NCBI GenBank assembly: GCA_030683815.1
Contig: JAUXPJ010000019.1
Span: 114,787-178,786, forward strand
Length of the DNA stretch: 64,000 bases
DNA from: Flavobacteriaceae bacterium
GTDB lineage: Bacteria > Bacteroidota > Bacteroidia > Flavobacteriales > Flavobacteriaceae
Direction: 5' to 3'
Shown here one piece after another: positions 1 through 64,000 of this stretch; the stretch's first letter is position 1, and every line of letters begins with the position of its first letter. The translations under genes and the position numbers were made by a program. The notes under the pieces were generated by a model. That model saw nothing but the letters and a program-made list of their open reading frames with translations. It had not been told where the DNA came from and did not search any database.

Positions 1-319
1 CGGCAATACTTCCTCCGGTTATTTGACAGGCACCACAATCAAAGGCGATTGCTACATCTTCATCCGATTTTAATCCTCCGCCAAAATCAATTTTTAAGTT
101 GGTTTTAGAAGTAATTAAATCCAATACTTTATAATTAACGATGTGTTTTGATTTTGCCCCATCTAAATCAACCAAGTGCAAGTATTGTATTCCATTCGCC
201 TCAAATGCTTTGGCTACTTCTAAGGGGTTTTCATTGTACACTTTTTTGGTGTTGTAATCTCCTTTTGACAGTCTGACGCATTTACCGTCTATGATATCTA
301 TTGCGGGTATTAATCTCAT
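1..319 (-). CDS. hisA: HisA, phosphoribosylformimino-5-aminoimidazole carboxamide ribotide isomerase (partial)
   Basis: Reading the minus strand from the ATG at 319 gives a HisA N-terminus beginning [17 protein letters not shown], followed by LVDLDGAK and DFGGGLKS, the strands and phosphate-binding loop of the HisA (beta/alpha)8 barrel. It catalyses the Amadori rearrangement of ProFAR to PRFAR in histidine synthesis. The Asp in AIDI near the start is the family catalytic acid. The start overlaps the hisH stop by four bases (ATGA), so the two are translationally coupled. Only the first 106 codons are inside the window; the C-terminal part and presumably hisF and hisI lie beyond the left edge. 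Confidence 0.95.
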
Positions 320-894
320 AATTCTAAAAAATTTAATAGGATTTGCTCACCGATATCTGCTGATTTTTCAGGATGAAATTGGGTAGCATAAAAATTGCCT
401 TTCTGCATAGCCGCACTAAATGGCTGTATGTAATCACAAACAGCGGCAGTCTGTCCGCTGATTTCTGCATAATAGCTGTGCACATAATAAACATCATTGT
501 CTGTAGTGATGTTTTTAAATAAACATCCACTAATGCTTGAGAAATTATTCCAACCCATATGTGGGACTATAGCTGTTGGAGGAAATATTTTTACCTTGGA
601 ATTAAAAATTCCCAAACATTTGGTATTTCCTTCTTCTGTAGTTTCACACATTAACTGCAATCCTAAACAGATACCCAGTATTGGATTTTTAACAGATAAA
701 ATGACTTTGTCTAACCCTTTTTCGGTTAAATATTTCATTGCAGAACCAGCTTCACCAACACCCGGAAAAATAACTTTATCGGCACTAAGTATCGTTTCAG
801 CATCATCTGTAATAATGCTTTCGAAACCTAAACGTGTCAATGCATTTTGCACCGAACTAATGTTGCCTGCATTGTATTTGATGATGGCTATCAT
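316..894 (-). CDS. hisH: HisH, glutamine amidotransferase subunit of imidazole glycerol phosphate synthase
   Basis: This 192-residue protein has the class I glutamine amidotransferase layout. The nucleophile elbow is [11 protein letters not shown] with the catalytic Cys at about residue 77, and a C-terminal QFHPEKS motif supplies the catalytic His and Glu. It supplies ammonia from glutamine to HisF, forming imidazole glycerol phosphate and AICAR. Length is normal for HisH. It overlaps hisB upstream and hisA downstream by four bases on each side, so it is an internal gene of the operon. Confidence 0.95.
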
Positions 895-1982
895 AAACTT
901 CCTTTTGTACTTGGTATTGAAAAATCATCAGTTTTAGATTTAGCCATCTTTATTGCTTTTGCAAAAGCTTTAAAAATGGACTCAATCTTGTGGTGTTCGT
1001 TATCGCCTTCCGCTTTAATATTTAAATTACATTTGGCAGCATCGCTAAACGATTTAAAAAAGTGCATAAACATCTCTGTAGGCATTTCTCCAATCATTTC
1101 TCTCTTAAATGCTGCTTTCCAAACTAACCACGGTCTGCCGCCAAAATCGACTGCTACTTGAGCTAAACATTCATCCATCGGCAATAAAAATCCATAACGC
1201 TCTATTCCTTTTTTAGATCCTAAAGCAGTTGTAAAAGCTTCGCCTAAAGTTAATGCAACATCTTCTATGGTGTGGTGTTCATCAATTTCCAAATCGCCGT
1301 CAACCTTAACAGTTAAATCTATATTTCCGTGTTTGGCAATTTGCTCCAGCATGTGATCGAAAAATCCAAGTCCGGTTGAAATAGCGTTTTTTCCGGAACC
1401 ATCTAAATTAATTTCAACAATAATCTCCGTTTCATTTGTTTTACGGCTGATTGCTGCAGTTCTTGGCACTGCTTTCAGATATCTATAAATTGTCGCCCAA
1501 TCTGTGGTTGATAAAACATCCTCATTTACTTTTTCATTTCCAATAAAAATGGCTTTACTCTTTAAGTTTACAGCTAATTCAACATCCGTTAGCCGATCTC
1601 CAATTACAAAAGAATTGGCTAAATCATAATCACCATAAATGTATTTATGGAGTAAACCTGTTCTTGGTTTTCGGGTATCTGCATTATCTTCAGGGAAACT
1701 CTTATCGATTACTATTTCCGAAAATTCTACCCCTTCATTTTTAAATGCCTGAATTATTTTGTTTTGAGCCGGCCAAAAAGTTTCTTCAGGAAAAGAATTG
1801 GTGCCTAAACCATCTTGATTGGTGACCATTACCAATTCATAATCCAGCTCACGGGCAATTTTCGCCAACCATTGAAAAACACCCGGGTAGAACTCTAACT
1901 TTTCTAAACTATCCAATTGATAATCTAAAGGAGGTTCAATAACGAGTGTTCCATCCCGATCTATAAAAAGTACTTTCTTCAT
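891..1982 (-). CDS. hisB: HisB, bifunctional histidinol-phosphatase / imidazoleglycerol-phosphate dehydratase
   Basis: The 363-residue protein is the fused form. Residues 1 to about 165 are a HAD-type phosphatase with the DRDGT nucleophile motif at residues 8-12. Residues from about 175 to the end are the dehydratase, with the metal-binding His clusters HMLEQ, DEHHT and NEHHK. The two halves catalyse the dehydration of imidazoleglycerol phosphate and the later dephosphorylation of histidinol phosphate. The fusion is the usual arrangement in Bacteroidota. The start overlaps the end of hisC by four bases. Confidence 0.95.
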
Positions 1983-3010
1983 ATCGATATATTTTTAAAA
2001 GCATTTAACAACTGAATATTTTCCTCTGGTGTACCGATTGTAACGCGGATGCAGTTGTGTATGATATTATTTCTATTTCTTGTTATTATTTTTTGGTTTA
2101 CTAATTCATCATAAATTCTGTTGGCATCACTTACTTCTGTTAATAAGAAGTTGGCATCAGATGGATAAACTTTTATCACCTGATTAAGTTGATTCAATTC
2201 AACTTTTAATTTTTCTTTTTCATCCTTAATGGTTTGAAGATTTTGTTTAAAAACAGCATCATTACTTAATGCATTTATAGCTGCCTGCTGGTTTAGTTCA
2301 CTTACATTATAAGGAGGTTTTACTTTATTAAATAATTGAATAATATCCTTGTTTGCATAAGCTATTCCAATTCTTGCCGCTGCTAATCCCCAAGCTTTGC
2401 TGAAGGTTTGACTCACTATCAAGTTGGGGTATTGCGCTGTCATTGTAATCCAAGATTCGGAAGCGCTAAAATCGATATAGGCTTCATCGATGATAACAAT
2501 GCCTTTGAATTGCTTTAATAAATATTCAATAGCTGCTTTATTAATTAAGTTGCCCGTTGGATTATTGGGTGAACAGATGAAAATTAATTTTAAAGCACTG
2601 TCTGACAGGAAATCTTTGGCAAGGTTTAAATCAATTTGAAATTCAGTTGTTAAAGGAACTTTAATCAATTCAACAGCGTTGACAGCCGCGGAAACATCAT
2701 ACATCCCATAAGTTGGAGTGAAGGTTAATGCTTTATCTTTATTTGGATCGCAAAAAATCCGATAGGTCAAATCAATTACCTCATCACTGCCGTTTCCAAC
2801 AAAAATATTCTCGGCATTTATCTTTTTCAGTTCAGCCAACTTTTGTTTTACTTCTTTTTGATAAGGATCAGGATATCTGTTCAATTCGCCAAAAGGATTT
2901 TCGTTGGCATCTAAAAAAATACCGGTATTTCCACTAAACTCATCTCTGGCACTGGAATAAGGCTGAAGAGATAAAATGTTTTCTCTTGCGATGTCTTTTA
3001 ATTTAAACAT
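1979..3010 (-). CDS. hisC: HisC, histidinol-phosphate aminotransferase
   Basis: The 343-residue protein is a fold-type I PLP aminotransferase. It shows LDANENPFG near the N-terminus (substrate phosphate contact), CSPNNPTGN, the IIDEAY strand with the PLP-contacting Asp, and [16 protein letters not shown] with the Schiff-base Lys near residue 207. It converts imidazole acetol phosphate to histidinol phosphate with glutamate as amino donor. The start lies eight bases inside the end of hisD, and the end overlaps hisB by four bases. Confidence 0.95.
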
Positions 3011-4292
3011 TGTCTATATTTTTTAATCTGATAGAAACGGCATTTTTGTGTCCGAATAATTCTTCTGCTTCAGCCATTATTTCAATAGCCGGACCAATAT
3101 TTTTCAGGCCTTCTTTACTTAGTTTCTGAAAGCTTATTTTTTTCTGAAAACTATCCAGTGAAACACCGCTATAGTTTTTCGCAAATCCATTTGTTGGCAG
3201 CGTGTGATTTGTACCGCTTGCATAATCACCGGCACTTTCGCAACTGTAATTTCCCAGAAACACAGAACCGGCATTAATTATTTTGTCACTGTAATTGGAT
3301 GCATTTTCTGATGCTATAATTAAGTGCTCAGGAGCGTACAGATTACTAAAATCAATACAATCATCCATATTGTTTAACAGAATGGATTTACTGTTTTTTA
3401 AAGCTTGCATTGCAATCTCTTTTCTAGGTAATTGCGCTAATTGTTTTTCTACTTCTGTAAGTGATTGATTGATAATTGATTCACTGTTAGACAGTAAAAT
3501 TACCTGACTATCTGCACCGTGTTCAGCCTGTGACAATAAATCGGCTGCTATAAATGCCGGATTAGCTGTTTCATCCGCAATCACTAAAACTTCACTTGGT
3601 CCGGCAGGCATATCAATTGCTATTCCATCTTGTTGAATTAGTTCCTTTGCTTTGGTTACAAATTGATTTCCCGGGCCGAATATTTTATATACCTGAGGAA
3701 TGGTTTCTGTTCCATAAACCATAGCAGCTATAGCCTGTGCACCGCCAACTTTGTAAATTTGGTTGATACCGATTAAATTGGCTGTATATAAAATGGCAGG
3801 ATTTATTTCTCCATCTTGATTTGGAGGAGTACATAAAATTATTTCTCTGCATTCAGCCAATTTTGCAGGAATTCCCAACATCAATATGGTAGAGAAAAGA
3901 GGAGCAGTACCACCGGGTATGTATAACCCGACCTTTTCAATACCCACACTTTTTCTCCAGCATTCAACTCCTTTAGTAGTTTCAATGAGTTGCTCTTCCA
4001 TTTTTTGAGAAGCGTGAAATTTTTCAATGTTTTGTTTGGCAATTTCAATGGCAGCTTTTAACGGATAGGATACTAAAGACTGAGCTTTGGCAATCTCTAA
4101 ATCACTTACTCCAAGTTGCTCTAATTTTACGTTGTCAAATTTTTTACCATATTGTAAAAGTGCTTGATCTTGATTTTTTTTGACATCGTTTAAGATCTTA
4201 CTAACAAGCTTACTCAGTTCCTCTTTCTCCATTTTTGGACGTTCAGTTAATGCCCGCCACTCCCTTTTATTTGGGTTCTTATATACATTCAT
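3003..4292 (-). CDS. hisD: HisD, histidinol dehydrogenase
   Basis: The 429-residue protein matches HisD along its length. It has GLYIPGGTAPLFST, KVGGAQAIAAMVYGTE, FGPGNQFVTKAK, DMPAGPSEVLVIAD, the zinc-ligand region LLSQAEHGADSQ and ESAGDYASGTNHTLPT. It performs the last two steps of histidine synthesis, oxidising L-histidinol to L-histidine with two NAD molecules. Its start shares a base with the end of hisG, so the two reading frames abut. Confidence 0.96.
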   Translation of the reverse strand: MNVYKNPNKREWRALTERPKMEKEELSKLVSKILNDVKKNQDQALLQYGKKFDNVKLEQLGVSDLEIAKAQSLVSYPLKAAIEIAKQNIEKFHASQKMEEQLIETTKGVECWRKSVGIEKVGLYIPGGTAPLFSTILMLGIPAKLAECREIILCTPPNQDGEINPAILYTANLIGINQIYKVGGAQAIAAMVYGTETIPQVYKIFGPGNQFVTKAKELIQQDGIAIDMPAGPSEVLVIADETANPAFIAADLLSQAEHGADSQVILLSNSESIINQSLTEVEKQLAQLPRKEIAMQALKNSKSILLNNMDDCIDFSNLYAPEHLIIASENASNYSDKIINAGSVFLGNYSCESAGDYASGTNHTLPTNGFAKNYSGVSLDSFQKKISFQKLSKEGLKNIGPAIEIMAEAEELFGHKNAVSIRLKNIDNV

Positions 4293-5149
4293 TACAATAC
4301 TATTTTATCAATTGGGATTATTAAAATTCCTTCTGCTCCCGCATTTTTTAACGCATCAATTACATTCCAAAATTTATCTTCGTCTATTACACTGTGTAAC
4401 GAACTCCAACCTTTTTCAGCCAAAGGGAGTATAGTGGGACTTTTTAATACAGGCAAAATAGCACTCACTTCTTCTATTTTGGCATTCGGCACATTCATTA
4501 AAATATACTTGGAGTTTTTAGCTCTTAAAACGGCTTTCATTCTAAATAAAAGCTTATCTAGTATTTGTTCTTTAGCAGCATCCAGTTTTAATGATTTTAC
4601 AAGAACAGCTTCTGATTTTAATATAAGCTGAGTTTCTCTTAATCCATTTTTGAACAAAGTACTGCCTGAACTTACAATGTCACAAATTCCATCTGCTAAA
4701 CCAATGTTGGGAGCTATTTCTACTGAGCCGGAAATAGTGTGTATTTCAGCATTAATGTTGTGCTGCTTTAAAAAGGAATTTAAGGTGTTAGGATAGGAAG
4801 TAGCGATTTTTTTTCCTTCAAAATACGTTAAAGAATCTCCTTTTATTTCTTTAGGTACCGCCAGTGATAGTCTGCATTTAGAAAAACCGAGTTTTTCAAT
4901 TATCGCAACATCTTTCTGCGTTTCAATTAGTAAGTTTTCACCCACTATGGCAATATCAACAACACCGTCTTCTATATATTGAGGGATATCCGAATTCCTT
5001 AAATACAAAATCTCTAAAGGGAAATTTGAAACGCTTACTTTCAGTTGATCTATTCCGTTATCTATTGCTATTCCGCAATCTTTCAGGAGTTTAAGAGAAT
5101 CTTCATTTAATCGTCCGCTTTTTTGGATGGCAATCTTTAGTTTACTCAT
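4292..5149 (-). CDS. hisG: HisG, ATP phosphoribosyltransferase (long form)
   Basis: This is the first and committed enzyme of histidine synthesis, joining PRPP and ATP. I chose the ATG at 5149 (MSKLKIAIQKSGRL) because it begins exactly at the family N-terminus. An in-frame ATG at 5179 would add ten residues lying in the leader RNA just past the attenuator. The 285-residue length and C-terminal ACT-like tail indicate the long, hexameric HisG form that needs no HisZ. The PRPP loop is visible as DIVSSGSTLFKNGL. It is the promoter-proximal gene, directly downstream of the attenuator. Confidence 0.94.
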   Translation of the reverse strand: MSKLKIAIQKSGRLNEDSLKLLKDCGIAIDNGIDQLKVSVSNFPLEILYLRNSDIPQYIEDGVVDIAIVGENLLIETQKDVAIIEKLGFSKCRLSLAVPKEIKGDSLTYFEGKKIATSYPNTLNSFLKQHNINAEIHTISGSVEIAPNIGLADGICDIVSSGSTLFKNGLRETQLILKSEAVLVKSLKLDAAKEQILDKLLFRMKAVLRAKNSKYILMNVPNAKIEEVSAILPVLKSPTILPLAEKGWSSLHSVIDEDKFWNVIDALKNAGAEGILIIPIDKIVL

Positions 5150-5197
5150 TTTTTTTATTTTTTGTATCTGAGTAAACATTTGGGGCTATAAACAAAA

Positions 5198-5224
5198 AAC
5201 CCGTCTGATTTACTCAGACGGGTT
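5198..5224 (-). terminator. Attenuator terminator of the his operon
   Basis: A perfect 11-bp stem (5198-5208 paired with 5214-5224) with a five-base loop is followed on the minus strand by TTTTTTG. It is a textbook Rho-independent terminator between the His-rich leader peptide and hisG. A ten-base segment downstream (5167-5176) is perfectly complementary to the loop and inner 5' arm (5209-5218). This offers a competing fold within the same leader. Confidence 0.88.
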
Positions 5225-5251
5225 TTGAAATATTGTTTTAAATTACATATA

Positions 5252-5314
5252 TCATTTCCATATCGCCTGAGAGCAATTATGAGAAAGATGATGATGTAAT
5301 TGTGTTAAGTTCAT
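5252..5314 (-). CDS. hisL: His operon leader peptide
   Basis: A 20-codon minus-strand reading frame starts MNLTQLHHHLSHNC and ends in TGA. It carries three consecutive His codons and a fourth two codons later. It sits 28 bases upstream of a perfect terminator hairpin and about 100 bases before hisG. Composition, position and following terminator are the hallmarks of ribosome-mediated transcription attenuation, in which stalling at His codons during starvation prevents terminator formation. The name follows the analogous enterobacterial gene; sequence homology is not claimed. Confidence 0.85.
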   Translation of the reverse strand: MNLTQLHHHLSHNCSQAIWK

Positions 5315-5332
5315 TTTTTTATATTGATTGGG

Positions 5333-5340
5333 CAAATGTA
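5333..5340 (-). promoter_or_regulatory. Probable promoter -7 box of the his operon
   Basis: The minus strand reads TACATTTG, matching the Bacteroidota -7 consensus TAnnTTTG, 18 bases before the leader-peptide ATG. No clear TTG -33 element is visible at the expected distance, only an A/T tract. Confidence 0.5.
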
Positions 5341-5393
5341 AGAAGTTTTTTTAATTAAAAAAATTATTATCATGAGTCTTTGCAGATCACCGT

Positions 5394-6041
5394 TTACATT
5401 TTCCAATTCAGTTCATAATTTTGTTTTGCCCACTGGATCGATGGATAAATCCATTCTCTCAGGGGCTTGAACAAAAAACCATGTCTAAGTCCCGTATTCA
5501 GTTCGATTTCTTTAAATCTAGAAACTTTTAAACTTGATGTTTCTTTTCTTTTAATTGCAGAAACACCTAATATATCCGTTTTTTCATATATCGTTAAAAT
5601 ATTTCCGCAAAAATTTATATCAGGCAAATTTTTAATATCGATGTCTCTGAAACTTCCGATAAAAACAAAGTTTACCACCGGATTATTTAAAAAAGTAGAT
5701 ACATATTGAGCTATATATCCACCTTTTGAAGTTCCTATAACAGTAATTTGGGCAGGTTTTAACCCATTTAGCAATAAACTGTCTATTTGAGTAACAATTT
5801 TTTTAGCATATTCTTTTACATCTGTATTTGCCGGTCTTTTTTCACTAAAGACTTTAAATCCTTCTTTCTTAAATTCATTAAGAATCTCAAGATATTCGGC
5901 CTTTCCATATTCGGGATGTTCTTCATCTAAATGATGCTCTTCAATAAATCTATTATGAAGGAAGAAAATGTGATTTTGTCCAAAACTGCAAACTGAATAG
6001 ATTGAACAAATTAATATTAGAATCATTTTTTTTGTTTTCAT
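5394..6041 (-). CDS. Secreted alpha/beta-hydrolase-fold protein
   Basis: The 215-residue protein begins with a signal peptide (MKTKKMILILICSIYSVCSFG, cleavage likely before or after QN). The mature part has an alpha/beta hydrolase pattern: IFFLHN (oxyanion strand), ITVIGTSKGGYIAQ with a nucleophile elbow GTSKGG (Ser about residue 105), and a His near the C-terminus in GLRHGFLF. The acid may be the Asp in YEKTDILG. The substrate is unknown. It stands alone between the his and thr/met operons, with 150-bp or longer gaps on each side. Confidence 0.7.
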   Translation of the reverse strand: MKTKKMILILICSIYSVCSFGQNHIFFLHNRFIEEHHLDEEHPEYGKAEYLEILNEFKKEGFKVFSEKRPANTDVKEYAKKIVTQIDSLLLNGLKPAQITVIGTSKGGYIAQYVSTFLNNPVVNFVFIGSFRDIDIKNLPDINFCGNILTIYEKTDILGVSAIKRKETSSLKVSRFKEIELNTGLRHGFLFKPLREWIYPSIQWAKQNYELNWKM

Positions 6042-6188
6042 TTCACACGATATTTGTTAAATTTACCGAACGACCTGCTAAACGAGGCTACGTTCAAGAT
6101 TTTAAATATACGAATTTACCCATCATATTTAAAAAATTAATTGAACGGTACCAAATTGCTTTTACCTATACATATTGATGTCTTTTTT

Positions 6189-8618
6189 TTATTTTCTTTC
6201 AGTAATTCTCAATAAATCTCCAAAAACACCTCTGGCAGTAACTTCTGCACCTGCGCCGGCTCCCTGAATAACAATAGGATTATCGCCATAGGACTCTGTA
6301 TAAATTTCAAATATAGAATCAGCGTTATTAAGTTGACCCAACGAACTTTTTTCAGGGACGGATATAAGTTTAACTTCTAAACTTCCTTTATTTTTTTGTA
6401 AATCTCCCGACAAATCACCTATATATCTTAACACATGTTTCTCCTTCTGGTCTTCTTTTATTTTTTGATAAACAGGATTTAACTCTTCTATTCTTGATAA
6501 AAAATCTTGTGTACTTCCATCTTGTAAAAAAGTTGGAATTAAATTATGTATTTTTATTTCATTAAATTCATTTTGCAAATCCAATTCTCTAGCTAAAATC
6601 AATAATTTTCGAGCTACATCATTTCCGCATAAATCTTCTCTTGGATCAGGTTCTGTGAGTCCTTTGTCAATGGCTTGTTGTAATATGTCGCTAAAAGAAC
6701 TTTCTGATTCAGAAAAATGATTGAATATAAAACTTAAAGATCCGGAAAAAACGCCTTTAATACGAGTAATATTTTCGCCTGATGCATGTAATATGCTGAT
6801 CGTATCAATCAATGGCAAACCCGCGCCAACATTGGTTTCATACAAATAATTTTTATTATTCTTTTTAAGCGATTCTCTTAATTTTTTGTAGCTCAAATAA
6901 CTTTGGGTGTTGGCTGTTTTATTGGATGAAATTAAATCAAATCCATTTTCTGCCAATGGAATATAATTATCAATAAAAGTGGTGCTGGCAGTATTGTCTA
7001 TTGCAATTAAGTTTTCAAAATGATATTTTTGGGCAAACTCAATAATGTCAGTAATGCTTTTGTTGTTATTGGGAGCTTTGTCATATTCCTCTTTCCAATT
7101 ATTGGATATACCCTCTTTATTTAAAAGAATTTTTTTAGATCCTGCAATGGCAAATATGTTTAAATTGATTTCTTTTCTTTTAAGGATTTTATTTTTTGAA
7201 TTAAGGATTTGATTTATTAATGCTCCCCCAACAGTTCCCTTTCCAAAAATGGCAATATTTATGTTTTTTGAAATTCCAAAAATCTGTGAGTGGATAACAT
7301 TTATTGCTTTATTTACATTTTTATTATCGATAACTAAACCGATATTATTTCCGTTTAATGTGTTGTTAATTAATAATATATCAATATTGTTTTTTATTAA
7401 TGCATTAAATGAGGATGAAAAATTGTTAATATTCTGACCAATAATTGTAATAACAGAAACTTCTTTTTTTGAAATAATTGAACTGATGTCTTTTGTTTGA
7501 ATTTCGGCTTGAAATTCTATTTTTAAAGCGTTAACGGCTGTTTTAATATCCTTCTCTGAGATAATAAAACCAATACTTCTTTCTGATGAACCTTGTGAAA
7601 TGACACTAACACTTATTTTATTCTGGTTCATAGTAGAAAATATACGCGCGTCAATCCCTTTTTTTCCAAGTAATCCTTTGCCTTCAATATTAATAAATCC
7701 TATTTCATTTTGAACGGAAATAGATTTTACTTCTTTGTCAGTTATTTCATTATTAATTAAAGTTCCTGTGGTATTAGGGTTATAGGTATTTAAGATGCGC
7801 AATGGAATGTTCTTTTCTACTAATGGAATGATGGTTTTTGCGTGTAAGATAGAAGCACCGAAGCTTGCCAACTCGCTAGCTTCATTAAAATTTAATTGTT
7901 CAATTATTTTAGCATCACTTACCTGATCTGGATTAGCGGTGTATATTCCATCTATATGTGTATAATTCTGTACTTCAGAAGCATTTAAGTATTTTGCAAT
8001 TAAAGAAGCTGAATAATTACTTCCATTTCTTCCTAAAGTGGTGGTTTGACTGTTTTTATTCGATGTAATAAAACCGGTAACTATTGGAATAGTTTCTTCA
8101 TCAAAAGAATTGTACCAATTTACAGTATTGGTTTTGGAAAGCTCATCTAGGATTTGTGCGTTTCCAAAATTATCGTTTGTTTTTAAGAAATCTCTACTGT
8201 CAATGGTGTTGCTTTTTATTCCATTTTGGTTTAATAAAGAAGCAATCATTTTTGCGGCTAATAATTCTCCTTGTGCCAAAACCAAATCTTTTACTTTTAA
8301 ACTATAATCTTCTACCAATTTTACCCCTTCAAATGTTTTTTCCAATAAGGTAAATTCTTTATGGTAATCGATATTTTTATTGGGTTCTATTTGATATTCT
8401 TTAAATGCTTTCCATTCAACGGCATAATCTTCTCCATTTTTTGCTTTATCCAAAATGAGTTCCAAACAGTCTGTTGCATTTCCTCTGGCAGATAAAACAA
8501 TTATCATCTTCTCTTTTGAATTTATTTTGTTTTTAATGATAGCAATAACGTTTTCTATTCCCTGACCATTGGCTAGGGATTTCCCTCCGAACTTGATTAT
8601 TTTCATTTCTTCTCTCAT
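6189..8618 (-). CDS. thrA: Bifunctional aspartokinase / homoserine dehydrogenase
   Basis: The 809-residue protein fuses two enzymes of the aspartate pathway. The N-terminal aspartokinase starts at KIIKFGGKSLANG and has TTLGRNGSNYSA and a regulatory ACT region (about 300-450). The C-terminal homoserine dehydrogenase has the NAD(P) loop AIFGKGTVGGAL (about 455) and SSNKTAN, GAGLPLIDT and GVFSGSLSFIFN. It phosphorylates aspartate and reduces aspartate semialdehyde to homoserine. The first ATG (8618) overlaps the metX stop as ATGA; an alternative Met four codons later begins exactly at the family start. It feeds homoserine to the adjacent metX. Confidence 0.94.
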   Translation of the reverse strand: MREEMKIIKFGGKSLANGQGIENVIAIIKNKINSKEKMIIVLSARGNATDCLELILDKAKNGEDYAVEWKAFKEYQIEPNKNIDYHKEFTLLEKTFEGVKLVEDYSLKVKDLVLAQGELLAAKMIASLLNQNGIKSNTIDSRDFLKTNDNFGNAQILDELSKTNTVNWYNSFDEETIPIVTGFITSNKNSQTTTLGRNGSNYSASLIAKYLNASEVQNYTHIDGIYTANPDQVSDAKIIEQLNFNEASELASFGASILHAKTIIPLVEKNIPLRILNTYNPNTTGTLINNEITDKEVKSISVQNEIGFINIEGKGLLGKKGIDARIFSTMNQNKISVSVISQGSSERSIGFIISEKDIKTAVNALKIEFQAEIQTKDISSIISKKEVSVITIIGQNINNFSSSFNALIKNNIDILLINNTLNGNNIGLVIDNKNVNKAINVIHSQIFGISKNINIAIFGKGTVGGALINQILNSKNKILKRKEINLNIFAIAGSKKILLNKEGISNNWKEEYDKAPNNNKSITDIIEFAQKYHFENLIAIDNTASTTFIDNYIPLAENGFDLISSNKTANTQSYLSYKKLRESLKKNNKNYLYETNVGAGLPLIDTISILHASGENITRIKGVFSGSLSFIFNHFSESESSFSDILQQAIDKGLTEPDPREDLCGNDVARKLLILARELDLQNEFNEIKIHNLIPTFLQDGSTQDFLSRIEELNPVYQKIKEDQKEKHVLRYIGDLSGDLQKNKGSLEVKLISVPEKSSLGQLNNADSIFEIYTESYGDNPIVIQGAGAGAEVTARGVFGDLLRITERK

Positions 8619-9583
8619 TTGAAAATTGGTTTTAAAAATTGTGTAAGTTGTTCGTTCTCAATTAAAAAGGCATCATGTCCGTGGATAGATTTTATCTCAC
8701 GGTATTGGTTCTTTATTTCTAGTTGATTTAAAAGTAATTTTGTTTTTATATTTTCCTCTTTTACAAAAAATAAGTCACTATCCACAGCTATTTGAACAAT
8801 AATAGATTTTATAGGTTTAACTATTTCTTCAAAAGACAACTTTTCTGTAGTTATATCAACTGTGGTCAGTAAATGATTCATCATTAAATAGGCATTTATA
8901 TCAAACCTGTTTTTTAGTTTTTCTCCATGGTGATCTAACCAAGACTCTACATTAAATTGCTTATTAGATGCTGTTTTTGTTCGATTAAATTTTTGGGTGA
9001 AAGACTTAGGTGTTCTATAAAATAACATCGCCATTTTTCTGGCATCTTGTAAAGGATTTTTTGAGTTTTTTAATAGTTGATCTTGGACATAATTATGTCC
9101 AATAATCCAATCTGTAGATTTCCAATCAGAAGCAATAGGAATAAGGTATTTTATGAAGCCAGGCTGTAAAGCAGCCATTTCCCATGCAATGCCTCCGCCA
9201 AGTGATCCGCCTATTACTGCGTATAATTCGGTAACTCCCATTTCATTTAAAACTAAATTGAATATCGCGGCTATATCTTTTGCCGTAAAATCATTGTAAT
9301 TTTTTATGCTCTTTGCTTGATATCCATTTCCATGAATATTAAAAGCAACAACAGTGTATTTGTCAGTATTAATAACTTTGTTTTTACCAACAATTTCATT
9401 CCACCAACCTTTTTTTTTGCTGAGAAGATCTGAATTTCCCGTCAAAGCGTGGTTAACCACAACTACCGGAGCAGTATGTAATTTTTTGCCAAATACTTGA
9501 TAAGTGGTATCCAAATTTTCATATTGGATACCACTATATGTTGTGTATTTTTTTAAATTACAGGTTATTAATCTATTCATCAT
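8615..9583 (-). CDS. metX: Homoserine O-acetyltransferase-like alpha/beta hydrolase
   Basis: The 322-residue protein has the MetX fold. It shows VVVVNHALTGNSD (oxyanion region), the nucleophile elbow VIGGSLGGGIAWEMA, the catalytic Asp in AVDSDLFF and the His in SIHGHDAFLIE. It acylates homoserine, normally from acetyl-CoA, to give the substrate for the MetY sulfhydrylase encoded just upstream. It is shorter than typical 350-380-residue MetX proteins, as in many Bacteroidota. Whether the acyl donor is acetyl- or succinyl-CoA cannot be read here. Its start directly follows a 20-codon reading frame. Confidence 0.9.
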   Translation of the reverse strand: MMNRLITCNLKKYTTYSGIQYENLDTTYQVFGKKLHTAPVVVVNHALTGNSDLLSKKKGWWNEIVGKNKVINTDKYTVVAFNIHGNGYQAKSIKNYNDFTAKDIAAIFNLVLNEMGVTELYAVIGGSLGGGIAWEMAALQPGFIKYLIPIASDWKSTDWIIGHNYVQDQLLKNSKNPLQDARKMAMLFYRTPKSFTQKFNRTKTASNKQFNVESWLDHHGEKLKNRFDINAYLMMNHLLTTVDITTEKLSFEEIVKPIKSIIVQIAVDSDLFFVKEENIKTKLLLNQLEIKNQYREIKSIHGHDAFLIENEQLTQFLKPIFK

Positions 9584-9646
9584 CTATTTACAAATAATAT
9601 TAATTGCATTTGAATTGAGAAAAAGATTGAATTTTAAATCGCTCAT
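9584..9646 (-). CDS. Small reading frame between metY and metX
   Basis: A 20-codon frame reads MSDLKFNLFLNSNAINIICK and ends TAG immediately before the metX ATG-ATG. Its start lies three bases after the metY stop. Such an abutting frame could couple metX translation to that of metY. No family is recognised and it may be chance. Confidence 0.3.
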   Translation of the reverse strand: MSDLKFNLFLNSNAINIICK

Positions 9647-9648
9647 GG

Positions 9649-10923
9649 TTATATTTGTTTTAATGCTTGGTCAATATCTTCTTTCAAGTCTTCAATATCT
9701 TCTAATCCAACCGATAGTCGGATTAAATCTTGGCTTACTCCTGCAGTTAATTGTTGCTCTTCAGTAAGTTGTTGATGAGTAGTGCTTGCCGGATGAATTA
9801 TCAAAGATTTGGTATCTCCAATATTTGCAAGTAAAGAGAATATTTTTGTTGAATCAGTCAGTTTCTTAGCTGCTTCAAATCCGCCTTTCAAACCAAACGT
9901 AACCACACCACTTTGTCCGCTTGGCAAGTATTTCTGTGCCAATTCAAGGTATCTGCTGCTTTTTAATCCGGGATAGTTTACCCATGAAATTTCATCTTTC
10001 GTTTGTAACCATTGAGCGAATTTTAAGGCATTTTCCGAATGTTTCTTTATTCGAACTTCCAAAGTTTCTAAACCTTGAATAATTTGAAAGGCGTTGTACG
10101 GACTTAAAGCCGCTCCGAAATCTCTTAAACCTTCTATTCTCAGTTTTACAATAAATGCTGTTTCGCCTAAAGTTTCCGAGTATTTTAGCCCATGATAACC
10201 TTTGGAAGGCTCAGTGAATTCTGTAAATTTTCCACTTGTCCAATCAAAAGTTCCAGCATCAATAACTACACCTCCCAAAGATGTTCCTTGACCTCCAATA
10301 AATTTTGTTAAGGAGTGAATTACAATATTGGCTCCATATTTTATAGGATTCAATAGCGCAGGAGTAGCAACTGTGTTATCAACAATCAAAGGAATCTTAT
10401 TTGCTTTTGCAATTTTTGCGATTTCTTCGATATCAAGAACATCTAATTTTGGATTTCCAAGAGACTCTATAAAAATAGCTTTGGTATTCTCTTGAATTGA
10501 ATTTTGAAAGTTTTCTACATTATCAGCATTCACAAAACTTGTTTCTATCCCTAATCTTGGTAAAGTTACATTGAGTAAATTATAGGTTCCTCCATATAAA
10601 CTGCTCGAAGAAACAATATGATCACCAGATTTAAATAAGGTTAAAAAAGTTGTGGCAATTGCGGAAGTACCAGATGCAAAAACTACCGCACCAATTCCAC
10701 CCTCAATAACTGCCAATCTTTTTTCAAGAATATCATTGGTTGGATTGTTTAATCTGGTATAAATAAATCCAAATTCTTTTAATCCAAATAAATTGGCAGC
10801 ATGGTCAGTATCGTTAAATACATATGAGGTAGTTTGATAAATTGGAACAGCTCTCGTTCCTTGGGTTAATTTTGTGTCGTGCCCTGCATGCAGAGCGTTT
10901 GTTGTTTTAGTTAAATTTGACAT
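9649..10923 (-). CDS. metY: O-acetylhomoserine sulfhydrylase (PLP-dependent)
   Basis: The 424-residue protein belongs to the Cys/Met-metabolism PLP family. It has QTTSYVFNDTDHAANLFGL, YTRLNNPTNDILEKRLA, FASGTSAIA, the IVDNTVATP strand and HSLTKFIGGQGTSLGG with the PLP-binding Lys. The length and the long segment after the Lys fit O-acetylhomoserine aminocarboxypropyltransferase rather than cystathionine gamma-synthase (about 380 residues). It makes homocysteine by direct sulfhydrylation. It is the first structural gene of the metY-metX-thrA unit and lies behind two tandem attenuators. Confidence 0.92.
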   Translation of the reverse strand: MSNLTKTTNALHAGHDTKLTQGTRAVPIYQTTSYVFNDTDHAANLFGLKEFGFIYTRLNNPTNDILEKRLAVIEGGIGAVVFASGTSAIATTFLTLFKSGDHIVSSSSLYGGTYNLLNVTLPRLGIETSFVNADNVENFQNSIQENTKAIFIESLGNPKLDVLDIEEIAKIAKANKIPLIVDNTVATPALLNPIKYGANIVIHSLTKFIGGQGTSLGGVVIDAGTFDWTSGKFTEFTEPSKGYHGLKYSETLGETAFIVKLRIEGLRDFGAALSPYNAFQIIQGLETLEVRIKKHSENALKFAQWLQTKDEISWVNYPGLKSSRYLELAQKYLPSGQSGVVTFGLKGGFEAAKKLTDSTKIFSLLANIGDTKSLIIHPASTTHQQLTEEQQLTAGVSQDLIRLSVGLEDIEDLKEDIDQALKQI

Positions 10924-10957
10924 TTTATTATGTTTTTTTAAATATTCAAGAATAAAA

Positions 10958-10993
10958 AAAGTCCCTTTGGTTAGGTATTACCGAAGGGACTTT
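10958..10993 (-). terminator. Second (promoter-distal) attenuator terminator before metY
   Basis: A ten-base stem AAAGTCCCTT / AAGGGACTTT (10958-10967 with 10984-10993) is followed on the minus strand by TTTTTTT. Its loop contains GGTAATACC (minus strand of 10974-10982), perfectly complementary to GGTATTACC at the 3' end of leader peptide 2 (11028-11036). That pairing extends two more bases into the 5' arm after one mismatch and would compete with the terminator. Confidence 0.85.
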
Positions 10994-11019
10994 AAAACTG
11001 CTGTTAGTTTATATATCTT

Positions 11020-11112
11020 TCAATTTGGGTAATACCATAGCATTATGTAGATTATCATGCACATATACATTTGTTGGAAGCAACAACATACTATGGTTTG
11101 GTTATTTATCAT
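11020..11112 (-). CDS. Leader peptide 2, Cys/Met-rich, upstream of metY
   Basis: A 30-codon minus-strand frame starts MINNQTIVCCCFQQ and continues with MYMCM and more Met codons, ending in TGA at 11020. It has four Cys (three consecutive) and six Met residues including the start. It lies between the first and second terminators, and its last codons contain the sequence that can pair with the second terminator. Cys plus Met codons fit a sensor for the product and substrate branch of the downstream methionine operon. Confidence 0.78.
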   Translation of the reverse strand: MINNQTIVCCCFQQMYMCMIIYIMLWYYPN

Positions 11113-11137
11113 TTTTATTAATTATTATTCAAAAAAA

Positions 11138-11162
11138 AAGCCTTTGCAATATGCAAAGGCTT
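11138..11162 (-). terminator. First (promoter-proximal) attenuator terminator before metY
   Basis: A perfect 11-bp stem AAGCCTTTGCA / TGCAAAGGCTT with a three-base loop is followed on the minus strand by at least seven T. Its 5' arm (GCCTTTGC, 11153-11160) can instead pair over eight bases, with one G-U, with GCGAAGGC near the end of leader peptide 1 (11200-11207). This gives a clear antiterminator. Confidence 0.88.
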
Positions 11163-11186
11163 CGTTAATTATATTTTTTGTCTAGT

Positions 11187-11258
11187 TTATACAATTATGG
11201 CCTTCGCGTAAATTTCTTTACACATCATACAAGCCATATTTGTAGTTTGTTTTTTCAT
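11187..11258 (-). CDS. Leader peptide 1, Met/Cys-rich, upstream of metY
   Basis: A 23-residue minus-strand frame starts MKKQTTNMACMMCKE and ends TAA at 11187. It clusters three internal Met and two Cys codons within six codons, directly before a terminator. The codons right after the cluster (GCG AAG GCC) form the antiterminator arm. The start lies ten bases after a good Bacteroidota promoter. It is the first of two such peptides in the leader of metY-metX-thrA. Confidence 0.82.
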   Translation of the reverse strand: MKKQTTNMACMMCKEIYAKAIIV

Positions 11259-11267
11259 CTGATGGTG

Positions 11268-11296
11268 CAAATTTAATATAATAATTTAGATTTCAA
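11268..11296 (-). promoter_or_regulatory. Promoter of the metY-metX-thrA operon
   Basis: The minus strand has TTG at 11296-11294, an 18-base spacer and TAAATTTG at 11275-11268. This matches the Bacteroidota consensus TTG-N17-20-TAnnTTTG. It lies just upstream of leader peptide 1. Confidence 0.72.
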
Positions 11297-11396
11297 AATT
11301 TATTTTCAAATAAGGGATAAGGTTTCCGAGTTTTGTAAAACAGGGAGTTATTTTGTAAATTTTCTGGATGTAAGAAAGAAAAGAACTAATTCCAAA

Positions 11397-11549
11397 ATGC
11401 TGTATCAGGTTCATTTAAAGGATTTGGTTTCAGCAGACAATTACTATCACGTGGATACCTCCTTATTTTTAAAACGACTTCAAAAGGCGCTTAAAAGCAG
11501 CTTTTTAATGACATTTCTATTTATGTTATCCTATGTTTGTAAAATATAA
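11397..11549 (+). pseudogene. Short unassigned reading frame, possible gene remnant
   Basis: A 50-codon plus-strand frame beginning MLYQVHLKDLVSADNYYHV lies in the otherwise empty stretch 11300-11690. The phrase LKDLVSADNYY faintly recalls the N-terminus of IS1182-type transposases, but too little is present to claim it. No other coding signal is seen in this gap. Confidence 0.2.
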
Positions 11550-11690
11550 ATTTAATTAAATTTTTCTTTTTATCATAATTAAGCATTTTTCAGATATTGT
11601 TGCAGCAGGTCGTTGGAATACATTTTTAAAGTGGCGAGGGCGCATAGTAACTTTGATCAGCTTTGGCTGAATGTATTTGGCGACTAAGCT

Positions 11691-13838
11691 TTATTTTCGT
11701 TTGAATAAGTTTGCAATTGTCTTTCCAATGTCATCAAGTTTTTCGAGTGGTTCTAATATAGAAGGATTTTTTAAGTCCGCATTTAAATTTTCTGTTACAC
11801 CTGTCTGCATAGGATAAATAAGTATGAAATTATTTGTCTGAAAATATTTGTTTAAGTAGTCGGGTATTTTTGCCATATTCCCATTATACGACGGGTGGTC
11901 TTTTCTGCTTAATACAACTATAAGATTGTCGTTTTTTTTCACATCTCGCGATATTATCAAAAAATCGTTCCAATCACTGAACAGAAAGAAGTCGGCTTCA
12001 ACAGGGTGTTTCGCATTGATGTCTTTAATATAATTCAGTGTTTTTTCAGGGGCGTAAAACACGAGTTTAGCTCCGGTATTTCTCGCTATATTCCATACTT
12101 TTATCAGCCAAAATGGAAATCCAATTTCTTTTTCGGCTCTCTCAGGAACAATGATTAAATGTCTTTTTATAGTTGCTAATGGTTGTGAAGGCTTATAAAT
12201 TAGAGTTGTTGTGTCGCATTTAGTTATAATGCCTTCTACCAAGCTGCCGAAAAAACTTTCTAAAACTTCTTTTTTCTGGTGAAGTCCCATAATCAAATCG
12301 GTAATTTTTTGCTCTTTAACAACACTTGTTATTCCGTTGATAATATTCAGATCATAACGCAATAACCGGTGTAAATGATTATCTGTTGCCGAAGCTGTAA
12401 TTACTGCCTTTTCAAGAATTTTATTTGCCCTCTTAATTTCTGCGCTGTCAGAGTTGCTGTTATCAATGATGCTTAAAGCGAATAAACCTTCTTTGTTTTT
12501 TTTTGATTTAATGGTAATACTCAAGTTAATTAATTCATCGGTAGTGTCTATATTATTTATAGGAATTAGAATTCTCTCCTGAATTTCATTCCCACTTACA
12601 TCGTTATCAGAAGTTTCGGATAACGCAATGTTTTGAGCTCCTTTTTGAGCTACAAATGAAGCAATGGTGCAGGTAACCAAAATCATTATGATAGTCCCGT
12701 TTAATACACTTTCGTTCAATAGTCTTATTGGTTCTCCTGTATCCGTGTGTCCAAGAATAATATTATACCCAACCAAAACAGCGGCAAGTGTTGCTGCTGC
12801 CTGTGCGTTGCTTAATCCAAAAATAAGTCTTCGTTCATCAACTGAAAATTTGAAAGTTTTTTGTGCAAGCCAAGCAGCAAGAAATTTTGCTGTTGTAGCA
12901 ACAACGACCATCGTTAAAGCGACCTTGATTGTTTCAAGGTCTTTAAAAAATACCCTGAAATCAACAAGCATTCCAACTCCAATTAAGAAGAAAGGAATAA
13001 ACAGTGCATTACCTACAAACTCAATTCTATTCATTAAAGGAGAAGTATGAGGAATTAACCGATTCAGTGCCAATCCTGAAAGAAAAGCTCCGATTATTGC
13101 TTCAATGCCTGCTGCCTCTGCGAGAAAAGCACCAAGAAAAACCATCCCTAATACAAAGATATATTGAGAAATTCTATCATCAAAACGCTTAAAAAACCAA
13201 CGACCGATTATTGGAAAGACAAGCATTACAATTAATCCGAAAACAATTACAGAAATACCCAGCTTCATCCAAAACCCGTTATTGACTTCTCCTGTTGACA
13301 TTCCTGCAATAGCGGCTAATACCAAAAGAGCCAATGTATCGGTAATCATTGTTCCACCAACGGTAATATTTACCGCTCTGTTTCTGGTTACACCGAGTTT
13401 ACTTATGATTGGATATGCAATTAATGTATGAGATGCGAACATACTGGCAAGCAATACAGAGGTTGGAATAGAAAATTCCAGAAAATAAATACCTGTAATT
13501 GTACCCAAAATCATAGGAATTATAAAGGTATATAAACCAAAAATCAAACTTTTTTTGCTGTTTTTTTTGAAGTCAGCAAGGTCAATTTCAAGTCCCGCAA
13601 GAAACATTATATAAAGAAGTCCAACCGTTCCGAACAAGATTATACTGCTGTTGCGCAGCATTAAATTAAGTCCATTCGGCCCGATAACTGCTCCCGCTAC
13701 GATCAGTCCAATTAAATGCGGAATTTTCAGTTTGTTCAGAATTATTGGAGCAAAAAGTATTATAAACAGTATTAACGAAAAAAGTAATACTGGATTTTCC
13801 AAAGGTAATTTTATGTCAAATATGTTCATTAATATCAT
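11691..13838 (-). CDS. CPA2-family Na+/H+ or K+/H+ antiporter with C-terminal UspA-like domain
   Basis: The 715-residue protein has about a dozen membrane helices in residues 10-420 with CPA2 signatures: LKIPHLIGLIVAGAVIGPNGL, MFLAGLEIDL and EAIIGAFLSGLALNR. It exchanges monovalent cations for protons across the inner membrane. The soluble C-terminal 290 residues (ILIPINNIDTTDELINLSI, then a second repeat from about 565) look like tandem universal-stress-protein domains, as in bacterial NhaS/KefB-like proteins. The ion specificity cannot be read. It appears monocistronic. An alternative start is Met4. Confidence 0.85.
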   Translation of the reverse strand: MILMNIFDIKLPLENPVLLFSLILFIILFAPIILNKLKIPHLIGLIVAGAVIGPNGLNLMLRNSSIILFGTVGLLYIMFLAGLEIDLADFKKNSKKSLIFGLYTFIIPMILGTITGIYFLEFSIPTSVLLASMFASHTLIAYPIISKLGVTRNRAVNITVGGTMITDTLALLVLAAIAGMSTGEVNNGFWMKLGISVIVFGLIVMLVFPIIGRWFFKRFDDRISQYIFVLGMVFLGAFLAEAAGIEAIIGAFLSGLALNRLIPHTSPLMNRIEFVGNALFIPFFLIGVGMLVDFRVFFKDLETIKVALTMVVVATTAKFLAAWLAQKTFKFSVDERRLIFGLSNAQAAATLAAVLVGYNIILGHTDTGEPIRLLNESVLNGTIIMILVTCTIASFVAQKGAQNIALSETSDNDVSGNEIQERILIPINNIDTTDELINLSITIKSKKNKEGLFALSIIDNSNSDSAEIKRANKILEKAVITASATDNHLHRLLRYDLNIINGITSVVKEQKITDLIMGLHQKKEVLESFFGSLVEGIITKCDTTTLIYKPSQPLATIKRHLIIVPERAEKEIGFPFWLIKVWNIARNTGAKLVFYAPEKTLNYIKDINAKHPVEADFFLFSDWNDFLIISRDVKKNDNLIVVLSRKDHPSYNGNMAKIPDYLNKYFQTNNFILIYPMQTGVTENLNADLKNPSILEPLEKLDDIGKTIANLFKRK

Positions 13839-13884
13839 TGTTGTGTCGTTTTTTTTATGTTGTGTCGGTCTTTCTTAGCCCAGT

Positions 13885-14017
13885 ACCTAACGGTTTAGAA
13901 TATGAAAAGCTGCGGGTTTGCAGCCGCAATTTTCCGATGTTTGTTATTTTGATTTAAAGATCTTTAAAATTATTGTTTTTAATATAATGGAGCAATTTTT
14001 TATATGCGGGGTTAACT
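13885..14017. repeat. attC-like imperfect inverted repeat (133 bp)
   Basis: The element begins ACCTAAC (fits RYYYAAC) and ends GTTAACT. The ends are complementary with interruptions: AAC and an ATATG block on the left pair with TATAT and GTT on the right. It contains an internal hairpin GCTGCGGG...CCGCAATT. It has the same length and layout as elements at 33188, 37967 and 63731. It fills most of the gap between the antiporter and tmk. Confidence 0.45.
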
Positions 14018-14158
14018 AATTTTGCGACACGTTTTGCTTGACATTGAATTTTACTATTTACGAAAATTTGTCTACCGAAGTTATTTTTAAACTCCAATTA
14101 TTTATCTTTCGTTTCAATTATCAAGTTCATTTAGGAAAAACTTCGAAAATTCGTCTGT

Positions 14159-14800
14159 TTAGTTTTTACCAGATTTAATTTCTAAAAGGTCGGAAGTTAT
14201 TTTCCAAACTTCATCAAATATATCATTCACGCTTTTATGACCATCTATTATAACAACATTATCTTTTTTTCCTTCCCTTTTAATTGCTTCTTTATAATTT
14301 AGTATTACTTGTTCCATTTTTTCTCTTGTTTCAAATAAATCATGAAATTTTCTTGATAAATTTAATCGTCTCAGACTTTCATCGGCAGAAATGTCAAAGT
14401 AAAATACAATATCGGGTCTTAATAAATCAGCACAAACTTTATTCGCATTAATAACCCAATCCATTGATAACATAGGGACATGATAGGCATATGAAGAGTA
14501 ATAATATCTATCAGATATGACATGTATTCCCTTCTCTAAATAATTTAACATACCAGATGTTAAGTTTTGGATATGATCTAACCTATCGGCAAGAAAAAGG
14601 GCTCCAATTGTTTTATCATCAGAGACAATTCGTTTATTTAGTATATTTTTTATCACTGAACCAATAGGACTATCGGTAGGTTCAAATGTCTTGTATATAT
14701 TTCCAGTTTGTGAATTTATTTTCTCAAATAACATATTACTAATTGTTGATTTACCTGAGCCGTCAATTCCTTCGAATACTATAAATTTAGCTTTTTTCAT
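14159..14800 (-). CDS. tmk: Thymidylate kinase-like nucleoside monophosphate kinase
   Basis: The 213-residue protein starts FIVFEGIDGSGKST (P-loop, residues 7-20). It has the dTMP-kinase motif SDRYYYSSYAYH and a downstream DIVFYFDISADESLRR. The family phosphorylates dTMP to dTDP. It overlaps by four bases the gene for a DUF1599/Nmad1-like protein. That pairing suggests a dedicated nucleotide pathway rather than the housekeeping enzyme, but I cannot tell whether another tmk exists in the genome. Confidence 0.82.
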   Translation of the reverse strand: MKKAKFIVFEGIDGSGKSTISNMLFEKINSQTGNIYKTFEPTDSPIGSVIKNILNKRIVSDDKTIGALFLADRLDHIQNLTSGMLNYLEKGIHVISDRYYYSSYAYHVPMLSMDWVINANKVCADLLRPDIVFYFDISADESLRRLNLSRKFHDLFETREKMEQVILNYKEAIKREGKKDNVVIIDGHKSVNDIFDEVWKITSDLLEIKSGKN

Positions 14801-15279
14801 TGAATTAAATTGTTTAATAAGTTTATACTAACCGAGAATATATAACTAAAATATGAGTTTGAATTACCTGTAATTCCCTTTTTATGATATAAAGAATATT
14901 TTATTATTTCTTGAATAAGTTCTTGATTATGAGTGTCTAATTTTAATTCATCTATGTCTTGATTATTCCATGTAGTGTCGTAAAAATTTAGTGCATCAGA
15001 TAGAGATAGATAAATATTATTCTTATCTTTTTTATAATTACCTGTTAATTCTGTTATGCCATTCTCAATTTGAATTAATGCTTTTATAGAAAGATTAACA
15101 ATGTTGACTACATGAAGTAATTTGTTTTCTGGATTAGTAGCTTTTATTGTATCAACTGCTTCTAAGTGAATTAAATCAGCAAATGTTGTTAATTGCATAA
15201 TTCTCCAACCCGTTCCTTTTATCTTAACCTCATCGCTGTATTTTTCTCTGCACAGTTTTATTATTTTATTGATTTTCAT
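14797..15279 (-). CDS. DUF1599/Nmad1-like protein
   Basis: I place the start at Met9 of the longer frame (15279, MKINKIIKLCREKYSDE). The region IKGTGWRIMQLTTFADLIHLEAVDTIKA resembles the conserved core of DUF1599 (nucleotide modification associated domain 1), in which a GxxWRIxR segment is followed by D-I-x-K-A. The rest is helical and ends near a hydrophobic tail. Iyer, Aravind and colleagues link this domain to phage nucleotide modification. Here its stop overlaps the tmk start as ATGA, so the two form an operon. The family call is by eye only. Confidence 0.5.
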   Translation of the reverse strand: MKINKIIKLCREKYSDEVKIKGTGWRIMQLTTFADLIHLEAVDTIKATNPENKLLHVVNIVNLSIKALIQIENGITELTGNYKKDKNNIYLSLSDALNFYDTTWNNQDIDELKLDTHNQELIQEIIKYSLYHKKGITGNSNSYFSYIFSVSINLLNNLIQ

Positions 15280-15303
15280 CTTGTATTGAAATAGATAGTT
15301 CAA

Positions 15304-15665
15304 ATTTGTGGAAAATTAATGAATTTTTTACTTTAAGTTATTAAATTCCGGATTTTGTCGAGCAATTTTAATTAACGTTCGGGCTCTTATGTTTGTTACG
15401 GTATAAAGATATACATTTAAGGAAGTACAACAAAACCAAAATAGAAAGGATAGGGAGGTCGGGCTAGATACATACATACAAATTGATATCGCAGCATAGA
15501 GATTCCTCCCTTTTATAATTTTCTTGGAACTTGAACAGTACCTAAATCTAAAACAATAAATGAGACCATATTAAAAGCGGGCAGAAGTGTTAAAGGAAGT
15601 TATTGGTTATAAACTTCTATTGGAGAAAGGATTGAATTAAAATATTAAATCGTTTATTTAAAGTA
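15304..15665. other. Gap with no recognised gene
   Basis: This 360-base stretch between the tmk pair and glycerate kinase holds no convincing reading frame. It contains a segment TTAACGTTCGGGC near 15374, like half of the inverted-repeat elements elsewhere, and complementary GGGAGG (around 15455) and CCTCCC (around 15508) blocks. Confidence 0.4.
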
Positions 15666-16808
15666 TTATAGGATAGTGTCTTCATTTTCTTTTAAACCCT
15701 TTATTATTTCAAAAGCAATATTTTCTATATGTTTTGATGCGTTTTGAATAGCGTCATCAAAAGATACATTTAATTCCATAACTGATTTTATGGATTTTGG
15801 CTTTAAGCTTTGCATTACAAGCCCTTTATCTTTGGTTATTCCAGAAATTATGCAATACGGAATGTTATATTGAGTAGAAATGTCACTAATTCCTTTAACT
15901 GCCTTACCTTCAAGTGTTTGTTTATCTACGCTTCCTTCTCCGGTAATTATTAAATCTATTTTATTGTTTAAATGCTGTTTAAATTGTGTTTGCTCAATAA
16001 CAAAATCAATTCCAGATTTTATTTTGGCTTTTAAAAAACAGATAGCACCTGCGCCCAAACCGCCCGCAGCACCTGCACCTTCATTATTTGCAATAGATTG
16101 GTTTAAATATTTTAAAACTTGATTGCTGAAATTTTGCAATCCCAAATCAAGTAATTTAATTTCTTCAAATGAAGCCCCTTTTTGTTTTCCATACACATAT
16201 GCCGCTCCATTTTCTCCATACAATGGATTTTTAACATCACAAACCACTGTAAAATTAATTTCATTTATATCAAAAAATAGATTTTCATTTTCTATCCTTG
16301 ATATGTTTATAAGCTCTTTCCCAATGGGATTTAAAATCTGATTTTCTAAATTGTAAAAACAATATCCCAAGGCAGCTGCCATTCCAATACCTGCATCATT
16401 TGTGGCGCTTCCTCCAATAAATAGTATAATCTCTTTAAATCCCTTTTTAATAGCATCTAAAATTAATTGTCCTGTACCAAATGTTGAAGTGTAATAACAA
16501 TTTCTTTGATTGAGATTTAATAATTGTAATCCTGAAGCATTAGACATTTCAATAAATGCAGTATTTTCTGAAACCTTATAAGTGGCAGTAATATCATTAA
16601 ACAAAGGGTCTTTTACTAAAACAGAAATCGTTTCCAACTTAAAATGGTTATTCAGAATATCAAGCGTTCCCTCACCGCCATCAGCTAACGGATGCTTGAT
16701 GATTTCAATAGTTGAATCAAATCTTTTAATTCCACGTTCAATAGCATCACAAACCTCTATAGCAGAAAGCGATCCTTTAAATTTATCAGGAGCAATTAAA
16801 ATTTTCAT
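15666..16808 (-). CDS. Glycerate kinase (GarK/GlxK type)
   Basis: The 380-residue protein has the GlxK family N-terminus MKILIAPDKFKGSLSA. It also has KHPLADGGEGTLDIL, GGSATNDAGIGMAAALGY, EGAGAAGGLGAG and DLIITGEGSVDKQT. It phosphorylates D-glycerate, in this family usually to 2-phosphoglycerate, feeding glycolysis. It is the last gene of the unit GH63-like, symporter, GH13_18, glycerate kinase. That context implies the upstream glycosidases release glycerate. Confidence 0.93.
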   Translation of the reverse strand: MKILIAPDKFKGSLSAIEVCDAIERGIKRFDSTIEIIKHPLADGGEGTLDILNNHFKLETISVLVKDPLFNDITATYKVSENTAFIEMSNASGLQLLNLNQRNCYYTSTFGTGQLILDAIKKGFKEIILFIGGSATNDAGIGMAAALGYCFYNLENQILNPIGKELINISRIENENLFFDINEINFTVVCDVKNPLYGENGAAYVYGKQKGASFEEIKLLDLGLQNFSNQVLKYLNQSIANNEGAGAAGGLGAGAICFLKAKIKSGIDFVIEQTQFKQHLNNKIDLIITGEGSVDKQTLEGKAVKGISDISTQYNIPYCIISGITKDKGLVMQSLKPKSIKSVMELNVSFDDAIQNASKHIENIAFEIIKGLKENEDTIL

Positions 16809-16831
16809 TTATAAATTATACTTTGTGATTT

Positions 16832-18526
16832 TTATTTTTCCTTGTACCAACAGAAGTGATATGGTGCTATTTTCCAGATTTCTTCTTTAATTTCGATTCC
16901 ATCCAATAAATTGTACACATTTGAAGTCAGCGCTTTCATTTGTGACATTTTATTGCTGAAGTTAAAAATAGCATAAATCGTTTCTTCTTTATATTTCCTT
17001 TTAATTATAAAGATTTTATCATCATCAACAGAAAAGTATTCTGCATTACAAAATGGGTTAAAAGCCCCTTCTTTAGTTCGAACCTTTAAGGCGTTTTTAT
17101 AAGAAGTGAATACTTTATTTCTAATACTTCCTAGAGTGTTGAGCTCTAATACTAAGTCGTCAAAATTAAGTTTCTCTCTATTAATGCGTCTTTTGATATC
17201 CGACTCTTCAACACCTTTATAATAATTACGCGAACCTATCAAGGAATGAAAATAAATACCCGGCACACCTGGAATTGTTAACATTACCGCTTGTGTAAGT
17301 AACATTTTCCTAACTCGAATTTCATCATCTTCATCTTTATCACTCAGAAAATCCATATAATTACAATTCAATTCATAAGGTGATTGCGTTCCGTCCTCAT
17401 TATTTTTATAGGAAACCTGTCCTCCATATTTCTCGGCTCGAAAGGCGAGTTTGGCTATTTCTTCATCCGGAATAATATTTTGTAAAGGTCTCATTCCAAT
17501 ACCGTCATGACTTGCTGTAAAGTTAAAAAAACAAACCTTATCACTTGGAAGTTCTAAAGATTGTGCCCATTTTGTGAGAACTTTAGTATTTCCTTCCATG
17601 ATAGAATAGATTAACAAAGGTGCTAACGTAAAATTATAAACCATATCAGCTTCATCATATCCATTTCCAAAATAGGAGATGTTTTCTTGGTGAGGCACAT
17701 TGGTTTCTGTAATAAAACAAATATTGTTTGTTAAGGATTGAAGGACCTTTTTATAAAGTTTTATTATTAAATGGGTTTCTGGAAGATGAATACAATTAGT
17801 TCCGATAGTTTTCCAAATAAAAGCGATGGCATCGAGTCGCACTAATTTTGCTCCTTTAGAGGCATAAAATAAAAGCACATCCAATATAGCTATAAAAACC
17901 TCTGGGGAAGAAAAATTTAAATCTACCTGATCTTCGCTAAAGGTTGTCCAAACATGTCTTTCTATACCGTTTTTATCTTTAAATGAAGTTAATAGCGGTA
18001 GAGCTCTTGGTCGTATTACTTTTGATAAATCGGTCTTTGGGTCAACAGCCGTGAAAAACTCTTGATATTCTTTTTCATCAGCTAAATATGATTGGAACCA
18101 CTTAGAGGATTTAGACATGTGATTCACGACAGCATCAAACATTAAGTTACTCTTTTTGGAAAGATTAGAGATTTCATCCCACGTTCCTAAATTTGAATCC
18201 ACTTTAAAATAATCAACTACAGAAAACCCATCATCAGATGTGTACGGATAAAATGGAAGTATATGTGTACTGTTAATTTCCGGCAAACAATAAGTATCTA
18301 CAAATTCATCCAACGTTTGCAAATGAGAATTGCCTTGTTTTTGAACATTGTCTCCATACGTGATTAAAATTACATCTTTTTCACTTAAAGTCACTTCTTT
18401 ACTTTTGATTTTAGAAGCGTATTTATTTATTAACAGTTCAATATTTTCATAAACCCAATTTGCACGATCACCATAAAGTGATGTTAGGGAGTCTATCATA
18501 TATTTTTTGTCTAAAAGCATATTCAT
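16832..18526 (-). CDS. GH13_18-type glycoside phosphorylase, probable glucosylglycerate phosphorylase
   Basis: The 564-residue protein is an alpha-amylase-superfamily enzyme resembling sucrose phosphorylase. It shows LPFYPYTSDDGFSVVDYFKVD, FDAVVNHMSKSS, LVRLDAIAFIWKTIG (nucleophile Asp), CFITETNVPHQEN (acid/base Glu) and FTASHDGIGMRP. GH13_18 members transfer a glucosyl group to phosphate, giving glucose 1-phosphate. Members act on sucrose, sucrose 6-phosphate, glucosylglycerol or glucosylglycerate. The neighbouring glycerate kinase favours glucosylglycerate, which is an inference. The start may be Met1 or Met3 (MNMLL). Confidence 0.82.
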   Translation of the reverse strand: MNMLLDKKYMIDSLTSLYGDRANWVYENIELLINKYASKIKSKEVTLSEKDVILITYGDNVQKQGNSHLQTLDEFVDTYCLPEINSTHILPFYPYTSDDGFSVVDYFKVDSNLGTWDEISNLSKKSNLMFDAVVNHMSKSSKWFQSYLADEKEYQEFFTAVDPKTDLSKVIRPRALPLLTSFKDKNGIERHVWTTFSEDQVDLNFSSPEVFIAILDVLLFYASKGAKLVRLDAIAFIWKTIGTNCIHLPETHLIIKLYKKVLQSLTNNICFITETNVPHQENISYFGNGYDEADMVYNFTLAPLLIYSIMEGNTKVLTKWAQSLELPSDKVCFFNFTASHDGIGMRPLQNIIPDEEIAKLAFRAEKYGGQVSYKNNEDGTQSPYELNCNYMDFLSDKDEDDEIRVRKMLLTQAVMLTIPGVPGIYFHSLIGSRNYYKGVEESDIKRRINREKLNFDDLVLELNTLGSIRNKVFTSYKNALKVRTKEGAFNPFCNAEYFSVDDDKIFIIKRKYKEETIYAIFNFSNKMSQMKALTSNVYNLLDGIEIKEEIWKIAPYHFCWYKEK

Positions 18527-18565
18527 TATTTAAAAATTCTAGTCTAAAAATGTGATTAATTCTAA

Positions 18566-20185
18566 TTAAATTTTCCCTAAAATAACCGGCAAATACATAC
18601 TAAATAATAAGATTGCTATAAAGAAAAATAATAAAATAAATATTTCTTTAGAGAATACATCCTTTCGCTTAATAGAGAATTCAATATTTAAATTATTACT
18701 TGTCTTGGTTTTGTAAATTTTACTAAATACCAAGGCTAAAACTAATGTTATGATAAATCCGGTTAAATTAAACCAAATCCAAAATATATTTTCAAAATTG
18801 TATTTAATCAATATATTAAGCACAACACCTCCAATAATGCCAACATTCATACCAACATAATTCACACGTTTAATTAAAATAGCGATAACAAACGTTGCTA
18901 AAATAGGACCATAAAATTGTGATGATATAATATTGATCAATTCTATTACAGTTCCTTCACTGTTTCCGAATAGATAAGCCGCGGCAATACAAACAACTCC
19001 CCAAAAAATGATGAAGAATTTTGATAGCTTCATGTATTTTTCATCACTCATTTTTTTGGAACCTCTGTTAAATAAGTCCTCAACAGTAACTGCCCCGAGA
19101 GAATTGATGGTTGAACTTAACGATGACATTGCAGCGGATAAAATGCCAACTATCAAAATACCTATTAAACCATGAGGTAAATATTTCACGATAAAAACAG
19201 GAATCATCAAGTCCGGTTTAATTCCTTTTGATATAAAATATTCGGGATAATGCGTTTGTGTCATTATGCTTATATCATTTAAAAAATCGGGAACTAAAGT
19301 AACTAATGCGCCTACAATTAAGCCCATTATACAATACACCAGAACTACCGGAAATCGCAATAAACCATTAGCTAATAAGAGTTTTTTTATGGTGGTTTCA
19401 TCCTTTGCAGAAAGCAATCTTTGGGCTTGAGTTTGGTCAGTTCCGTAATATGAAAGATATAAAAACAATCCGCCTAAAGCCATAGGCCAAAAACCGTATT
19501 GACTGCCATCAAAGCCAAAGTTAGAAAAATCAATTACAGTTAATCTGCTCTCATCAAAACCTGTAAAATCCGGATTGTTGCTCAAAAGATTCCATCCAAA
19601 AACAAGGCAGATTAACAAACCGGAAAACAATATAATCATTTGAATGGCGTCGCCCCAAACTACTGCTTTCATCCCGCCGAAATATGAGTATATAATGGTA
19701 ATAACAATTATAATAAGTATGGTGTAATGAAAGCTGATGTTTAAAACCGCTTGTAAAATCAACGAAATGGTAAAAACTGCCACGCCTGTAGCCAAGGATC
19801 TGCTTATTTGAAAAACTATACTTAAAATGATTCGTGTTGAAGTAGAAAATCTTCTTTCTACATATTCATATACACTTACAACGTTGGCTCGATATAAAGG
19901 GGGAATAATAATTAATAGAATACCAATCATTGCCAAAGGAACGGCTAATTCAAACGTTAACCATTTCATTCCGCCATTTTGTGCCAAACCCACAAAGGCC
20001 GGAGCCGAAATAAAACTAATGGCAGAGAGTTGAGTTGCCATGGTTGAAAGACTTAATGGAAACCAACTCATATTTTGACCACCTAAAAAGTAATCTTTGG
20101 CATTTTTATTTTCTTTGAAAAAATAACCTAATCCTAAAAATCCGATTAAGTAAACTATAACTATGGTATAATCCAGCCAATTCAT
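18566..20185 (-). CDS. Sodium:solute symporter (SSS family)
   Basis: The 539-residue membrane protein starts with MNWLDYTIVIVYLIGFLGLGYFF. It has the SSS signatures KDYFLGGQNMSWFPLSLS, AISFISAPAF, YEYVERRF and ILSAAMSSLSSTINSLGAVTVEDLF. About 13-14 helices are present. It would import the solute used by the flanking catabolic enzymes with sodium. It lies 16 bases downstream of the GH63-like gene and 39 bases upstream of the phosphorylase gene. Confidence 0.9.
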   Translation of the reverse strand: MNWLDYTIVIVYLIGFLGLGYFFKENKNAKDYFLGGQNMSWFPLSLSTMATQLSAISFISAPAFVGLAQNGGMKWLTFELAVPLAMIGILLIIIPPLYRANVVSVYEYVERRFSTSTRIILSIVFQISRSLATGVAVFTISLILQAVLNISFHYTILIIIVITIIYSYFGGMKAVVWGDAIQMIILFSGLLICLVFGWNLLSNNPDFTGFDESRLTVIDFSNFGFDGSQYGFWPMALGGLFLYLSYYGTDQTQAQRLLSAKDETTIKKLLLANGLLRFPVVLVYCIMGLIVGALVTLVPDFLNDISIMTQTHYPEYFISKGIKPDLMIPVFIVKYLPHGLIGILIVGILSAAMSSLSSTINSLGAVTVEDLFNRGSKKMSDEKYMKLSKFFIIFWGVVCIAAAYLFGNSEGTVIELINIISSQFYGPILATFVIAILIKRVNYVGMNVGIIGGVVLNILIKYNFENIFWIWFNLTGFIITLVLALVFSKIYKTKTSNNLNIEFSIKRKDVFSKEIFILLFFFIAILLFSMYLPVILGKI

Positions 20186-20201
20186 ATTGTTTGTGTTTTA
20201 T

Positions 20202-21512
20202 TTAATTATTAATCAGATCTATGAGTAGCGCAGCACTCCAAGAGAAATTACTCCCGCCATAGCCTTTAGTTTTATTATTGTACTCCGATTTTCTAGGGTC
20301 AAAATATTCATAAAACCCAACTTTTTCTATAATTTCAATACTGTCAGATTTTATTTTTTGTGCGATATTATTATATTCATAATCTAGCAAACCGTAGTAT
20401 AATAGCCAATTTAAATTAATCCAAACAGGACCTCTCCAGTACTTTTTAGGATTATAATGTTCACTTGTAGGGTCAAAAGATGCACATAAATACATGCCTT
20501 TTCCACCAAATTTTGTCAGCATTGTATTGACCAATTCTTTTGCTTGTTCTTTACTTGGAATACCTGCATATAAAGGCGCGAAAGACGAAGAACTTACCAT
20601 GCGAATAGGTTTCTCATTTCTTAAATCGTAATGAATATATGCCCCTAATTCAGGATCAAATAATTTATGGTTAAATGAAGTAATACTTTTCTCTTGCCAT
20701 TTTTGAAGTTGAGCAATTTTATCATCATTATCACCTATGATTTTATATAACTCGATTAAGGAACTATTGGATTTAATCAACATAGAATTAAAAAGCGGGT
20801 CTTGAATCAAGAACGGCGATAATTCCGCAATTTTTTGGTCGTTGTAATTATGCTTTTTAGCTATTTCTACGATGTGTAAATAATGATCGTATTCTCTTTT
20901 AGAGGGTCGTTGAGAAACGTCAACAATGGCAGTATCTCTTCTTTCAAAAGAATATTCAGGAGAATTCATGGTTGCCCAAATTCCATCCCACATAGGAGAA
21001 TTATCAGTACCTGATTCCCAGTTGTGATAAATATAAACCAGTCCTTCATTTTTAGGATCTCGGTTAGTATAAAAATAGAGGTGGTTATTATATATTTTGC
21101 CTATGTTTTCCTTAATAAAATTTAATACATCGGCTTTGTTTTCAGCAATTTGATAAATTTTTTCCAACACAAAACCGATTACAGGCGGCTGTGTCATCCC
21201 GGTAGATGGGTATTCTTTGTTTGATAATGGATGCAAATCTGCTCTATGATAATTGGGTCCGGGAAAATAGGTTTCGCTTACTTCATGAAAAACTATGTGT
21301 GGTATAAATCCGTTTGCCCATTGAGCGCTTAAAAGTGTAGTTAGTTCATTTTTGGCTTTTGGCATATCATAATGAGCAAATCCTATTGCAATAAAGCCAG
21401 AATCCCATAGCCATTGGAAGGGATATAATCCTTTACACGGAATAGAGTAGCCCTTTTCTTTATAATTAACATTCAATACTCTTTGAGCTTCTTTAATTAA
21501 AGTAGTTTTCAT
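20202..21512 (-). CDS. GH63-like (alpha/alpha)6 glycosidase, probable glucosylglycerate/mannosylglycerate hydrolase
   Basis: The 436-residue protein has the toroid glycosidase pattern of GH63 and the related MgH group: GLYPFQWLWDSGFIAIGFAHYD, QWANGFIPHIVFH, NWESGTDNSPMWDG (candidate acid Asp), KYWRGPVWINLNWLLYYGL and GYGGSNFSWSAALLID. Small bacterial GH63 proteins of this size hydrolyse mannosylglycerate or glucosylglycerate to sugar plus glycerate. That fits the glycerate kinase and phosphorylase downstream. No signal peptide is present, so it acts in the cytoplasm after import. Confidence 0.8.
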   Translation of the reverse strand: MKTTLIKEAQRVLNVNYKEKGYSIPCKGLYPFQWLWDSGFIAIGFAHYDMPKAKNELTTLLSAQWANGFIPHIVFHEVSETYFPGPNYHRADLHPLSNKEYPSTGMTQPPVIGFVLEKIYQIAENKADVLNFIKENIGKIYNNHLYFYTNRDPKNEGLVYIYHNWESGTDNSPMWDGIWATMNSPEYSFERRDTAIVDVSQRPSKREYDHYLHIVEIAKKHNYNDQKIAELSPFLIQDPLFNSMLIKSNSSLIELYKIIGDNDDKIAQLQKWQEKSITSFNHKLFDPELGAYIHYDLRNEKPIRMVSSSSFAPLYAGIPSKEQAKELVNTMLTKFGGKGMYLCASFDPTSEHYNPKKYWRGPVWINLNWLLYYGLLDYEYNNIAQKIKSDSIEIIEKVGFYEYFDPRKSEYNNKTKGYGGSNFSWSAALLIDLINN

Positions 21513-21607
21513 TAGTTTATTTCAATTGATATATGAGTTGGGTGGTAAATGCTAATTACAAAATAGACCTTTAATGAGTTAAATAAATACTTCTTTTAAT
21601 GAATTAA

Positions 21608-21646
21608 AAAGAATGCATTAATAGCAGTACTATTAATGCATTCTTT
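21608..21646 (-). terminator. Long perfect hairpin between the TonB receptor gene and the catabolic genes
   Basis: A perfect 17-bp stem (AAAGAATGCATTAATAG and its complement) with a five-base loop lies 15 bases after the receptor stop. The minus-strand continuation is TTTAATTC, a weak U-tract. It may act as a partial terminator or an mRNA 3'-end stabiliser. Either would let the receptor be expressed more strongly than the enzymes. Confidence 0.6.
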
Positions 21647-21660
21647 GATGTTAAATAAAA

Positions 21661-24255
21661 TTAAAAATTAAATCTTGCAGTAAATAATACACTTCTAGGG
21701 ATAATTGGTCTACCTACAAAGAACAATTCTTCTGTTTGAGTATTTCCTAATCTTGGAGAACCTTCAGTAATTCCTTCAGAATTAAATAAGTTAAAACTTT
21801 GGAAACCTAAGCGTAAACTTTCTTCGTTATTGCCAATATCAAAAGTATATCCAACATTTAAATCAACAACACCATAACCTTCAAGTTTAATTGTATTGGT
21901 TTCATTAGCGTATTTATCACCGGCATAACTATAGTCAACGTTAGCATCAAATTTTGATTTCTCGTAACTTAAACCAAGGTTCGACATAAAATTTGGTTGT
22001 CTTACTAATTTATTCCCTACAATAGCAGGAGTGTTTTCAGACTTAGTTACTTCATGATCTTGATAAGTTAATGATCCGTTCAAACTAAAACCTTCATAAA
22101 ATCTCCAATTCCAAGTTGCTTCAACACCGATTGAACTTGTACTTTGTTTGTCAACTTTTTCGATAATTGCACCGCTACCGCCCGGATCGTTGATGAATTC
22201 AATAGCTCTTCTATCATCTAATTTAGCTATATAAGCCGCGAAAGTACCTGAAAAATCTTTTTTACCATATTTTAAACCTGCTTCTGCTTGGATAATACGC
22301 TCTGGAGTATAGGAAGAAGGATTGCCTAAAGCATCAAATTTTACAGAACGTAATTCAGGGAAGAAATACCCTTTAGAGAAGTTACCATACACACTTAAAT
22401 CACCATTAACTTTGTATAAAGCTCCTAAAGCAATTGCAAAATCGTTTGCAGAAACATGTCCTCTCTGAAAATTTCCATTACCCCAAGCCACATTATCCAG
22501 TTTAGAGATTCCTGTATTATCAACTAAAAAAGAAGAACTTCTCTCGTTTTCGATATTTCCAGAGGCATTTTCATAACGGAAACCAATATCGAAATTCCAT
22601 TTTTCTAATTTAATTTCATCTGTTAAGAATAGAGCAATTTTATTACTTGAAATATTTCTATTGGTATAACCTGTACCTCTATTGGTAACACCATTAACGG
22701 TATAACCTGTAAGGTTGACTAATCTTGGTTTATTGCTATACTCACTTAAGTAACTTGTGATTACATTAAAATCACCCGCTTCTGATCTTGAAGCAAAGGT
22801 ACCTGCTGTTATAGTATGGTCTCCGACAACATTGGTTACTTTAATTTCAGCCACTAATTCACTTAATGGTCTATCTCTATCAAGAAGTCTATTTTCAAAT
22901 AAAAGAGCATTAGCCGGTAAAGTTACACCGTTTAAAAATTTAAAACTGCCTCCAGTAAGACCTCTTGCGGTTAAGTATTCTTGTTGCGTTTCAACAACTT
23001 TTGCGCCACCAACACCGCTGCCATCTAAGAATAAGTTAAATTGATGATCATATTTAGATTTTCTAATTTTTGCATCTAATTTTAAATTTTCTTTAAAATT
23101 ATGTACAAAATTGACCATGATATAACCTCCAATAGTTGAAGCACCATCTTCTATAGGCGAAGAGTAAATTCCATTTGGAGTTTTGTAAGAAATATCAGAA
23201 GCACCAGAAGTTTGCAACGTCATAATTTCTTTACCGTCATTTCCAATTGGTCTGTTTCTTGTTCCGCCTTGTAAAGGATAAGGCAAGAAAAATTGAACTT
23301 GATCATCGATATACTGACCAGAAACAGTTAATGAACCTTTTTCAGTTACTTTTTTAATATTACCTCTTAACTGAAATCCTTCAGAAGGTAATCCGGTATC
23401 AATTGGACCTTCATCATATCTGTAAAAACCGGAAAACGCATAAAACAAATCAGAATCATCATTTCCAATTGGACCACTAGTTAAGAATTGTGCTTTGTAT
23501 TTCGAATTTGAACCCGTTTCTAATTGTAGAATATTTTTAGGAGTTGAAGAACCTGTAGCACTCGTATAGTTAATAATACCGGCAACAGACCCAACACCAT
23601 ATAGTACAGAAGAACCACCTCTTACAAATTCCAATCGTTCCATTCCAAGATCATTTCTAAAATATACATCGTGAGCAGATGAATTTAATCCAAATGTGCT
23701 TAAAACAGGCATTCCGTCAATTTGCAGTGGGTTAAATTGAAATTGACCTCCTGAAGGCAATCCTCTCACAAAAACGTTTGAAGCAACCTCACCACCACCA
23801 TTTTCAGTAGTAATACCCGGTACACTTCTTAAAATGTCTGCCTGACTGCTCGTGTTAATTTTTGATAATTGCTTAACTCCAAATGAAGTAATTGATAAAG
23901 GTGTTTCTTTTTGAGATCTTTTAGTAGAAGTTGCTGTTAACACCACATTATCTAAACTTTCTATATCTTCTTTAAGTGTGAAATTTAAAGTTACCGTTCC
24001 AGCTAATTTTACAGTTTTTGTTTGGGTTGTATACCCAATAAAAGAAACTTTTAATTTTTGGTCACCCGTTAATTTTGTAACTAATTCATAATTACCATTC
24101 GAATCTGAAATAGTTCCTATTTCCGTTCCGCTAACTACAACATTAACACCCGGAATTGGCTTACCTAATTCATCGGTAATAATTCCTCTAATTGTTGACT
24201 GAGCGTACGAATAAGAACCAATTAAGAGCAAAAGCCCCAATAAGTATTTTTTCAT
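21661..24255 (-). CDS. TonB-dependent outer-membrane receptor
   Basis: The 864-residue protein has a signal peptide (MKKYLLGLLLLIGSYSYAQ) and a carboxypeptidase-regulatory-like domain at about 20-105 (GIITDELGKPIPGVNVVVSG). The plug follows (VVLTATSTKRSQKETPLSI, SVPGITTENGGGEVASNVFVRG, GGSSVLYGVGSVAG). The barrel ends in the aromatic RSVLFTARFNF. It has no SusD partner, so it is a simple TonB receptor. Given the divergent LacI gene and downstream enzymes, it probably imports the glycosylglycerate-like solute across the outer membrane. Confidence 0.92.
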   Translation of the reverse strand: MKKYLLGLLLLIGSYSYAQSTIRGIITDELGKPIPGVNVVVSGTEIGTISDSNGNYELVTKLTGDQKLKVSFIGYTTQTKTVKLAGTVTLNFTLKEDIESLDNVVLTATSTKRSQKETPLSITSFGVKQLSKINTSSQADILRSVPGITTENGGGEVASNVFVRGLPSGGQFQFNPLQIDGMPVLSTFGLNSSAHDVYFRNDLGMERLEFVRGGSSVLYGVGSVAGIINYTSATGSSTPKNILQLETGSNSKYKAQFLTSGPIGNDDSDLFYAFSGFYRYDEGPIDTGLPSEGFQLRGNIKKVTEKGSLTVSGQYIDDQVQFFLPYPLQGGTRNRPIGNDGKEIMTLQTSGASDISYKTPNGIYSSPIEDGASTIGGYIMVNFVHNFKENLKLDAKIRKSKYDHQFNLFLDGSGVGGAKVVETQQEYLTARGLTGGSFKFLNGVTLPANALLFENRLLDRDRPLSELVAEIKVTNVVGDHTITAGTFASRSEAGDFNVITSYLSEYSNKPRLVNLTGYTVNGVTNRGTGYTNRNISSNKIALFLTDEIKLEKWNFDIGFRYENASGNIENERSSSFLVDNTGISKLDNVAWGNGNFQRGHVSANDFAIALGALYKVNGDLSVYGNFSKGYFFPELRSVKFDALGNPSSYTPERIIQAEAGLKYGKKDFSGTFAAYIAKLDDRRAIEFINDPGGSGAIIEKVDKQSTSSIGVEATWNWRFYEGFSLNGSLTYQDHEVTKSENTPAIVGNKLVRQPNFMSNLGLSYEKSKFDANVDYSYAGDKYANETNTIKLEGYGVVDLNVGYTFDIGNNEESLRLGFQSFNLFNSEGITEGSPRLGNTQTEELFFVGRPIIPRSVLFTARFNF

Positions 24256-24347
24256 AAGTTTTTAATTTAGTTAATAATTGTTTGATTATTCTGTGAAGAT
24301 AATAACATTAAGAACCTTTTATTGCTAAAAATCAACAGATTCATTAT

Positions 24348-24370
24348 GCAAACGTTTGCGAAAACGTTTG
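24348..24370. promoter_or_regulatory. LacI-type operators between receptor and regulator genes
   Basis: GCAAACGTTTGC (24348-24359) is a perfect 12-bp palindrome with the CG centre typical of LacI/GalR operators. Twelve bases further is a second, imperfect copy with the core AAACGTTT. Both sit in the divergent intergenic region of the receptor and lacI-like genes. This suggests autoregulation and repression of the catabolic unit. Confidence 0.75.
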
Positions 24371-24420
24371 TGAATCGCAATTTAAAATTCTAAATTTACA
24401 TCCTAAACTATAAAAAAACA

Positions 24421-25461
24421 GTGGTAAAAAAAAATATAATTACTTTAAAAATAGTTGCAAAGGCATTAGGTCTTTCTATTTCTACAGTCTCAAGAGCTTT
24501 AAATAATCATCCGGATATTAGCAATCAAACAAAAGAGAAAGTAAGTGCATTTGCAAATAAAGTTAACTATGTTCCCAATGTATTTGCCAGGGGATTTAGA
24601 GCACATAAATCAAATATAATTGGAGTTATAGTGCCAAATATTGACCATCATTTTACTTCAACATTGCTGAAAGGAGTTATAAGAGAAGCCGAAATAAATG
24701 GTTATAAGGTAATTATTTCAGAATCTGTAAATAATGAGCAAAAACAAACTGAGTTGTTGCAAACCATGAATCAGTTTGGTGTAGATGGCATATTATTGTC
24801 TTTAGCGAAAAACACGAAGAATGTCGATCATATTCTAAAAATGATGAATCACATTCCTTTGGTTTTATTTGATAAAGTTTCTACAAAAGTACCGTGTACT
24901 CAAGTGATAATAGATGATGAAGATGCCGCCTTCAGAGCCGTTGAACATCTTATAAATACCGGTAAAAGAAGAATCGCTATTATTAAAGAAACCGTTAATT
25001 CTTTTATTTCTGAAAAAAGGTATTTAGGCTATTTGAAGGCCTTAAAGAAATATGATTTAGAAATTGATGAGAATTTGATTTTAAGCACAGAAGATATTTG
25101 TATGGAAGAAGGTAAAAAACTTGCCAACGTTTTGATAAGTTTAAAAAACAGACCCGATGCCATTTTTGCCATTACAGATGAAGCCGGCATCGGTGTTATT
25201 AAAACGCTCAATAAAAATAAAATAAAAATACCGGATGAGATTGCCGTGGTGGGTTTTTGCAATTCTGTTAACTCCACTATTATTAAGCCTAAATTAACAA
25301 CAATTGATCAGCCTGGTAATAAGATTGGAGAGACTGCGCTTAAATATTTATTAAGAGAAATTAATAATGAAGATGAAATCAATCATAAAACGGTTGAAAT
25401 TAAAACGAATCTAATCGTTAGAAATTCGTCGTTTAAGTCATTAAAAAAGAACAAAGTTTAA
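24421..25461 (+). CDS. LacI/GalR-family transcriptional regulator
   Basis: The 346-residue protein starts at GTG. It has an N-terminal LacI helix-turn-helix (ITLKIVAKALGLSISTVSRALNNHPDIS), the hinge YVPNVFARGFR and a periplasmic-binding-protein-like effector domain (GVIVPNIDHHFTS, DGILLSLAK, PDAIFAITDEAGIG, TTIDQPGNKIGE). It probably represses the divergent receptor and catabolic genes through the CG-centred palindromes and is released by the imported sugar or an intermediate. Confidence 0.92.
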   Translation: MVKKNIITLKIVAKALGLSISTVSRALNNHPDISNQTKEKVSAFANKVNYVPNVFARGFRAHKSNIIGVIVPNIDHHFTSTLLKGVIREAEINGYKVIISESVNNEQKQTELLQTMNQFGVDGILLSLAKNTKNVDHILKMMNHIPLVLFDKVSTKVPCTQVIIDDEDAAFRAVEHLINTGKRRIAIIKETVNSFISEKRYLGYLKALKKYDLEIDENLILSTEDICMEEGKKLANVLISLKNRPDAIFAITDEAGIGVIKTLNKNKIKIPDEIAVVGFCNSVNSTIIKPKLTTIDQPGNKIGETALKYLLREINNEDEINHKTVEIKTNLIVRNSSFKSLKKNKV

Positions 25462-25534
25462 ATTTAAAACACGAGTGTTAAAGGAGCTTATTTTTAGGAT
25501 TGAAGCGTAGTGCCATGGAACGGGGAAACGAAAT

Positions 25535-26090
25535 GAATGCGTTGCTCTTGCAAGGGTTTGCAGTATGGGATAAGCGGTTTGTTGTTGTTAGTTGTGGGGT
25601 TGTTGGATGAGATTGCTTCACTGCGTACGCAATGACGGTTAGAGCCTGAAGCGCTTATCTTATACGCAAAAAAGCGGCACTCAAAAACTGTGACACCCTG
25701 ATCAGCCCGAAATGACCCGCAAGCGAGCCAAATAGTTTAACAATGGTTTTGCCCCTAATGAAAAACCTCAATTACCTATTTGGGTTTTAAGGGCAAAAGA
25801 GAGCTGTGCGTGAGGTATGCCCGGAATGTGTGAAGTGCCACTAAATGGAATTGGTGGCATGCACCTACTGGAGCGCAAAGGACACCTAATGGAATGGCAA
25901 GTACAAGGGAATGAGAGTTAGAATTTGGGTTGAATAAAGAGATTGCTTCACTTTAGCCTGTCTTGAGCGACAGTCGAAAGATTCGCAAAGACGTTACCCT
26001 ACTTTAGTACCCTTGTAATTGTAGTTGACGGAACAAAATGGAGTGATTGCCGAGCACCTTATAACCTGCTAAATGAAGTAGTTTTGCAGA
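25535..26090 (+). repeat. Long dispersed non-coding repeat, copy A
   Basis: This stretch is repeated in the same orientation at about 36165-36700. The two share, in order: the block with GCGTTGCTCTTGC, GAGATTGCTTCACTGCGT, ACTCAAAAACTGTGACACCC, GCCCGAAATGACCCGCA, GGTTTTGCCCCTAATGAAAA, GCGTGAGGTATGCCC, GTGAAGTGCCACTAAATGGA, CTACTGGAGCGCAAAGGA and, after a divergent gap, CACCTTATAACCTGC. No plausible gene was found. The remainder of the gap 25462-26194 shows nothing else. Confidence 0.75.
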
Positions 26091-26194
26091 AGGTATTGAT
26101 TTGCACCGACGGCAGGAAACTTCGAAGCGTGAATTGCATTGATTTTGGAACGATATTTTAACAAAACACCCTTTACTTTGATACAATAAAAGAG

Positions 26195-26202
26195 TATATT
26201 TG
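26195..26202 (+). promoter_or_regulatory. Probable -7 box of the AAA/DUF4143 gene
   Basis: TATATTTG matches TAnnTTTG. A TTG lies 14 bases upstream, closer than the usual 17-20. The position suggests transcription starts near 26208, favouring the TTG start codon at 26230 over the one at 26200, which lies inside this box. Confidence 0.4.
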
Positions 26203-26229
26203 CATTTACTTTGTAACAAAAAAAGCATT

Positions 26230-27591
26230 TTGAATTTAAAAAGACATCTTACAGCGCAATTAAATGAATGGAAAAACAAATCCAATCGGAAGCCACTTAT
26301 ACTTAGAGGGGCAAGACAAGTAGGTAAAACTACTTTAGTAAAAGAATTTGCAAAAACCTACCAATATCAGCTATACCTCAACCTGGAAAAAAAAGCCGAT
26401 AGCCAATACTTTGAGCAAACTGATGACGTAAAAACCATTGTTGAAGCATTATTGATTTCAAATAATATTGTTTCTAAAGATCTTAATCATACCTTACTTT
26501 TTATAGATGAAATACAGGAACAACCAAAAGCCATACAACTTTTGCGTTATTTTTATGAAGAGTTGCCTGAATTACACGTTATAGCTGCGGGCTCTTTACT
26601 TGAATTTGCACTTAAGGATGTTCAAAGTTTCCCAGTAGGCAGGGTTGAATTTTTGTACCTGTATCCTTTCAATTTTATAGAATATTTACAAGCCATTAAC
26701 CATCATGCCGGACTGGAACAACTAAAATCAGTACCGATTAAACCAGTTGCTCATAAAATCTTACTCGATTTATTTAACCAGTACACTATTATAGGAGGAA
26801 TGCCCGAAGTAGTAAGTGAATATACCCAGAGCCATAGTGTAGCTAATTTAGCTCCCATCTATGAGAGTATTTGGAGTTCGTTTATGAGTGATACAGAAAA
26901 ATACACTTCCAATACAACTGCTAAAAATGTGATTAAACATATTATGGCAACGGCAGCTTATGCTGTTGATCAGCGGATAAAATTTCAGAATTTTGGAAAA
27001 TCTAACTACCAATCGAGAGAAGTTGGGGAAGCGATGCGAAATTTACATCAAGCTAAAATTATCCAACTTATTTATCCAACTACCTCTACAGAAATTCCCA
27101 TACTTCCTGACTTAAAAAAATCACCGCGATTGCAATTTTTAGACACCGGAATTCTCAATTATATTTTAGGCATTAGTGCCCAAATGTTGGTCTTAGATGA
27201 TTTAAGTCAGAGTTATAAAGGAGCCATTATACCGCACATCATTACACAAGAATTAATTTCCATACAAAATAAAAAAGTTGAATTACCCCATTTTTGGGTT
27301 AGAGAAAAAAAACAAGCTTCCTCTGAAGTAGATTTGGTTTATGCAATTGATGATAAGATTATACCCATTGAAATTAAATCGGGAAGTACTGGAACCTTAA
27401 AATCACTGCATCAATTTATAGAACGAACCAACCACCCATATGCTGTAAGAATTTACGCTGGTGAATTTGAAATTCAAGAAACAAAAACACCCAATGGAGT
27501 GCCCTATTTATTAATGAGTTTACCCTACTATTTAGGCAGTTTAATTCCGGAGTATTTGGCCTATTTTATTAAAAACTATCAATTGAGTTAA
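26230..27591 (+). CDS. AAA-family ATPase with DUF4143 domain
   Basis: The protein has an N-terminal P-loop ATPase domain: KPLILRGARQVGKTTLVKEFAK, then LLFIDEIQEQPKAIQLLRYFYEEL and HVIAAGSLLEFAL. A C-terminal DUF4143 domain (about 200-400) has KSPRLQFLDTGILNY and an ending nuclease-like EVDLVYAIDDKIIPIEIKSG. No ATG is present near the start. I chose TTG at 26230 (MNLKRHLTAQ) because it fits the family start; a TTG at 26200 would add ten residues. This family is widespread as solitary genes in accessory DNA, with unclear function. Confidence 0.85.
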   Translation: MNLKRHLTAQLNEWKNKSNRKPLILRGARQVGKTTLVKEFAKTYQYQLYLNLEKKADSQYFEQTDDVKTIVEALLISNNIVSKDLNHTLLFIDEIQEQPKAIQLLRYFYEELPELHVIAAGSLLEFALKDVQSFPVGRVEFLYLYPFNFIEYLQAINHHAGLEQLKSVPIKPVAHKILLDLFNQYTIIGGMPEVVSEYTQSHSVANLAPIYESIWSSFMSDTEKYTSNTTAKNVIKHIMATAAYAVDQRIKFQNFGKSNYQSREVGEAMRNLHQAKIIQLIYPTTSTEIPILPDLKKSPRLQFLDTGILNYILGISAQMLVLDDLSQSYKGAIIPHIITQELISIQNKKVELPHFWVREKKQASSEVDLVYAIDDKIIPIEIKSGSTGTLKSLHQFIERTNHPYAVRIYAGEFEIQETKTPNGVPYLLMSLPYYLGSLIPEYLAYFIKNYQLS

Positions 27592-27687
27592 GCAGATTTA
27601 CCCCTCGACTCCATTTCGACTGCGCTCAATGAGCGCGCTCAGGGTTCAAATACAGATAATAGATAAAAGACAAATATAATAATGTAA

Positions 27688-27800
27688 GTCCTATCCCCAG
27701 CCCTTTCCAAAGGAAAGGGAGCAAAACAGAATAGATAAAAAAATAGTTAAAATAATTTAAACAAAAAGTCCTTCCCTTTGGGAAGGATTTAGGATGGGAC
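27688..27800. repeat. Imperfect inverted-repeat element
   Basis: About 34 bases at 27688-27722 (GTCCTATCCCCAGCCC...) are matched in inverse orientation at 27767-27800, reading back GTCCCATCCTAAATCC. Each arm contains its own small hairpin (CCTTTCCAAAGGAAAGG; CCTTCCCAAAGGGAAGG). The 40-base centre is A/T-rich. It resembles small REP/MITE-like intergenic elements of Bacteroidota. Confidence 0.6.
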
Positions 27801-27904
27801 AAACAATTGAAAAAGGAAAAATTAATAAAAAACGGTCAACACTAATCAGAGAAGTTCAATTATAATAAAATCAATTGTTTATCACATTTTCTTTTCCCTA
27901 TATA

Positions 27905-28147
27905 TTACCGTCTATTTAGTAAAACTGGAAAGAAGTGTGTTAGTTTAGCCTTGATAGAGCTGGGGTATTTAAGATTGCGCTCGGTGCCGATATCGTCAAA
28001 AGCGATGTTTCTTCGGGTGTGTTGCCCGGGGATTCCTTTGCTGTAACGGTGGATGACTTCATAGCCGTCTTGGATAAACTCAAAGCTAACCTCTCTGGAA
28101 GTGGTTAAAAGAAATTTCTTTTCCGGAACTGTGATGAGTTTCATCAT
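27905..28147 (-). CDS. Small hypothetical protein (80 aa)
   Basis: An 80-residue basic protein, MMKLITVPEKKFLL..., with no recognised domain, signal peptide or membrane segment. Segments such as EVSFEFIQDGYEVIHRY and GIPGQHTRRNIAFD look like compact beta-rich sequence. It stands alone next to a strong terminator-like hairpin. It may belong with the phage-like module at 30.5-32.1 kb, but nothing in the sequence proves it. Confidence 0.45.
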   Translation of the reverse strand: MMKLITVPEKKFLLTTSREVSFEFIQDGYEVIHRYSKGIPGQHTRRNIAFDDIGTERNLKYPSSIKAKLTHFFPVLLNRR

Positions 28148-28289
28148 TTAAGATGCTTAATAATGGTACAACTGATTGAACTAGCTATTAAACAGGTAGT
28201 TAAGTTCAAAATCGGCACACCTTGTTTTTTAAAAGTTAGGTGTACCTTTACTTGTAGTTACAGACGAACAATTTAGACATTCTAAAAAG

Positions 28290-28327
28290 AAAAAACCCTC
28301 TAAAATCGTACGTTTTAAAGGGTTTTG
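28290..28327. terminator. Bidirectional terminator-like hairpin
   Basis: AAAACCCTCTAAAA pairs with TTTTAAAGGGTTTT around a short CG-containing loop. A-tracts and T-tracts on both sides suit termination in either direction. Confidence 0.6.
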
Positions 28328-28538
28328 GTAGTTTTTACTAATTACTCAGCGGAGAAAGAGGGATTTGTTAATCCGACTTACTGTATTGTTATTCAGCTAT
28401 ATAAGTTCTAAAAATTTAAAGGTGTACCTTTAACTAACCCTCTTAATTTTTAATTGTAACTTTATGTTTTATCTAGCTTAAAATTAGTGAAAATATTTAA
28501 GATATCCAACCAGTTTTTTATTTTCACCTAACTAATTA

Positions 28539-28640
28539 TTGAACATGTAAACAGCATTCAGCAGTTCATTTAATGAACATGTAAAACGATTTTCTGTGTT
28601 AAAAAATGAACATGTACATGTTCAATAAATGGTCATGTTA
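28539..28640. repeat. Cluster of GAACATGT repeats with an 18-bp palindrome
   Basis: The motif GAACATGT occurs at about 28540, 28575 and 28608, plus a shortened TCATGT near 28633. The third copy forms the perfect palindrome TGAACATGTACATGTTCA (28607-28624). The spacing is irregular. It lies immediately next to the 3' remnant of a small gene and looks like a protein-binding site array. No gene is seen between 28148 and 28651. Confidence 0.55.
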
Positions 28641-28651
28641 ATAACTTTGAG

Positions 28652-28732
28652 TTAATGTATAAAGGATTCCACAAGATCCTGGTTAATACCTATAAAGTCA
28701 CAGAACTCATCGATGGTTATAAATTGCTCTTT
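28652..28732 (-). pseudogene. 3' fragment of a paralogue of the small protein at 29841-30053
   Basis: In the frame after the oxidoreductase stop, the minus strand encodes KEQFITIDEFCDFIGINQDL and six more residues before TAA. This aligns with the C-terminus of the intact neighbour, KEKEHLITIVEFCKYTSINEEH, ending at the same place. The 5' part is missing. The fragment overlaps the end of the oxidoreductase gene in another frame, so the junction cut the gene. Confidence 0.6.
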
Positions 28733-29787
28733 GCTCTTTCATATTGTAATGGCCAGTTTACATCGATTCCTAAGGTATTGGCAGCTCTTAAAGGGAAATA
28801 AGGATTACGAAGGAATTCACGACCTATTAAAACAACATCGGCTTTGTTCTCCGTTATGATACTATTCGCTTCTTCAGGTGTTTTTATCAAACCAACTGCA
28901 CCCGTTAAGATTCCAGTAGCTTTCTTTATACTTTCGGCAAATTCAACTTGAAAAAGTGGCTTACCAGGAATAACAGCACCAGCTACATTCCCTCCAGTAG
29001 AGCAATCAATTAGATCAATTGATTTTGTTTTTAATAGTGCTGTCAATTGAATTGAATCGTTTAAAGACCACGCGCCTTCTTCCCATTCTGTTGCAGATAT
29101 ACGAACAAATAACGGGTTTTCTACGGGCCAAACTTCTCTAATTTGGTCAATTATTTCCAATAAAAAGCGAATTCTGTTTTCAAAGGAGCCACCATACTCA
29201 TCTGTTCTCTTATTACTAACTGGCGATAAAAATTCATTTATTAAGTATCCATGTGCTCCATGTATTTCAATCACCTTAAAATCTGCTTTTTTAGCTCTTA
29301 AGGCAGCGTCTTTAAAATATTGAACACATTGTTTAATGTCCGCTTTAGTCATTTCTATTGGAACAGCATCTCCTTCTTTAAAAGCGATAGCACTTGGCGC
29401 TACGCTTTGCCATCCTCCTTCATCGGTTGTCAATTTTCTACTACCCTCCCATGGACGAGAATGCCCTGCTTTTCTTCCAGCGTGTGCCAGTTGAATTCCG
29501 GGAATGGATCCCTGTTGTTCTATAAAATTATTGATGCGTTTTAAAAAAGGAATGTGTTCCTCTTTCCATAAACCTAGATCGCCAGGTGTTATTCTACCTT
29601 CTGGACATACTGCGATAGCCTCTGACAGTACTATTGCTGCTCCACCCACAGCACGGCTTCCCAAGTGTACCAAATGCCAATCATTTGCAAAACCATCTTC
29701 ACCTGAATATTGACACATGGGAGAAACTATAATTCTGTTCTTAAGTACTATATTTTTAATTCTTAAAGGCTCGTATAGATGTACCAT
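28717..29787 (-). CDS. Old yellow enzyme family NADH:flavin oxidoreductase (YqjM/NamA type)
   Basis: The 356-residue protein is an FMN-dependent ene-reductase of the NamA/YqjM class. It has NRIIVSPMCQYSGEDGFANDWHLVHLG (with the Cys of this subgroup), GIQLAHAGRKAGHSRPWEG, EIHGAHGYLINEFLSPVSNKRTDEYGGSFENR and VLIGREFLRNPYFPLRAA. It reduces activated C=C bonds of enones or nitro compounds. The last codons run into a remnant of another gene, but the length is normal. It sits 54 bases downstream of the small gene at 29841. Confidence 0.93.
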   Translation of the reverse strand: MVHLYEPLRIKNIVLKNRIIVSPMCQYSGEDGFANDWHLVHLGSRAVGGAAIVLSEAIAVCPEGRITPGDLGLWKEEHIPFLKRINNFIEQQGSIPGIQLAHAGRKAGHSRPWEGSRKLTTDEGGWQSVAPSAIAFKEGDAVPIEMTKADIKQCVQYFKDAALRAKKADFKVIEIHGAHGYLINEFLSPVSNKRTDEYGGSFENRIRFLLEIIDQIREVWPVENPLFVRISATEWEEGAWSLNDSIQLTALLKTKSIDLIDCSTGGNVAGAVIPGKPLFQVEFAESIKKATGILTGAVGLIKTPEEANSIITENKADVVLIGREFLRNPYFPLRAANTLGIDVNWPLQYERAKSNL

Positions 29788-29840
29788 GGTTAGTTGTTTT
29801 ACAACAAAGATAATAACCTATTTGTTAATTTTAGTTTGAT

Positions 29841-30053
29841 TTAGTTTATAAATAAACTGACATGTTCTTCATTAATACTGGTATACTTACAAAACTCAAC
29901 AATGGTAATTAGGTGTTCTTTTTCCTTTTTTAGTTCTTTTCTGATCTGTTGTAACATACGAGTACTTTGACGATAACTTTTACCGGTGATGAGTTGGATG
30001 TCTTTGGGATAAATACACACTCTTTTAGGGATGTTTTTCATTGGGGTGAGCAT
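29841..30053 (-). CDS. Small helical, probably DNA-binding protein (70 aa)
   Basis: The 70-residue basic protein has VCIYPKDIQLITGKSYRQST, then RMLQQIRKELKKEKEHLITI and a final EFCKYTSINEEHVSLFI. The pattern of a short N-terminal helix pair and a long basic helix suggests a helix-turn-helix. The start is Met1 or Met5 (MKNIPKRV). A truncated paralogue lies at 28652-28732. Upstream lie 11-bp and 19-bp tandem repeats that could be its binding sites, which is speculation. Confidence 0.55.
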   Translation of the reverse strand: MLTPMKNIPKRVCIYPKDIQLITGKSYRQSTRMLQQIRKELKKEKEHLITIVEFCKYTSINEEHVSLFIN

Positions 30054-30100
30054 TATGGTTAAACCTATGGAAATGGATACGGTTATGGGTATGGTTTTAA

Positions 30101-30144
30101 TACACTATCTATACACTATCTATACATCATCCATACACCATCTA
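30101..30144. repeat. Tandem array of an 11-bp unit
   Basis: Four consecutive 11-bp units of the type TACACTATCTA (two exact, two with one to three changes) run from 30101 to 30144, with a partial fifth following. They lie about 50 bases upstream of the small gene starting at 30053. Confidence 0.75.
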
Positions 30145-30312
30145 TACATGGGAATTGGAGCTGATATTTACTTTTTAATCCTAAAATAGCTATACAGTTT
30201 TGCTGTTTTTTGAATTAGTAATTTCTATTATTATTATAAAGTTAGTCAATTTTAGTTATACAACAATACTGTGTGAATTTCACCACTTTTTACCGAATAA
30301 TGCACTTTAAAC

Positions 30313-30439
30313 GATTTTCGATGTTTTTAGTGATTTTCGATGTTTTTGGTGATTTTATACACTTTTAGTGGTTTTATGCACTTTCTGTTGTTTTTGGACA
30401 TTTGTGTCGATTTAGGACATTTGTGTCGATTTAGGACAT
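30313..30439. repeat. Tandem array of 19-bp units
   Basis: Four diverging 19-bp units run from 30313 to 30388: GATTTTCGATGTTTTTAGT, the same with one change, then two more diverged copies. A seven-base spacer follows. Two exact copies of GGACATTTGTGTCGATTTA (30396-30433) and the start of a third come next. The same period in both halves suggests one ancestral array. It lies about 130 bases upstream of the module starting at 30567. No gene is seen in 30054-30566. Confidence 0.75.
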
Positions 30440-30566
30440 ATGGTACAACGTGTTCTTTGTAGTACTGGTTTTCCTTCTGAACTTTGTACTGATCAATTAA
30501 AATAAAGTTGCAACGAATGATGATTGACGAAATGTTGAATGAAGTTTAATTTAATTTTTTAAGATT

Positions 30567-31322
30567 ATGGCCAGACAGAAAGGCATTATCAAGTTAAAGG
30601 GTACTATTGGAGATATTACCTTTTACAAAACCCAGGATGGGCATCTAGCACGCGAAAAAGGTGGTGTGGATGCTAGCCGAATTAAAAATGATCCAGCGTT
30701 CCAGAGAACTCGTGAAAATGGGGCTGAATTTGGAAGAGCTGGAAAAGCAGGGAAAATTCTAAGAACTGCGTTTAGATCCTTATCTATGAATTCTGCAGAC
30801 AGTAGAGTAGCAAGTAGATTGACTCAGCAAATGATGAAAGTAATTAAAGCTGATGCGGTAAGCGATCGTGGATTAAGAAACGTTCTTGATGGTGAAACAG
30901 AATTACTAACTGGATTTGAGTTTAACGCTCTTGGAAAGTTAGGAAATTCACTCTATGCTCCTTTTGACAGTTCTATTGATAGAGCTGCAGGAACACTTGA
31001 TGTGAATATCCCTTCTTTTAGTCCGTTGGCGATGTTAGCAGCTCCTAATGGAACGACGCATTTTAAAATTGTCTCTGCAGGAGCTGAGGTGGATTTTGAA
31101 GCTGAAACCTATGTGATTGGAACTTCTGCAACTGACATTCTTCCTTGGAATGCAGTAGATACGGATGTGATTTCTCAGAGTAATGGAGTTACACCAAACA
31201 GTACTAAGCCTTTGTTCTTAGTGGTAGGTGTGGAATTTTACCAGGAAGTTAATGGAACGATGTATCCGCTTAAAAATGGATCTTACAACCCATTAGCGAT
31301 TGTTAAGGTAAGCGGTATGTAG
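30567..31322 (+). CDS. Conserved flavobacterial protein of unknown function (251 aa)
   Basis: The 251-residue protein begins MARQKGIIKLKGTIGDITFY, then KTQDGHLAREKGGVDASR and a repeated-helix stretch (NGAEFGRAGKAGKILRTAFR). The second half is beta-rich and hydrophobic (LDVNIPSFSPLAMLAAPNG...). I recognise the N-terminal signature as recurrent among unannotated Bacteroidota proteins but know no function. The gene leads a tight plus-strand unit with DUF5675 and two small membrane proteins, which resembles a phage structural/lysis cassette. Confidence 0.7.
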   Translation: MARQKGIIKLKGTIGDITFYKTQDGHLAREKGGVDASRIKNDPAFQRTRENGAEFGRAGKAGKILRTAFRSLSMNSADSRVASRLTQQMMKVIKADAVSDRGLRNVLDGETELLTGFEFNALGKLGNSLYAPFDSSIDRAAGTLDVNIPSFSPLAMLAAPNGTTHFKIVSAGAEVDFEAETYVIGTSATDILPWNAVDTDVISQSNGVTPNSTKPLFLVVGVEFYQEVNGTMYPLKNGSYNPLAIVKVSGM

Positions 31323-31326
31323 ATTT

Positions 31327-31731
31327 ATGGTAGTGTTACAGCGGACATATTACTCACAAGGAACGCACGGGGTTCTATTGGTTAATGGCGAAGAGATTTG
31401 CTATACCATTGAACTGCCTTGGTTGCAAAATAAGCGCCAAGTGTCGTGTATTCCTGAAGGGAGCTATAAGTTACGAAAGCGTTACAACCAAAAATTTAAA
31501 TGGCATTTAGTTTTAGAAACTGTTAAGGGTCGTGATGGAATTTTAATCCACCCTGCGAATGATGCTAAAAAGGAATTGTTAGGTTGTATTGCTCCAGTGC
31601 TGTACCACACAGGTATTGGCAAAGGGGTCTATTCTCGACGGTCACTGGATTTGTTGTTGATGAAGTTGAACGGTGTTCTGACGACCAAGGAATGGGTCCC
31701 TTTTGTTATTGAACGTAAAATAATTGTGTGA
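31327..31731 (+). CDS. DUF5675 family protein
   Basis: The 134-residue protein matches the DUF5675 pattern: a leading basic beta strand (LQRTYYSQGTHGVLLVNGE), ICYTIELPWLQNKRQVSCIPEG, YKLRKRYNQK and GILIHPANDAKKELLGCIAPV. The conserved His-Pro-Ala-Asn and Gly-Cys segments recall cysteine-dependent peptidoglycan-active folds. Members often occur in phage-like lysis contexts, but activity is unproven. It starts four bases after the preceding stop and overlaps the next gene by four bases. Confidence 0.75.
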   Translation: MVVLQRTYYSQGTHGVLLVNGEEICYTIELPWLQNKRQVSCIPEGSYKLRKRYNQKFKWHLVLETVKGRDGILIHPANDAKKELLGCIAPVLYHTGIGKGVYSRRSLDLLLMKLNGVLTTKEWVPFVIERKIIV

Positions 31732-31961
31732 TGAATATAGTTGATAGAGCAAAAGCGCCTACTCCGAAATTTTTTAGAATCTTACGAACTGTTGGATTGA
31801 CTCTTTTAGCCGTCAGCGGAAGCGTATTGGCTGCTCCGGTGGCTTTGCCTGCTGCACTGGTGAGTGTGGCAGGTTATTTAGCGGTAGCAGGTGGAGTGAT
31901 TTCTGCGGTGAGCCAAATTACGACCACTATAGAACCTAACGATGATGGAACCGACGCCTAG
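31728..31961 (+). CDS. Small membrane protein, holin-like (77 aa)
   Basis: The 77-residue protein has a short basic N-terminus and then two strongly hydrophobic stretches (LRTVGLTLLAVSGSVLAAPVALPAALVSVAG and YLAVAGGVISAVSQI) with a charged tail. The small size, two helices and place directly after DUF5675 are holin-like. A specific family is not recognised. Confidence 0.6.
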   Translation: MMNIVDRAKAPTPKFFRILRTVGLTLLAVSGSVLAAPVALPAALVSVAGYLAVAGGVISAVSQITTTIEPNDDGTDA

Positions 31962-32121
31962 TTTAAAAATAGGTACTTTAAGCGGTACGGTACTCAGCAT
32001 TTTACCTCAGCTCACGACCCATGATATTTTGGTGACGGTAGTTCTAGCGATGGTTGGAGCCATCAGCAGTTTTTTGGTATCTGTATTGTTGAAGTATCTG
32101 CAGGAGGTTTTTAGGAAGTGA
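31942..32121 (+). CDS. Small single-helix membrane protein (59 aa)
   Basis: A 59-codon frame starting MMEPTPSLKIGTL overlaps the preceding gene by 20 bases in another frame. It contains one long hydrophobic helix (ILVTVVLAMVGAISSFLVSVLL) followed by a basic end, KYLQEVFRK. Overlap, size and topology suggest a second holin-like or regulator protein of the same module. Confidence 0.55.
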   Translation: MMEPTPSLKIGTLSGTVLSILPQLTTHDILVTVVLAMVGAISSFLVSVLLKYLQEVFRK

Positions 32122-32162
32122 GTTTAAAGTTAAAATGTTGAATGTTTATATGTTAAAATGTT

Positions 32163-32188
32163 AAAAGCACCTATTGGTGCTTTTTTTT
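32163..32188 (+). terminator. Rho-independent terminator of the 30.5-32.1 kb module
   Basis: AAAAGCACC pairs with GGTGCTTTT around the loop TATT and is followed by eight T in total. It lies 42 bases after the last small membrane protein gene. Confidence 0.88.
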
Positions 32189-32349
32189 GTTAGGGGAAGG
32201 ATTGAAAAAGGAATGACGGTATTTTATAAGATTTGTGCGACTGAGAAATCGGAGATTTTTCGGACATAGCAAATCTATTGTTGAATTTATTAAAAATTTT
32301 GATGTGAATATAAAACCCACGCTGAATTATAGCCATTGTTGGGCACTTT

Positions 32350-33168
32350 TTATTTAAACATTCGACTAATATTCTTATTTACCATTTCTAAAGCATCTTC
32401 CACAGTTCCTTCTACTAATCGAAGTTTTTGAAGCTCAAGTTTCGTGTTATGCGGACCTACAGTGTATAGAGGGATATTTTTAAACTTTTCTTTTCGAAGT
32501 CTATCAAATTGGTCTTTCAAATTTCTTTCTTCTTCATTTCCAGGCTCCATAAATTTATAGCCAATTGAAATTTCCTCAATACTATTTTCGTCAAAATAAT
32601 ATTTACTATTCACGCTAGTTGGATTTTGAAAAAGTAATCTCCACTCTTTTTCATAATTCCAGTTGTTAAGTTTTAATATAAATTGATAGAATTTGGCAAA
32701 TTTTACATTTATGGAAATTGGGTTAGGACTGTCAGAGTAAATAACCTTTTTTAGTTTTACTAACTCTTTGTTTCTTTCATTTAAAAAATCAGGTTTAAAT
32801 TTTAAACAAAATCCACGGTAAGAATTAGCGTAATGACTCCAAAGTAAAGGCTCCATTCCATTCTCAGAAAAACTAGATATTCCAATTTCTGAAATATTAT
32901 TTAAAGTTTCCACATACTGCCAATCCTCAATTTCTTTTTGATGTTCTATGATTAGATTTCTGCTACAGTCAAAAGGATCATTAAAATCTTTGGGGTTGCT
33001 TAAATAAACATAATTGTTTTTTAATGAATCTAAACTATACTTATTCAATGAAAAATATTTATATAGACTTTTGGCTTTGGAATCTTGAGAAACTCCGTTT
33101 TCAATTATATTCCAATCATTTTGGTCAAATGAAATTTCAGTTTTTGAATCTATGTTAAATTTTTCCAT
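32350..33168 (-). CDS. DUF2971 family protein
   Basis: The 272-residue protein shows the DUF2971 pattern: LYKYFSLNKYSLDSLKNNYVYLSNPKDFNDPFDC near residues 35-70, LLWSHYANSYRGFCLKF about 110 and NWNYEKEWRLLFQ about 175. The family is common in accessory DNA and its biochemical role is unknown. A second, distant member lies at 36851-37933 in the same array. The stop is followed six bases later by GCCCAAC, and the start is 20 bases from an attC-like element. Confidence 0.8.
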   Translation of the reverse strand: MEKFNIDSKTEISFDQNDWNIIENGVSQDSKAKSLYKYFSLNKYSLDSLKNNYVYLSNPKDFNDPFDCSRNLIIEHQKEIEDWQYVETLNNISEIGISSFSENGMEPLLWSHYANSYRGFCLKFKPDFLNERNKELVKLKKVIYSDSPNPISINVKFAKFYQFILKLNNWNYEKEWRLLFQNPTSVNSKYYFDENSIEEISIGYKFMEPGNEEERNLKDQFDRLRKEKFKNIPLYTVGPHNTKLELQKLRLVEGTVEDALEMVNKNISRMFK

Positions 33169-33187
33169 TTTATAGTTTTCAAATTGT

Positions 33188-33319
33188 GCCCAACGTGTTT
33201 GTATATGGTTTGTTGCGTGTTTTAAGCACCTAATTTAGCAAATACACACCAAATAGAAAATCCGCGAGGATTTTCGTAAGTAGGCTAGAACTAGCAATAA
33301 ATTATATACGGTGTTACCT
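33188..33319. repeat. attC-like imperfect inverted repeat (132 bp)
   Basis: The left end is GCCCAAC (fits RYYYAAC) followed by GTGTTTGTATATGG. The right end is TTATATACGGTGTTACCT. AAC pairs with GTT and GTATAT with ATATAC, and an internal palindrome AAAATCCGCGAGGATTTT fills the centre. It lies between two minus-strand genes of unrelated type. Confidence 0.6.
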
Positions 33320-33355
33320 TTAGTTGTTTTTCTATCAGTTGAAATGAAAATATTT

Positions 33356-33658
33356 TTATTTTATTTTCTTGAGGTATTTTATTCTTTTATCTATTTCTTC
33401 GTCATATTCATTATACTCATAATAAATATTGCAAAGTTTTAATGCTTCGTCATATTCTCCAATATCAGTACAATGGTCAATTCCATCTATAATGCTCTGT
33501 TTATTTCTCACATCTAATTTACTCATTACTTGTGATTCTTGGATATGACTTGTTTTTGAAGTTAACTCTTTCGCTTTACTGAAAATTCCTTTAAAAATCA
33601 TATAAAATATTACCACTACTACTGTTGCACCTATTTTGGCTGCTGCTTCTGTTGTCAT
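33356..33658 (-). CDS. Small membrane-anchored hypothetical protein (100 aa)
   Basis: The 100-residue protein has one N-terminal membrane helix (AAAKIGATVVVVIFYMIFKGIF). A soluble tail with a TPR-like helical pair follows (SIIDGIDHCTDIGEYDEALKLCNIYYEYN). It lies six bases downstream of a YaaW-like gene, and both follow a lipoprotein gene. Confidence 0.55.
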   Translation of the reverse strand: MTTEAAAKIGATVVVVIFYMIFKGIFSKAKELTSKTSHIQESQVMSKLDVRNKQSIIDGIDHCTDIGEYDEALKLCNIYYEYNEYDEEIDKRIKYLKKIK

Positions 33659-33664
33659 AACTTT

Positions 33665-34612
33665 TCAAATTAATGTTTGATTAATAAAATTATTTGCTTT
33701 TCTAATTTCCACTTCAATTTCAAACGACTTTTCGTTAAATTCTTCAATTTTTATTTTATTGTGAGCAATGTTTTCTCTTAATTCTTCTAATCTCTTGTCT
33801 AATTCTATGTTTTTTAATTTTAAATCTTTAGTTTGATTATCCAATTCTGTTTTCTGTTTTTCTAGAGATTTTTTTCTTTTTATATTTTCTTCTTTTAAAA
33901 TAATTCTGCAAGAAGCAATGAAACTGACAGCTAACATAGTGTGTTCCACATTGCCAATTACTGTGTTTTTTATGCTTTTTGTATAGTTATAAATTTTGTT
34001 CGATGCACTCTCAAAATTATCATTTCTAAAAGAGTATGCGATATATCCTAAACCAACAGTCCAACCAACTGGACCAGTAATAATTGATAAAACAGAACTC
34101 ATACTGGTATAAAAAACAAATGGTAATGTTATACCTAAAACACTTGTGAGTCCTCCAACAACTGTGGACGCCATTAGATATAATCCAAATCCAGATAAAT
34201 TAGCAATTGTCAATGTTGAAATTGCGTTTATAGAAAGCACTTGTTCTTTGCTAATTCCATGTTCATTTGAGTATTTTAAAACTTCCTTATCGAATTTTAT
34301 TTTTTCTTCAGGCGTTAAATTTTCTAATATTTTTTTGAATTTATAAAGTAATATTTTTTCTTCTTTTTGATGAATACTATCATTTGAAAAACTACTTATG
34401 TTTTTCTTTTTTATGAGTTTATCGAGTATTTCATTGTAAGTTAATTGTCTTTGAAATAATCCATTAGCAGGCAAGAGTGATTTTGAAAGTTCTTTTTCAA
34501 TGTTTATTAAGCCTAAATCCGTATTATGAAATAATTTAGAAATAATTTCTAATTCCTCTTTTCGAAGAAATTTTAATAAGGAATCTGGATATTTAATTGA
34601 TGGATTCAACAT
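33665..34612 (-). CDS. YaaW-like (UPF0174/DUF3944) membrane protein with C-terminal coiled coil
   Basis: The 315-residue protein has a charged helical N-terminal half. It then has a hydrophobic region (STLTIANLSGFGLYLMASTVVGGLTSVLG and VLSIITGPVGWTVGLGYIAYSF) whose GPVGW motif resembles YaaW proteins. Residues from about 235 form a strong coiled coil (RKKSLEKQKTELDNQTKDLKLKNIELDKRLEEL). It may be a membrane-associated stress or toxin-like protein. Its start shares a base with the upstream lipoprotein stop (TAATG). Confidence 0.55.
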   Translation of the reverse strand: MLNPSIKYPDSLLKFLRKEELEIISKLFHNTDLGLINIEKELSKSLLPANGLFQRQLTYNEILDKLIKKKNISSFSNDSIHQKEEKILLYKFKKILENLTPEEKIKFDKEVLKYSNEHGISKEQVLSINAISTLTIANLSGFGLYLMASTVVGGLTSVLGITLPFVFYTSMSSVLSIITGPVGWTVGLGYIAYSFRNDNFESASNKIYNYTKSIKNTVIGNVEHTMLAVSFIASCRIILKEENIKRKKSLEKQKTELDNQTKDLKLKNIELDKRLEELRENIAHNKIKIEEFNEKSFEIEVEIRKANNFINQTLI

Positions 34613-35013
34613 TATTTGTAGTCACTTGGTGTAATAAAAAACTTCAATAAGTTCTCTCCATTTTTATCGTTATAATTATAGGCAAAAGTTACATTATTTT
34701 CGATAAAAAATTTGAAGCCAGAGTTATTCCGCATTTTTTTGATTCCGTTTAGAATTGTTAGTTTTTGATTTTTTGAAAAACTTTCTGCATTAAAATTGCT
34801 CTTTACAACATTGATTAAAGTGTAGTTGTATTGATAAATTTTTCCTGATTTTGGACTTACACTTTCAAAACGAGTTTCGCTGTCCACCATTGTTGGAAGC
34901 TGTCTATTTGTGTCGTTGGCAATGTTTTTTATTTCAGTTTCATATGAATTTTGTGCACAGGAAAAGGAAAATGTCAGCAAGCAAATAATTGCAGTAAAAG
35001 CAAGGTTTTTCAT
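34612..35013 (-). CDS. Small lipoprotein of unknown function
   Basis: I take the Met at 35013 as the start (MKNLAFTAIICLLTFSFSCAQ), since it begins a signal peptide with a lipobox ending in Cys. The longer frame merely adds 18 Lys/Asn-rich residues. The mature part of about 115 residues shows no known domain. It is the first of three tightly packed genes. Confidence 0.65.
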   Translation of the reverse strand: MKNLAFTAIICLLTFSFSCAQNSYETEIKNIANDTNRQLPTMVDSETRFESVSPKSGKIYQYNYTLINVVKSNFNAESFSKNQKLTILNGIKKMRNNSGFKFFIENNVTFAYNYNDKNGENLLKFFITPSDYK

Positions 35014-35067
35014 AATGTGGTTTATTTTTAGATTAATGTTGTTTTTAGTTCGGTTTTTTTTGAGCAA

Positions 35068-35486
35068 TTAAAGGTAACGGAAGATGTATGAATAGTAGCG
35101 TATTCTAAAACGCCTTTTTTCTATTTTACACTTCTAATAAAGTTGTATAAACAGCATTTTTACCAATAATATTTTAGCAATTCCATTTCATTGTGAGGGA
35201 GTACTAATATACTCATTTTTAGGAATCAATCAAGAATTGAAGAAATAAATCAACTTATTACCACAAAGAAAAAAAAGCAAAAAAGAAAGGTGTAGGATAC
35301 TTGGGGCGAGGAGTTGCTGTCAAGGTTTTTGTGAAAAATACTACCCGTTCTTTAAGTAGACAGTACGCAGTTTCAGTAGGCAGAATTGAGGGTGGAGATT
35401 TTTTGCAAAACACGAAGTGCATGACCTTTATAGCAACATTGCCGGGATGAAGGAAGCCCGTACTCTTCTTTCCTTTTTTGGTTTTT
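35068..35486. other. Gap with no recognised gene
   Basis: About 420 bases between the lipoprotein gene start and the helix-turn-helix gene. No frame with convincing coding character was found on either strand, and no repeat or terminator stood out. Confidence 0.4.
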
Positions 35487-35777
35487 TTAATATTTCAATC
35501 TATGATTCTCTAAATAATCAAGAATTTCTTGTTTCTTATAATACACCCGATTACCTATACCAAATGGAAACAGCAGGCCTCTTTTTGACCACTGCCAAAG
35601 AGTTGAACTATTTATTTTTAAAAAATTAGCAGCTTCTTCACGTGTTAGTATTGTTTCATCATTTTTTGTAGCATATTCTTTTAAATATACTTCAATTTTA
35701 GACATGAGTTTTTCTGCTACTTTATCTGCCAATTCATCAGTAGTGATTTCTTGAATTTGAATTGTTTTAGTTATCAT
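35487..35777 (-). CDS. Helix-turn-helix (excisionase-like) DNA-binding protein
   Basis: The natural start is the ATG at 35777 (MITKTIQIQEITTDELADKV). The long upstream extension in the same frame translates GC-rich non-coding sequence. The 96-residue protein has a charged N-terminal helix, then TILTREEAANFLKINSSTLWQWSKRG and GNRVYYKKQEILDYLEN, the winged helix-turn-helix common in Bacteroidota mobile elements. It may be a leftover regulator of such an element; no integrase is nearby. Confidence 0.8.
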   Translation of the reverse strand: MITKTIQIQEITTDELADKVAEKLMSKIEVYLKEYATKNDETILTREEAANFLKINSSTLWQWSKRGLLFPFGIGNRVYYKKQEILDYLENHRLKY

Positions 35778-36164
35778 AATTAGATGTTTTAAATTTAACT
35801 CTAATTTACAAAATGTTACCCGTTGAGCAGGTGAAAGCGCAGCGAAATGCGGAGCATTTAGGCGAGCCGCCGCGAGCGGCATTTTGGGTGTTGTGGCGGA
35901 AGTACGATGAGGTACGAATAAGTACGTGCCACAACTACGTGCAACGCAAGGGTGGCACATTGTTTTTGAAGCTAGAGGGTATAAGCAAGTGCAAGAAATG
36001 AGTGAAGCCATTTACCGTTAGGAAAAGTTTGGCATTGAGAAGTTTTTGGGAAATGGAATTGAGTACATAGAATTGAGTATTTAGATGGAATGATTTAGCG
36101 TTTAGAGGGGTTGCTATTAGTCAAAAACTTTAATGCTGGAACTTTATGCGGTGGTTGTAAATGG

Positions 36165-36700
36165 ATGAACGAATGCGTTGCTCTTGCATGCGTTTGCAGT
36201 ATGGGATAAGGGGTTTATTAATGCTAGATGTAAAGTTGTTGGATGAGATTGCTTCACTGCGTTCGCAATGACGGTTGGTACTTGAAGCACTTATTGCATA
36301 CGCAAAGAGGGGACTCAAAAACTGTGACACCCTGAACAGCCCGAAATGACCCGCAGGCGAGCCAAATTCGATTAACAGTGGTTTTGCCCCTAATGAAAAA
36401 CCACAACTACCTTATTGGGATTTAGGGGCAAAAGAAAACTGTGCGTGAGGTATGCCCAGAATGTGTGAAGTGCCACTAAATGGAATTGGTGACTTGAGCA
36501 CCTACTGGAGCGCAAAGGAACCCAAATGAAATGGCAAGTACAAGGGGGTTGTTGGTTGTAGAATTAATAATGAGATTGCTGCACTTTGTTCGCAATGACG
36601 GATTTGTATTTACCACCCTTGTAATTGTAGTGGACGGAACAAAATGGCGGGCATACCGAACACCTTATAACCTGCGTAACGTGGTAGTTTTGTTAGGATT
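36165..36700 (+). repeat. Long dispersed non-coding repeat, copy B
   Basis: This is the partner of copy A at 25535-26090, in the same orientation and sharing the same ordered blocks with scattered differences. The GAGATTGC...CGCAATGACGG unit occurs twice within it. Its last block, ACAAAATGGCGGGCATACCG...ACCTTATAACCTGCG, recurs at 38915-38955. The rest of 35778-36850 includes a GC-rich stretch (35820-35960) with no believable gene. Confidence 0.75.
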
Positions 36701-36850
36701 TATAATTAAAAGCAATAATCTGGGGCTTGGAGCAGAAGCATAAAAATAACATAAATTAAACCAAGTACAAATTGTTTTTTTTGGGGAATCCATTAGAATG
36801 CCGACAGAAGCTTAATATACTATTGCGCCAAACCGCGGTTATAAGTAGGC

Positions 36851-37933
36851 CTATTTTGGAAAGGCTTTATATTTTTCTGTTCGTGTCAATAAATAAATCC
36901 CTTCTGTTTCTTTTTTGACTATAAGTTTTTCCTTAGTAGGAATTAGAGATAAATGACTGTCGATAAATTCAAATTTTCTACCACAATGATAGAACTTGTC
37001 AGATAGAGACTTAGAAATGAAATCTAAAAATAGACTTTCTGTTTCATAATCAGAATTTGTCTCTTTACTTTTTAAGGATATTTGTATAGTAATTGCATCT
37101 AACCATTTAATATCAAATCTCCTAGCATTAAAAAAGTTGTGTCCAACAGTTATTTCCTCAATAAGATTTGGATTATATTTAACATAGCGATTTTCAGTCT
37201 TAACAAAATGGTCTTTTCTTGGCAGTAAACCAACTTTAGAATATGGAACTCCCATGTTTTGTTTACCTACTAAAAAACGCCATTCTTCTTCATATTTCCA
37301 TTTTTCAGTTTTCACATTTGTAACATAGTAAATAGGAATAAACATAGCCTGGTAATCACTAATATCAATAACTCTTAGATTTTTACAATAATTAATTGGA
37401 AAAAAACCGAGATAATCTTCTTCTAAAGTTAGATTTTGTTTAATACTTTCTTCTAATTTTTCAGAATTGAGTTTTATTTGAAATCCATTTTCTTGAGTGT
37501 AATGTGGCCACATTAATAAGTTATATTCTGATGAAGTTGTAGAAATTATTCCAAAAAGATTGGTTGCTACATCCCAAAGTTTATCTATATAATTACGTCC
37601 TTTGTGTTCATCACTTTCATTGTCTTTTTGATAAAAATCTTCTATTTGTTCTTTTGATAAAATGCCTTTTAATAGATTCTCATAGTATACATAATCTAAT
37701 TTTTTAGAAGTAGCCATCAAAAATTTCGTACTATCAAAAGTGTCATTTAGATCGAAAGGATGTGAAGCATAAAAATAACCTTTAAGAATAGAGTCAACGC
37801 TGTACTTTGAGAAAGAATAAAATTTAAAAATATTTTCTGGTCTTTTTAAAGAATGCTCTATTGTTGTACCTTTCAATTCCTCGAAATTTTGAATATAGGA
37901 AAAACCATTTAAAACGTGCTTTTCAATTTTCAT
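36851..37933 (-). CDS. DUF2971-like protein, longer variant
   Basis: The 360-residue protein shares the DUF2971 landmarks in order: FKFYSFSKYSVDSILKGYFYASHPFDLNDTFD, LLMWPHYTQENGFQIKL and EKWKYEEEWRFLVGKQ. It has a C-terminal extension of about 90 residues. The function is unknown. It is bounded upstream by an attC-like element (37967-38101), and seven bases after its stop comes TTATAACCGCGG on the minus strand, like the start of another element. Confidence 0.72.
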   Translation of the reverse strand: MKIEKHVLNGFSYIQNFEELKGTTIEHSLKRPENIFKFYSFSKYSVDSILKGYFYASHPFDLNDTFDSTKFLMATSKKLDYVYYENLLKGILSKEQIEDFYQKDNESDEHKGRNYIDKLWDVATNLFGIISTTSSEYNLLMWPHYTQENGFQIKLNSEKLEESIKQNLTLEEDYLGFFPINYCKNLRVIDISDYQAMFIPIYYVTNVKTEKWKYEEEWRFLVGKQNMGVPYSKVGLLPRKDHFVKTENRYVKYNPNLIEEITVGHNFFNARRFDIKWLDAITIQISLKSKETNSDYETESLFLDFISKSLSDKFYHCGRKFEFIDSHLSLIPTKEKLIVKKETEGIYLLTRTEKYKAFPK

Positions 37934-37966
37934 TTTATGTGAGTTTTGTATTCATAAAAGGCTTGC

Positions 37967-38101
37967 TTATAACATTCGGCGGCTACAACAGCTGCGATGA
38001 TTTATTACTAATGATACCAAGTACAAAACTTGGTTTTGAATTTTTGTAGAAAATTCGGATAATAACCCAAACACCACAGTTGTTACAAACCGCTGTTATG
38101 A
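37967..38101. repeat. attC-like imperfect inverted repeat (135 bp)
   Basis: The left end reads TTATAACATTCGGCGGCTAC and the right end TTGTTACAAACCGCTGTTATG. TAACA pairs with TGTTA and GGCGG with CCGC, and an inner CAACAGCTG block is complementary to CAGTTGTTA. The right end overlaps the stop codon of the gene at 38096. The left end is 34 bases from the start of the next gene. Confidence 0.55.
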
Positions 38102-38572
38102 AACGTTGTTTTCAAGCGGTTTGCTCATTCTCTCTAATACTATGAAAACATAATATTTTAAAAAGTTACAATCTTTTACAAATTGTTCTGATTCCTCAAT
38201 TGAAAAAGAAAAATCCTCTTTTCCATATTTTAAAAATCTAACAGTATTAGGTTTGTCATGCTCTTCAAAAATAGGAAAATTAGATGTAGTACGATGTGCC
38301 ATTTGATTTCTAACATTTCGTATGTGGTTCAACTCCTTGATTAATTTTGGATAATCCTCAATTGTTTCTGGCATCATTTTCACAAACTTTTCAAACAAAC
38401 GAATTTTTTTATCAAAGGTTAATTCTGCTAAAATATCTTTAAGAATTTGATACCTGTATAATTCATCAGATGAATATAAATAACTTAAAATTTCAGTTAA
38501 ATTGTCTTCAACGTTAATTGCGCCACCAATTATTTCGGCACGAATTTTATTTTCAGATAATTTCTTATCCAT
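38096..38572 (-). CDS. HEPN-like helical protein
   Basis: The 158-residue all-helical protein has the segment ELNHIRNVRNQMAHRTT. This matches the R-N-x-x-x-H arrangement of HEPN-type domains, found in RNases of toxin-antitoxin and defence systems and in MltR-like proteins. Upstream helices (EIIGGAINVEDNLTEILSYLY) fit the bundle. There is no obvious MNT/antitoxin partner next to it. The TAA stop lies inside the attC-like element. Confidence 0.6.
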   Translation of the reverse strand: MDKKLSENKIRAEIIGGAINVEDNLTEILSYLYSSDELYRYQILKDILAELTFDKKIRLFEKFVKMMPETIEDYPKLIKELNHIRNVRNQMAHRTTSNFPIFEEHDKPNTVRFLKYGKEDFSFSIEESEQFVKDCNFLKYYVFIVLERMSKPLENNVS

Positions 38573-39012
38573 TTATGCGGTGGTTTTACAATGGCTCATA
38601 ACTTTAATAGTGTTTTATTCGCTGTTTTACCTCAAAAATAATGAAAAAGAACTACAAAAAGAAGTTCTGCTAAAATTCAATTTAAGTAATGAGAAAATAG
38701 CGAATAATTGGTTATATATTTAATATATCTACTTTTACACCACACATTATGGCGTATAAAAGAATGTTCTATTCTTTTTATTTTTGCTTAGTTCATGGAT
38801 TCTTTAGCAATTTTCTTTAGTAAGCGTTACGAATATAGGGAAATAATTTGATTACAGAAGACCTTGAAATAAGATCTGGTTGAAAATTATTAACACCTTT
38901 GTAATGTAATGGGGGAAACAAAATGGCGGGTATGCCGAACACCTTATAACCTGCGATAGCGGTGTAGGTTAGTGCTAATGTATTTGCTTTGATATTAACC
39001 TTTTTAGGTTTG
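38573..39012. other. Gap with repeat fragment, no gene
   Basis: About 440 bases. ATGCGGTGGTTTTACAA (38575-38591) and a facing GTGTGGTGTAAAA on the other strand (about 38733-38745) could be ends of another inverted element. At 38915-38955 lies a copy of the ACAAAATGGCGGG...ACCTTATAACCTGCG end of the long dispersed repeat. No believable coding frame. Confidence 0.45.
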
Positions 39013-42000
39013 TTAAAATATTTTATATTTAATTAAAAGGGGTATCAGCGTATTAAATAAATCCTTAGCAGCAAGTAATTCTTTGTTTTGTGGAATTGTC
39101 CCATTTAGCATTATGCCAATTGTATAATTTTCATTTGCAATAATAAATGAGCTTGAAGAGTTACCTGATTTGTTCGCTTTTTCAGATGTGCCAGTTTTAG
39201 CAATAAACTGACTTGTTTCAATGTTATATTTTTTTAGTGAGTTTCCTACATTAGAAGCTGTCCCAGCCAATACATTATTTAGTGCATTTTTAAGAAAAGT
39301 GTATTCTGACAAGCCAATGTTCATACTATTATACCTTTTATGTTCTCCAAAATAATTCAAGTTGATTCTATTCATACTCGCTATTCTGGCATACCATTGA
39401 ATTGCGTTTATAAATTGATAAGGACGCTGTTGACCAATAGCTTGACGATAAATGTTATTGTTTCTATCTAAGGGCTTAATATAATCTTGTGTTGATGGCA
39501 TAACATCTAAAAAAGCATCATCAGTTGTTGAGAATAAGGACATATCAAAATCTTGTTTTAAAACTTTGTCAAATTGCACTTGATGAGAAATTAAAAGCAC
39601 TTTTAAAAGGTTTGCTGCATAAAAGTCATCTGAATTTTTTATAAAGTTTTCAAATGTCACATCACCGAATTTTATATGCATAAAATTTGGATCAATTGTC
39701 AGAGCACAGTATGCGAGCAATGTTTTCTTCAGCGAGCCAACAAAATAATATATATCATTGCTGTTAATTTCTGAATTAAAAGGATATGAACTGTTTGTAA
39801 CTATACCACCACTTTTGTTTTGTATTATCATAATTGAACCAATATTGCTTTTTATTCCAATTTTGGCTAAATGTTTTTCAAGTACCTCATTGACTTCAGC
39901 TGTTAAATCAGTATTTATGGTCGTAGCATCAATTGGAAAAGTGCTATAATATTTATTACTCACATTGGTAAAGGTGCGATTGTTTATAAGCTGTTTATAT
40001 CCATAAACATTACCAAAAGGATTGGTAAAACCACTTATAAGACTTTTTCTCATCGAAAAAATTGAATCGATAGACATTTGTGTTTTCATTCGCTTAGAAG
40101 AATTTGAAAATGTTTTCGATTCATAAATAGTCTCCGAATAAGGTTTATTTGAGAAGTAAAGTGATGCTAGATTTTTTAGAATTGGTTTTTTCCTTCTATC
40201 AACCATTGTTAAGGCATCATTTCCAATTAAGGTCTTTCCAAAGTGAACCAAAGCATCTTTATCACTTTTGTCAGGTATTTGACGCTCAAGTTTTAAATTA
40301 TCATTTGAAAAGTGCTTTTTCCAATTATATAATTCGGGAGAAAAGAAAGTAATAGAATATCGAACGATGGACGCTACAATGAATACTGAGGAGATCAGGA
40401 AAATACCATATTGAATACTTTTTTTCATATCTGTATAAGTATAATCTGTATTGATATTGGTATAATGATGAGGATTATTAAAAATACTTTCTAAGGAAAC
40501 TACTAAGAAAATTAAAAATAATAACTCCACATTTGAGATACTTAACATAGGTATTGATTGGCCTGTCAAAGGAATTAATAGCAAATTACTTGCAACCGGA
40601 TATAAGAAACCAATTATTGTAAATGCGGTTAAGAACCTAATTAGTTCAGCTTCCCTATTTTTAGGAAATGTGAAACTTAAATTGTGCTGCACCCTGCACA
40701 CTCTAACAGAGCAATACAAAAGAAAAAGAATCTTAGATACTATTAAGTAAGTAATAAAAAGGTAAAGGATTAAGAACAAATAACCTCCAAATGTGAATGA
40801 CCAATAAAAGGCAAAATCAGAGTGGCTGGTAGATCTCATACTCCCTGGAATAATTAAATCATTCGCACGGGGTGCCTCGGAATTTTGTATATTTTTTAAA
40901 TTCAGCATGAGATTAGAATAACTTTCACGGTCTGCTTGGTTAGCAGTTAATAGAGATTTTGAATCTGGATTTACATAAGGCGCTACAATTCTATAACCTT
41001 TTCTGTCTTTAGATAACCATTCAGGTGCCAACTGAAAAGACATAAATACAACAGCAATTATACCTATACTAACCACAATAATCTGATTTGGTTTTAGAGA
41101 TTTCCTGACCAGTTCTACAATCACAATAGATAAACCTGCATAAATAAATGAACCTAGATCAGATGTAATAAATGATATTAAGAGCGTAAACAATAAAATG
41201 AAAGCAACACGAATTTGGTATTTAATATTCCATTTATGATGAGAAGAACGTTGAGTTACGAAGAATAAAAGTAGAATGATTACTTTTTGATAATGTAAGA
41301 CAGGAACACCAAATAATTTTTCATTTACAGAAAACGCTATAAACACAATAGGACAACTTATTATCACTACCCAAATAATATACGTTATATACTTAGAGGA
41401 GAGGTTAATTTTTAAATTTGAAAAAGCATCTTTTCTTATAAAAAAAGTAAAATTTAATAACAGCAATAGTGGCAGATACCAAATACGATTTGGAGCTAAA
41501 TAATAAGCCGATAGAAAGAGTGGAATTGCCATGAATGCTATGCTATTAAGTAGGATTCGAAAACTAAGGAGTGATTGCAGTACAGGAGAAGCTGTTCTAT
41601 TCAATTGAGAAACGAAGAAACTCTGAAAAAACCCGATTAATATAAAGGTGATGATAAAAAATACTGCAAATGATACACTATATTTTTGTTTAATTGTAAA
41701 TAAAAATTCATTTATATAAAAAGTTGGGTTTCTACCCTCATCAGATGAAATAATATGTCCACTAGCATTTGTTACATTATATTTTGCAAAAAATAACTTA
41801 GGAGTAACATTAATCGTGTATTTACCTGTGTTGTTGGTTGTATTTTCAAATGAAAAAATAGTTGGACATATAGAGTTTTGGATTGGATGATTCAAATAAA
41901 CATCAAGAAAGTTCTCACTATTTCGCTTCAAAAGGTATTTTGTTTTAATACCATCATCTTTTGCTGCCAATACCAAGCCCTCTTTAGTTTCAATTAACTC

Positions 42001-42474
42001 AATACTAATGCGGTTTTCTCGGGTGCCCACAGCGTTATTGTACTTTATACCCCTTTTGGTTAAAATATTTTGAGGTATAACTACGCCACCATTAAAGTAA
42101 ATGCCTTCTTGTAAGAAACTGTCATTTAACGTTCTACAAAAAGGTAGAAAATAATTTTCAGGCACACTTTTTATTGGGTTAAATACACTAGCATGGTTAA
42201 CCAATACAAATTCATTCTTTGCCTTATCGAAAAATAAATATCCCAATGTAGAGGGCATAATAACTTTAGATTGTTCATAATGAATAAAAATAGTGTCGGT
42301 AGAATATTTATAATAATTGCTTATAGCATATACTTTTGAACTGTCAAGTAAGATACCCTCACATGAAATTGTATAAGGAGTTTTGTTTTCAAATAGCAAG
42401 TTTACGGAGCTATATATACCGTAGCTAACACTGCCAATTACAGCTATCAATATTAGATAAATCTCCTTTTTCAT
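39013..42474 (-). CDS. SEDS (FtsW/RodA-like) glycosyltransferase fused to a class B PBP-like transpeptidase
   Basis: This 1153-residue membrane protein has an N-terminal helix, then about 230 extracytoplasmic residues. A multi-helix SEDS-like block follows (about 260-690), including SDLGSFIYAGLSIVIVELV (cf. PDLGT of RodA), TSHSDFAFYWSFTFGGYLF (cf. TDFIF with the catalytic Asp) and IPLTGQSIPMLS (cf. LPLTGVxLPFLS). The C-terminal domain has PBP landmarks in order: SLKK at 914-917 (SxxK), SDD at 948-950 in the SxN place, AIGQQ (cf. IGQG) and KTGTS at 1093-1097. It would polymerise and cross-link glycan from one chain. It is last in a four-gene operon. Confidence 0.75.
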   Translation of the reverse strand: MKKEIYLILIAVIGSVSYGIYSSVNLLFENKTPYTISCEGILLDSSKVYAISNYYKYSTDTIFIHYEQSKVIMPSTLGYLFFDKAKNEFVLVNHASVFNPIKSVPENYFLPFCRTLNDSFLQEGIYFNGGVVIPQNILTKRGIKYNNAVGTRENRISIELIETKEGLVLAAKDDGIKTKYLLKRNSENFLDVYLNHPIQNSICPTIFSFENTTNNTGKYTINVTPKLFFAKYNVTNASGHIISSDEGRNPTFYINEFLFTIKQKYSVSFAVFFIITFILIGFFQSFFVSQLNRTASPVLQSLLSFRILLNSIAFMAIPLFLSAYYLAPNRIWYLPLLLLLNFTFFIRKDAFSNLKINLSSKYITYIIWVVIISCPIVFIAFSVNEKLFGVPVLHYQKVIILLLFFVTQRSSHHKWNIKYQIRVAFILLFTLLISFITSDLGSFIYAGLSIVIVELVRKSLKPNQIIVVSIGIIAVVFMSFQLAPEWLSKDRKGYRIVAPYVNPDSKSLLTANQADRESYSNLMLNLKNIQNSEAPRANDLIIPGSMRSTSHSDFAFYWSFTFGGYLFLILYLFITYLIVSKILFLLYCSVRVCRVQHNLSFTFPKNREAELIRFLTAFTIIGFLYPVASNLLLIPLTGQSIPMLSISNVELLFLIFLVVSLESIFNNPHHYTNINTDYTYTDMKKSIQYGIFLISSVFIVASIVRYSITFFSPELYNWKKHFSNDNLKLERQIPDKSDKDALVHFGKTLIGNDALTMVDRRKKPILKNLASLYFSNKPYSETIYESKTFSNSSKRMKTQMSIDSIFSMRKSLISGFTNPFGNVYGYKQLINNRTFTNVSNKYYSTFPIDATTINTDLTAEVNEVLEKHLAKIGIKSNIGSIMIIQNKSGGIVTNSSYPFNSEINSNDIYYFVGSLKKTLLAYCALTIDPNFMHIKFGDVTFENFIKNSDDFYAANLLKVLLISHQVQFDKVLKQDFDMSLFSTTDDAFLDVMPSTQDYIKPLDRNNNIYRQAIGQQRPYQFINAIQWYARIASMNRINLNYFGEHKRYNSMNIGLSEYTFLKNALNNVLAGTASNVGNSLKKYNIETSQFIAKTGTSEKANKSGNSSSSFIIANENYTIGIMLNGTIPQNKELLAAKDLFNTLIPLLIKYKIF

Positions 42475-42689
42475 TACTTTTCGTTTAAGTCAGGCAAATT
42501 GTTTTTTAACATTTGCAGTTCTGCATCAATTTGCTTTATCCTATCTGCCAAAAAGCTGTTGTTTACAAAAATCTCACTGGTAAAACCAGTCGAATTCTTT
42601 TCATCCCAATTTTTGTCAACTTCAGGATTGAAAGGTGCCCGAGCAAACATACCCGAAAACATGTTTAAAAAATCTGTAAAGTATTTCAT
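42474..42689 (-). CDS. Small hypothetical protein (71 aa)
   Basis: A 71-residue acidic protein, MKYFTDFLNMFSGMFARAPF..., ends in a short coiled-coil helix (DRIKQIDAELQMLKNNL). No membrane segment or known domain. It shares one base with the start of the SEDS-PBP gene and lies ten bases after the DUF4407-transglutaminase gene. It is likely a small partner of that membrane complex. Confidence 0.6.
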   Translation of the reverse strand: MKYFTDFLNMFSGMFARAPFNPEVDKNWDEKNSTGFTSEIFVNNSFLADRIKQIDAELQMLKNNLPDLNEK

Positions 42690-42699
42690 AACATTAAAT

Positions 42700-44232
42700 T
42701 TATTGATTCCAATTTTTATATGAATTTATTAATTCAACTTCTGTTAATAATGTGAATTCAGTATGTTTTATGTCAAAATTTTTATAAGCTAAGTCGATTA
42801 GCTGAATTTCACTATTTGATTTGATTGATAAACAGGCATGTGACACTTCCTTCCCAATATAATCCTTTGTTACCTTAACAAAATTACAGTCAATACCGGC
42901 ACTTCTGTAAAATGCCATCAGCAAAACACTTAACTCACCACAAACACCCAGCTTATTATTGTAAGTTTCTGCTGCTGTGCGATAAAATTCTCTAGAATGG
43001 CTATCGTCGTATTTGATATTATTGAGGATCCAACTAAAAAGATTTTTTGGTAGACTTTCCTTATCAGATTTTTTTCTTATTTTATTAACTATTGCCAACA
43101 TTGGATTCGTCATTTTAAATAGATCGTCTGATTTCGAAGTTTCATTATTTTTAATTTCAAAAGCTGGATTAAAATCTATTTCTTTTATGACCTGGGTTGA
43201 ATTTTCATAACCCTTTGATGCTAAAATTTTTAGCATCGATTTTAATTGATATTCTTTCAAAATTGTGGCCTGAATGTTACGCAACTGTAAATCAAAAAAC
43301 TTATTCTTAACATCCAATTCTTCAGAAAACTGCATCAGTTCTTCATTTTTTCTTTCTTTAAGAATTATATTGTCAATCAATGAAGCCGTAAATTCTTTTC
43401 TATTTTCATCATATCGTGCACGGCTTATATTATAATCGTCATTCTCGTTCATAGAAAATTTAAGCATAATTGACTGAAGCTCAATATAACCCAAGAAAAT
43501 AAAGGCGCACAAAGCAAGTATCAATACAAAATTGTTTGCTTTGAAAATGTCTGGCAGCATTTTTGCTTTGGCAAAAAAATCATTACTTTTTATTTGTACT
43601 AATGCTGCTCTATTATGTTGGTAAGAATTGAAATAACTTGTTTCCAAACTATCTAAATTTGACGTTTCTTTTTCTAAATTTTTGGTCGTAGTTTCACATA
43701 ACGAATGCCTAATACGGTATTTAGGACCAGGAAGGACATCCATGGCCTCTGGAATACAACTTTCCTGATGGTATTCTTCAATTTTAACTTTTTTTCCATT
43801 TAAGAGATCATAACGATTTTCTTTATTACTCAGATAAGTACTATCTAGTGTAGAAATCTTGTCAGCGTTTTGAAGCCCAATTGTGCTATTGATGGTGGCT
43901 TTGTTTAACAATATTAATAAAGCAGTTATGGTGATAAAGATGTTGGCAAATCCAACAGGTACCCTTACCCATTTAAAAAAAGAGCTTACATGACCACCAT
44001 TAATTAAAAAATAATCGAATGAAAAAACGGCTGTAGCCCACAACAAACCCACCACTATTGAAGCTAAAATATGAAGATCAAATTGTAAAGCAATATCAAC
44101 ACCACCAATGAAAGCAAAAAGTGTAGTTAACAAAATTGAAAATGATAAGTTTAGATACTTAGTTTTAGTGTCACTGTTACAATTTTGGATTATTTTGTAA
44201 TCCACACCGGCAAGTCTATAGAATGTTCTCAT
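42700..44232 (-). CDS. DUF4407 membrane protein with C-terminal transglutaminase-like domain
   Basis: The 510-residue protein begins with a DUF4407-like region: FYRLAGVDYKIIQNCNSDTKTKY, four membrane helices and FSFDYFLIN. A long extracytoplasmic loop with paired Cys and a cytoplasmic coiled coil (about 270-330) follow. The last 130 residues are a transglutaminase/papain-like core with Cys in NNKLGVCGELSVLLMAF, His in KEVSHACLSI and Asp in IQLIDLAYKNF, so the triad looks complete. It may process peptide or protein substrates next to the cell-wall synthase encoded downstream. Confidence 0.72.
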   Translation of the reverse strand: MRTFYRLAGVDYKIIQNCNSDTKTKYLNLSFSILLTTLFAFIGGVDIALQFDLHILASIVVGLLWATAVFSFDYFLINGGHVSSFFKWVRVPVGFANIFITITALLILLNKATINSTIGLQNADKISTLDSTYLSNKENRYDLLNGKKVKIEEYHQESCIPEAMDVLPGPKYRIRHSLCETTTKNLEKETSNLDSLETSYFNSYQHNRAALVQIKSNDFFAKAKMLPDIFKANNFVLILALCAFIFLGYIELQSIMLKFSMNENDDYNISRARYDENRKEFTASLIDNIILKERKNEELMQFSEELDVKNKFFDLQLRNIQATILKEYQLKSMLKILASKGYENSTQVIKEIDFNPAFEIKNNETSKSDDLFKMTNPMLAIVNKIRKKSDKESLPKNLFSWILNNIKYDDSHSREFYRTAAETYNNKLGVCGELSVLLMAFYRSAGIDCNFVKVTKDYIGKEVSHACLSIKSNSEIQLIDLAYKNFDIKHTEFTLLTEVELINSYKNWNQ

Positions 44233-44815
44233 GGTGATTATATTTTAGTTGTGATTTCTTATTGTATAAATCGAGGAGACGATCAATCTTTTTGGAAGAC
44301 AAAATTTTGTTATATTTTAAAAGATAATCGACAATTTTTTCTTTTGGTAACTTTTCATCATATAATAAATTTCTAAAATATTTGACAATTTTTTCGCGAT
44401 CGAGAATTGATAATTCATCCGCTATAGCTGTAATTTCGGATAATTTTGGAAATGCAAAATTTTGAAGCCAAGCGATAATCTTCGGCCGATACTTAAGTAA
44501 AATAAGATCATCCTTGTCTAAAAATTCACTTTCAGCTTCCGCTAAGCCTTCTGCTAACAAAAGATCAACTTCCTCTTGTTTAGTTAAATTCAGTAGTTCC
44601 GGAATACAAATTGTTAAATCGAATAGGTCTTTATTAATGTCAATAAACTTCAATACTTCCCATTGCTTGCTTTTGTTCAAAAGCTTTTTTGTTTTAACTG
44701 TTGAGATATTCGAATTTAAGAATAGCTGTTTTGCGAGGATTTCACAGGTCTTTTCATTCAGAGGAAAATTCTGTGGGAAGGTTAAACCGAATTTAGTGAT
44801 TTGCATTGGGTTCAT
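44216..44815 (-). CDS. Hypothetical helical protein (199 aa)
   Basis: The 199-residue protein has no recognised family. It is alpha-helical and charged, with segments such as TKQEEVDLLLAEGLAEAESEFLDKDDLILLKYRPKI and LPKEKIVDYLLKYNKILSSKKIDRLLDLY. The start is Met1 or Met4 (MNPMQITKF). Its end overlaps the DUF4407-transglutaminase gene by 17 bases, so it is the first gene of that operon and presumably a cytoplasmic partner or regulator. Confidence 0.6.
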   Translation of the reverse strand: MNPMQITKFGLTFPQNFPLNEKTCEILAKQLFLNSNISTVKTKKLLNKSKQWEVLKFIDINKDLFDLTICIPELLNLTKQEEVDLLLAEGLAEAESEFLDKDDLILLKYRPKIIAWLQNFAFPKLSEITAIADELSILDREKIVKYFRNLLYDEKLPKEKIVDYLLKYNKILSSKKIDRLLDLYNKKSQLKYNHHENIL

Positions 44816-44878
44816 AGCTATAATTTTTAATAGAAACTAATGCGTTTTGTAAATGGTATCCTAAAGTAGATACGGTCG

Positions 44879-45047
44879 TTATTTTATTATTATTGATTCT
44901 TGTTTTAATTTTTTTAACTGTTGCTTCATATTTCTCATTTTAACCAAGAGTATTGCTTCATTAAAAGCATCTTTAAGCAGATTAAAATCAACACTTAGAT
45001 TTTCACTAACAAACTGGACAAATTGTTTGGGAAGCCATAAGAAAATT
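44879..45047 (-). pseudogene. Truncated 3' end of an unknown gene
   Basis: A minus-strand frame without a start runs from just after the hydrolase stop at 45049 to a TAA at 44879. It encodes FLWLPKQFVQFVSENL, then LLKDAFNEAILLVKMRN and a Lys-rich coiled-coil end. The composition looks coding, but nothing upstream continues the frame. It is probably the remnant of a gene cut when two modules were joined. Confidence 0.4.
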
Positions 45048-45048
45048 C

Positions 45049-45624
45049 TTATTTAATCAGTTCCGTGCTTGCTCCTACGGTTGCAATTTTACGGATAGCA
45101 GTTAAAGCACCTTCGTGGTCTTCTACCGAGCCTGCTGCACAACAGTCCTCTAATACAAACACATTGAAATCCCTGTCGTGGGCATCTCTTGCTGTTGATG
45201 AAACAACAAGGTCTGTTGCACAACCGCAAATATATAGGTCTGTTATTTGGCTATTTAGCAGAATTACCTCTAAAGATGTTGCGTAGAATGGGCTAACTCT
45301 ATGTTTGGTTACAATAAAGTCGGTGTCTTCTACTTTCAGGGCATCAACGATAGACGTAGCCCAAGTGTCTAACTTCATAGCTTGAAATTGGTCTGCTTTT
45401 CCAAAAAGCAGAGATTTTTTGGGCTGCTCTTTGTAGTCGGCACTAAAACCAACCCTAACGTAAATTACTGAAAAGCCAAGTTTTCGAGCTTTTTCAACCG
45501 CACTTGCCGTGTTTGTAAGTGTGTTGTGTTGTTCCGCAAAGACAGCATAGCCTTTGCCTTTGAACTTTCCTTCGTTGCTGATGATTTCATTAATGAAATC
45601 ACAAATGATAATTGCTTTTGCCAT
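45049..45624 (-). CDS. Isochorismatase-family cysteine hydrolase
   Basis: The 191-residue protein has the isochorismatase/nicotinamidase triad: Asp in AIIICDFINEI, Lys in DFIVTKHRVSPFYAT and Cys in LYICGCATDLVVSSTARDAHDRDF. Members hydrolyse amides or enol ethers such as nicotinamide, ureidoacrylate or isochorismate. The substrate is unknown. It lies 19 bases downstream of an ATP-grasp dikinase-like gene and ends a four-gene operon. Confidence 0.85.
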   Translation of the reverse strand: MAKAIIICDFINEIISNEGKFKGKGYAVFAEQHNTLTNTASAVEKARKLGFSVIYVRVGFSADYKEQPKKSLLFGKADQFQAMKLDTWATSIVDALKVEDTDFIVTKHRVSPFYATSLEVILLNSQITDLYICGCATDLVVSSTARDAHDRDFNVFVLEDCCAAGSVEDHEGALTAIRKIATVGASTELIK

Positions 45625-45643
45625 TTTGATTTTAATTTAAGTT

Positions 45644-46600
45644 TTAATGAATATTTGTTGTAATGTTTCTCGTTTGCACGATAAATATTTCTTGGTCAGC
45701 GACTACAAGTTCAATGTCCTGCGGATGTCCGAACTTTTTTTCTATTTCTAAACCAACTTTTGCTATGCGTAATGCTGTTTTATTATCAACAGAAAAGTTC
45801 TTTTGCATTTCGTCCGAAGTCGGTGAAAGGTTGTAGCTACCACGGTTGTTTCCACTGAATATGTCATAGACAACTCTGTTACGTTTGCTGCCAATTTCTC
45901 TATTGTAAACCACCATTGAATTTCGGTCAATAGTTATGAGGTCGCCTGTTACTTTTCCCGAAACTATCGCTTCACAAGCACCGAAAGTAGTTTCCATTGC
46001 CAGCAATGGAACTTTTTCAAGCGGGTCTTGAGTCATCATTACGGCTGACACATCAGCAATTACCATTTGTTGAATAACAACAGACATCTTGCTTCCTAAA
46101 AATGAGTTGTTGTTTTTAGCTTCAAATACGTGTAAACTTCTTTCGTTAAAGAGCGATGCCCAACAGAGTTTTACCGCATTTACAACCTCAGTTGGTGGAA
46201 CATTCAAAAAACTTTCGTACTGTCCCGCCAAACTTTTTTTAGCCGAATCTTCTACTATTGCTTCGCCATTTTTCAAAACCATACCAGATGAACGTACCGC
46301 AAATTTGGTGTCTGGTGAAAAGTCAATAACGACTTTTTCAATATCTGTTCTTACATCGGCAGGAACCGGTGAATTGCTGATAAGCTCACGAATTTTTTCC
46401 GATGCTGTTTTATAATCATTTGTTTGAATGATAGATTCAACTTTTGATACAAGCGGTTTGATGAATTGACCGAAAGCGGCAAAGGTTATACCATAGGCTT
46501 TTGGAACATTAAAACCGTATTCCGTGAGCAATGCCAAGTTCCTGCATTTGTTGCCCATATCTGTTAGGTCTTTGCAATTGTTTAATTTTTTTGTGTACAT
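45644..46600 (-). CDS. Stand-alone PEP-synthase/PPDK-type ATP-grasp domain protein
   Basis: The 318-residue protein is a complete pyruvate-phosphate-dikinase N-terminal domain: MGNKCRNLALLTEYGFNVP, KFAVRSSGMVLKNGE, SLAGQYESFLNV, CWASLFNERS, MSVVIQQMVIADVSAVMMTQDP, ETTFGACEAIVSGKVTGDL and DIELVVADQEIFIVQTR. This domain transfers phosphates from ATP to a His on a swivelling domain, here encoded as a separate protein upstream. The PEP/pyruvate barrel is absent. The split form recalls antibiotic dikinases such as rifampin phosphotransferase, whose middle domain binds a different acceptor. Confidence 0.85.
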   Translation of the reverse strand: MYTKKLNNCKDLTDMGNKCRNLALLTEYGFNVPKAYGITFAAFGQFIKPLVSKVESIIQTNDYKTASEKIRELISNSPVPADVRTDIEKVVIDFSPDTKFAVRSSGMVLKNGEAIVEDSAKKSLAGQYESFLNVPPTEVVNAVKLCWASLFNERSLHVFEAKNNNSFLGSKMSVVIQQMVIADVSAVMMTQDPLEKVPLLAMETTFGACEAIVSGKVTGDLITIDRNSMVVYNREIGSKRNRVVYDIFSGNNRGSYNLSPTSDEMQKNFSVDNKTALRIAKVGLEIEKKFGHPQDIELVVADQEIFIVQTRNITTNIH

Positions 46601-46663
46601 AATTATTCGTTTTTAAAAATTCAAAATTAGTGAGGCAGACGGTAGCTGCCTCACCGTTTGCTG

Positions 46664-46999
46664 TCAAGCCAATGAAATAGTATTGCTGTTTGTGTCTAAA
46701 AAAATTTCTGCACCATCATGAATTATTTTTCGCGCATCCACAACGGCCGTGATACACGGCAAGTCATTTTCACGGCTGTAGATAGCTGCATGGCAAAACC
46801 TACCGCCTTGTTCCGTTATAAGACCTACACATAGTTCCAGTGCAGGAACAAAATTGATGTCGGTCTGTGGTGCTATCATTATGTCGCCTGCTTGGATTTT
46901 ATCCAACTCTGCTTCATTGTTGATAATTCGAGCAATCCCTTTGACGAATCCCTCGCCAATGCTTGCTACTCTTCCCGATAAAGTAAAGTGAATTTGCAT
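46664..46999 (-). CDS. Stand-alone PEP-utilising swivelling (phosphohistidine) domain protein
   Basis: I start the gene at 46999 (MQIHFTLSGRVASIGEGFVK), because the longer frame runs through the end of the upstream gene. The 111-residue product is a full PEP-utilisers mobile domain: GFVKGIARII, AGDIMIAPQTDINFVPAL, GLITEQGGRFCHAAIYSREND with the phospho-accepting His and a final IFLDTNSNTISL. It should shuttle phosphate between the ATP-grasp protein and an acceptor. Confidence 0.82.
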   Translation of the reverse strand: MQIHFTLSGRVASIGEGFVKGIARIINNEAELDKIQAGDIMIAPQTDINFVPALELCVGLITEQGGRFCHAAIYSRENDLPCITAVVDARKIIHDGAEIFLDTNSNTISLA

Positions 47000-47010
47000 A
47001 ACTATTTGAT

Positions 47011-47982
47011 TTAGAAATTTAATAATAATTGTCCTGTTGTGGTAATAGATGATGTTGATCCTGTACGCTTCATTGCGTTGGCAAATACTGTCCAGTGTAT
47101 TAGACCAGGCCACGACTTGAAGCTGTATTTCACATCTATGTTGTCATTCAAAAAATTTAGGTGGTCAATTTGCTTAATAAGTTGTAAGAATCTTGAGGTA
47201 TTATCACCTATGGAATCAATACGATTTGCAATCTGCTCAGTCAACTTAATTTTTCCCTGACGTTTGGCGGCAATAATTCCCGCTTTAGCTTTCAGTTTTT
47301 TATAAACCGCCCTATACTGTTTCAGTTGCTTATTGAACTTTTCCAATGAGTAACAACAAAACTCACGGAGCAGTTTTTTCACTAGCCCACCTGATTTAAG
47401 GTCAGTTGCTTCAAGGTTTGTAAGGGTTACTTCTTCATTACAAATCTCAATATATTCCACAAACTTTTCGGAAAGTTCGGCTGCGGATGAATGACCAGAC
47501 AAAACCGTCTGAACAATGATGTTAGCTTTTTCCTCTACATCCCCCAGTTCAGGTGTCCACACGGCTTGAAGCAATGTCATTAACTCGTCTATCAAAATCT
47601 CTTGCTGATTATCCAAGCCGATTTTTGACCGCTTCCCCTCACGACCTCTTGCGGCTTCGGAAAGTACCGCAGTTTCAAACGCTACATAATCTATCTTTCC
47701 ACTCTGTACCGAACCAAAAAGAGAGATTGCTTTTGCTACATAGGATAATGATGTTTCTTCAAACCTTTTTATAAATCCTTCGTAGGTCGGAATGAAAGCA
47801 TCGGAAAATGGCCACTCGTTGTTCCTTATTAAGGTCTGATAGTTCGGTACGAAATTATGGATGTATTTATTGCTATCAATGAACATTATAATGTTGTTGA
47901 TGCCAACTTTGTGTTCAAATTGGAATATCTGTTGATCCTGCAAACATATCAAAGATTTTACTTGTTTTTTTATTGAGTCCAT
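47011..47982 (-). CDS. Unknown helical protein at the head of the split-dikinase operon (323 aa)
   Basis: The 323-residue protein has no recognised family. It is predominantly helical with a basic central part (REFCCYSLEKFNKQLKQYRAVYKKLKAKAGIIAAKRQGKIK). The C-terminus is GWP/W-containing (SFKSWPGLIHWTVFANAMKRTGS). It ends 11 bases before the swivelling-domain gene. Its size and position suit the missing acceptor-binding component of a three-part dikinase, which is inference only. The promoter lies in the shared divergent region upstream. Confidence 0.6.
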   Translation of the reverse strand: MDSIKKQVKSLICLQDQQIFQFEHKVGINNIIMFIDSNKYIHNFVPNYQTLIRNNEWPFSDAFIPTYEGFIKRFEETSLSYVAKAISLFGSVQSGKIDYVAFETAVLSEAARGREGKRSKIGLDNQQEILIDELMTLLQAVWTPELGDVEEKANIIVQTVLSGHSSAAELSEKFVEYIEICNEEVTLTNLEATDLKSGGLVKKLLREFCCYSLEKFNKQLKQYRAVYKKLKAKAGIIAAKRQGKIKLTEQIANRIDSIGDNTSRFLQLIKQIDHLNFLNDNIDVKYSFKSWPGLIHWTVFANAMKRTGSTSSITTTGQLLLNF

Positions 47983-48003
47983 ATTCCATAAGTTTAATTA
48001 TCT

Positions 48004-48029
48004 GGTTACAAATTTAGATAATCGTAACC
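48004..48029. promoter_or_regulatory. Divergent control region with inverted repeat over a -7 box
   Basis: GGTTAC (48004-48009) and GTAACC (48024-48029) form an inverted repeat. It overlaps a minus-strand -7 box TAAATTTG (48016-48009) for the operon starting at 47982. A second inverted repeat ATCATTG...CAATGAT lies at about 48075-48093. For the plus-strand gene, TACTTTTG at 48163-48170 is a good -7 box 18 bases before its ATG. The layout suggests one regulator for both operons. Confidence 0.5.
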
Positions 48030-48187
48030 ACTTAAACTATTTTTTGTAGCTTTATTTTTTATTAAATAATGTAAATCATTGATTATCAATGATAATTAAT
48101 GAAAAAATATTTACTGTAATTATTTTTTAAAAACTAATTGTCGATAATAAGGATAATATTATTACTTTTGTAGCTTAATAAAAGATA

Positions 48188-49300
48188 ATGAAAGGCGATT
48201 TAAATCATTTATTATTCAGTAAGGAAGTTACTCATAAGGACTCTACCAAGAAACCACTATTCCGATTTCAAAGTGAATTAGCAGGAGAAATAGTGCGGTT
48301 AAGTAACGATTATTCTAGCAAAACTCAGGAAAGTATCAGACCTTATTTGAATCAGGTGTTGAAATCCGGTAACTCGCCATATCATAAGCCGATTTCGGCT
48401 GAAATGCGAAATGCCATTATTTTGGCAATAAAGGATAGATTAAGTGATCAGAAAGAAGCAGAATTGCTTAGTTCGATTGATAGCGTTTTTGATGCTGCTT
48501 ATGATGTGCTAAAACAAAAAGTAAAAGTTAGAAATACACAAACGGACGAATCGGAATATAATGAGCTACTGGAATGGCAGGGAAAATCTAACAGGACTTT
48601 CATTTTAAACAGAGAGCCGTCAGAGGCAAAATGGTTATATCGTCATAAAGACGAATATTCCGAAGTGAAAGATTTAATGAATCTCACAATTCAAAATCTC
48701 TTTAAAAATTTTGAAGGCAATCAAAAAAATATTTGCAAAAATATTTTAGAGAATAAAGACTTAAAACTGTCGTCAACCGACAGAAATAAGCAATATTTCT
48801 ATCGTTTTTATGTTCCTTCATACACAATTGCAAAAGAAGTTTGGCAGGGTTTTGTGGAGTATATTTTATTTGAAGTATTTAAGCATGAGTTTTCCGACAA
48901 AAAAACATCAGAGTTATTTGAAGCTACTTGTAAACTGGTAAGTTTTTTTAATGACTTTCAGAATACGCAATTTATGAGAGTGTTTAAAGTTGATGGATAT
49001 TTAACCTCAATCCCTTTGGTGTATTTTGAAAGTTCTGAAGGAATAAACCAAACAGAAAATATCATGCAGCATGAATCTTTGTTCTCTCTTATTTTACATG
49101 AAGGAGAATTGCATAGTGTCAGTAAAATAACTGGTGCTGACTTGGATTTTTGGAAAGAGCAAGTGTATTACCCTTTGCACTGGTCAAAATCCAAAAAAGA
49201 ATCTTTCAATTCAGAAGAAATTAAATTCTTTGATGTGCTTTCGCATATCAAAAGAACCATAGACAAAACTAAATTAAATTCAAATGAAACAGCAAGTTGA
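48188..49300 (+). CDS. Unknown protein (370 aa), first gene of the transporter-methyltransferase operon
   Basis: The 370-residue protein is not recognised. It has a helical N-terminal region (AGEIVRLSNDYSSKTQESIRPYLNQVL), a middle with NRTFILNREPSEAKWLYRHKDEYSEVKDLM and aromatic-rich C-terminal segments (YFYRFYVPSYTIAKEVWQGFVEYILFEVF; DFWKEQVYYPLHWSKSKKE). There is no membrane segment. Its end overlaps the VUT transporter gene by 17 bases. It is transcribed away from the split-dikinase operon. Confidence 0.6.
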   Translation: MKGDLNHLLFSKEVTHKDSTKKPLFRFQSELAGEIVRLSNDYSSKTQESIRPYLNQVLKSGNSPYHKPISAEMRNAIILAIKDRLSDQKEAELLSSIDSVFDAAYDVLKQKVKVRNTQTDESEYNELLEWQGKSNRTFILNREPSEAKWLYRHKDEYSEVKDLMNLTIQNLFKNFEGNQKNICKNILENKDLKLSSTDRNKQYFYRFYVPSYTIAKEVWQGFVEYILFEVFKHEFSDKKTSELFEATCKLVSFFNDFQNTQFMRVFKVDGYLTSIPLVYFESSEGINQTENIMQHESLFSLILHEGELHSVSKITGADLDFWKEQVYYPLHWSKSKKESFNSEEIKFFDVLSHIKRTIDKTKLNSNETAS

Positions 49301-49964
49301 AATGCCTAAAGGATACCGATTCTTTCATATTGTAGCGATGCTATTTGTTGCATCACTCTTGATTGGAAATACAGTGGCAGTCAAAGTAATTACGTTTGCA
49401 GGGTTTGCAATACCTGCTGGAATATTGTGTTTCCCCATTGCTTATATTGTAAACGATGTTTTGACGGAAGTTTACGGCTTTCAAAAAGCCAAAAGCGTTA
49501 TATGGTGGGGTTTCATTTCCTTAGCGTTTATGACCTTAGTTTATTTTTTGGCAACTATCATTAAACCCGCACCATTTTGGCAGGACCAATCGTCTTTTGA
49601 AAAAATATTTTCCGTTGTTCCTCGTATTGCCTTAGGTAGTTTAATAGCTTTCTTGGTAGGCAGTCTTTTAAATTCTATGGTGCTATCACGCATGAAGATT
49701 TGGTCAAAAGGTAAACACTTATGGATGCGAACTATCGGTTCTACTATCGTTGGAGAAGCTGCGGATTCTGTAATTTTCAATCTGATTGCTTTTGGTGGGA
49801 TTTTTGAGACAAAAGATTTAATTACAATTATGATTTCAGGATTCGTTTTAAAAACAGTTTATGAAGTAGTTGCTACGCCACTGACTTACATAGTTGTTGG
49901 ATATTTGAAAAAAGCAGAACAAGAAGATAAATATGACTATGGAGTTAATTACAAACCATTCTAA
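49284..49964 (+). CDS. VUT family (YhhQ-like) transporter
   Basis: The 226-residue membrane protein matches the YhhQ/VUT family: GNTVAVKVITFAGFAIPAG, FPIAYIVNDVLTEVYGFQKAKSVIW, GSLIAFLVGSLLNSMVLSRMKIWSKGK and RTIGSTIVGEAADSVIF. About six helices are present. Characterised relatives import queuosine precursors (preQ0/preQ1). Here it is embedded between a gene of unknown function and a methyltransferase gene, overlapping both, so it may import or export a related base for a specific pathway. Confidence 0.85.
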   Translation: MKQQVEMPKGYRFFHIVAMLFVASLLIGNTVAVKVITFAGFAIPAGILCFPIAYIVNDVLTEVYGFQKAKSVIWWGFISLAFMTLVYFLATIIKPAPFWQDQSSFEKIFSVVPRIALGSLIAFLVGSLLNSMVLSRMKIWSKGKHLWMRTIGSTIVGEAADSVIFNLIAFGGIFETKDLITIMISGFVLKTVYEVVATPLTYIVVGYLKKAEQEDKYDYGVNYKPF

Positions 49965-50763
49965 AGAAATTAGCAATATAATTTCCCTTTTTTACTTGGA
50001 TTATCCAATGGGAAGTTATATACCAAAATGGAAGGTTTTCCGTGCCTTCACAAATGAGAATAAAACTATTGCAGAGCATATTGCAAACACTTCATTATGG
50101 AAAAAATCAGAACTTAAAAAAGTCTTGGACATTGGAACAGGAGACGGTCTTGTGTTAGCAAATCTCTGTTTGTTGTCAACGAAGTTACCACAAAAAGTAA
50201 CTTTAGTTGAGCCTAATAACACTTTATTGATAGAAGCTAAAAATCAGATTGAAGAACTTCATCAGAATATAGAAATTCAAGCATATTGCAATGAAATTAA
50301 CCAACTCCTTCCTGATGTGTTCAGTGGCATTGATTTAGTTCTTATCGCTCATGTTCTATACCTTATTCCTACAAATGATATGGAGAATATCATTAACAGT
50401 TTGCCTTTGAATATACCTTTAATTATTGTTACTGACAGCAGGAATTCACTGTTTCCAAAATGTTGGGAAGTAACAGCACCAAAATATTTTAAACGCTCCC
50501 AATATATTCATAAGTTCATAGCTTCTCTTGACAGAAATAAATTTACAATCAAAGAAAGCAGTTTTAAAACTTACTTAAAGAATCCATTCAAAATTGACAG
50601 GGTTGAACTTATGAACAGCGTATTATCCCTTATATGTTATACGGATTATGAAAACCTAAGCATAAGTGATAAATCCGCAATCTTTGATTTAGTGAGTAAA
50701 CACAGTATAGGAGGTTTAACTTTTTGCAATTCTATTTGCTATGAGATAGTAAGAATCTATTGA
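49933..50763 (+). CDS. SAM-dependent methyltransferase-like protein
   Basis: The 276-residue protein has the class I methyltransferase SAM loop KVLDIGTGDGLVLANLC (about 57-73), the acidic end of strand two in VTLVEPNNTLL and a strand-four segment DLVLIAHVLYLIPTNDMENI. The substrate is unknown. It overlaps the transporter gene by 32 bases; the start may be Met1 or Met3 (MTMEL). It closes the plus-strand operon and converges on the phosphorothioation operon. Confidence 0.78.
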   Translation: MTMELITNHSKEISNIISLFYLDYPMGSYIPKWKVFRAFTNENKTIAEHIANTSLWKKSELKKVLDIGTGDGLVLANLCLLSTKLPQKVTLVEPNNTLLIEAKNQIEELHQNIEIQAYCNEINQLLPDVFSGIDLVLIAHVLYLIPTNDMENIINSLPLNIPLIIVTDSRNSLFPKCWEVTAPKYFKRSQYIHKFIASLDRNKFTIKESSFKTYLKNPFKIDRVELMNSVLSLICYTDYENLSISDKSAIFDLVSKHSIGGLTFCNSICYEIVRIY

Positions 50764-50915
50764 AGTATAATGTATTTCGTGGAGCGTTGGCAGGATTTAG
50801 CTCTTTTGGTTTTGCGAAGCGCCGACTTTTGGAAGCGCTTACTATTCGGAATTGGAAGGCGTATTTAGTGAACAGTATTGGAACTGAATACTGCTGGAGA
50901 CGGGGAAATAAAAAA

Positions 50916-50943
50916 GGGTCAGAATTTACCCAATTTCTAACCC
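50916..50943 (-). terminator. Terminator-like hairpin after the minus-strand ssp-like operon
   Basis: GGGTCAGAA pairs with TTCTAACCC (one mismatch) around a ten-base loop. On the minus strand it is followed by TTTTTT. It lies 38 bases past the stop of the last gene of the operon ending at 50981. Confidence 0.55.
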
Positions 50944-50980
50944 ATGATATATTAACTAATACATTATTGGAATTTGTATC

Positions 50981-51502
50981 TTATTCAGATTTGACTTCTA
51001 GAATCAAATTAAGAAATGAAGTAGGTTGTAAAAAATAGTTTGGATTTTCTTCCAGTTTCTCCTTAATTATTATCAGACCACCATTAGTATATGACTCCAT
51101 TGTCTTGATTAGTAATTTTACAACTTCGTCTTCATCTAATTCTCCTTTTTCAAGTGCAACCAAATCAATTTCTGTTTTCGCTACAAGAGCAATAAATATA
51201 TTTTCCTGTAGGTTAGTAAAATCCTTACGAATCGAAACTGTAGTTTTACTACCCCAATGTTGAATATGATGGCTAAAATCCGTTTTCTTTTCTCTGTCAG
51301 GAATTGGGGAAAATTCATTATTATAAAGTCCTAAGAAAAAAGCGTAGCTGTATAGTTCATAGTTGGTACTGAAATGTTTTCCAAGGTTGATTTTCTTCTC
51401 ACCTTCTGCACCAAACTTTTGAGAAAGTGATGAAAACAAATCTTTATGTACCTCACTGTATTTTGGAATTCTAGTTTTCCATTTTTCAAATAAATTTTTC
51501 AT
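50981..51502 (-). CDS. Unknown protein, last gene of the ssp-like operon (173 aa)
   Basis: I start at the ATG at 51502 (MKNLFEKWKTRIPKYSEVHKD), two bases after the stop of the SMC-like ATPase gene. The longer frame lies inside that gene. The product has NYELYSYAFFLGLYNNEFSP and ENIFIALVAKTEIDLVALEKGEL, without a known domain. Tight coupling to the ATPase gene suggests it is a subunit of that restriction complex. Confidence 0.6.
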   Translation of the reverse strand: MKNLFEKWKTRIPKYSEVHKDLFSSLSQKFGAEGEKKINLGKHFSTNYELYSYAFFLGLYNNEFSPIPDREKKTDFSHHIQHWGSKTTVSIRKDFTNLQENIFIALVAKTEIDLVALEKGELDEDEVVKLLIKTMESYTNGGLIIIKEKLEENPNYFLQPTSFLNLILEVKSE

Positions 51503-51503
51503 C

Positions 51504-53675
51504 TTATAATGGGATAATTTCTGAGTTAATGGTGGATAGTTCGTTTTTGTCAAATGGTCTTTCCAATTTAACCCAAAAAGCTTTGTGTTTTTTAACTGCT
51601 TTAAATTCTTCCTTAATGTAAAGATCCTTAATCTTTCCATTCTGATCTCGAATATCTCCTATGAAATTTTTAATTAGAATAATTTTTTGATTAGAAGTTT
51701 CATAAATTAAATTTAAAAAATCAGCTGTTTTGATATCACCAAACGATGATGTTGGTGCATCAAATATCATTGGATATGTTTCGTCTCTTACTTCATTTGC
51801 AAGTTCTGAAATTGCAAGTAAAATTGAAATGTTCATTGAAGTTCTAACGGCAGTTCCTGGCACAAAATATCTACCACCTGCTTCGAAAAGAGAAACATCA
51901 ATTTTGATTTTATCAACACCATATCTCTTTTTAGAAAACCTTATTTGACCAGTAAATGCTTCAATATTGATTTGGTTAAGGAATTTGTTTGATTTGTTTT
52001 CTAATTTCACAATAAAATCATCAAATTTTTTATCCTTTGTTTCGATAAAAACTATTTCTATATCGCGGAGTATATCTCTTGTTTTCAAAAGAAATGAACT
52101 AGCAGTATTTAAGTCGATTTTATCTTTTTCTTCTTTCTTTGTTTTTAACTGCGATATGATGTTTTGCAATTTTGAGTCTATATCAAAGTGTTCTTCATTA
52201 ATAGATCTCAAATCCTCTTGCCAAGAAGTATAATTCTTAAAGACGTTTATCAATTTATTTTCATCCGCAATTTTTGAATTGCCTAAAATTCGCTCTCGTT
52301 CTGTTTTTTCTTTTTCTAGTTGTTCTTTAAGTTCTTCAATATCTTTTTTGCGGTCATCATTAAATTCGAAAAGTTCCTTAATTTTACTTCTTATCAATCG
52401 GAGGTTTTTAAGGTTGTCCTCGTGACTAATACTCAAATTATCAAGTCTATTTGTATAATCAAATTTGAAAAGTGGATCATCCTTTTCTGGTTCATTCTCT
52501 TCTACAACTTGACTCTTCAAATAGAATTTAAGTCTTTTCATCATAAACTCGTACGCCTCAGAGCCTTTTTTAGCTTCACGATTACATACTTTACAGATTT
52601 CATCATTGAGCATTTCTTCCATATGAGATTTTGAAGGCACACCAATTGGAAGAGGTACTGCATTGTTTAGTAATTCTGCTTTTGCCTTTTTCTCGCCTTC
52701 TTTAATCCCTTTTTGTTTGTCAAAATCAGATTGAAGTTCTCTGCGAGTTTTGCTGTGTAAAGACACTTTATCTGCAAATTCCTTATGGAATGATTCGAAA
52801 TTGACTAAAATCCAACTTTCATCAAATAGGGAGGTAGTGTAATTTTCATCAATTCTTCCAGCCAAAAAAGAAATCTTTTCATCAGTTTTTTTAATTCGTT
52901 TATTTATAGTTTCTAAGGCCTCCGCGTTATCAACATACTTTTCAGCTTCTTTTATATTTTTATCTAGTTTTGTTTTTTCATTTTCTATCGAAGTGAGATG
53001 AACCTTATATTTTTCTTTTTCCCTATTAAGTTCATCAATATTACTTTCCAATAAATTATAAGCTTTCTGATTTTTTTGATTTTGTTTAGTTGATTGCTCA
53101 ACAGCATTTTCGGATTTATCTCTAAGAAAAGCTCCCTTTTCAGTGTATTTGTCAAAATGTCTAGCATCCGAAAATAGGTTAATTAAATTGGCAAGAGCTT
53201 CTTCATTTTCAAAAATGTTTAATTCAGTCTCTCCTTTAAACATAGAATATTTACGAATTTGAAAAGGAAAGATTCTATCAAGTAAGATTTGTCCGTTTTT
53301 GGGTTCTCTTTGGCCTGTTAGTGAATCTGTTTCTTCACCTTCGAACATAAAGTTTAAGGTTTCAATTTTATTTTTATCAGTTTTTTTACCTGTAAAACTT
53401 CTTGAAATTTTATATTCAGAATTATATTGCACAACAGTCATTGAGACACTAAGTCTAAAACTATCCCCGATTGATATTTCATTTATTTTTTTTGCAGAAA
53501 TCAGCATTTCCAATTCGCTATTTTTACCATTGAATAACCAATCTACAGCTTCAAAAAATTTTGTTTTACCTTCATTGTTTTCACCTAAAACAATATTAAG
53601 ACCATCTTCAAACTGGAATGAATTTATACCATAATAACAGAGATAGTTTTCTATTTGAATTTTTTTTATAATCAT
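51504..53675 (-). CDS. SMC/RecF-like ATPase of the phosphorothioation-dependent restriction module (SspH-like?)
   Basis: The 723-residue protein has an ABC/SMC-type head: IQIENYLCYYGINSFQFEDGLNIVLGENNEGKTKFFEAV (P-loop near residue 35). A long coiled coil (about 185-250 and 430-520) has a CKVCNREAKKG CxxC near its turn, like a zinc hook. A C-terminal Walker B/D-loop reads YPMIFDAPTSSFGD. Such ATPases bind DNA ends or sense replication. In sspBCD-sspFGH cassettes an ATPase of this kind belongs to the restricting half; the exact letter is tentative. It overlaps the 76-residue gene by four bases. Confidence 0.75.
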   Translation of the reverse strand: MIIKKIQIENYLCYYGINSFQFEDGLNIVLGENNEGKTKFFEAVDWLFNGKNSELEMLISAKKINEISIGDSFRLSVSMTVVQYNSEYKISRSFTGKKTDKNKIETLNFMFEGEETDSLTGQREPKNGQILLDRIFPFQIRKYSMFKGETELNIFENEEALANLINLFSDARHFDKYTEKGAFLRDKSENAVEQSTKQNQKNQKAYNLLESNIDELNREKEKYKVHLTSIENEKTKLDKNIKEAEKYVDNAEALETINKRIKKTDEKISFLAGRIDENYTTSLFDESWILVNFESFHKEFADKVSLHSKTRRELQSDFDKQKGIKEGEKKAKAELLNNAVPLPIGVPSKSHMEEMLNDEICKVCNREAKKGSEAYEFMMKRLKFYLKSQVVEENEPEKDDPLFKFDYTNRLDNLSISHEDNLKNLRLIRSKIKELFEFNDDRKKDIEELKEQLEKEKTERERILGNSKIADENKLINVFKNYTSWQEDLRSINEEHFDIDSKLQNIISQLKTKKEEKDKIDLNTASSFLLKTRDILRDIEIVFIETKDKKFDDFIVKLENKSNKFLNQINIEAFTGQIRFSKKRYGVDKIKIDVSLFEAGGRYFVPGTAVRTSMNISILLAISELANEVRDETYPMIFDAPTSSFGDIKTADFLNLIYETSNQKIILIKNFIGDIRDQNGKIKDLYIKEEFKAVKKHKAFWVKLERPFDKNELSTINSEIIPL

Positions 53676-53902
53676 ATTGCGGTATTTAAAAACTGAATGA
53701 CACTATTTCTTAATTCATTATCTGTAGCTGAAGGTGATTTTTCCAAACCATCTACAATTAAAGCAATGGTCTTTACAATTGGATTATCTGAATTCAATGC
53801 TTCCCTTACTGAAGAAGGAAGTTCTTCTTTTTTAAGCTCGTACTTGGCTTCAAGTAACTCGTGGGTTAAAAAACTTTTAAGTATATCGTCTTTTCTTGCC
53901 AT
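53672..53902 (-). CDS. Small helical partner protein (76 aa)
   Basis: The 76-residue acidic protein MARKDDILKSFLTHELLEAKY... is all helical with no known domain. Its stop overlaps the ATPase start by four bases and it begins ten bases after the helicase gene. It is probably the small middle component linking helicase and ATPase. Confidence 0.6.
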   Translation of the reverse strand: MARKDDILKSFLTHELLEAKYELKKEELPSSVREALNSDNPIVKTIALIVDGLEKSPSATDNELRNSVIQFLNTAI

Positions 53903-53912
53903 AAGAATATTT

Positions 53913-56117
53913 TTATAAATCGTTAAGGTTTAAGCTGTAGTAGTCCAAAATATTTTTAAGTATTTCATAAGTTTCAGTTTTATTCATTGCTAGATTAGCG
54001 AAGTCAACCACTCGTTCAAGTTCTTTCTTTACTAAACCCTTCTCCATTTCAAAGGTATTTTCTTCTGTACTAACTTCAGGGACAACTACTAAATCGTGAA
54101 TAGTGGCGTGGATTTTATCCTTGTGCAATCGTAACACTCTACCTCTTCTTTGAATAAATTGTCTTGGATTCCCTGTGCTCGCACAAAATATGGCTAATTC
54201 TGAACGTGGTACATCTACACCTTCATCTAAACATTTCATTGAAGTCAATACGTGAATTTTACTCTCTTCAAAGTTTTTTAAGATTTCCTCTCGGTTGGTA
54301 GAATTTGCAGTAAACTGTTTCACCATTATTGAATCATCAGTATTACTAACTGCCTTGGTATATTCGTTTATCAATCTGTTTTCTTCATCTGTTTCAACAC
54401 TAAAATCGGTTTCGTCAAAACTTGCTTCGATACCTTCAGGAACATAAACCAAAGTATATTTTAGATTTTTTCGTTTATCATACTCACTTCTTAGAATCCC
54501 TTTAAAAACATCTAATTTATTTGCTGCTTTATGAATGATTCGTTTTCTTTCTAAGAGTTTTTTCTCAATTTCAGGAGTACTTCTGAAAGCACCAGTTTCT
54601 TTATCGAACATACCCATTCTCAACAGTTGGAGCGACAAATCCTTGTATTTCACCATTTCCTGGTCAGTAAGCTTTACTATGTGTGGATGATATGTGTATT
54701 TACAAAGCCATCCAATTTTCAAGGCTTCTTCCATTGAATAAGAAACAATGTAAGGCGGCTCATCATTAAAAAACTCTTGAATCGCTTGGTTTCCTGCTTC
54801 ATCAAATTTTCTGTGCGGTGTTGCGGATAAGCCAATTCGCTTTTCAAGATGTATGGTTGGTAACAATCTTAAAAGACCTTGAGAACCCAAATTGTGTGTT
54901 TCATCTGCAATTAGAATGGTGTCTTTTGGAAGTTGTTTAAAGTAACTTTGAAACTTAGGTCTTGGTAATGAAGCATAAGTTACAATGACAATATAGGAAG
55001 TGTCAATCAGTTTTGAAGCTGTATTGAAAAAAGCAAGATTCTTATCCCAATTCTCTTTGGAGCTTACTGTGATAATGTTTTTGAAGTTAAACTTGGTACA
55101 TTCCTTTTTCCATTGTTCCACCAACGCTGTTGTTGGAACCGTTATAATTGCTCTGTAAATCTTTGTTTTCTGGTATTCATTCAGCAAGCAATTGAGTGCG
55201 GTAATCGTTTTACCCGTTCCAGTTGCCATTGCAAACATTCCTTTGTAATTATTTGCAACCCAATTATTATCTGCATTTATTTGATATTCTCTTGGACCTT
55301 CCGGATATGGAAATCTAGGAGTTCTTCTAATTATTTCAATTTCACTAAAAAGCTTTGTGATTGTTTTTTTGAGCTTTGTATTTGAAATTAAACTCGCTTT
55401 CTTTTTAAGTAACTCTTCTTCCTGAACTAACAATTCATTTATGTCTTTCCTGCCAAACCTATCTTTTAAAACGACTTCAATCTCATTAACGGGTATATAT
55501 TCAACATCTTCATCTTTTTCGGTGAAATAGTCATCTATGAGTTTTAATTGCTTTTTGATTAGCTTGTTTGACCGACCATTTTCCCAACTCAAAAAGGCTT
55601 CTAATTCTTCTAAATTTTCAGACAATCCGTAAAGAGTGAAATTGCAAGATGCCTTGTAGCCAATAAAATCTTGCCCATCACTAAAAACGCCAGATTTGTA
55701 ATGAGCTATTCCTTTTCCATTTTTTGGTTTAATAACTTTAATTTCAATTCGTTTTTCAGCAATGAGATAAGCCAAGCATTCAAAAAAATGTGTATCATAT
55801 TCATCTAAAACCCTACCAAGTGAAACAACATCTGTTAAATCGAAAACTTTATTTACAACTTCACCATTAGCTTTTACAACCGCTTCTTTGTCTTTAGAAG
55901 AAAGCAAATGATTGATAACCATTTTCATTTTACCTCCTTTGCTGATAAAGGTGGCAAAGCCAACAGAAAGCAAGTTGATAGCCGATGAACTGAAGTAACC
56001 CAACAGCAAATTGAACTCACTGCTATTGGCCAATCCATCCAAATAAAATTGCAAGGGTTCGTCTTCTGAACCTGTTTTATAATCTCTATCCAATGACCAG
56101 TCGCAATCTTTAAGCAT
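53913..56117 (-). CDS. PLD-like domain plus SF2 helicase (SspF-like?)
   Basis: The 734-residue protein begins with a phospholipase-D-like region (about 20-190) with GIAHYKSGVFSDG and a following KASCNFTLYG, an HxK-type motif. An SF2 DEAD/DEAH helicase follows: NNYKGMFAMATGTGKTITAL (motif I), ILIADETHNLGSQGLL (motif II), RIGLSATPHRKF (motif III) and FIQRRGRVLRLHKDK (motif VI). It could cut or unwind DNA. Its place between the desulfurase and the ATPase fits the restriction component of an Ssp system. Confidence 0.8.
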   Translation of the reverse strand: MLKDCDWSLDRDYKTGSEDEPLQFYLDGLANSSEFNLLLGYFSSSAINLLSVGFATFISKGGKMKMVINHLLSSKDKEAVVKANGEVVNKVFDLTDVVSLGRVLDEYDTHFFECLAYLIAEKRIEIKVIKPKNGKGIAHYKSGVFSDGQDFIGYKASCNFTLYGLSENLEELEAFLSWENGRSNKLIKKQLKLIDDYFTEKDEDVEYIPVNEIEVVLKDRFGRKDINELLVQEEELLKKKASLISNTKLKKTITKLFSEIEIIRRTPRFPYPEGPREYQINADNNWVANNYKGMFAMATGTGKTITALNCLLNEYQKTKIYRAIITVPTTALVEQWKKECTKFNFKNIITVSSKENWDKNLAFFNTASKLIDTSYIVIVTYASLPRPKFQSYFKQLPKDTILIADETHNLGSQGLLRLLPTIHLEKRIGLSATPHRKFDEAGNQAIQEFFNDEPPYIVSYSMEEALKIGWLCKYTYHPHIVKLTDQEMVKYKDLSLQLLRMGMFDKETGAFRSTPEIEKKLLERKRIIHKAANKLDVFKGILRSEYDKRKNLKYTLVYVPEGIEASFDETDFSVETDEENRLINEYTKAVSNTDDSIMVKQFTANSTNREEILKNFEESKIHVLTSMKCLDEGVDVPRSELAIFCASTGNPRQFIQRRGRVLRLHKDKIHATIHDLVVVPEVSTEENTFEMEKGLVKKELERVVDFANLAMNKTETYEILKNILDYYSLNLNDL

Positions 56118-56119
56118 AA

Positions 56120-57265
56120 TTAAAAATTTGGTTGAGTGAGTTCTTTTATTTTCTTAATCACTGTTTCAATGTCTTCATTGTTGTTGTACTTGCCAATTGA
56201 AAAACGCAATGAAGCAAACGCATCATCACCACTTAATCCCATAGCTTTTAAAACGTGTGAGGGTTCAACAACTGCTGATGAACAAGCCGAACCATTGGAA
56301 ACGGCAATATCTTTCATTCTTCCAATCATAACATTGGCATCCTGACCTTTAAAACAAATGTTAGTGGTATTGTAAATTCTATTTACTGAACCACCATTTA
56401 GGGAAGTGTTCGGCAATTTTAATAACTCTTGCTCTAATTTATCTCGTAGTTCGTTAACAGTTTTATGGTTTTGTTTCATTTCATGACTGGCTATTTCACA
56501 AGCTTTGGCAAGGGCAATTATTCCAGATACGTTAAGTGTTCCGCTTCTTAAACCTTGCTCGTGACCACCACCGTGGATTTGTGGTGTGAGTTTTACTTTA
56601 TTTTCTCTTTGCCTTACATACAAAGCTCCAATTCCTTTTGGAGCATACATTTTATGACCACTGAAACAAAGCAAATCAATACCTAAATCATCTAAATCAA
56701 TTTCAATTTTCCCAACCGCTTGTGTGGCATCTGTCATAAATAAAGCTCCTTTTTCGTGAGCGATTGATGCAATTTCTTTGATGGGTTGAATCACTCCAGT
56801 TTCGTTATTGACATACATCACTGAAACAAGAATGGTATCTAGTCTAATGTTTTTATCAAGTTCATCTAAGTCAATCAATCCATTACTATGAACTGGCAAA
56901 TAAGTAACTTCAAAACCTTTTCTTTCTAAATCTTTGCAAGTATCTAAAACCGCTTTGTGTTCGGTTGAAACAGTTACAATATGTTTTCCTTTATTGGAAT
57001 AACTTTCCGCAACACCTTTTATAGCAATATTGATGGCTTCGGTTGCACCGCTTGTAAAAATCAGTTCATTTGGTTCTGCATTGATAAAATCAGCTATTTG
57101 CTCACGAGCTTGTTTTACTTTTTCATTGATGGTTTGACCAAAATGGTGGGTGCTACTTGGATTGGCAAAGTTATCCTTTAGAAAAGGCAACATTGCCTCA
57201 AGCACCCTTGAGTCGATGGGGGTGGTAGAGTTGTAGTCGAGATATTTTATATTTTCAGGAAACAT
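56120..57265 (-). CDS. Cysteine desulfurase (SspA/DndA-like)
   Basis: The 381-residue protein is a NifS/IscS-type class V PLP enzyme: YLDYNSTTPIDSRVLEAMLPFL, NPSSTHHFGQ, IFTSGATEAINIAIKG, VSTEHKAVLD, SGHKMYAPKGIGALY (PLP Lys) and SNGSACSSAVVEPSHVL with the persulfide Cys. It releases sulfur from cysteine for the modification protein. Location within the operon, two bases before the helicase gene, marks it as the sulfur donor for DNA phosphorothioation. Confidence 0.9.
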   Translation of the reverse strand: MFPENIKYLDYNSTTPIDSRVLEAMLPFLKDNFANPSSTHHFGQTINEKVKQAREQIADFINAEPNELIFTSGATEAINIAIKGVAESYSNKGKHIVTVSTEHKAVLDTCKDLERKGFEVTYLPVHSNGLIDLDELDKNIRLDTILVSVMYVNNETGVIQPIKEIASIAHEKGALFMTDATQAVGKIEIDLDDLGIDLLCFSGHKMYAPKGIGALYVRQRENKVKLTPQIHGGGHEQGLRSGTLNVSGIIALAKACEIASHEMKQNHKTVNELRDKLEQELLKLPNTSLNGGSVNRIYNTTNICFKGQDANVMIGRMKDIAVSNGSACSSAVVEPSHVLKAMGLSGDDAFASLRFSIGKYNNNEDIETVIKKIKELTQPNF

Positions 57266-57270
57266 AATTT

Positions 57271-57909
57271 CTAACTTTCACGCTTATTAAGGTTTAACAA
57301 TTCTGTCTCCAATTGACTTTTTCTTGCTTCAAGTTTTTCAACAAATTCCTTTGGATAAGTTAAATCTTTAAATTCAGCTGAGTTACCTGTCAATTCTCTA
57401 TTATAGGCTAATTTGATTAGCAAGAAATGAGTAGTAGCCCTTGGGATAATTTCTAGCCTTAATTCACTGTCATCAATCAAACCTGATTTTTCTTGAATCA
57501 ACCTTTCAGAGTCTTCACCTAATTTAATAATTTGCTCTAATAATACTTTGTCATTTCCCACGAATACCCGATTGTTTATTAGATATAATAAAGTTGAAAA
57601 GCTATCATCTTTCTCTCGATATTTTTTACTAAACTTTTCATAAAGTTTAGTGCTCTTCATCCGTTGTTGAATTAGAGGACCGTAAAATTCATCCAATTTC
57701 TTTTGAATTATTTGTCTTGCTTCTAAATCTTTTTGAGCATTAAGTGCCTTAATATTTTGAGCTGACTGAGATTTTAAGGTTTGTCTTGTGACAAAGAATG
57801 TAGCTAAAATTGCTAGTAGTGAAACTATTGTTGGCCCCAAATCCTGAATAAACTTCCAAATATCAAAGGAAGCTTGTATTTCATTAGAATTACAATGTAG
57901 TAATACCAT
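57271..57909 (-). CDS. Membrane-anchored coiled-coil protein embedded in the ssp-like operon
   Basis: The 212-residue protein has one N-terminal membrane helix (LGPTIVSLLAILATFFVT). A basic amphipathic coiled coil (TLKSQSAQNIKALNAQKDLEARQIIQKKL) and a helical soluble domain follow. No known family. It overlaps the nucleoside-deoxyribosyltransferase-like gene by 20 bases, so the two are coupled. The arrangement of a possible nucleotide-acting enzyme and a single-helix membrane protein recalls sensor-effector pairs of defence systems, by analogy only. Confidence 0.6.
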   Translation of the reverse strand: MVLLHCNSNEIQASFDIWKFIQDLGPTIVSLLAILATFFVTRQTLKSQSAQNIKALNAQKDLEARQIIQKKLDEFYGPLIQQRMKSTKLYEKFSKKYREKDDSFSTLLYLINNRVFVGNDKVLLEQIIKLGEDSERLIQEKSGLIDDSELRLEIIPRATTHFLLIKLAYNRELTGNSAEFKDLTYPKEFVEKLEARKSQLETELLNLNKRES

Positions 57910-58297
57910 TTCGAAGGTTTTTTAAATAAGTTATACCATCAGAAAAATTGTCAAAAACGATTGAAGATGACTCTCGAACAATTTTAAATTTTTGTTCAAA
58001 AATTTCATCTAAAGATGATTTTTCATCTATCAAAATTATTTGTTTACCTAAGGCTGCTGCATAACCAATCTCTAAAGTCAGACCAAAGCCAGAAGGATTA
58101 TCTTTTTGCATATACGCAAAAACAACATCACAATTTTTGACATAGAATAAATCCCACATCGTATACTCATTTGCCTTTAATAAGAAATGTTCCCGTGGGT
58201 TGAAATAGATATAACCATCTTTGCCAACTAAGTTAATAACTTGTTGTTGCCAATTAGATTCATTCATTCCACCTGATAAAAAAACTTTTATATCCAT
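57890..58297 (-). CDS. Nucleoside 2-deoxyribosyltransferase-like protein
   Basis: The 135-residue protein has the nucleoside deoxyribosyltransferase fold pattern: KVFLSGGMNESNWQQQVIN at the start, DLFYVKNCDVVFAYMQKDNPSGFGLTLEIGYAAALGKQIILIDE and a final helix. Asp and Glu residues in these segments correspond to catalytic positions of the family. Relatives cleave or exchange N-glycosidic bonds, and related folds act as NADase/nucleotide hydrolases in defence systems. It sits six bases after sspD-like and overlaps the membrane-protein gene. Confidence 0.75.
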   Translation of the reverse strand: MDIKVFLSGGMNESNWQQQVINLVGKDGYIYFNPREHFLLKANEYTMWDLFYVKNCDVVFAYMQKDNPSGFGLTLEIGYAAALGKQIILIDEKSSLDEIFEQKFKIVRESSSIVFDNFSDGITYLKNLRNGITTL

Positions 58298-58303
58298 ACT
58301 TAT

Positions 58304-59407
58304 TTAAATAAAACAAGCCGCACAACCTTCGCCCTCGGCATCATCCAAGATGTCCACTAGGTAAGGTGATTTTGCTTTTGATTTTCTTTCCATTCTTTTA
58401 ATATATTCTTCTTTGATGGCAGCCATTCTCTTAGGCTGTATCAATTCTTCTAGACTTTCTGTTTGTGCCCAAGTGTATCCGTCTTTCTCATATTCCATCG
58501 CTTTCTTGTACAAATCAGGATGTTGCTCGTACAACCAAACCCATTCTATTTTTTGTTGGAAAAAGCAAAAGAAACAACCCGAACGACTTCTTGCGTATTC
58601 TCCTTTTTTACCATTGATTTCGAAATCTATTTTGTTGTAATAGGCAGGTACTCCCACACCACTTTCTTCCAAGATTTTGAATATATCCGCTCGCACTAGC
58701 ACTTCATCATTGTCCAAAAGTGGAAAAGTAGCTTCTGTAGCTAAGGGATAATCCGTTGTTTTTAAAAAATCGAAAACAAGATGATTAAATGCCTTCACGT
58801 TTGTATCTAGCAAAGTAGTTAGTTTTTGGTCTAATGTAAAACTTGTATCAATTTTTCGAGAAATGGTTTGAAAGGCTTTTTCTTGATTGTTACCAAAATC
58901 GATGTTCTTTGACATTGCTAAAAGTTGATCCATATTTTGGTTAGAAAGCAACTTGGTCACAACATCTAAACTCCAAATATTTTTACGAAAGGGAAATATA
59001 GATTGAATGTTCTTTTTGGTAGAAATGTATCCTTCTCGTTCTTCATCACCTCTAATACCAACATAAGAAACCACAGGGTCTGTGCCTACATAGTTTTCAA
59101 AGGGCTCTAATTTCAATTTTTTAGTACACCAGCGAGCATTTGAAGAAGGTAGAAAACCACCGTACATTTTCAAAAAATGGTCAAATGGGTCTTCGGAACT
59201 ATTTTCTGCACCTTGTAAAAGTTCTATTTTTATTCCTAGATATACTTCTAAGTTTCGAATCAACTGATAAGTTTCTTCTAGTTCTTTTCCTGTATCACAA
59301 GAATAAAACTCCAAATCAATAGAAGGATATTTTGTCTTGACGTAAATAGCCAAAGCTGCACTGTCTTTTCCTCCTGATATGCCTAATACGTGTCTTACTT
59401 TGCTCAT
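58304..59407 (-). CDS. SspD/DndC-like PAPS-reductase-family DNA sulfur-modification protein
   Basis: The 367-residue protein has an N-terminal PP-loop ATPase motif LGISGGKDSAALAIYVKTKY. It has the family core FYSCDTGKELEETY, SSNARWCTKKLKLEPFE and YVGIRGDEEREGY. Four or more Cys occur in the C-terminal region (RSRSGCFFCFFQQ; GEGCAACFI), together with the earlier Cys candidates for an Fe-S cluster. It activates the DNA phosphate so sulfur can replace a non-bridging oxygen. It overlaps the sspC-like gene by four bases. Confidence 0.88.
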   Translation of the reverse strand: MSKVRHVLGISGGKDSAALAIYVKTKYPSIDLEFYSCDTGKELEETYQLIRNLEVYLGIKIELLQGAENSSEDPFDHFLKMYGGFLPSSNARWCTKKLKLEPFENYVGTDPVVSYVGIRGDEEREGYISTKKNIQSIFPFRKNIWSLDVVTKLLSNQNMDQLLAMSKNIDFGNNQEKAFQTISRKIDTSFTLDQKLTTLLDTNVKAFNHLVFDFLKTTDYPLATEATFPLLDNDEVLVRADIFKILEESGVGVPAYYNKIDFEINGKKGEYARSRSGCFFCFFQQKIEWVWLYEQHPDLYKKAMEYEKDGYTWAQTESLEELIQPKRMAAIKEEYIKRMERKSKAKSPYLVDILDDAEGEGCAACFI

Positions 59408-62400
59408 TGTAATAATTCTTTAAGTAGGTTCAAGACAGCAGCGATATTCGAAGTATTGTCTTTGCCCAATTTGTTTTTCAATTCGTTCTTCAATTGCTCG
59501 ATTTCTTTGCTCTTGCTCTTAGGTACTCTGACTACTTTCGGGTCAATCTTACTAAAGAATGAATCTATTTTGACACCAATCACTTCTTCTAGGCTTTCAT
59601 CAATATCAGTCTTGGAAATTTTGGTTAAACTATCCAATTCCAAAATCATTGTCTTAAATCGTTCATATAGCAAGATTTCATCTTCGTCAGAAAACATTTC
59701 AATTGTTTTACCCGTAATGGCTTGTGCTATCGAGTTTAACCAAGCTTTCTTATCATCTAATGGAGAATCTAATCTTTGAACAAACGTTTTCTGGTTATTC
59801 AAAAGCATATGCTTTTTCAATTTCGAAAAACGCTTTTGCAGATATTCTTTGTATTCTTCAAATTCAATTGATTTACCTACAAATTCATTGCAAATGAATT
59901 CCTCAAATCGCTTTAAAAGTTCATCATAAGAAGTTCGCAACTCCCTAACTGCATCTTGCAGATTGGTTGTATAACTTTGAAGTTTAGACTTGTCTTTTTG
60001 TAAAGTTGAAAGCGTTATTCCTAAAGCATTTGGAAAGGCCTCAAAAAAAGTTACCTCTGGGTCTTTACTGGTTGAAATCGCTTGACGAATTTTCAGAGCC
60101 GAAGGAGAAAGCCTTTTTGTGTTCTTACTATAATCCGGCAATTGTTTGTAAAAAACAATAAACGGTTTTATAGTCTCAATAAAAGTGTTGTTATCAAACT
60201 TTTGCTCCGTTGACTGATTCAAAAATGTTCGGTAACTATTGAAGATGTCTAATTTCACCCCTTCAATGTCAAAGGTTTTGATAGAATACTTTTCTGGATA
60301 TTTAGCAATCAATTCTAAATTCTCTTCTGATAGATTCGGTATGTAACTGTCATCATTAAAAATGGCAAAGTCATCTCGCTTCAAAAACAAGAATGTCGGA
60401 ATCCAAAAATCAATCAATCCTTGCTTTAGTTTAAAAGGCCTCTTACTAAGCATTTCAGACAATTCAGAAATCTTAAGTTGTTCTGATTTGGCACTTTCTA
60501 AGAAGTCTTCCGATGCTCTCCATAATCTGTTGAAGGATGAATTATTATCAATGGAAATTACATCCAACGAGTTTTCTCTGATGGGTGAAATGCCATTTTC
60601 CTTGAGAAGAGATAAATAGATTGTCTTTTCAGGCGGAAATTTCGAATCTTCAAAACCTAAATTTTCCTTACCCCAATTGTTAGCCAAAGCCTTGAAGTAA
60701 TTCCTTTTTGCCGTGTGAATGGATGAAGAAATTTTGTGCTTGTTCACCAATTCATTCTTAAATGCAGGAGTTGCATTATATACAATACTGCAAACCTGAG
60801 AAAGCAATTTGTTGAAGTCTTTTTTGTCTGCTATTTTCTTTTCATCACCGTAGAAAAACCATTTTACTTCCTTACTTCCAGAATAAATGCTGTCCGTGAT
60901 ATAGTGGTTGAGCAATCGGATTTGTGATTCAACGATGTTTTCCAGTTCTCTTTTAGCAACCTTATCGTCCTTGTTTTCTTCAAGAACCTTTTGAATTTTC
61001 TCAATCTCAAACAACAAGTTTTTTATTTCAGCAGAATTTTTGAAGAAACAATAAATGATAGCTTCTTCTTGAAGTTTTGATTTATTTTGAATGTCACTTT
61101 CTTTCAACTTGCTATTGAAAACTAGATTCACAAAGCCATCAATTTCACCTTCGGGAGTTTTTTGAATAGGATAGTCTGAAATTACAAACTCAAAATACCT
61201 TGGTGTTCCTGTGGAAAATGAATACTGCTTGGCAAAAACTGGACTGAATTGAATATGCTTATTCAGAAGTGTAGTAATATCAACTACTTCCGAAATCTTA
61301 TTACCAGCTTCAATTAAAGCTGTTTGAATATCTAAGTCAGTTCCTTCAAACAGAATGAAACGCTTTGAATGTAAACGATAACGGATGATATTCTTTGCTT
61401 CGAGATTTTTGATTGCACCTTTTGCATCCGAAACGCCACAAGTAGTTTTTAAATAATCAATCAAGAAATTCAAGTCTAAGATTGAACCACTTGCAGAGAA
61501 GATATTCAAAAGTCCAATCGTTTTAACCACTTTGATGTAATCATTAATATTTGAATCAAATGCTCTTTCCACTTCTTCAATGGAAGAACGAATTGAACTC
61601 CAAGCAGAAAAGTCAGGATTGTACTTTGAGGTTAAAAACGAGTAGAAGTTGAAATTCAGATAATCGTATACATTCGATAAATTATAAAACGGATTTTCCA
61701 GTTTGTTGAACTTCGCCAAACCTGTATGGTCCGATGATTCAAGAAATGAAAACAGTGAGCGTTCATTTTGTCCGTATCTCTGCAATGAAAGCGTGAGAAT
61801 ATTTGCAGAAAGAATATCAAGCGGATATAGCTTTGAAGCAATTTCTTTGAGAAAATCTTTATTGAAGTTGAAGGCTTTTGTTTCGGTAGTGAGCTTCAAG
61901 CATTTTTCAATTTCTGATTTAGAAGTCTTGGTTTCAAAGTTCACCGCAACGTATTCAGAAGCCAAAAATAAAAGCTGTTCAACAGGTTCGTTAAAGGTGA
62001 TTTCGCGGAAACGCCCTTTTACTTTCGTCCACTCTTGTTGTTGGGTTTTGCTTAGCGAATAAGCATACGACTCCAAACTTTGGTGAACAGTTGTAATTAG
62101 AACAATGTTGTGTTTTGGATTATTACAAAATTCTGCGAGCTGCTGAATGAAATAAAGTTCCTTTTCAGGATTGTGTTTACTAGCATACTCTAAAAACTTA
62201 CCGAACTCATCAATCAGGATAAATAAAACCTTGTTTTCCTTTCCAAAGGAATGGTATCTGTTGAATATCTCTGAAAGAATATTTTCTTGTTGATTCTTGT
62301 TTGTTTGAACTTCAAAAGCATCTGCAAACTGCTCCACAATGGAAGAGTAGGAACCAATAATCTTAACAAAATCAAACTTAGGACTTGCAAGGAAATTAGG

Positions 62401-62622
62401 GTCAAAATAGCGTTTTATTCCTTTGACGCTCTGCTCAAAAGCTAGTAAAAAAGAAGATTTACCCGTACCATATGTACCAACCACATTAAATGAACGAATG
62501 CCTTTTTTAAAGTCATTAACTATTTGGCTAACAACTTGTCTAGCATTGGGTGTTGGAATGTAATTGAAATCCCTGTCAGTATCCCTGATAATATTTACCG
62601 ATGTTGTGAAATTATTTGCCAT
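59404..62622 (-). CDS. SspC-like large ATPase
   Basis: The 1072-residue protein has a Walker A motif in SFNVVGTYGTGKSSFLLAFEQ (about 40-60) and a Walker B motif in VLFILIDEFGKFLEYASKHNPEKEL (about 130-155), followed by a very long helical part. It corresponds in size and position to SspC, the ATPase of single-stranded phosphorothioation systems. It overlaps sspB-like by 11 bases and sspD-like by four. Confidence 0.82.
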   Translation of the reverse strand: MANNFTTSVNIIRDTDRDFNYIPTPNARQVVSQIVNDFKKGIRSFNVVGTYGTGKSSFLLAFEQSVKGIKRYFDPNFLASPKFDFVKIIGSYSSIVEQFADAFEVQTNKNQQENILSEIFNRYHSFGKENKVLFILIDEFGKFLEYASKHNPEKELYFIQQLAEFCNNPKHNIVLITTVHQSLESYAYSLSKTQQQEWTKVKGRFREITFNEPVEQLLFLASEYVAVNFETKTSKSEIEKCLKLTTETKAFNFNKDFLKEIASKLYPLDILSANILTLSLQRYGQNERSLFSFLESSDHTGLAKFNKLENPFYNLSNVYDYLNFNFYSFLTSKYNPDFSAWSSIRSSIEEVERAFDSNINDYIKVVKTIGLLNIFSASGSILDLNFLIDYLKTTCGVSDAKGAIKNLEAKNIIRYRLHSKRFILFEGTDLDIQTALIEAGNKISEVVDITTLLNKHIQFSPVFAKQYSFSTGTPRYFEFVISDYPIQKTPEGEIDGFVNLVFNSKLKESDIQNKSKLQEEAIIYCFFKNSAEIKNLLFEIEKIQKVLEENKDDKVAKRELENIVESQIRLLNHYITDSIYSGSKEVKWFFYGDEKKIADKKDFNKLLSQVCSIVYNATPAFKNELVNKHKISSSIHTAKRNYFKALANNWGKENLGFEDSKFPPEKTIYLSLLKENGISPIRENSLDVISIDNNSSFNRLWRASEDFLESAKSEQLKISELSEMLSKRPFKLKQGLIDFWIPTFLFLKRDDFAIFNDDSYIPNLSEENLELIAKYPEKYSIKTFDIEGVKLDIFNSYRTFLNQSTEQKFDNNTFIETIKPFIVFYKQLPDYSKNTKRLSPSALKIRQAISTSKDPEVTFFEAFPNALGITLSTLQKDKSKLQSYTTNLQDAVRELRTSYDELLKRFEEFICNEFVGKSIEFEEYKEYLQKRFSKLKKHMLLNNQKTFVQRLDSPLDDKKAWLNSIAQAITGKTIEMFSDEDEILLYERFKTMILELDSLTKISKTDIDESLEEVIGVKIDSFFSKIDPKVVRVPKSKSKEIEQLKNELKNKLGKDNTSNIAAVLNLLKELLQ

Positions 62623-63496
62623 AGTATTGATCTAAAATTGTGTAAGCGTCTGCTTTGTTTTTGAATTGCAACTCCTTAATACCTGCTTGGTCTGTAAAAG
62701 TGATGTCTTTAAACTCATTCACTATTTCGGAGATTTTATTCATCAAGCCGGAACGATTTAAAGCGAAAATTGAACCCGGGCTATTCAAGTAAAACTCCAA
62801 TGAATTCAAACTGATAGAGTTACCGTAGTTTGAATTGTCAAGTATTGTGTACAACACAACTGATTCGGGAAGATTATCTCTTTCTGTATTTTCAATGTAA
62901 AATTGTTCATCCTTGCCTTTTCCAGTTGTTTTTAAAAGTTCTATTTCAGACAGAATCCCCGAAAAACTATCTTCAACATCCTTACTCTCAGGGTCGCTTT
63001 TATAAAGGTTAGCAAAAACAATAAAATCTTTAGCAACCGTATTTTCATTGAAATTCAAATCGGGATTACTCTCTCCAATTCTTTTCACATAGTTCATAAA
63101 GGTTTCTTTATTAAAGAATAGTTTTTCCTTTCTGAACTCATTGAAGATAATGCTGTATATTGAAGCAAAGCCATTTTTTACCAATTGGTAATGTAAAAGC
63201 CAAAGACTTGCTTCATCTTCCAAAAACGGGTCATATCCATTTTCATCATCAAATAATCGTTTTCCAAATTCAGTTGGAATGTCTTTGTTATCTATAATAT
63301 TAAAAGCTTTCAGCCAAAATCGAATGGATGAAACCATATTTTTACCTACACCAAGCTGAACAACAGCATCTTCGTCATTGAAATTTTTTCCTTCTTGCAC
63401 ATAGTCATACCCCTTTTTTAACCAAAGTTGTCGGCACTGAAAGGAGTCGTGACCAGAGAATGTATATTTTGTTATTTCAGTATTTTCTATTATCAT
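62612..63496 (-). CDS. DUF4007 protein, SspB-like
   Basis: The 294-residue protein starts with the DUF4007 signature YTFSGHDSFQCRQLWLKKGYDYVQ, then VVQLGVGKNMVSSIRFWLKA and ASLWLLHYQLVKN. DUF4007 is the family of SspB, the DNA nicking subunit of SspABCD phosphorothioation. It is the first gene of the ten-gene operon running to 50981. A TTACTTTG segment about 30 bases before the start may be a degenerate -7 box. Confidence 0.85.
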   Translation of the reverse strand: MIIENTEITKYTFSGHDSFQCRQLWLKKGYDYVQEGKNFNDEDAVVQLGVGKNMVSSIRFWLKAFNIIDNKDIPTEFGKRLFDDENGYDPFLEDEASLWLLHYQLVKNGFASIYSIIFNEFRKEKLFFNKETFMNYVKRIGESNPDLNFNENTVAKDFIVFANLYKSDPESKDVEDSFSGILSEIELLKTTGKGKDEQFYIENTERDNLPESVVLYTILDNSNYGNSISLNSLEFYLNSPGSIFALNRSGLMNKISEIVNEFKDITFTDQAGIKELQFKNKADAYTILDQYYGK

Positions 63497-63585
63497 CTTT
63501 TCTTATGAAAATCTATTTTATAAGCTACAAAGTAACCAAATTATTGCCTTTTATCGAGTGAAAAATAACTTTACTTATTAACCTG

Positions 63586-63702
63586 TTATTCAATCTGGGA
63601 AAAAAAAATTTCGTTAACTATTACTCCTTCAATTGTACATTTCACAAGTTGGTCAGTCACTCGGTTTATTATTCTATCATATGTTAGTTTTTGCTCTGTC
63701 AT
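63586..63702 (-). CDS. Very small hypothetical frame (38 aa)
   Basis: A 38-codon minus-strand frame reads MTEQKLTYDRIINRVTDQL and so on, ending in TAA. It has coding-like composition and lies between the ssp-like operon and an attC-like element. It may be a remnant or a small real gene; no family is recognised. Confidence 0.3.
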   Translation of the reverse strand: MTEQKLTYDRIINRVTDQLVKCTIEGVIVNEIFFSQIE

Positions 63703-63730
63703 TGTCGTGTTGCACTGTCTTTTAGCATTG

Positions 63731-63862
63731 GCTTAACGTTTTGCAAATTTGCGATGGGAGGGCTTTTCAGCACAAATGTTCATGCGGAGCACTGAACTTT
63801 CTTTAACCACAAAACTGTCTGCGGAGCACGAAACCCCGCCTATTGCAAATGTGCTGTTGAAC
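63731..63862. repeat. attC-like imperfect inverted repeat (132 bp)
   Basis: The left end is GCTTAAC (fits RYYYAAC) and the right end GTTGAAC (fits GTTRRRY). Folding the element aligns GCAAATTTGCGATGGGAGGG on the left with the complement of CCCCGCCTATTGCAAATGTG on the right. A GCGGAGCAC motif is repeated in the central part (63784-63792, 63821-63829). It is the best match to attC architecture in the window. Confidence 0.6.
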
Positions 63863-63927
63863 TAAACCTTCGGTAGCACTAACCAAACTTTTAATTACCT
63901 TACGAATATAATTAAAAATTTATAAGT

Positions 63928-64000
63928 ATGACTACAAAAAAAAACATCCAGATGCGTTAAGAGAAAACAAATTCTTACACCAAGCCAAGCGAGAAGTTCC
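63928..64000 (+). pseudogene. Possible start of a frameshifted gene at the window edge
   Basis: From ATG at 63928 the frame reads M-T-T-K-K-N and stops after ten codons. One extra A in the run of nine A would instead give M-T-T-K-K-K followed by HPDALRENKFLHQAKREV, open to the window end. That suggests a real gene broken by, or varying at, a homopolymer. Confidence 0.3.

Follow-up and report, generated by a model that had tools for sequence, protein, structure and literature searches.

Ribosome-mediated attenuators are known for the trp, his, thr, phe, leu, and ilv operons. RNA-level control of methionine genes is known mainly through SAM riboswitches and T-boxes, in which SAM or uncharged tRNA binds the RNA directly, and the SAM-I riboswitch controls methionine genes in response to supply. 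The trp, his, thr, phe, and ilv attenuators are named in the accessible portion of PMC1262725, where conserved RNA structures are reported to be lacking upstream of actinobacterial methionine operons, as are conserved terminator hairpins in mycobacterial cys leaders, and the S-box is given as the methionine RNA control elsewhere. Cysteine-responsive, leaderless short ORFs encoding poly-Cys have been described in mycobacteria (Canestrari et al. 2020, as cited in PMC13236596), and the excerpted text of PMC13236596 terms their mechanism translation attenuation. The Salmonella mgtCBR leader carries tandem attenuators for ATP and proline and is termed a singular example in the excerpt of PMC3641672. 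For Flavobacterium psychrophilum, the accessible part of PMC9723704 mentions "strong clues" of leader-peptide attenuation upstream of amino-acid biosynthesis operons, none of which is named there; one for methionine may be among them. We found no methionine attenuator described in the literature searched, in which subscription journals and preprints are mostly missing, and none appears in the available portions of PMC9723704, PMC7366714, PMC1262725, PMC8079986, PMC2965389, PMC13236596, and PMC3641672.

Here, we analysed a stretch of 64,000 nt from Flavobacteriaceae bacterium (GCA_030683815.1, contig JAUXPJ010000019.1, positions 114,787-178,786, forward strand), hereafter the window, which carries a leader before metY-metX-thrA. 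With a probability of roughly 0.88, this leader is made up of two successive leader-peptide attenuators, both complete and both conserved in their reading frame and pairing, each predicted to let transcription of metY-metX-thrA pass when a ribosome stalls at its Met/Cys codons. By architecture, it would best be read as ribosome-mediated attenuation with two serial checkpoints. The attenuator features present are a product-codon-rich ORF (twice), a terminator before the first gene, a mutually exclusive 2:3 helix, and, in element 1, a 1:2 helix. The features of the window are as follows.

11268-11298, minus strand: promoter of Bacteroidota sigma-A type, with TTTTG at 11298 and the -7 box TAAATTTG at 11275-11268
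about 11264 to 10924, minus strand: metY-metX-thrA leader, with promoter, ORF 1, terminator 1, ORF 2, and terminator 2
11187-11258, minus strand: ORF of leader peptide 1, 23 codons, MKKQTTNMACMMCKEIYAKAIIV, the first predicted Met/Cys sensor, with the ATG at 11258 and the stop ending at 11187
11205-11224, minus strand: protector hairpin 1:2 of element 1, UGUGUAAA (11224-11217) with UUUACGCG (11212-11205)
11200-11207, minus strand: region 2 of element 1 (GCGAAGGC), 5' half of the predicted antiterminator, near the 3' end of ORF 1
11137-11163, minus strand: terminator 1 (regions 3 and 4), 12-bp stem, 3-nt loop, and T tract
11020-11112, minus strand: ORF of leader peptide 2, 30 codons, MINNQTIVCCCFQQMYMCMIIYIMLWYYPN, the second predicted Met/Cys sensor
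11028-11036, minus strand: region 2 of element 2 (GGTATTACC), 5' half of the predicted antiterminator, near the 3' end of ORF 2
10958-10993, minus strand: terminator 2 (regions 3 and 4), GGUAAUACC at the top, T tract, -16.9 kcal/mol
9649-10923, minus strand: metY, O-acetylhomoserine/O-acetylserine sulfhydrylase (TIGR01326, 644 bits, cut-off 495), with the ATG at 10923
8615-9583, minus strand: metX-like homoserine acyltransferase (TIGR01392, 194 bits, under the cut-off of 500)
6189-8618, minus strand: thrA, fused aspartate kinase/homoserine dehydrogenase (NF006959, 747 bits, cut-off 726)
5314-5196, minus strand: histidine-codon leader MNLTQLHHHLSHNCSQAIWK before hisG, with a 13-bp terminator and an 8-bp 2:3 helix, -11.0 kcal/mol

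An earlier note on this DNA had proposed a promoter, two Met/Cys-rich peptides, and two terminators before metY, and each of these parts was found in its place. It had also proposed that the 3' end of each peptide pairs with its own terminator, and both helices are present. The 2:3 helix of element 1 joins GCGAAGGC at 11207-11200 with GCCTTTGC at 11160-11153 (8 bp, one G-U, -11.7 kcal/mol), and that of element 2 joins GGTATTACC at 11036-11028 with GGTAATACC at 10982-10974 (9 bp, -13.8 kcal/mol). In the window, this second antiterminator engages the loop of terminator 2 and the upper part of its 5' arm; in several relatives it extends further down that arm. The UGUGUAAA arm of the protector (11224-11217) coincides with the end of the Met/Cys codons of ORF 1. 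Because the ATG of peptide 1 follows the -7 box by only 9 nt, the mRNA is predicted to be nearly leaderless. Terminator 1 was also picked up by a separate terminator listing, from which terminator 2 is absent; the loop limit of the listing is 8. The model R2 matched the window at 10951-11068 with 98.8 bits, the window copy itself being among the rows from which R2 was built.

The leader fold was more stable than 100 shuffles (z -7.05). At least one ORF that begins with ATG, spans 15-45 codons, and has 4 or more Met/Cys within 9 residues occurred in 72 of 5000 dinucleotide shuffles of the leader, and none of the 5000 held two. Of 199 family genomes, 136 gave MetY matches (139 in total), and 130 metY loci were inspected over 700 nt upstream each. 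The 9 matches left out include those cut by contig ends (G010, G069, and G188), one in two pieces (G055), one with an in-frame stop (G202), and G192 together with the second copies in G191 and G021, at 49-53% identity. The screen for the feature required an ORF of 8-50 codons in which 9 residues include 4 or more Met/Cys, plus a terminator-like hairpin starting at most 120 nt from its stop. Upstream of metY, it picked out 15 of the 130 loci; the opposite strand of the 130 gave 0, as did all five shuffled sets. By the same definition, 10 of the 15 loci are tandem, and L024 additionally has a shorter second ORF. Element 1 stands without element 2 at metY in L103, L112, and L146, and all 10 matches to element 2 in the 199 genomes (E <= 1e-5) adjoin a match to element 1.

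For a wider survey, a covariance model of element 1 (R1) was built from 14 of the 15 loci. E <= 0.01 was rejected as a sign of presence, since 278 of 397 family genomes pass it, which corresponds to the background near 30-48 bits. The threshold was set at 60 bits, a score reached in 33 of the 397 genomes. Among the 80 named metY loci kept by the genome scan, 24 carried the ORF plus terminator, 17 of these in tandem, and 23 of the 24 reached 60 bits with R1. Carriers among the named loci are Lutibacter, Flavobacterium, Salinimicrobium, Kordia, and some metagenome bins; the cultured Flavobacterium cheniae and Salinimicrobium terrae are two of the 24. A draw across the phylum gave R1 matches (E <= 1e-6) in 21 of 395 genomes, in only 2 of 171 genera; the distribution of the attenuator is therefore patchy. 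In a BLAST search of 40 relatives with the whole leader, the four strong matches were the own genome, two of the same genus, and one of another genus (72%), and the other 23 rows were weak and short.

Tandem attenuators were also seen in L183 and L184 (Saprospiraceae), L188 (Chlorobi), and L232 (Bacteroidetes), with taxa known from metagenome-bin labels only; their MetY proteins are 74-81% identical to the query. The gene and its leader may have been transferred, or the labels may be wrong. R1 matches of 51-69 bits occur in G269, G270, G097, G268, G254, G040, and G063, some of which may be divergent copies. Within the window's own genome, weak R1 matches (29.7-35.7 bits) at L290 and L291 were rejected as ordinary terminators; further weak matches are the histidine leader before hisG and the opposite strand of the leader itself.

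Copies of element 1 (30, alignment A4) and element 2 (24, alignment A5) were aligned, with L029, one of the 15 loci, excluded from all alignments because its copy is degenerate. The ORF 1 columns contain 53 gap runs, 51 of which are multiples of 3. Met/Cys codons of element 1 account for 170 of 653 codons in frame versus 68 and 32 of 623 when the frame is shifted. In 24 of the 30 copies, region 2 starts 18 nt ahead of the stop codon, and the last Met/Cys/Trp codon, ignoring the final six residues of the peptide, starts 12 or 15 nt before region 2 in 29 of the 30. Such frame-keeping indels, frame-specific codons, and a near-fixed stop distance are the mark of a putative translated ORF tied to RNA structure. 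Of the 30 copies, 24 have TAnnTTTG at most 80 nt 5' of peptide 1, and none of 24 has it between the two terminators; this consensus is named in the accessible part of PMC9723704.

The helices were examined in the same alignments. In element 1, the terminator 3:4 was paired in 98.5% of cells over the 30 copies, with two-sided changes in 6 of 11 pairs, and the protector 1:2 in 205 of 240 cells, with 20 two-sided cells and a maximum of 202 in 2000 whole-arm shuffles; both values are partly selected for, because the model used to find the copies contains these two helices and not 2:3. Two-sided changes were already present in 7 of 17 predicted pairs among the 14 rows that predate the model. The 1:2 helix joins the last Met/Cys or Met/Trp codons to the start of region 2. 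The antiterminator 2:3 was paired in 87.6% of cells with 18 two-sided cells, and none of 500 shuffles reached either value; sliding its partner by 1-3 columns gave 33-51%. Its two-sided changes are confined to 2 of 7 pairs, and no excess was observed in the count of two-sided pairs (377 of 500 shuffles as high) or of pair types (494 of 500). Its outer pairs fail in 8 and 13 of the 30 rows. A helix 2b:3b lengthens the antiterminator, and 6 of 5000 permutations were as low in mean energy. A crude helix finder favoured other helices in L021 (the window), L086, and L112.

At the core of element 1, regions 2, 3, and 4 change as a triple, with the combinations GA/TC/GA, GC/GC/GC, AA/TT/AA, AG/CT/AG, and GG/CC/GG. 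A MetY tree covering 26 of the 30 loci requires at least 9 changes of the two central bases in region 2, at least 5 in region 3, and at least 4 in region 4. Watson-Crick matches in both 2:3 and 3:4 were kept at the core in 20 of the 26 rows. The 6 incomplete rows show a mismatch between regions 2 and 3 (L163), a G-U between them (L156, L157, and L180), a G-U between regions 3 and 4 (L152), or a gap (L175).

In element 2, the 2:3 helix was paired in 84.8% of cells, and slid controls gave 30-48%. Its 27 two-sided cells are spread over 8 of the 12 pairs (0 and 1 of 500 shuffles equal). Examples are UAUUGCC with GGCAA and UAUUACC with GGUAAUA. In both elements, the mean energy of the cognate 2:3 duplex was below all 5000 permutations. 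Terminator 2 was paired in 92.3% of cells over the 24 copies, with 25 two-sided cells in 7 of 12 pairs; two of five measures fell within the shuffles (two-sided pairs, 51 of 500; pair types, 200 of 500). In the window, element 2 has a clear 1:2 hairpin (-17.6 kcal/mol); over 10 of 11 rows, the crude helix finder gave no consistent counterpart.

We then folded element 1 with a ribosome-sized mask. When the mask covered the Met/Cys codons, the pre-terminator RNA folded into 2:3, as did the pre-terminator RNA without any ribosome. When the mask was placed at the stop codon, no 2:3 appeared in the pre-terminator RNA and the terminator formed. The minimum-energy fold of the full-length RNA kept the terminator in every state, the stalled ribosome included. 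Since the finished RNA prefers the terminator in all states, the antitermination decision would therefore be kinetic and made during transcription.

In the proposed mechanism, transcription would start only a few bases ahead of peptide 1, with a ribosome engaging immediately. With ample charged Met- and Cys-tRNA, the ribosome would reach the stop codon and cover region 2, and the terminator would form. With scarce charged tRNA, it would stop in the Met/Cys run, holding region 1 and leaving region 2 free. Once region 3 is transcribed, the 2:3 antiterminator would form before region 4 exists, and the polymerase would pass, only to meet a second copy of the same test in element 2. With this second checkpoint after the first, transcription of the operon would therefore need two passes. 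As a counterpoint, the AUG of the leader itself would also be initiated more slowly when methionine is short.

Copies of the element were found before other genes. In L276, element 1 precedes genes for serine acetyltransferase, a cysteine-synthase-type PLP enzyme, and sulfite reductase subunits, and a tandem stands before metY as well. In L277:3763-4117 (minus), element 1 is followed by SAM-I and then by a metX-thrA fusion, placing two sensors in one leader. In L278, it precedes an O-succinylhomoserine-sulfhydrylase-like gene just under the model cut-off. These cysteine/sulfite, metX-thrA, and sulfhydrylase-like targets fit Met/Cys control. Element 1 at L181:1501-1689 (73.9 bits) lies directly before a TonB-receptor plug-domain gene, which suggests that sulfur-nutrient import is under the same control. 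A weak tandem at L275:7166-7450 (minus; 42.6 and 44.8 bits), with the peptide MNKMRNMMCCKHYLWNELA, precedes an EamA transporter and an amino-acid permease.

R1 matches of 58 and 56 bits were also seen 3' of metY, at L279:3886-4011 (minus), L222:2896-3021 (plus), and L236:2896-3021. All of these downstream copies keep the hairpins, and in L279 and L222 the Met/Cys run of peptide 1 is lost (MKFNICNTFKVAQDNSCGSLIA). They have possibly been re-aimed or have decayed.

A leader as strongly structured as this one could also house a metabolite-binding riboswitch, for example of a new SAM or homocysteine class, acting on both terminators with the ORFs incidental. SAM riboswitches are indeed the rule at this gene in the relatives checked: among 115 metY loci lacking the attenuator, 96 have SAM-I before the gene (19/20, 20/20, 18/20, 17/20, 15/20, and 7/15 by batch), versus 0 of 15 with it (Fisher's exact test, 1.1e-10, with loci treated as independent of kinship). 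The attenuator had been put forward in the earlier note as an alternative to SAM riboswitches, and this contrast bears it out at metY. In the 15 loci that carry the attenuator, searches up to E = 1 detected neither SAM-I nor SAM-II on the metY strand in front of the gene. However, no Rfam family matched the window at its gathering score. Indels keep the frame, Met/Cys codons lie in one frame, and the distance from region 2 to the stop is near-fixed, all of which speaks against incidental ORFs. Moreover, no conserved unpaired core was seen in A4; what is conserved is the Met/Cys run and the helices. We therefore consider a riboswitch very unlikely. The T-box model likewise matched neither the window at the gathering score nor any of the 15 attenuator loci up to E = 1. 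Rfam amino-acid leaders matched below threshold only, with Phe_leader at 30.1 bits (L112) and Thr_leader at 26.0 bits (L144), the cut-off being 55 for both. In the genome of the window, one SAM-I was found, before metH, and SAM-II precedes metK. SAM-I lies after metY in the attenuator loci L024, L027, and L029, and at L087:584-643, SAM-II instead of SAM-I is located directly upstream of metY on the metY strand.

With a ribosome-mediated attenuator as the preferred reading, methionine together with cysteine is the predicted signal, judging from the codons and the genes. A real attenuator might mainly sense cysteine, or a general slowing of translation, rather than methionine. The Cys content of peptide 2 is about 10% of residues (at least L170 being read in the wrong frame there), and the L276 copy precedes cysteine and sulfite genes. 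Against this, all 30 first peptides contain at least 2 internal Met, and 8 of them lack Cys, making methionine the constant residue of peptide 1. Because of these 8 peptides, and because 14 of the 30 contain Trp, cysteine sensing by element 1 is not general. Trp sensing was set aside: UGG pairs with UCC/CC in 1:2, and the presence of Trp in 14 peptides is explained by the fit of this codon to the 1:2 pairing. The hisG leader in the same window is a predicted attenuator of the same plan with histidine codons, and codon content therefore tracks the operon, which also weighs against this reading. Cysteine or general slowing as the main signal is unlikely. Of the Met/Cys specificity proposed in the earlier note, methionine would be the constant part, with Met in every first peptide, and cysteine sensing would not hold throughout. 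A different use of the same residues would be metal sensing (for example of copper), in which a metal-bound nascent chain stalls the ribosome and the hairpins respond. From general chemistry, peptides like MCCCMMCMCM could bind soft metals, but the spacing of Met and Cys varies, Cys is missing from the 8 peptides above, and the identified genes behind the copies mostly serve sulfur amino-acid synthesis and transport. This possibility is extremely improbable. Ribosome-mediated attenuation, as the earlier note had read the leader, is supported by the ORFs, the exclusive helices, the covariation, and the frame-keeping indels. The conservation it had predicted was observed at 15 of 130 family and 24 of 80 named metY loci, and two-sided changes were present both in the terminators and in the peptide-to-terminator pairings.

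We lean towards a broader view in which a mobile class of Met/Cys attenuators has displaced SAM-I from metY in many members of the Flavobacteriaceae, and perhaps outside this family, and has also reached cysteine, homoserine, transporter, and receptor genes. The doubled form would act as a serial AND gate that sharpens the response to starvation. Together with SAM-I and SAM-II, charged tRNA for protein synthesis and SAM for methylation would be sensed separately. Related bacteria carrying either a SAM sensor or a translation-based sensor at metY offer a clean natural experiment. This comparison addresses why a cell would sense methionine for protein synthesis instead of SAM, and how sensors replace each other. 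Whether a series of attenuators makes a response sharper could be tested directly on the doubled form. The promoter, the ORF, the two terminators, and the predicted antiterminators are recognisable and can be used to annotate sulfur amino-acid leaders in a large, little-studied phylum.

Compared with the known systems, the metY leader shares with the trp, his, thr, phe, leu, and ilv attenuators an ORF rich in product codons, mutually exclusive 1:2, 2:3, and 3:4 helices, an intrinsic terminator, and a biosynthetic operon. It differs from them in its predicted methionine (with cysteine) specificity, its two serial units, and its occurrence in Flavobacteriaceae. With SAM-I (RF00162), it shares the gene and the position; SAM-I senses SAM directly and is absent before metY in the 15 attenuator loci. 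The mycobacterial poly-Cys ORFs are likewise short and Cys-rich, near the 5' end of the mRNA and before cysteine genes, whereas the metY leader has two intrinsic terminators and Met as the constant residue. As in mgtCBR, a single leader contains two short ORFs that are each under separate attenuation-like control; the mgtCBR units answer different signals, whereas those of the metY leader share a codon bias and would form a serial double check. The leader-peptide clues from F. psychrophilum are also flavobacterial and also concern amino-acid biosynthesis operons. Attenuation itself is known; what appears new here is the predicted methionine specificity and the doubling, at genes that are usually under SAM-I in Flavobacteriaceae.
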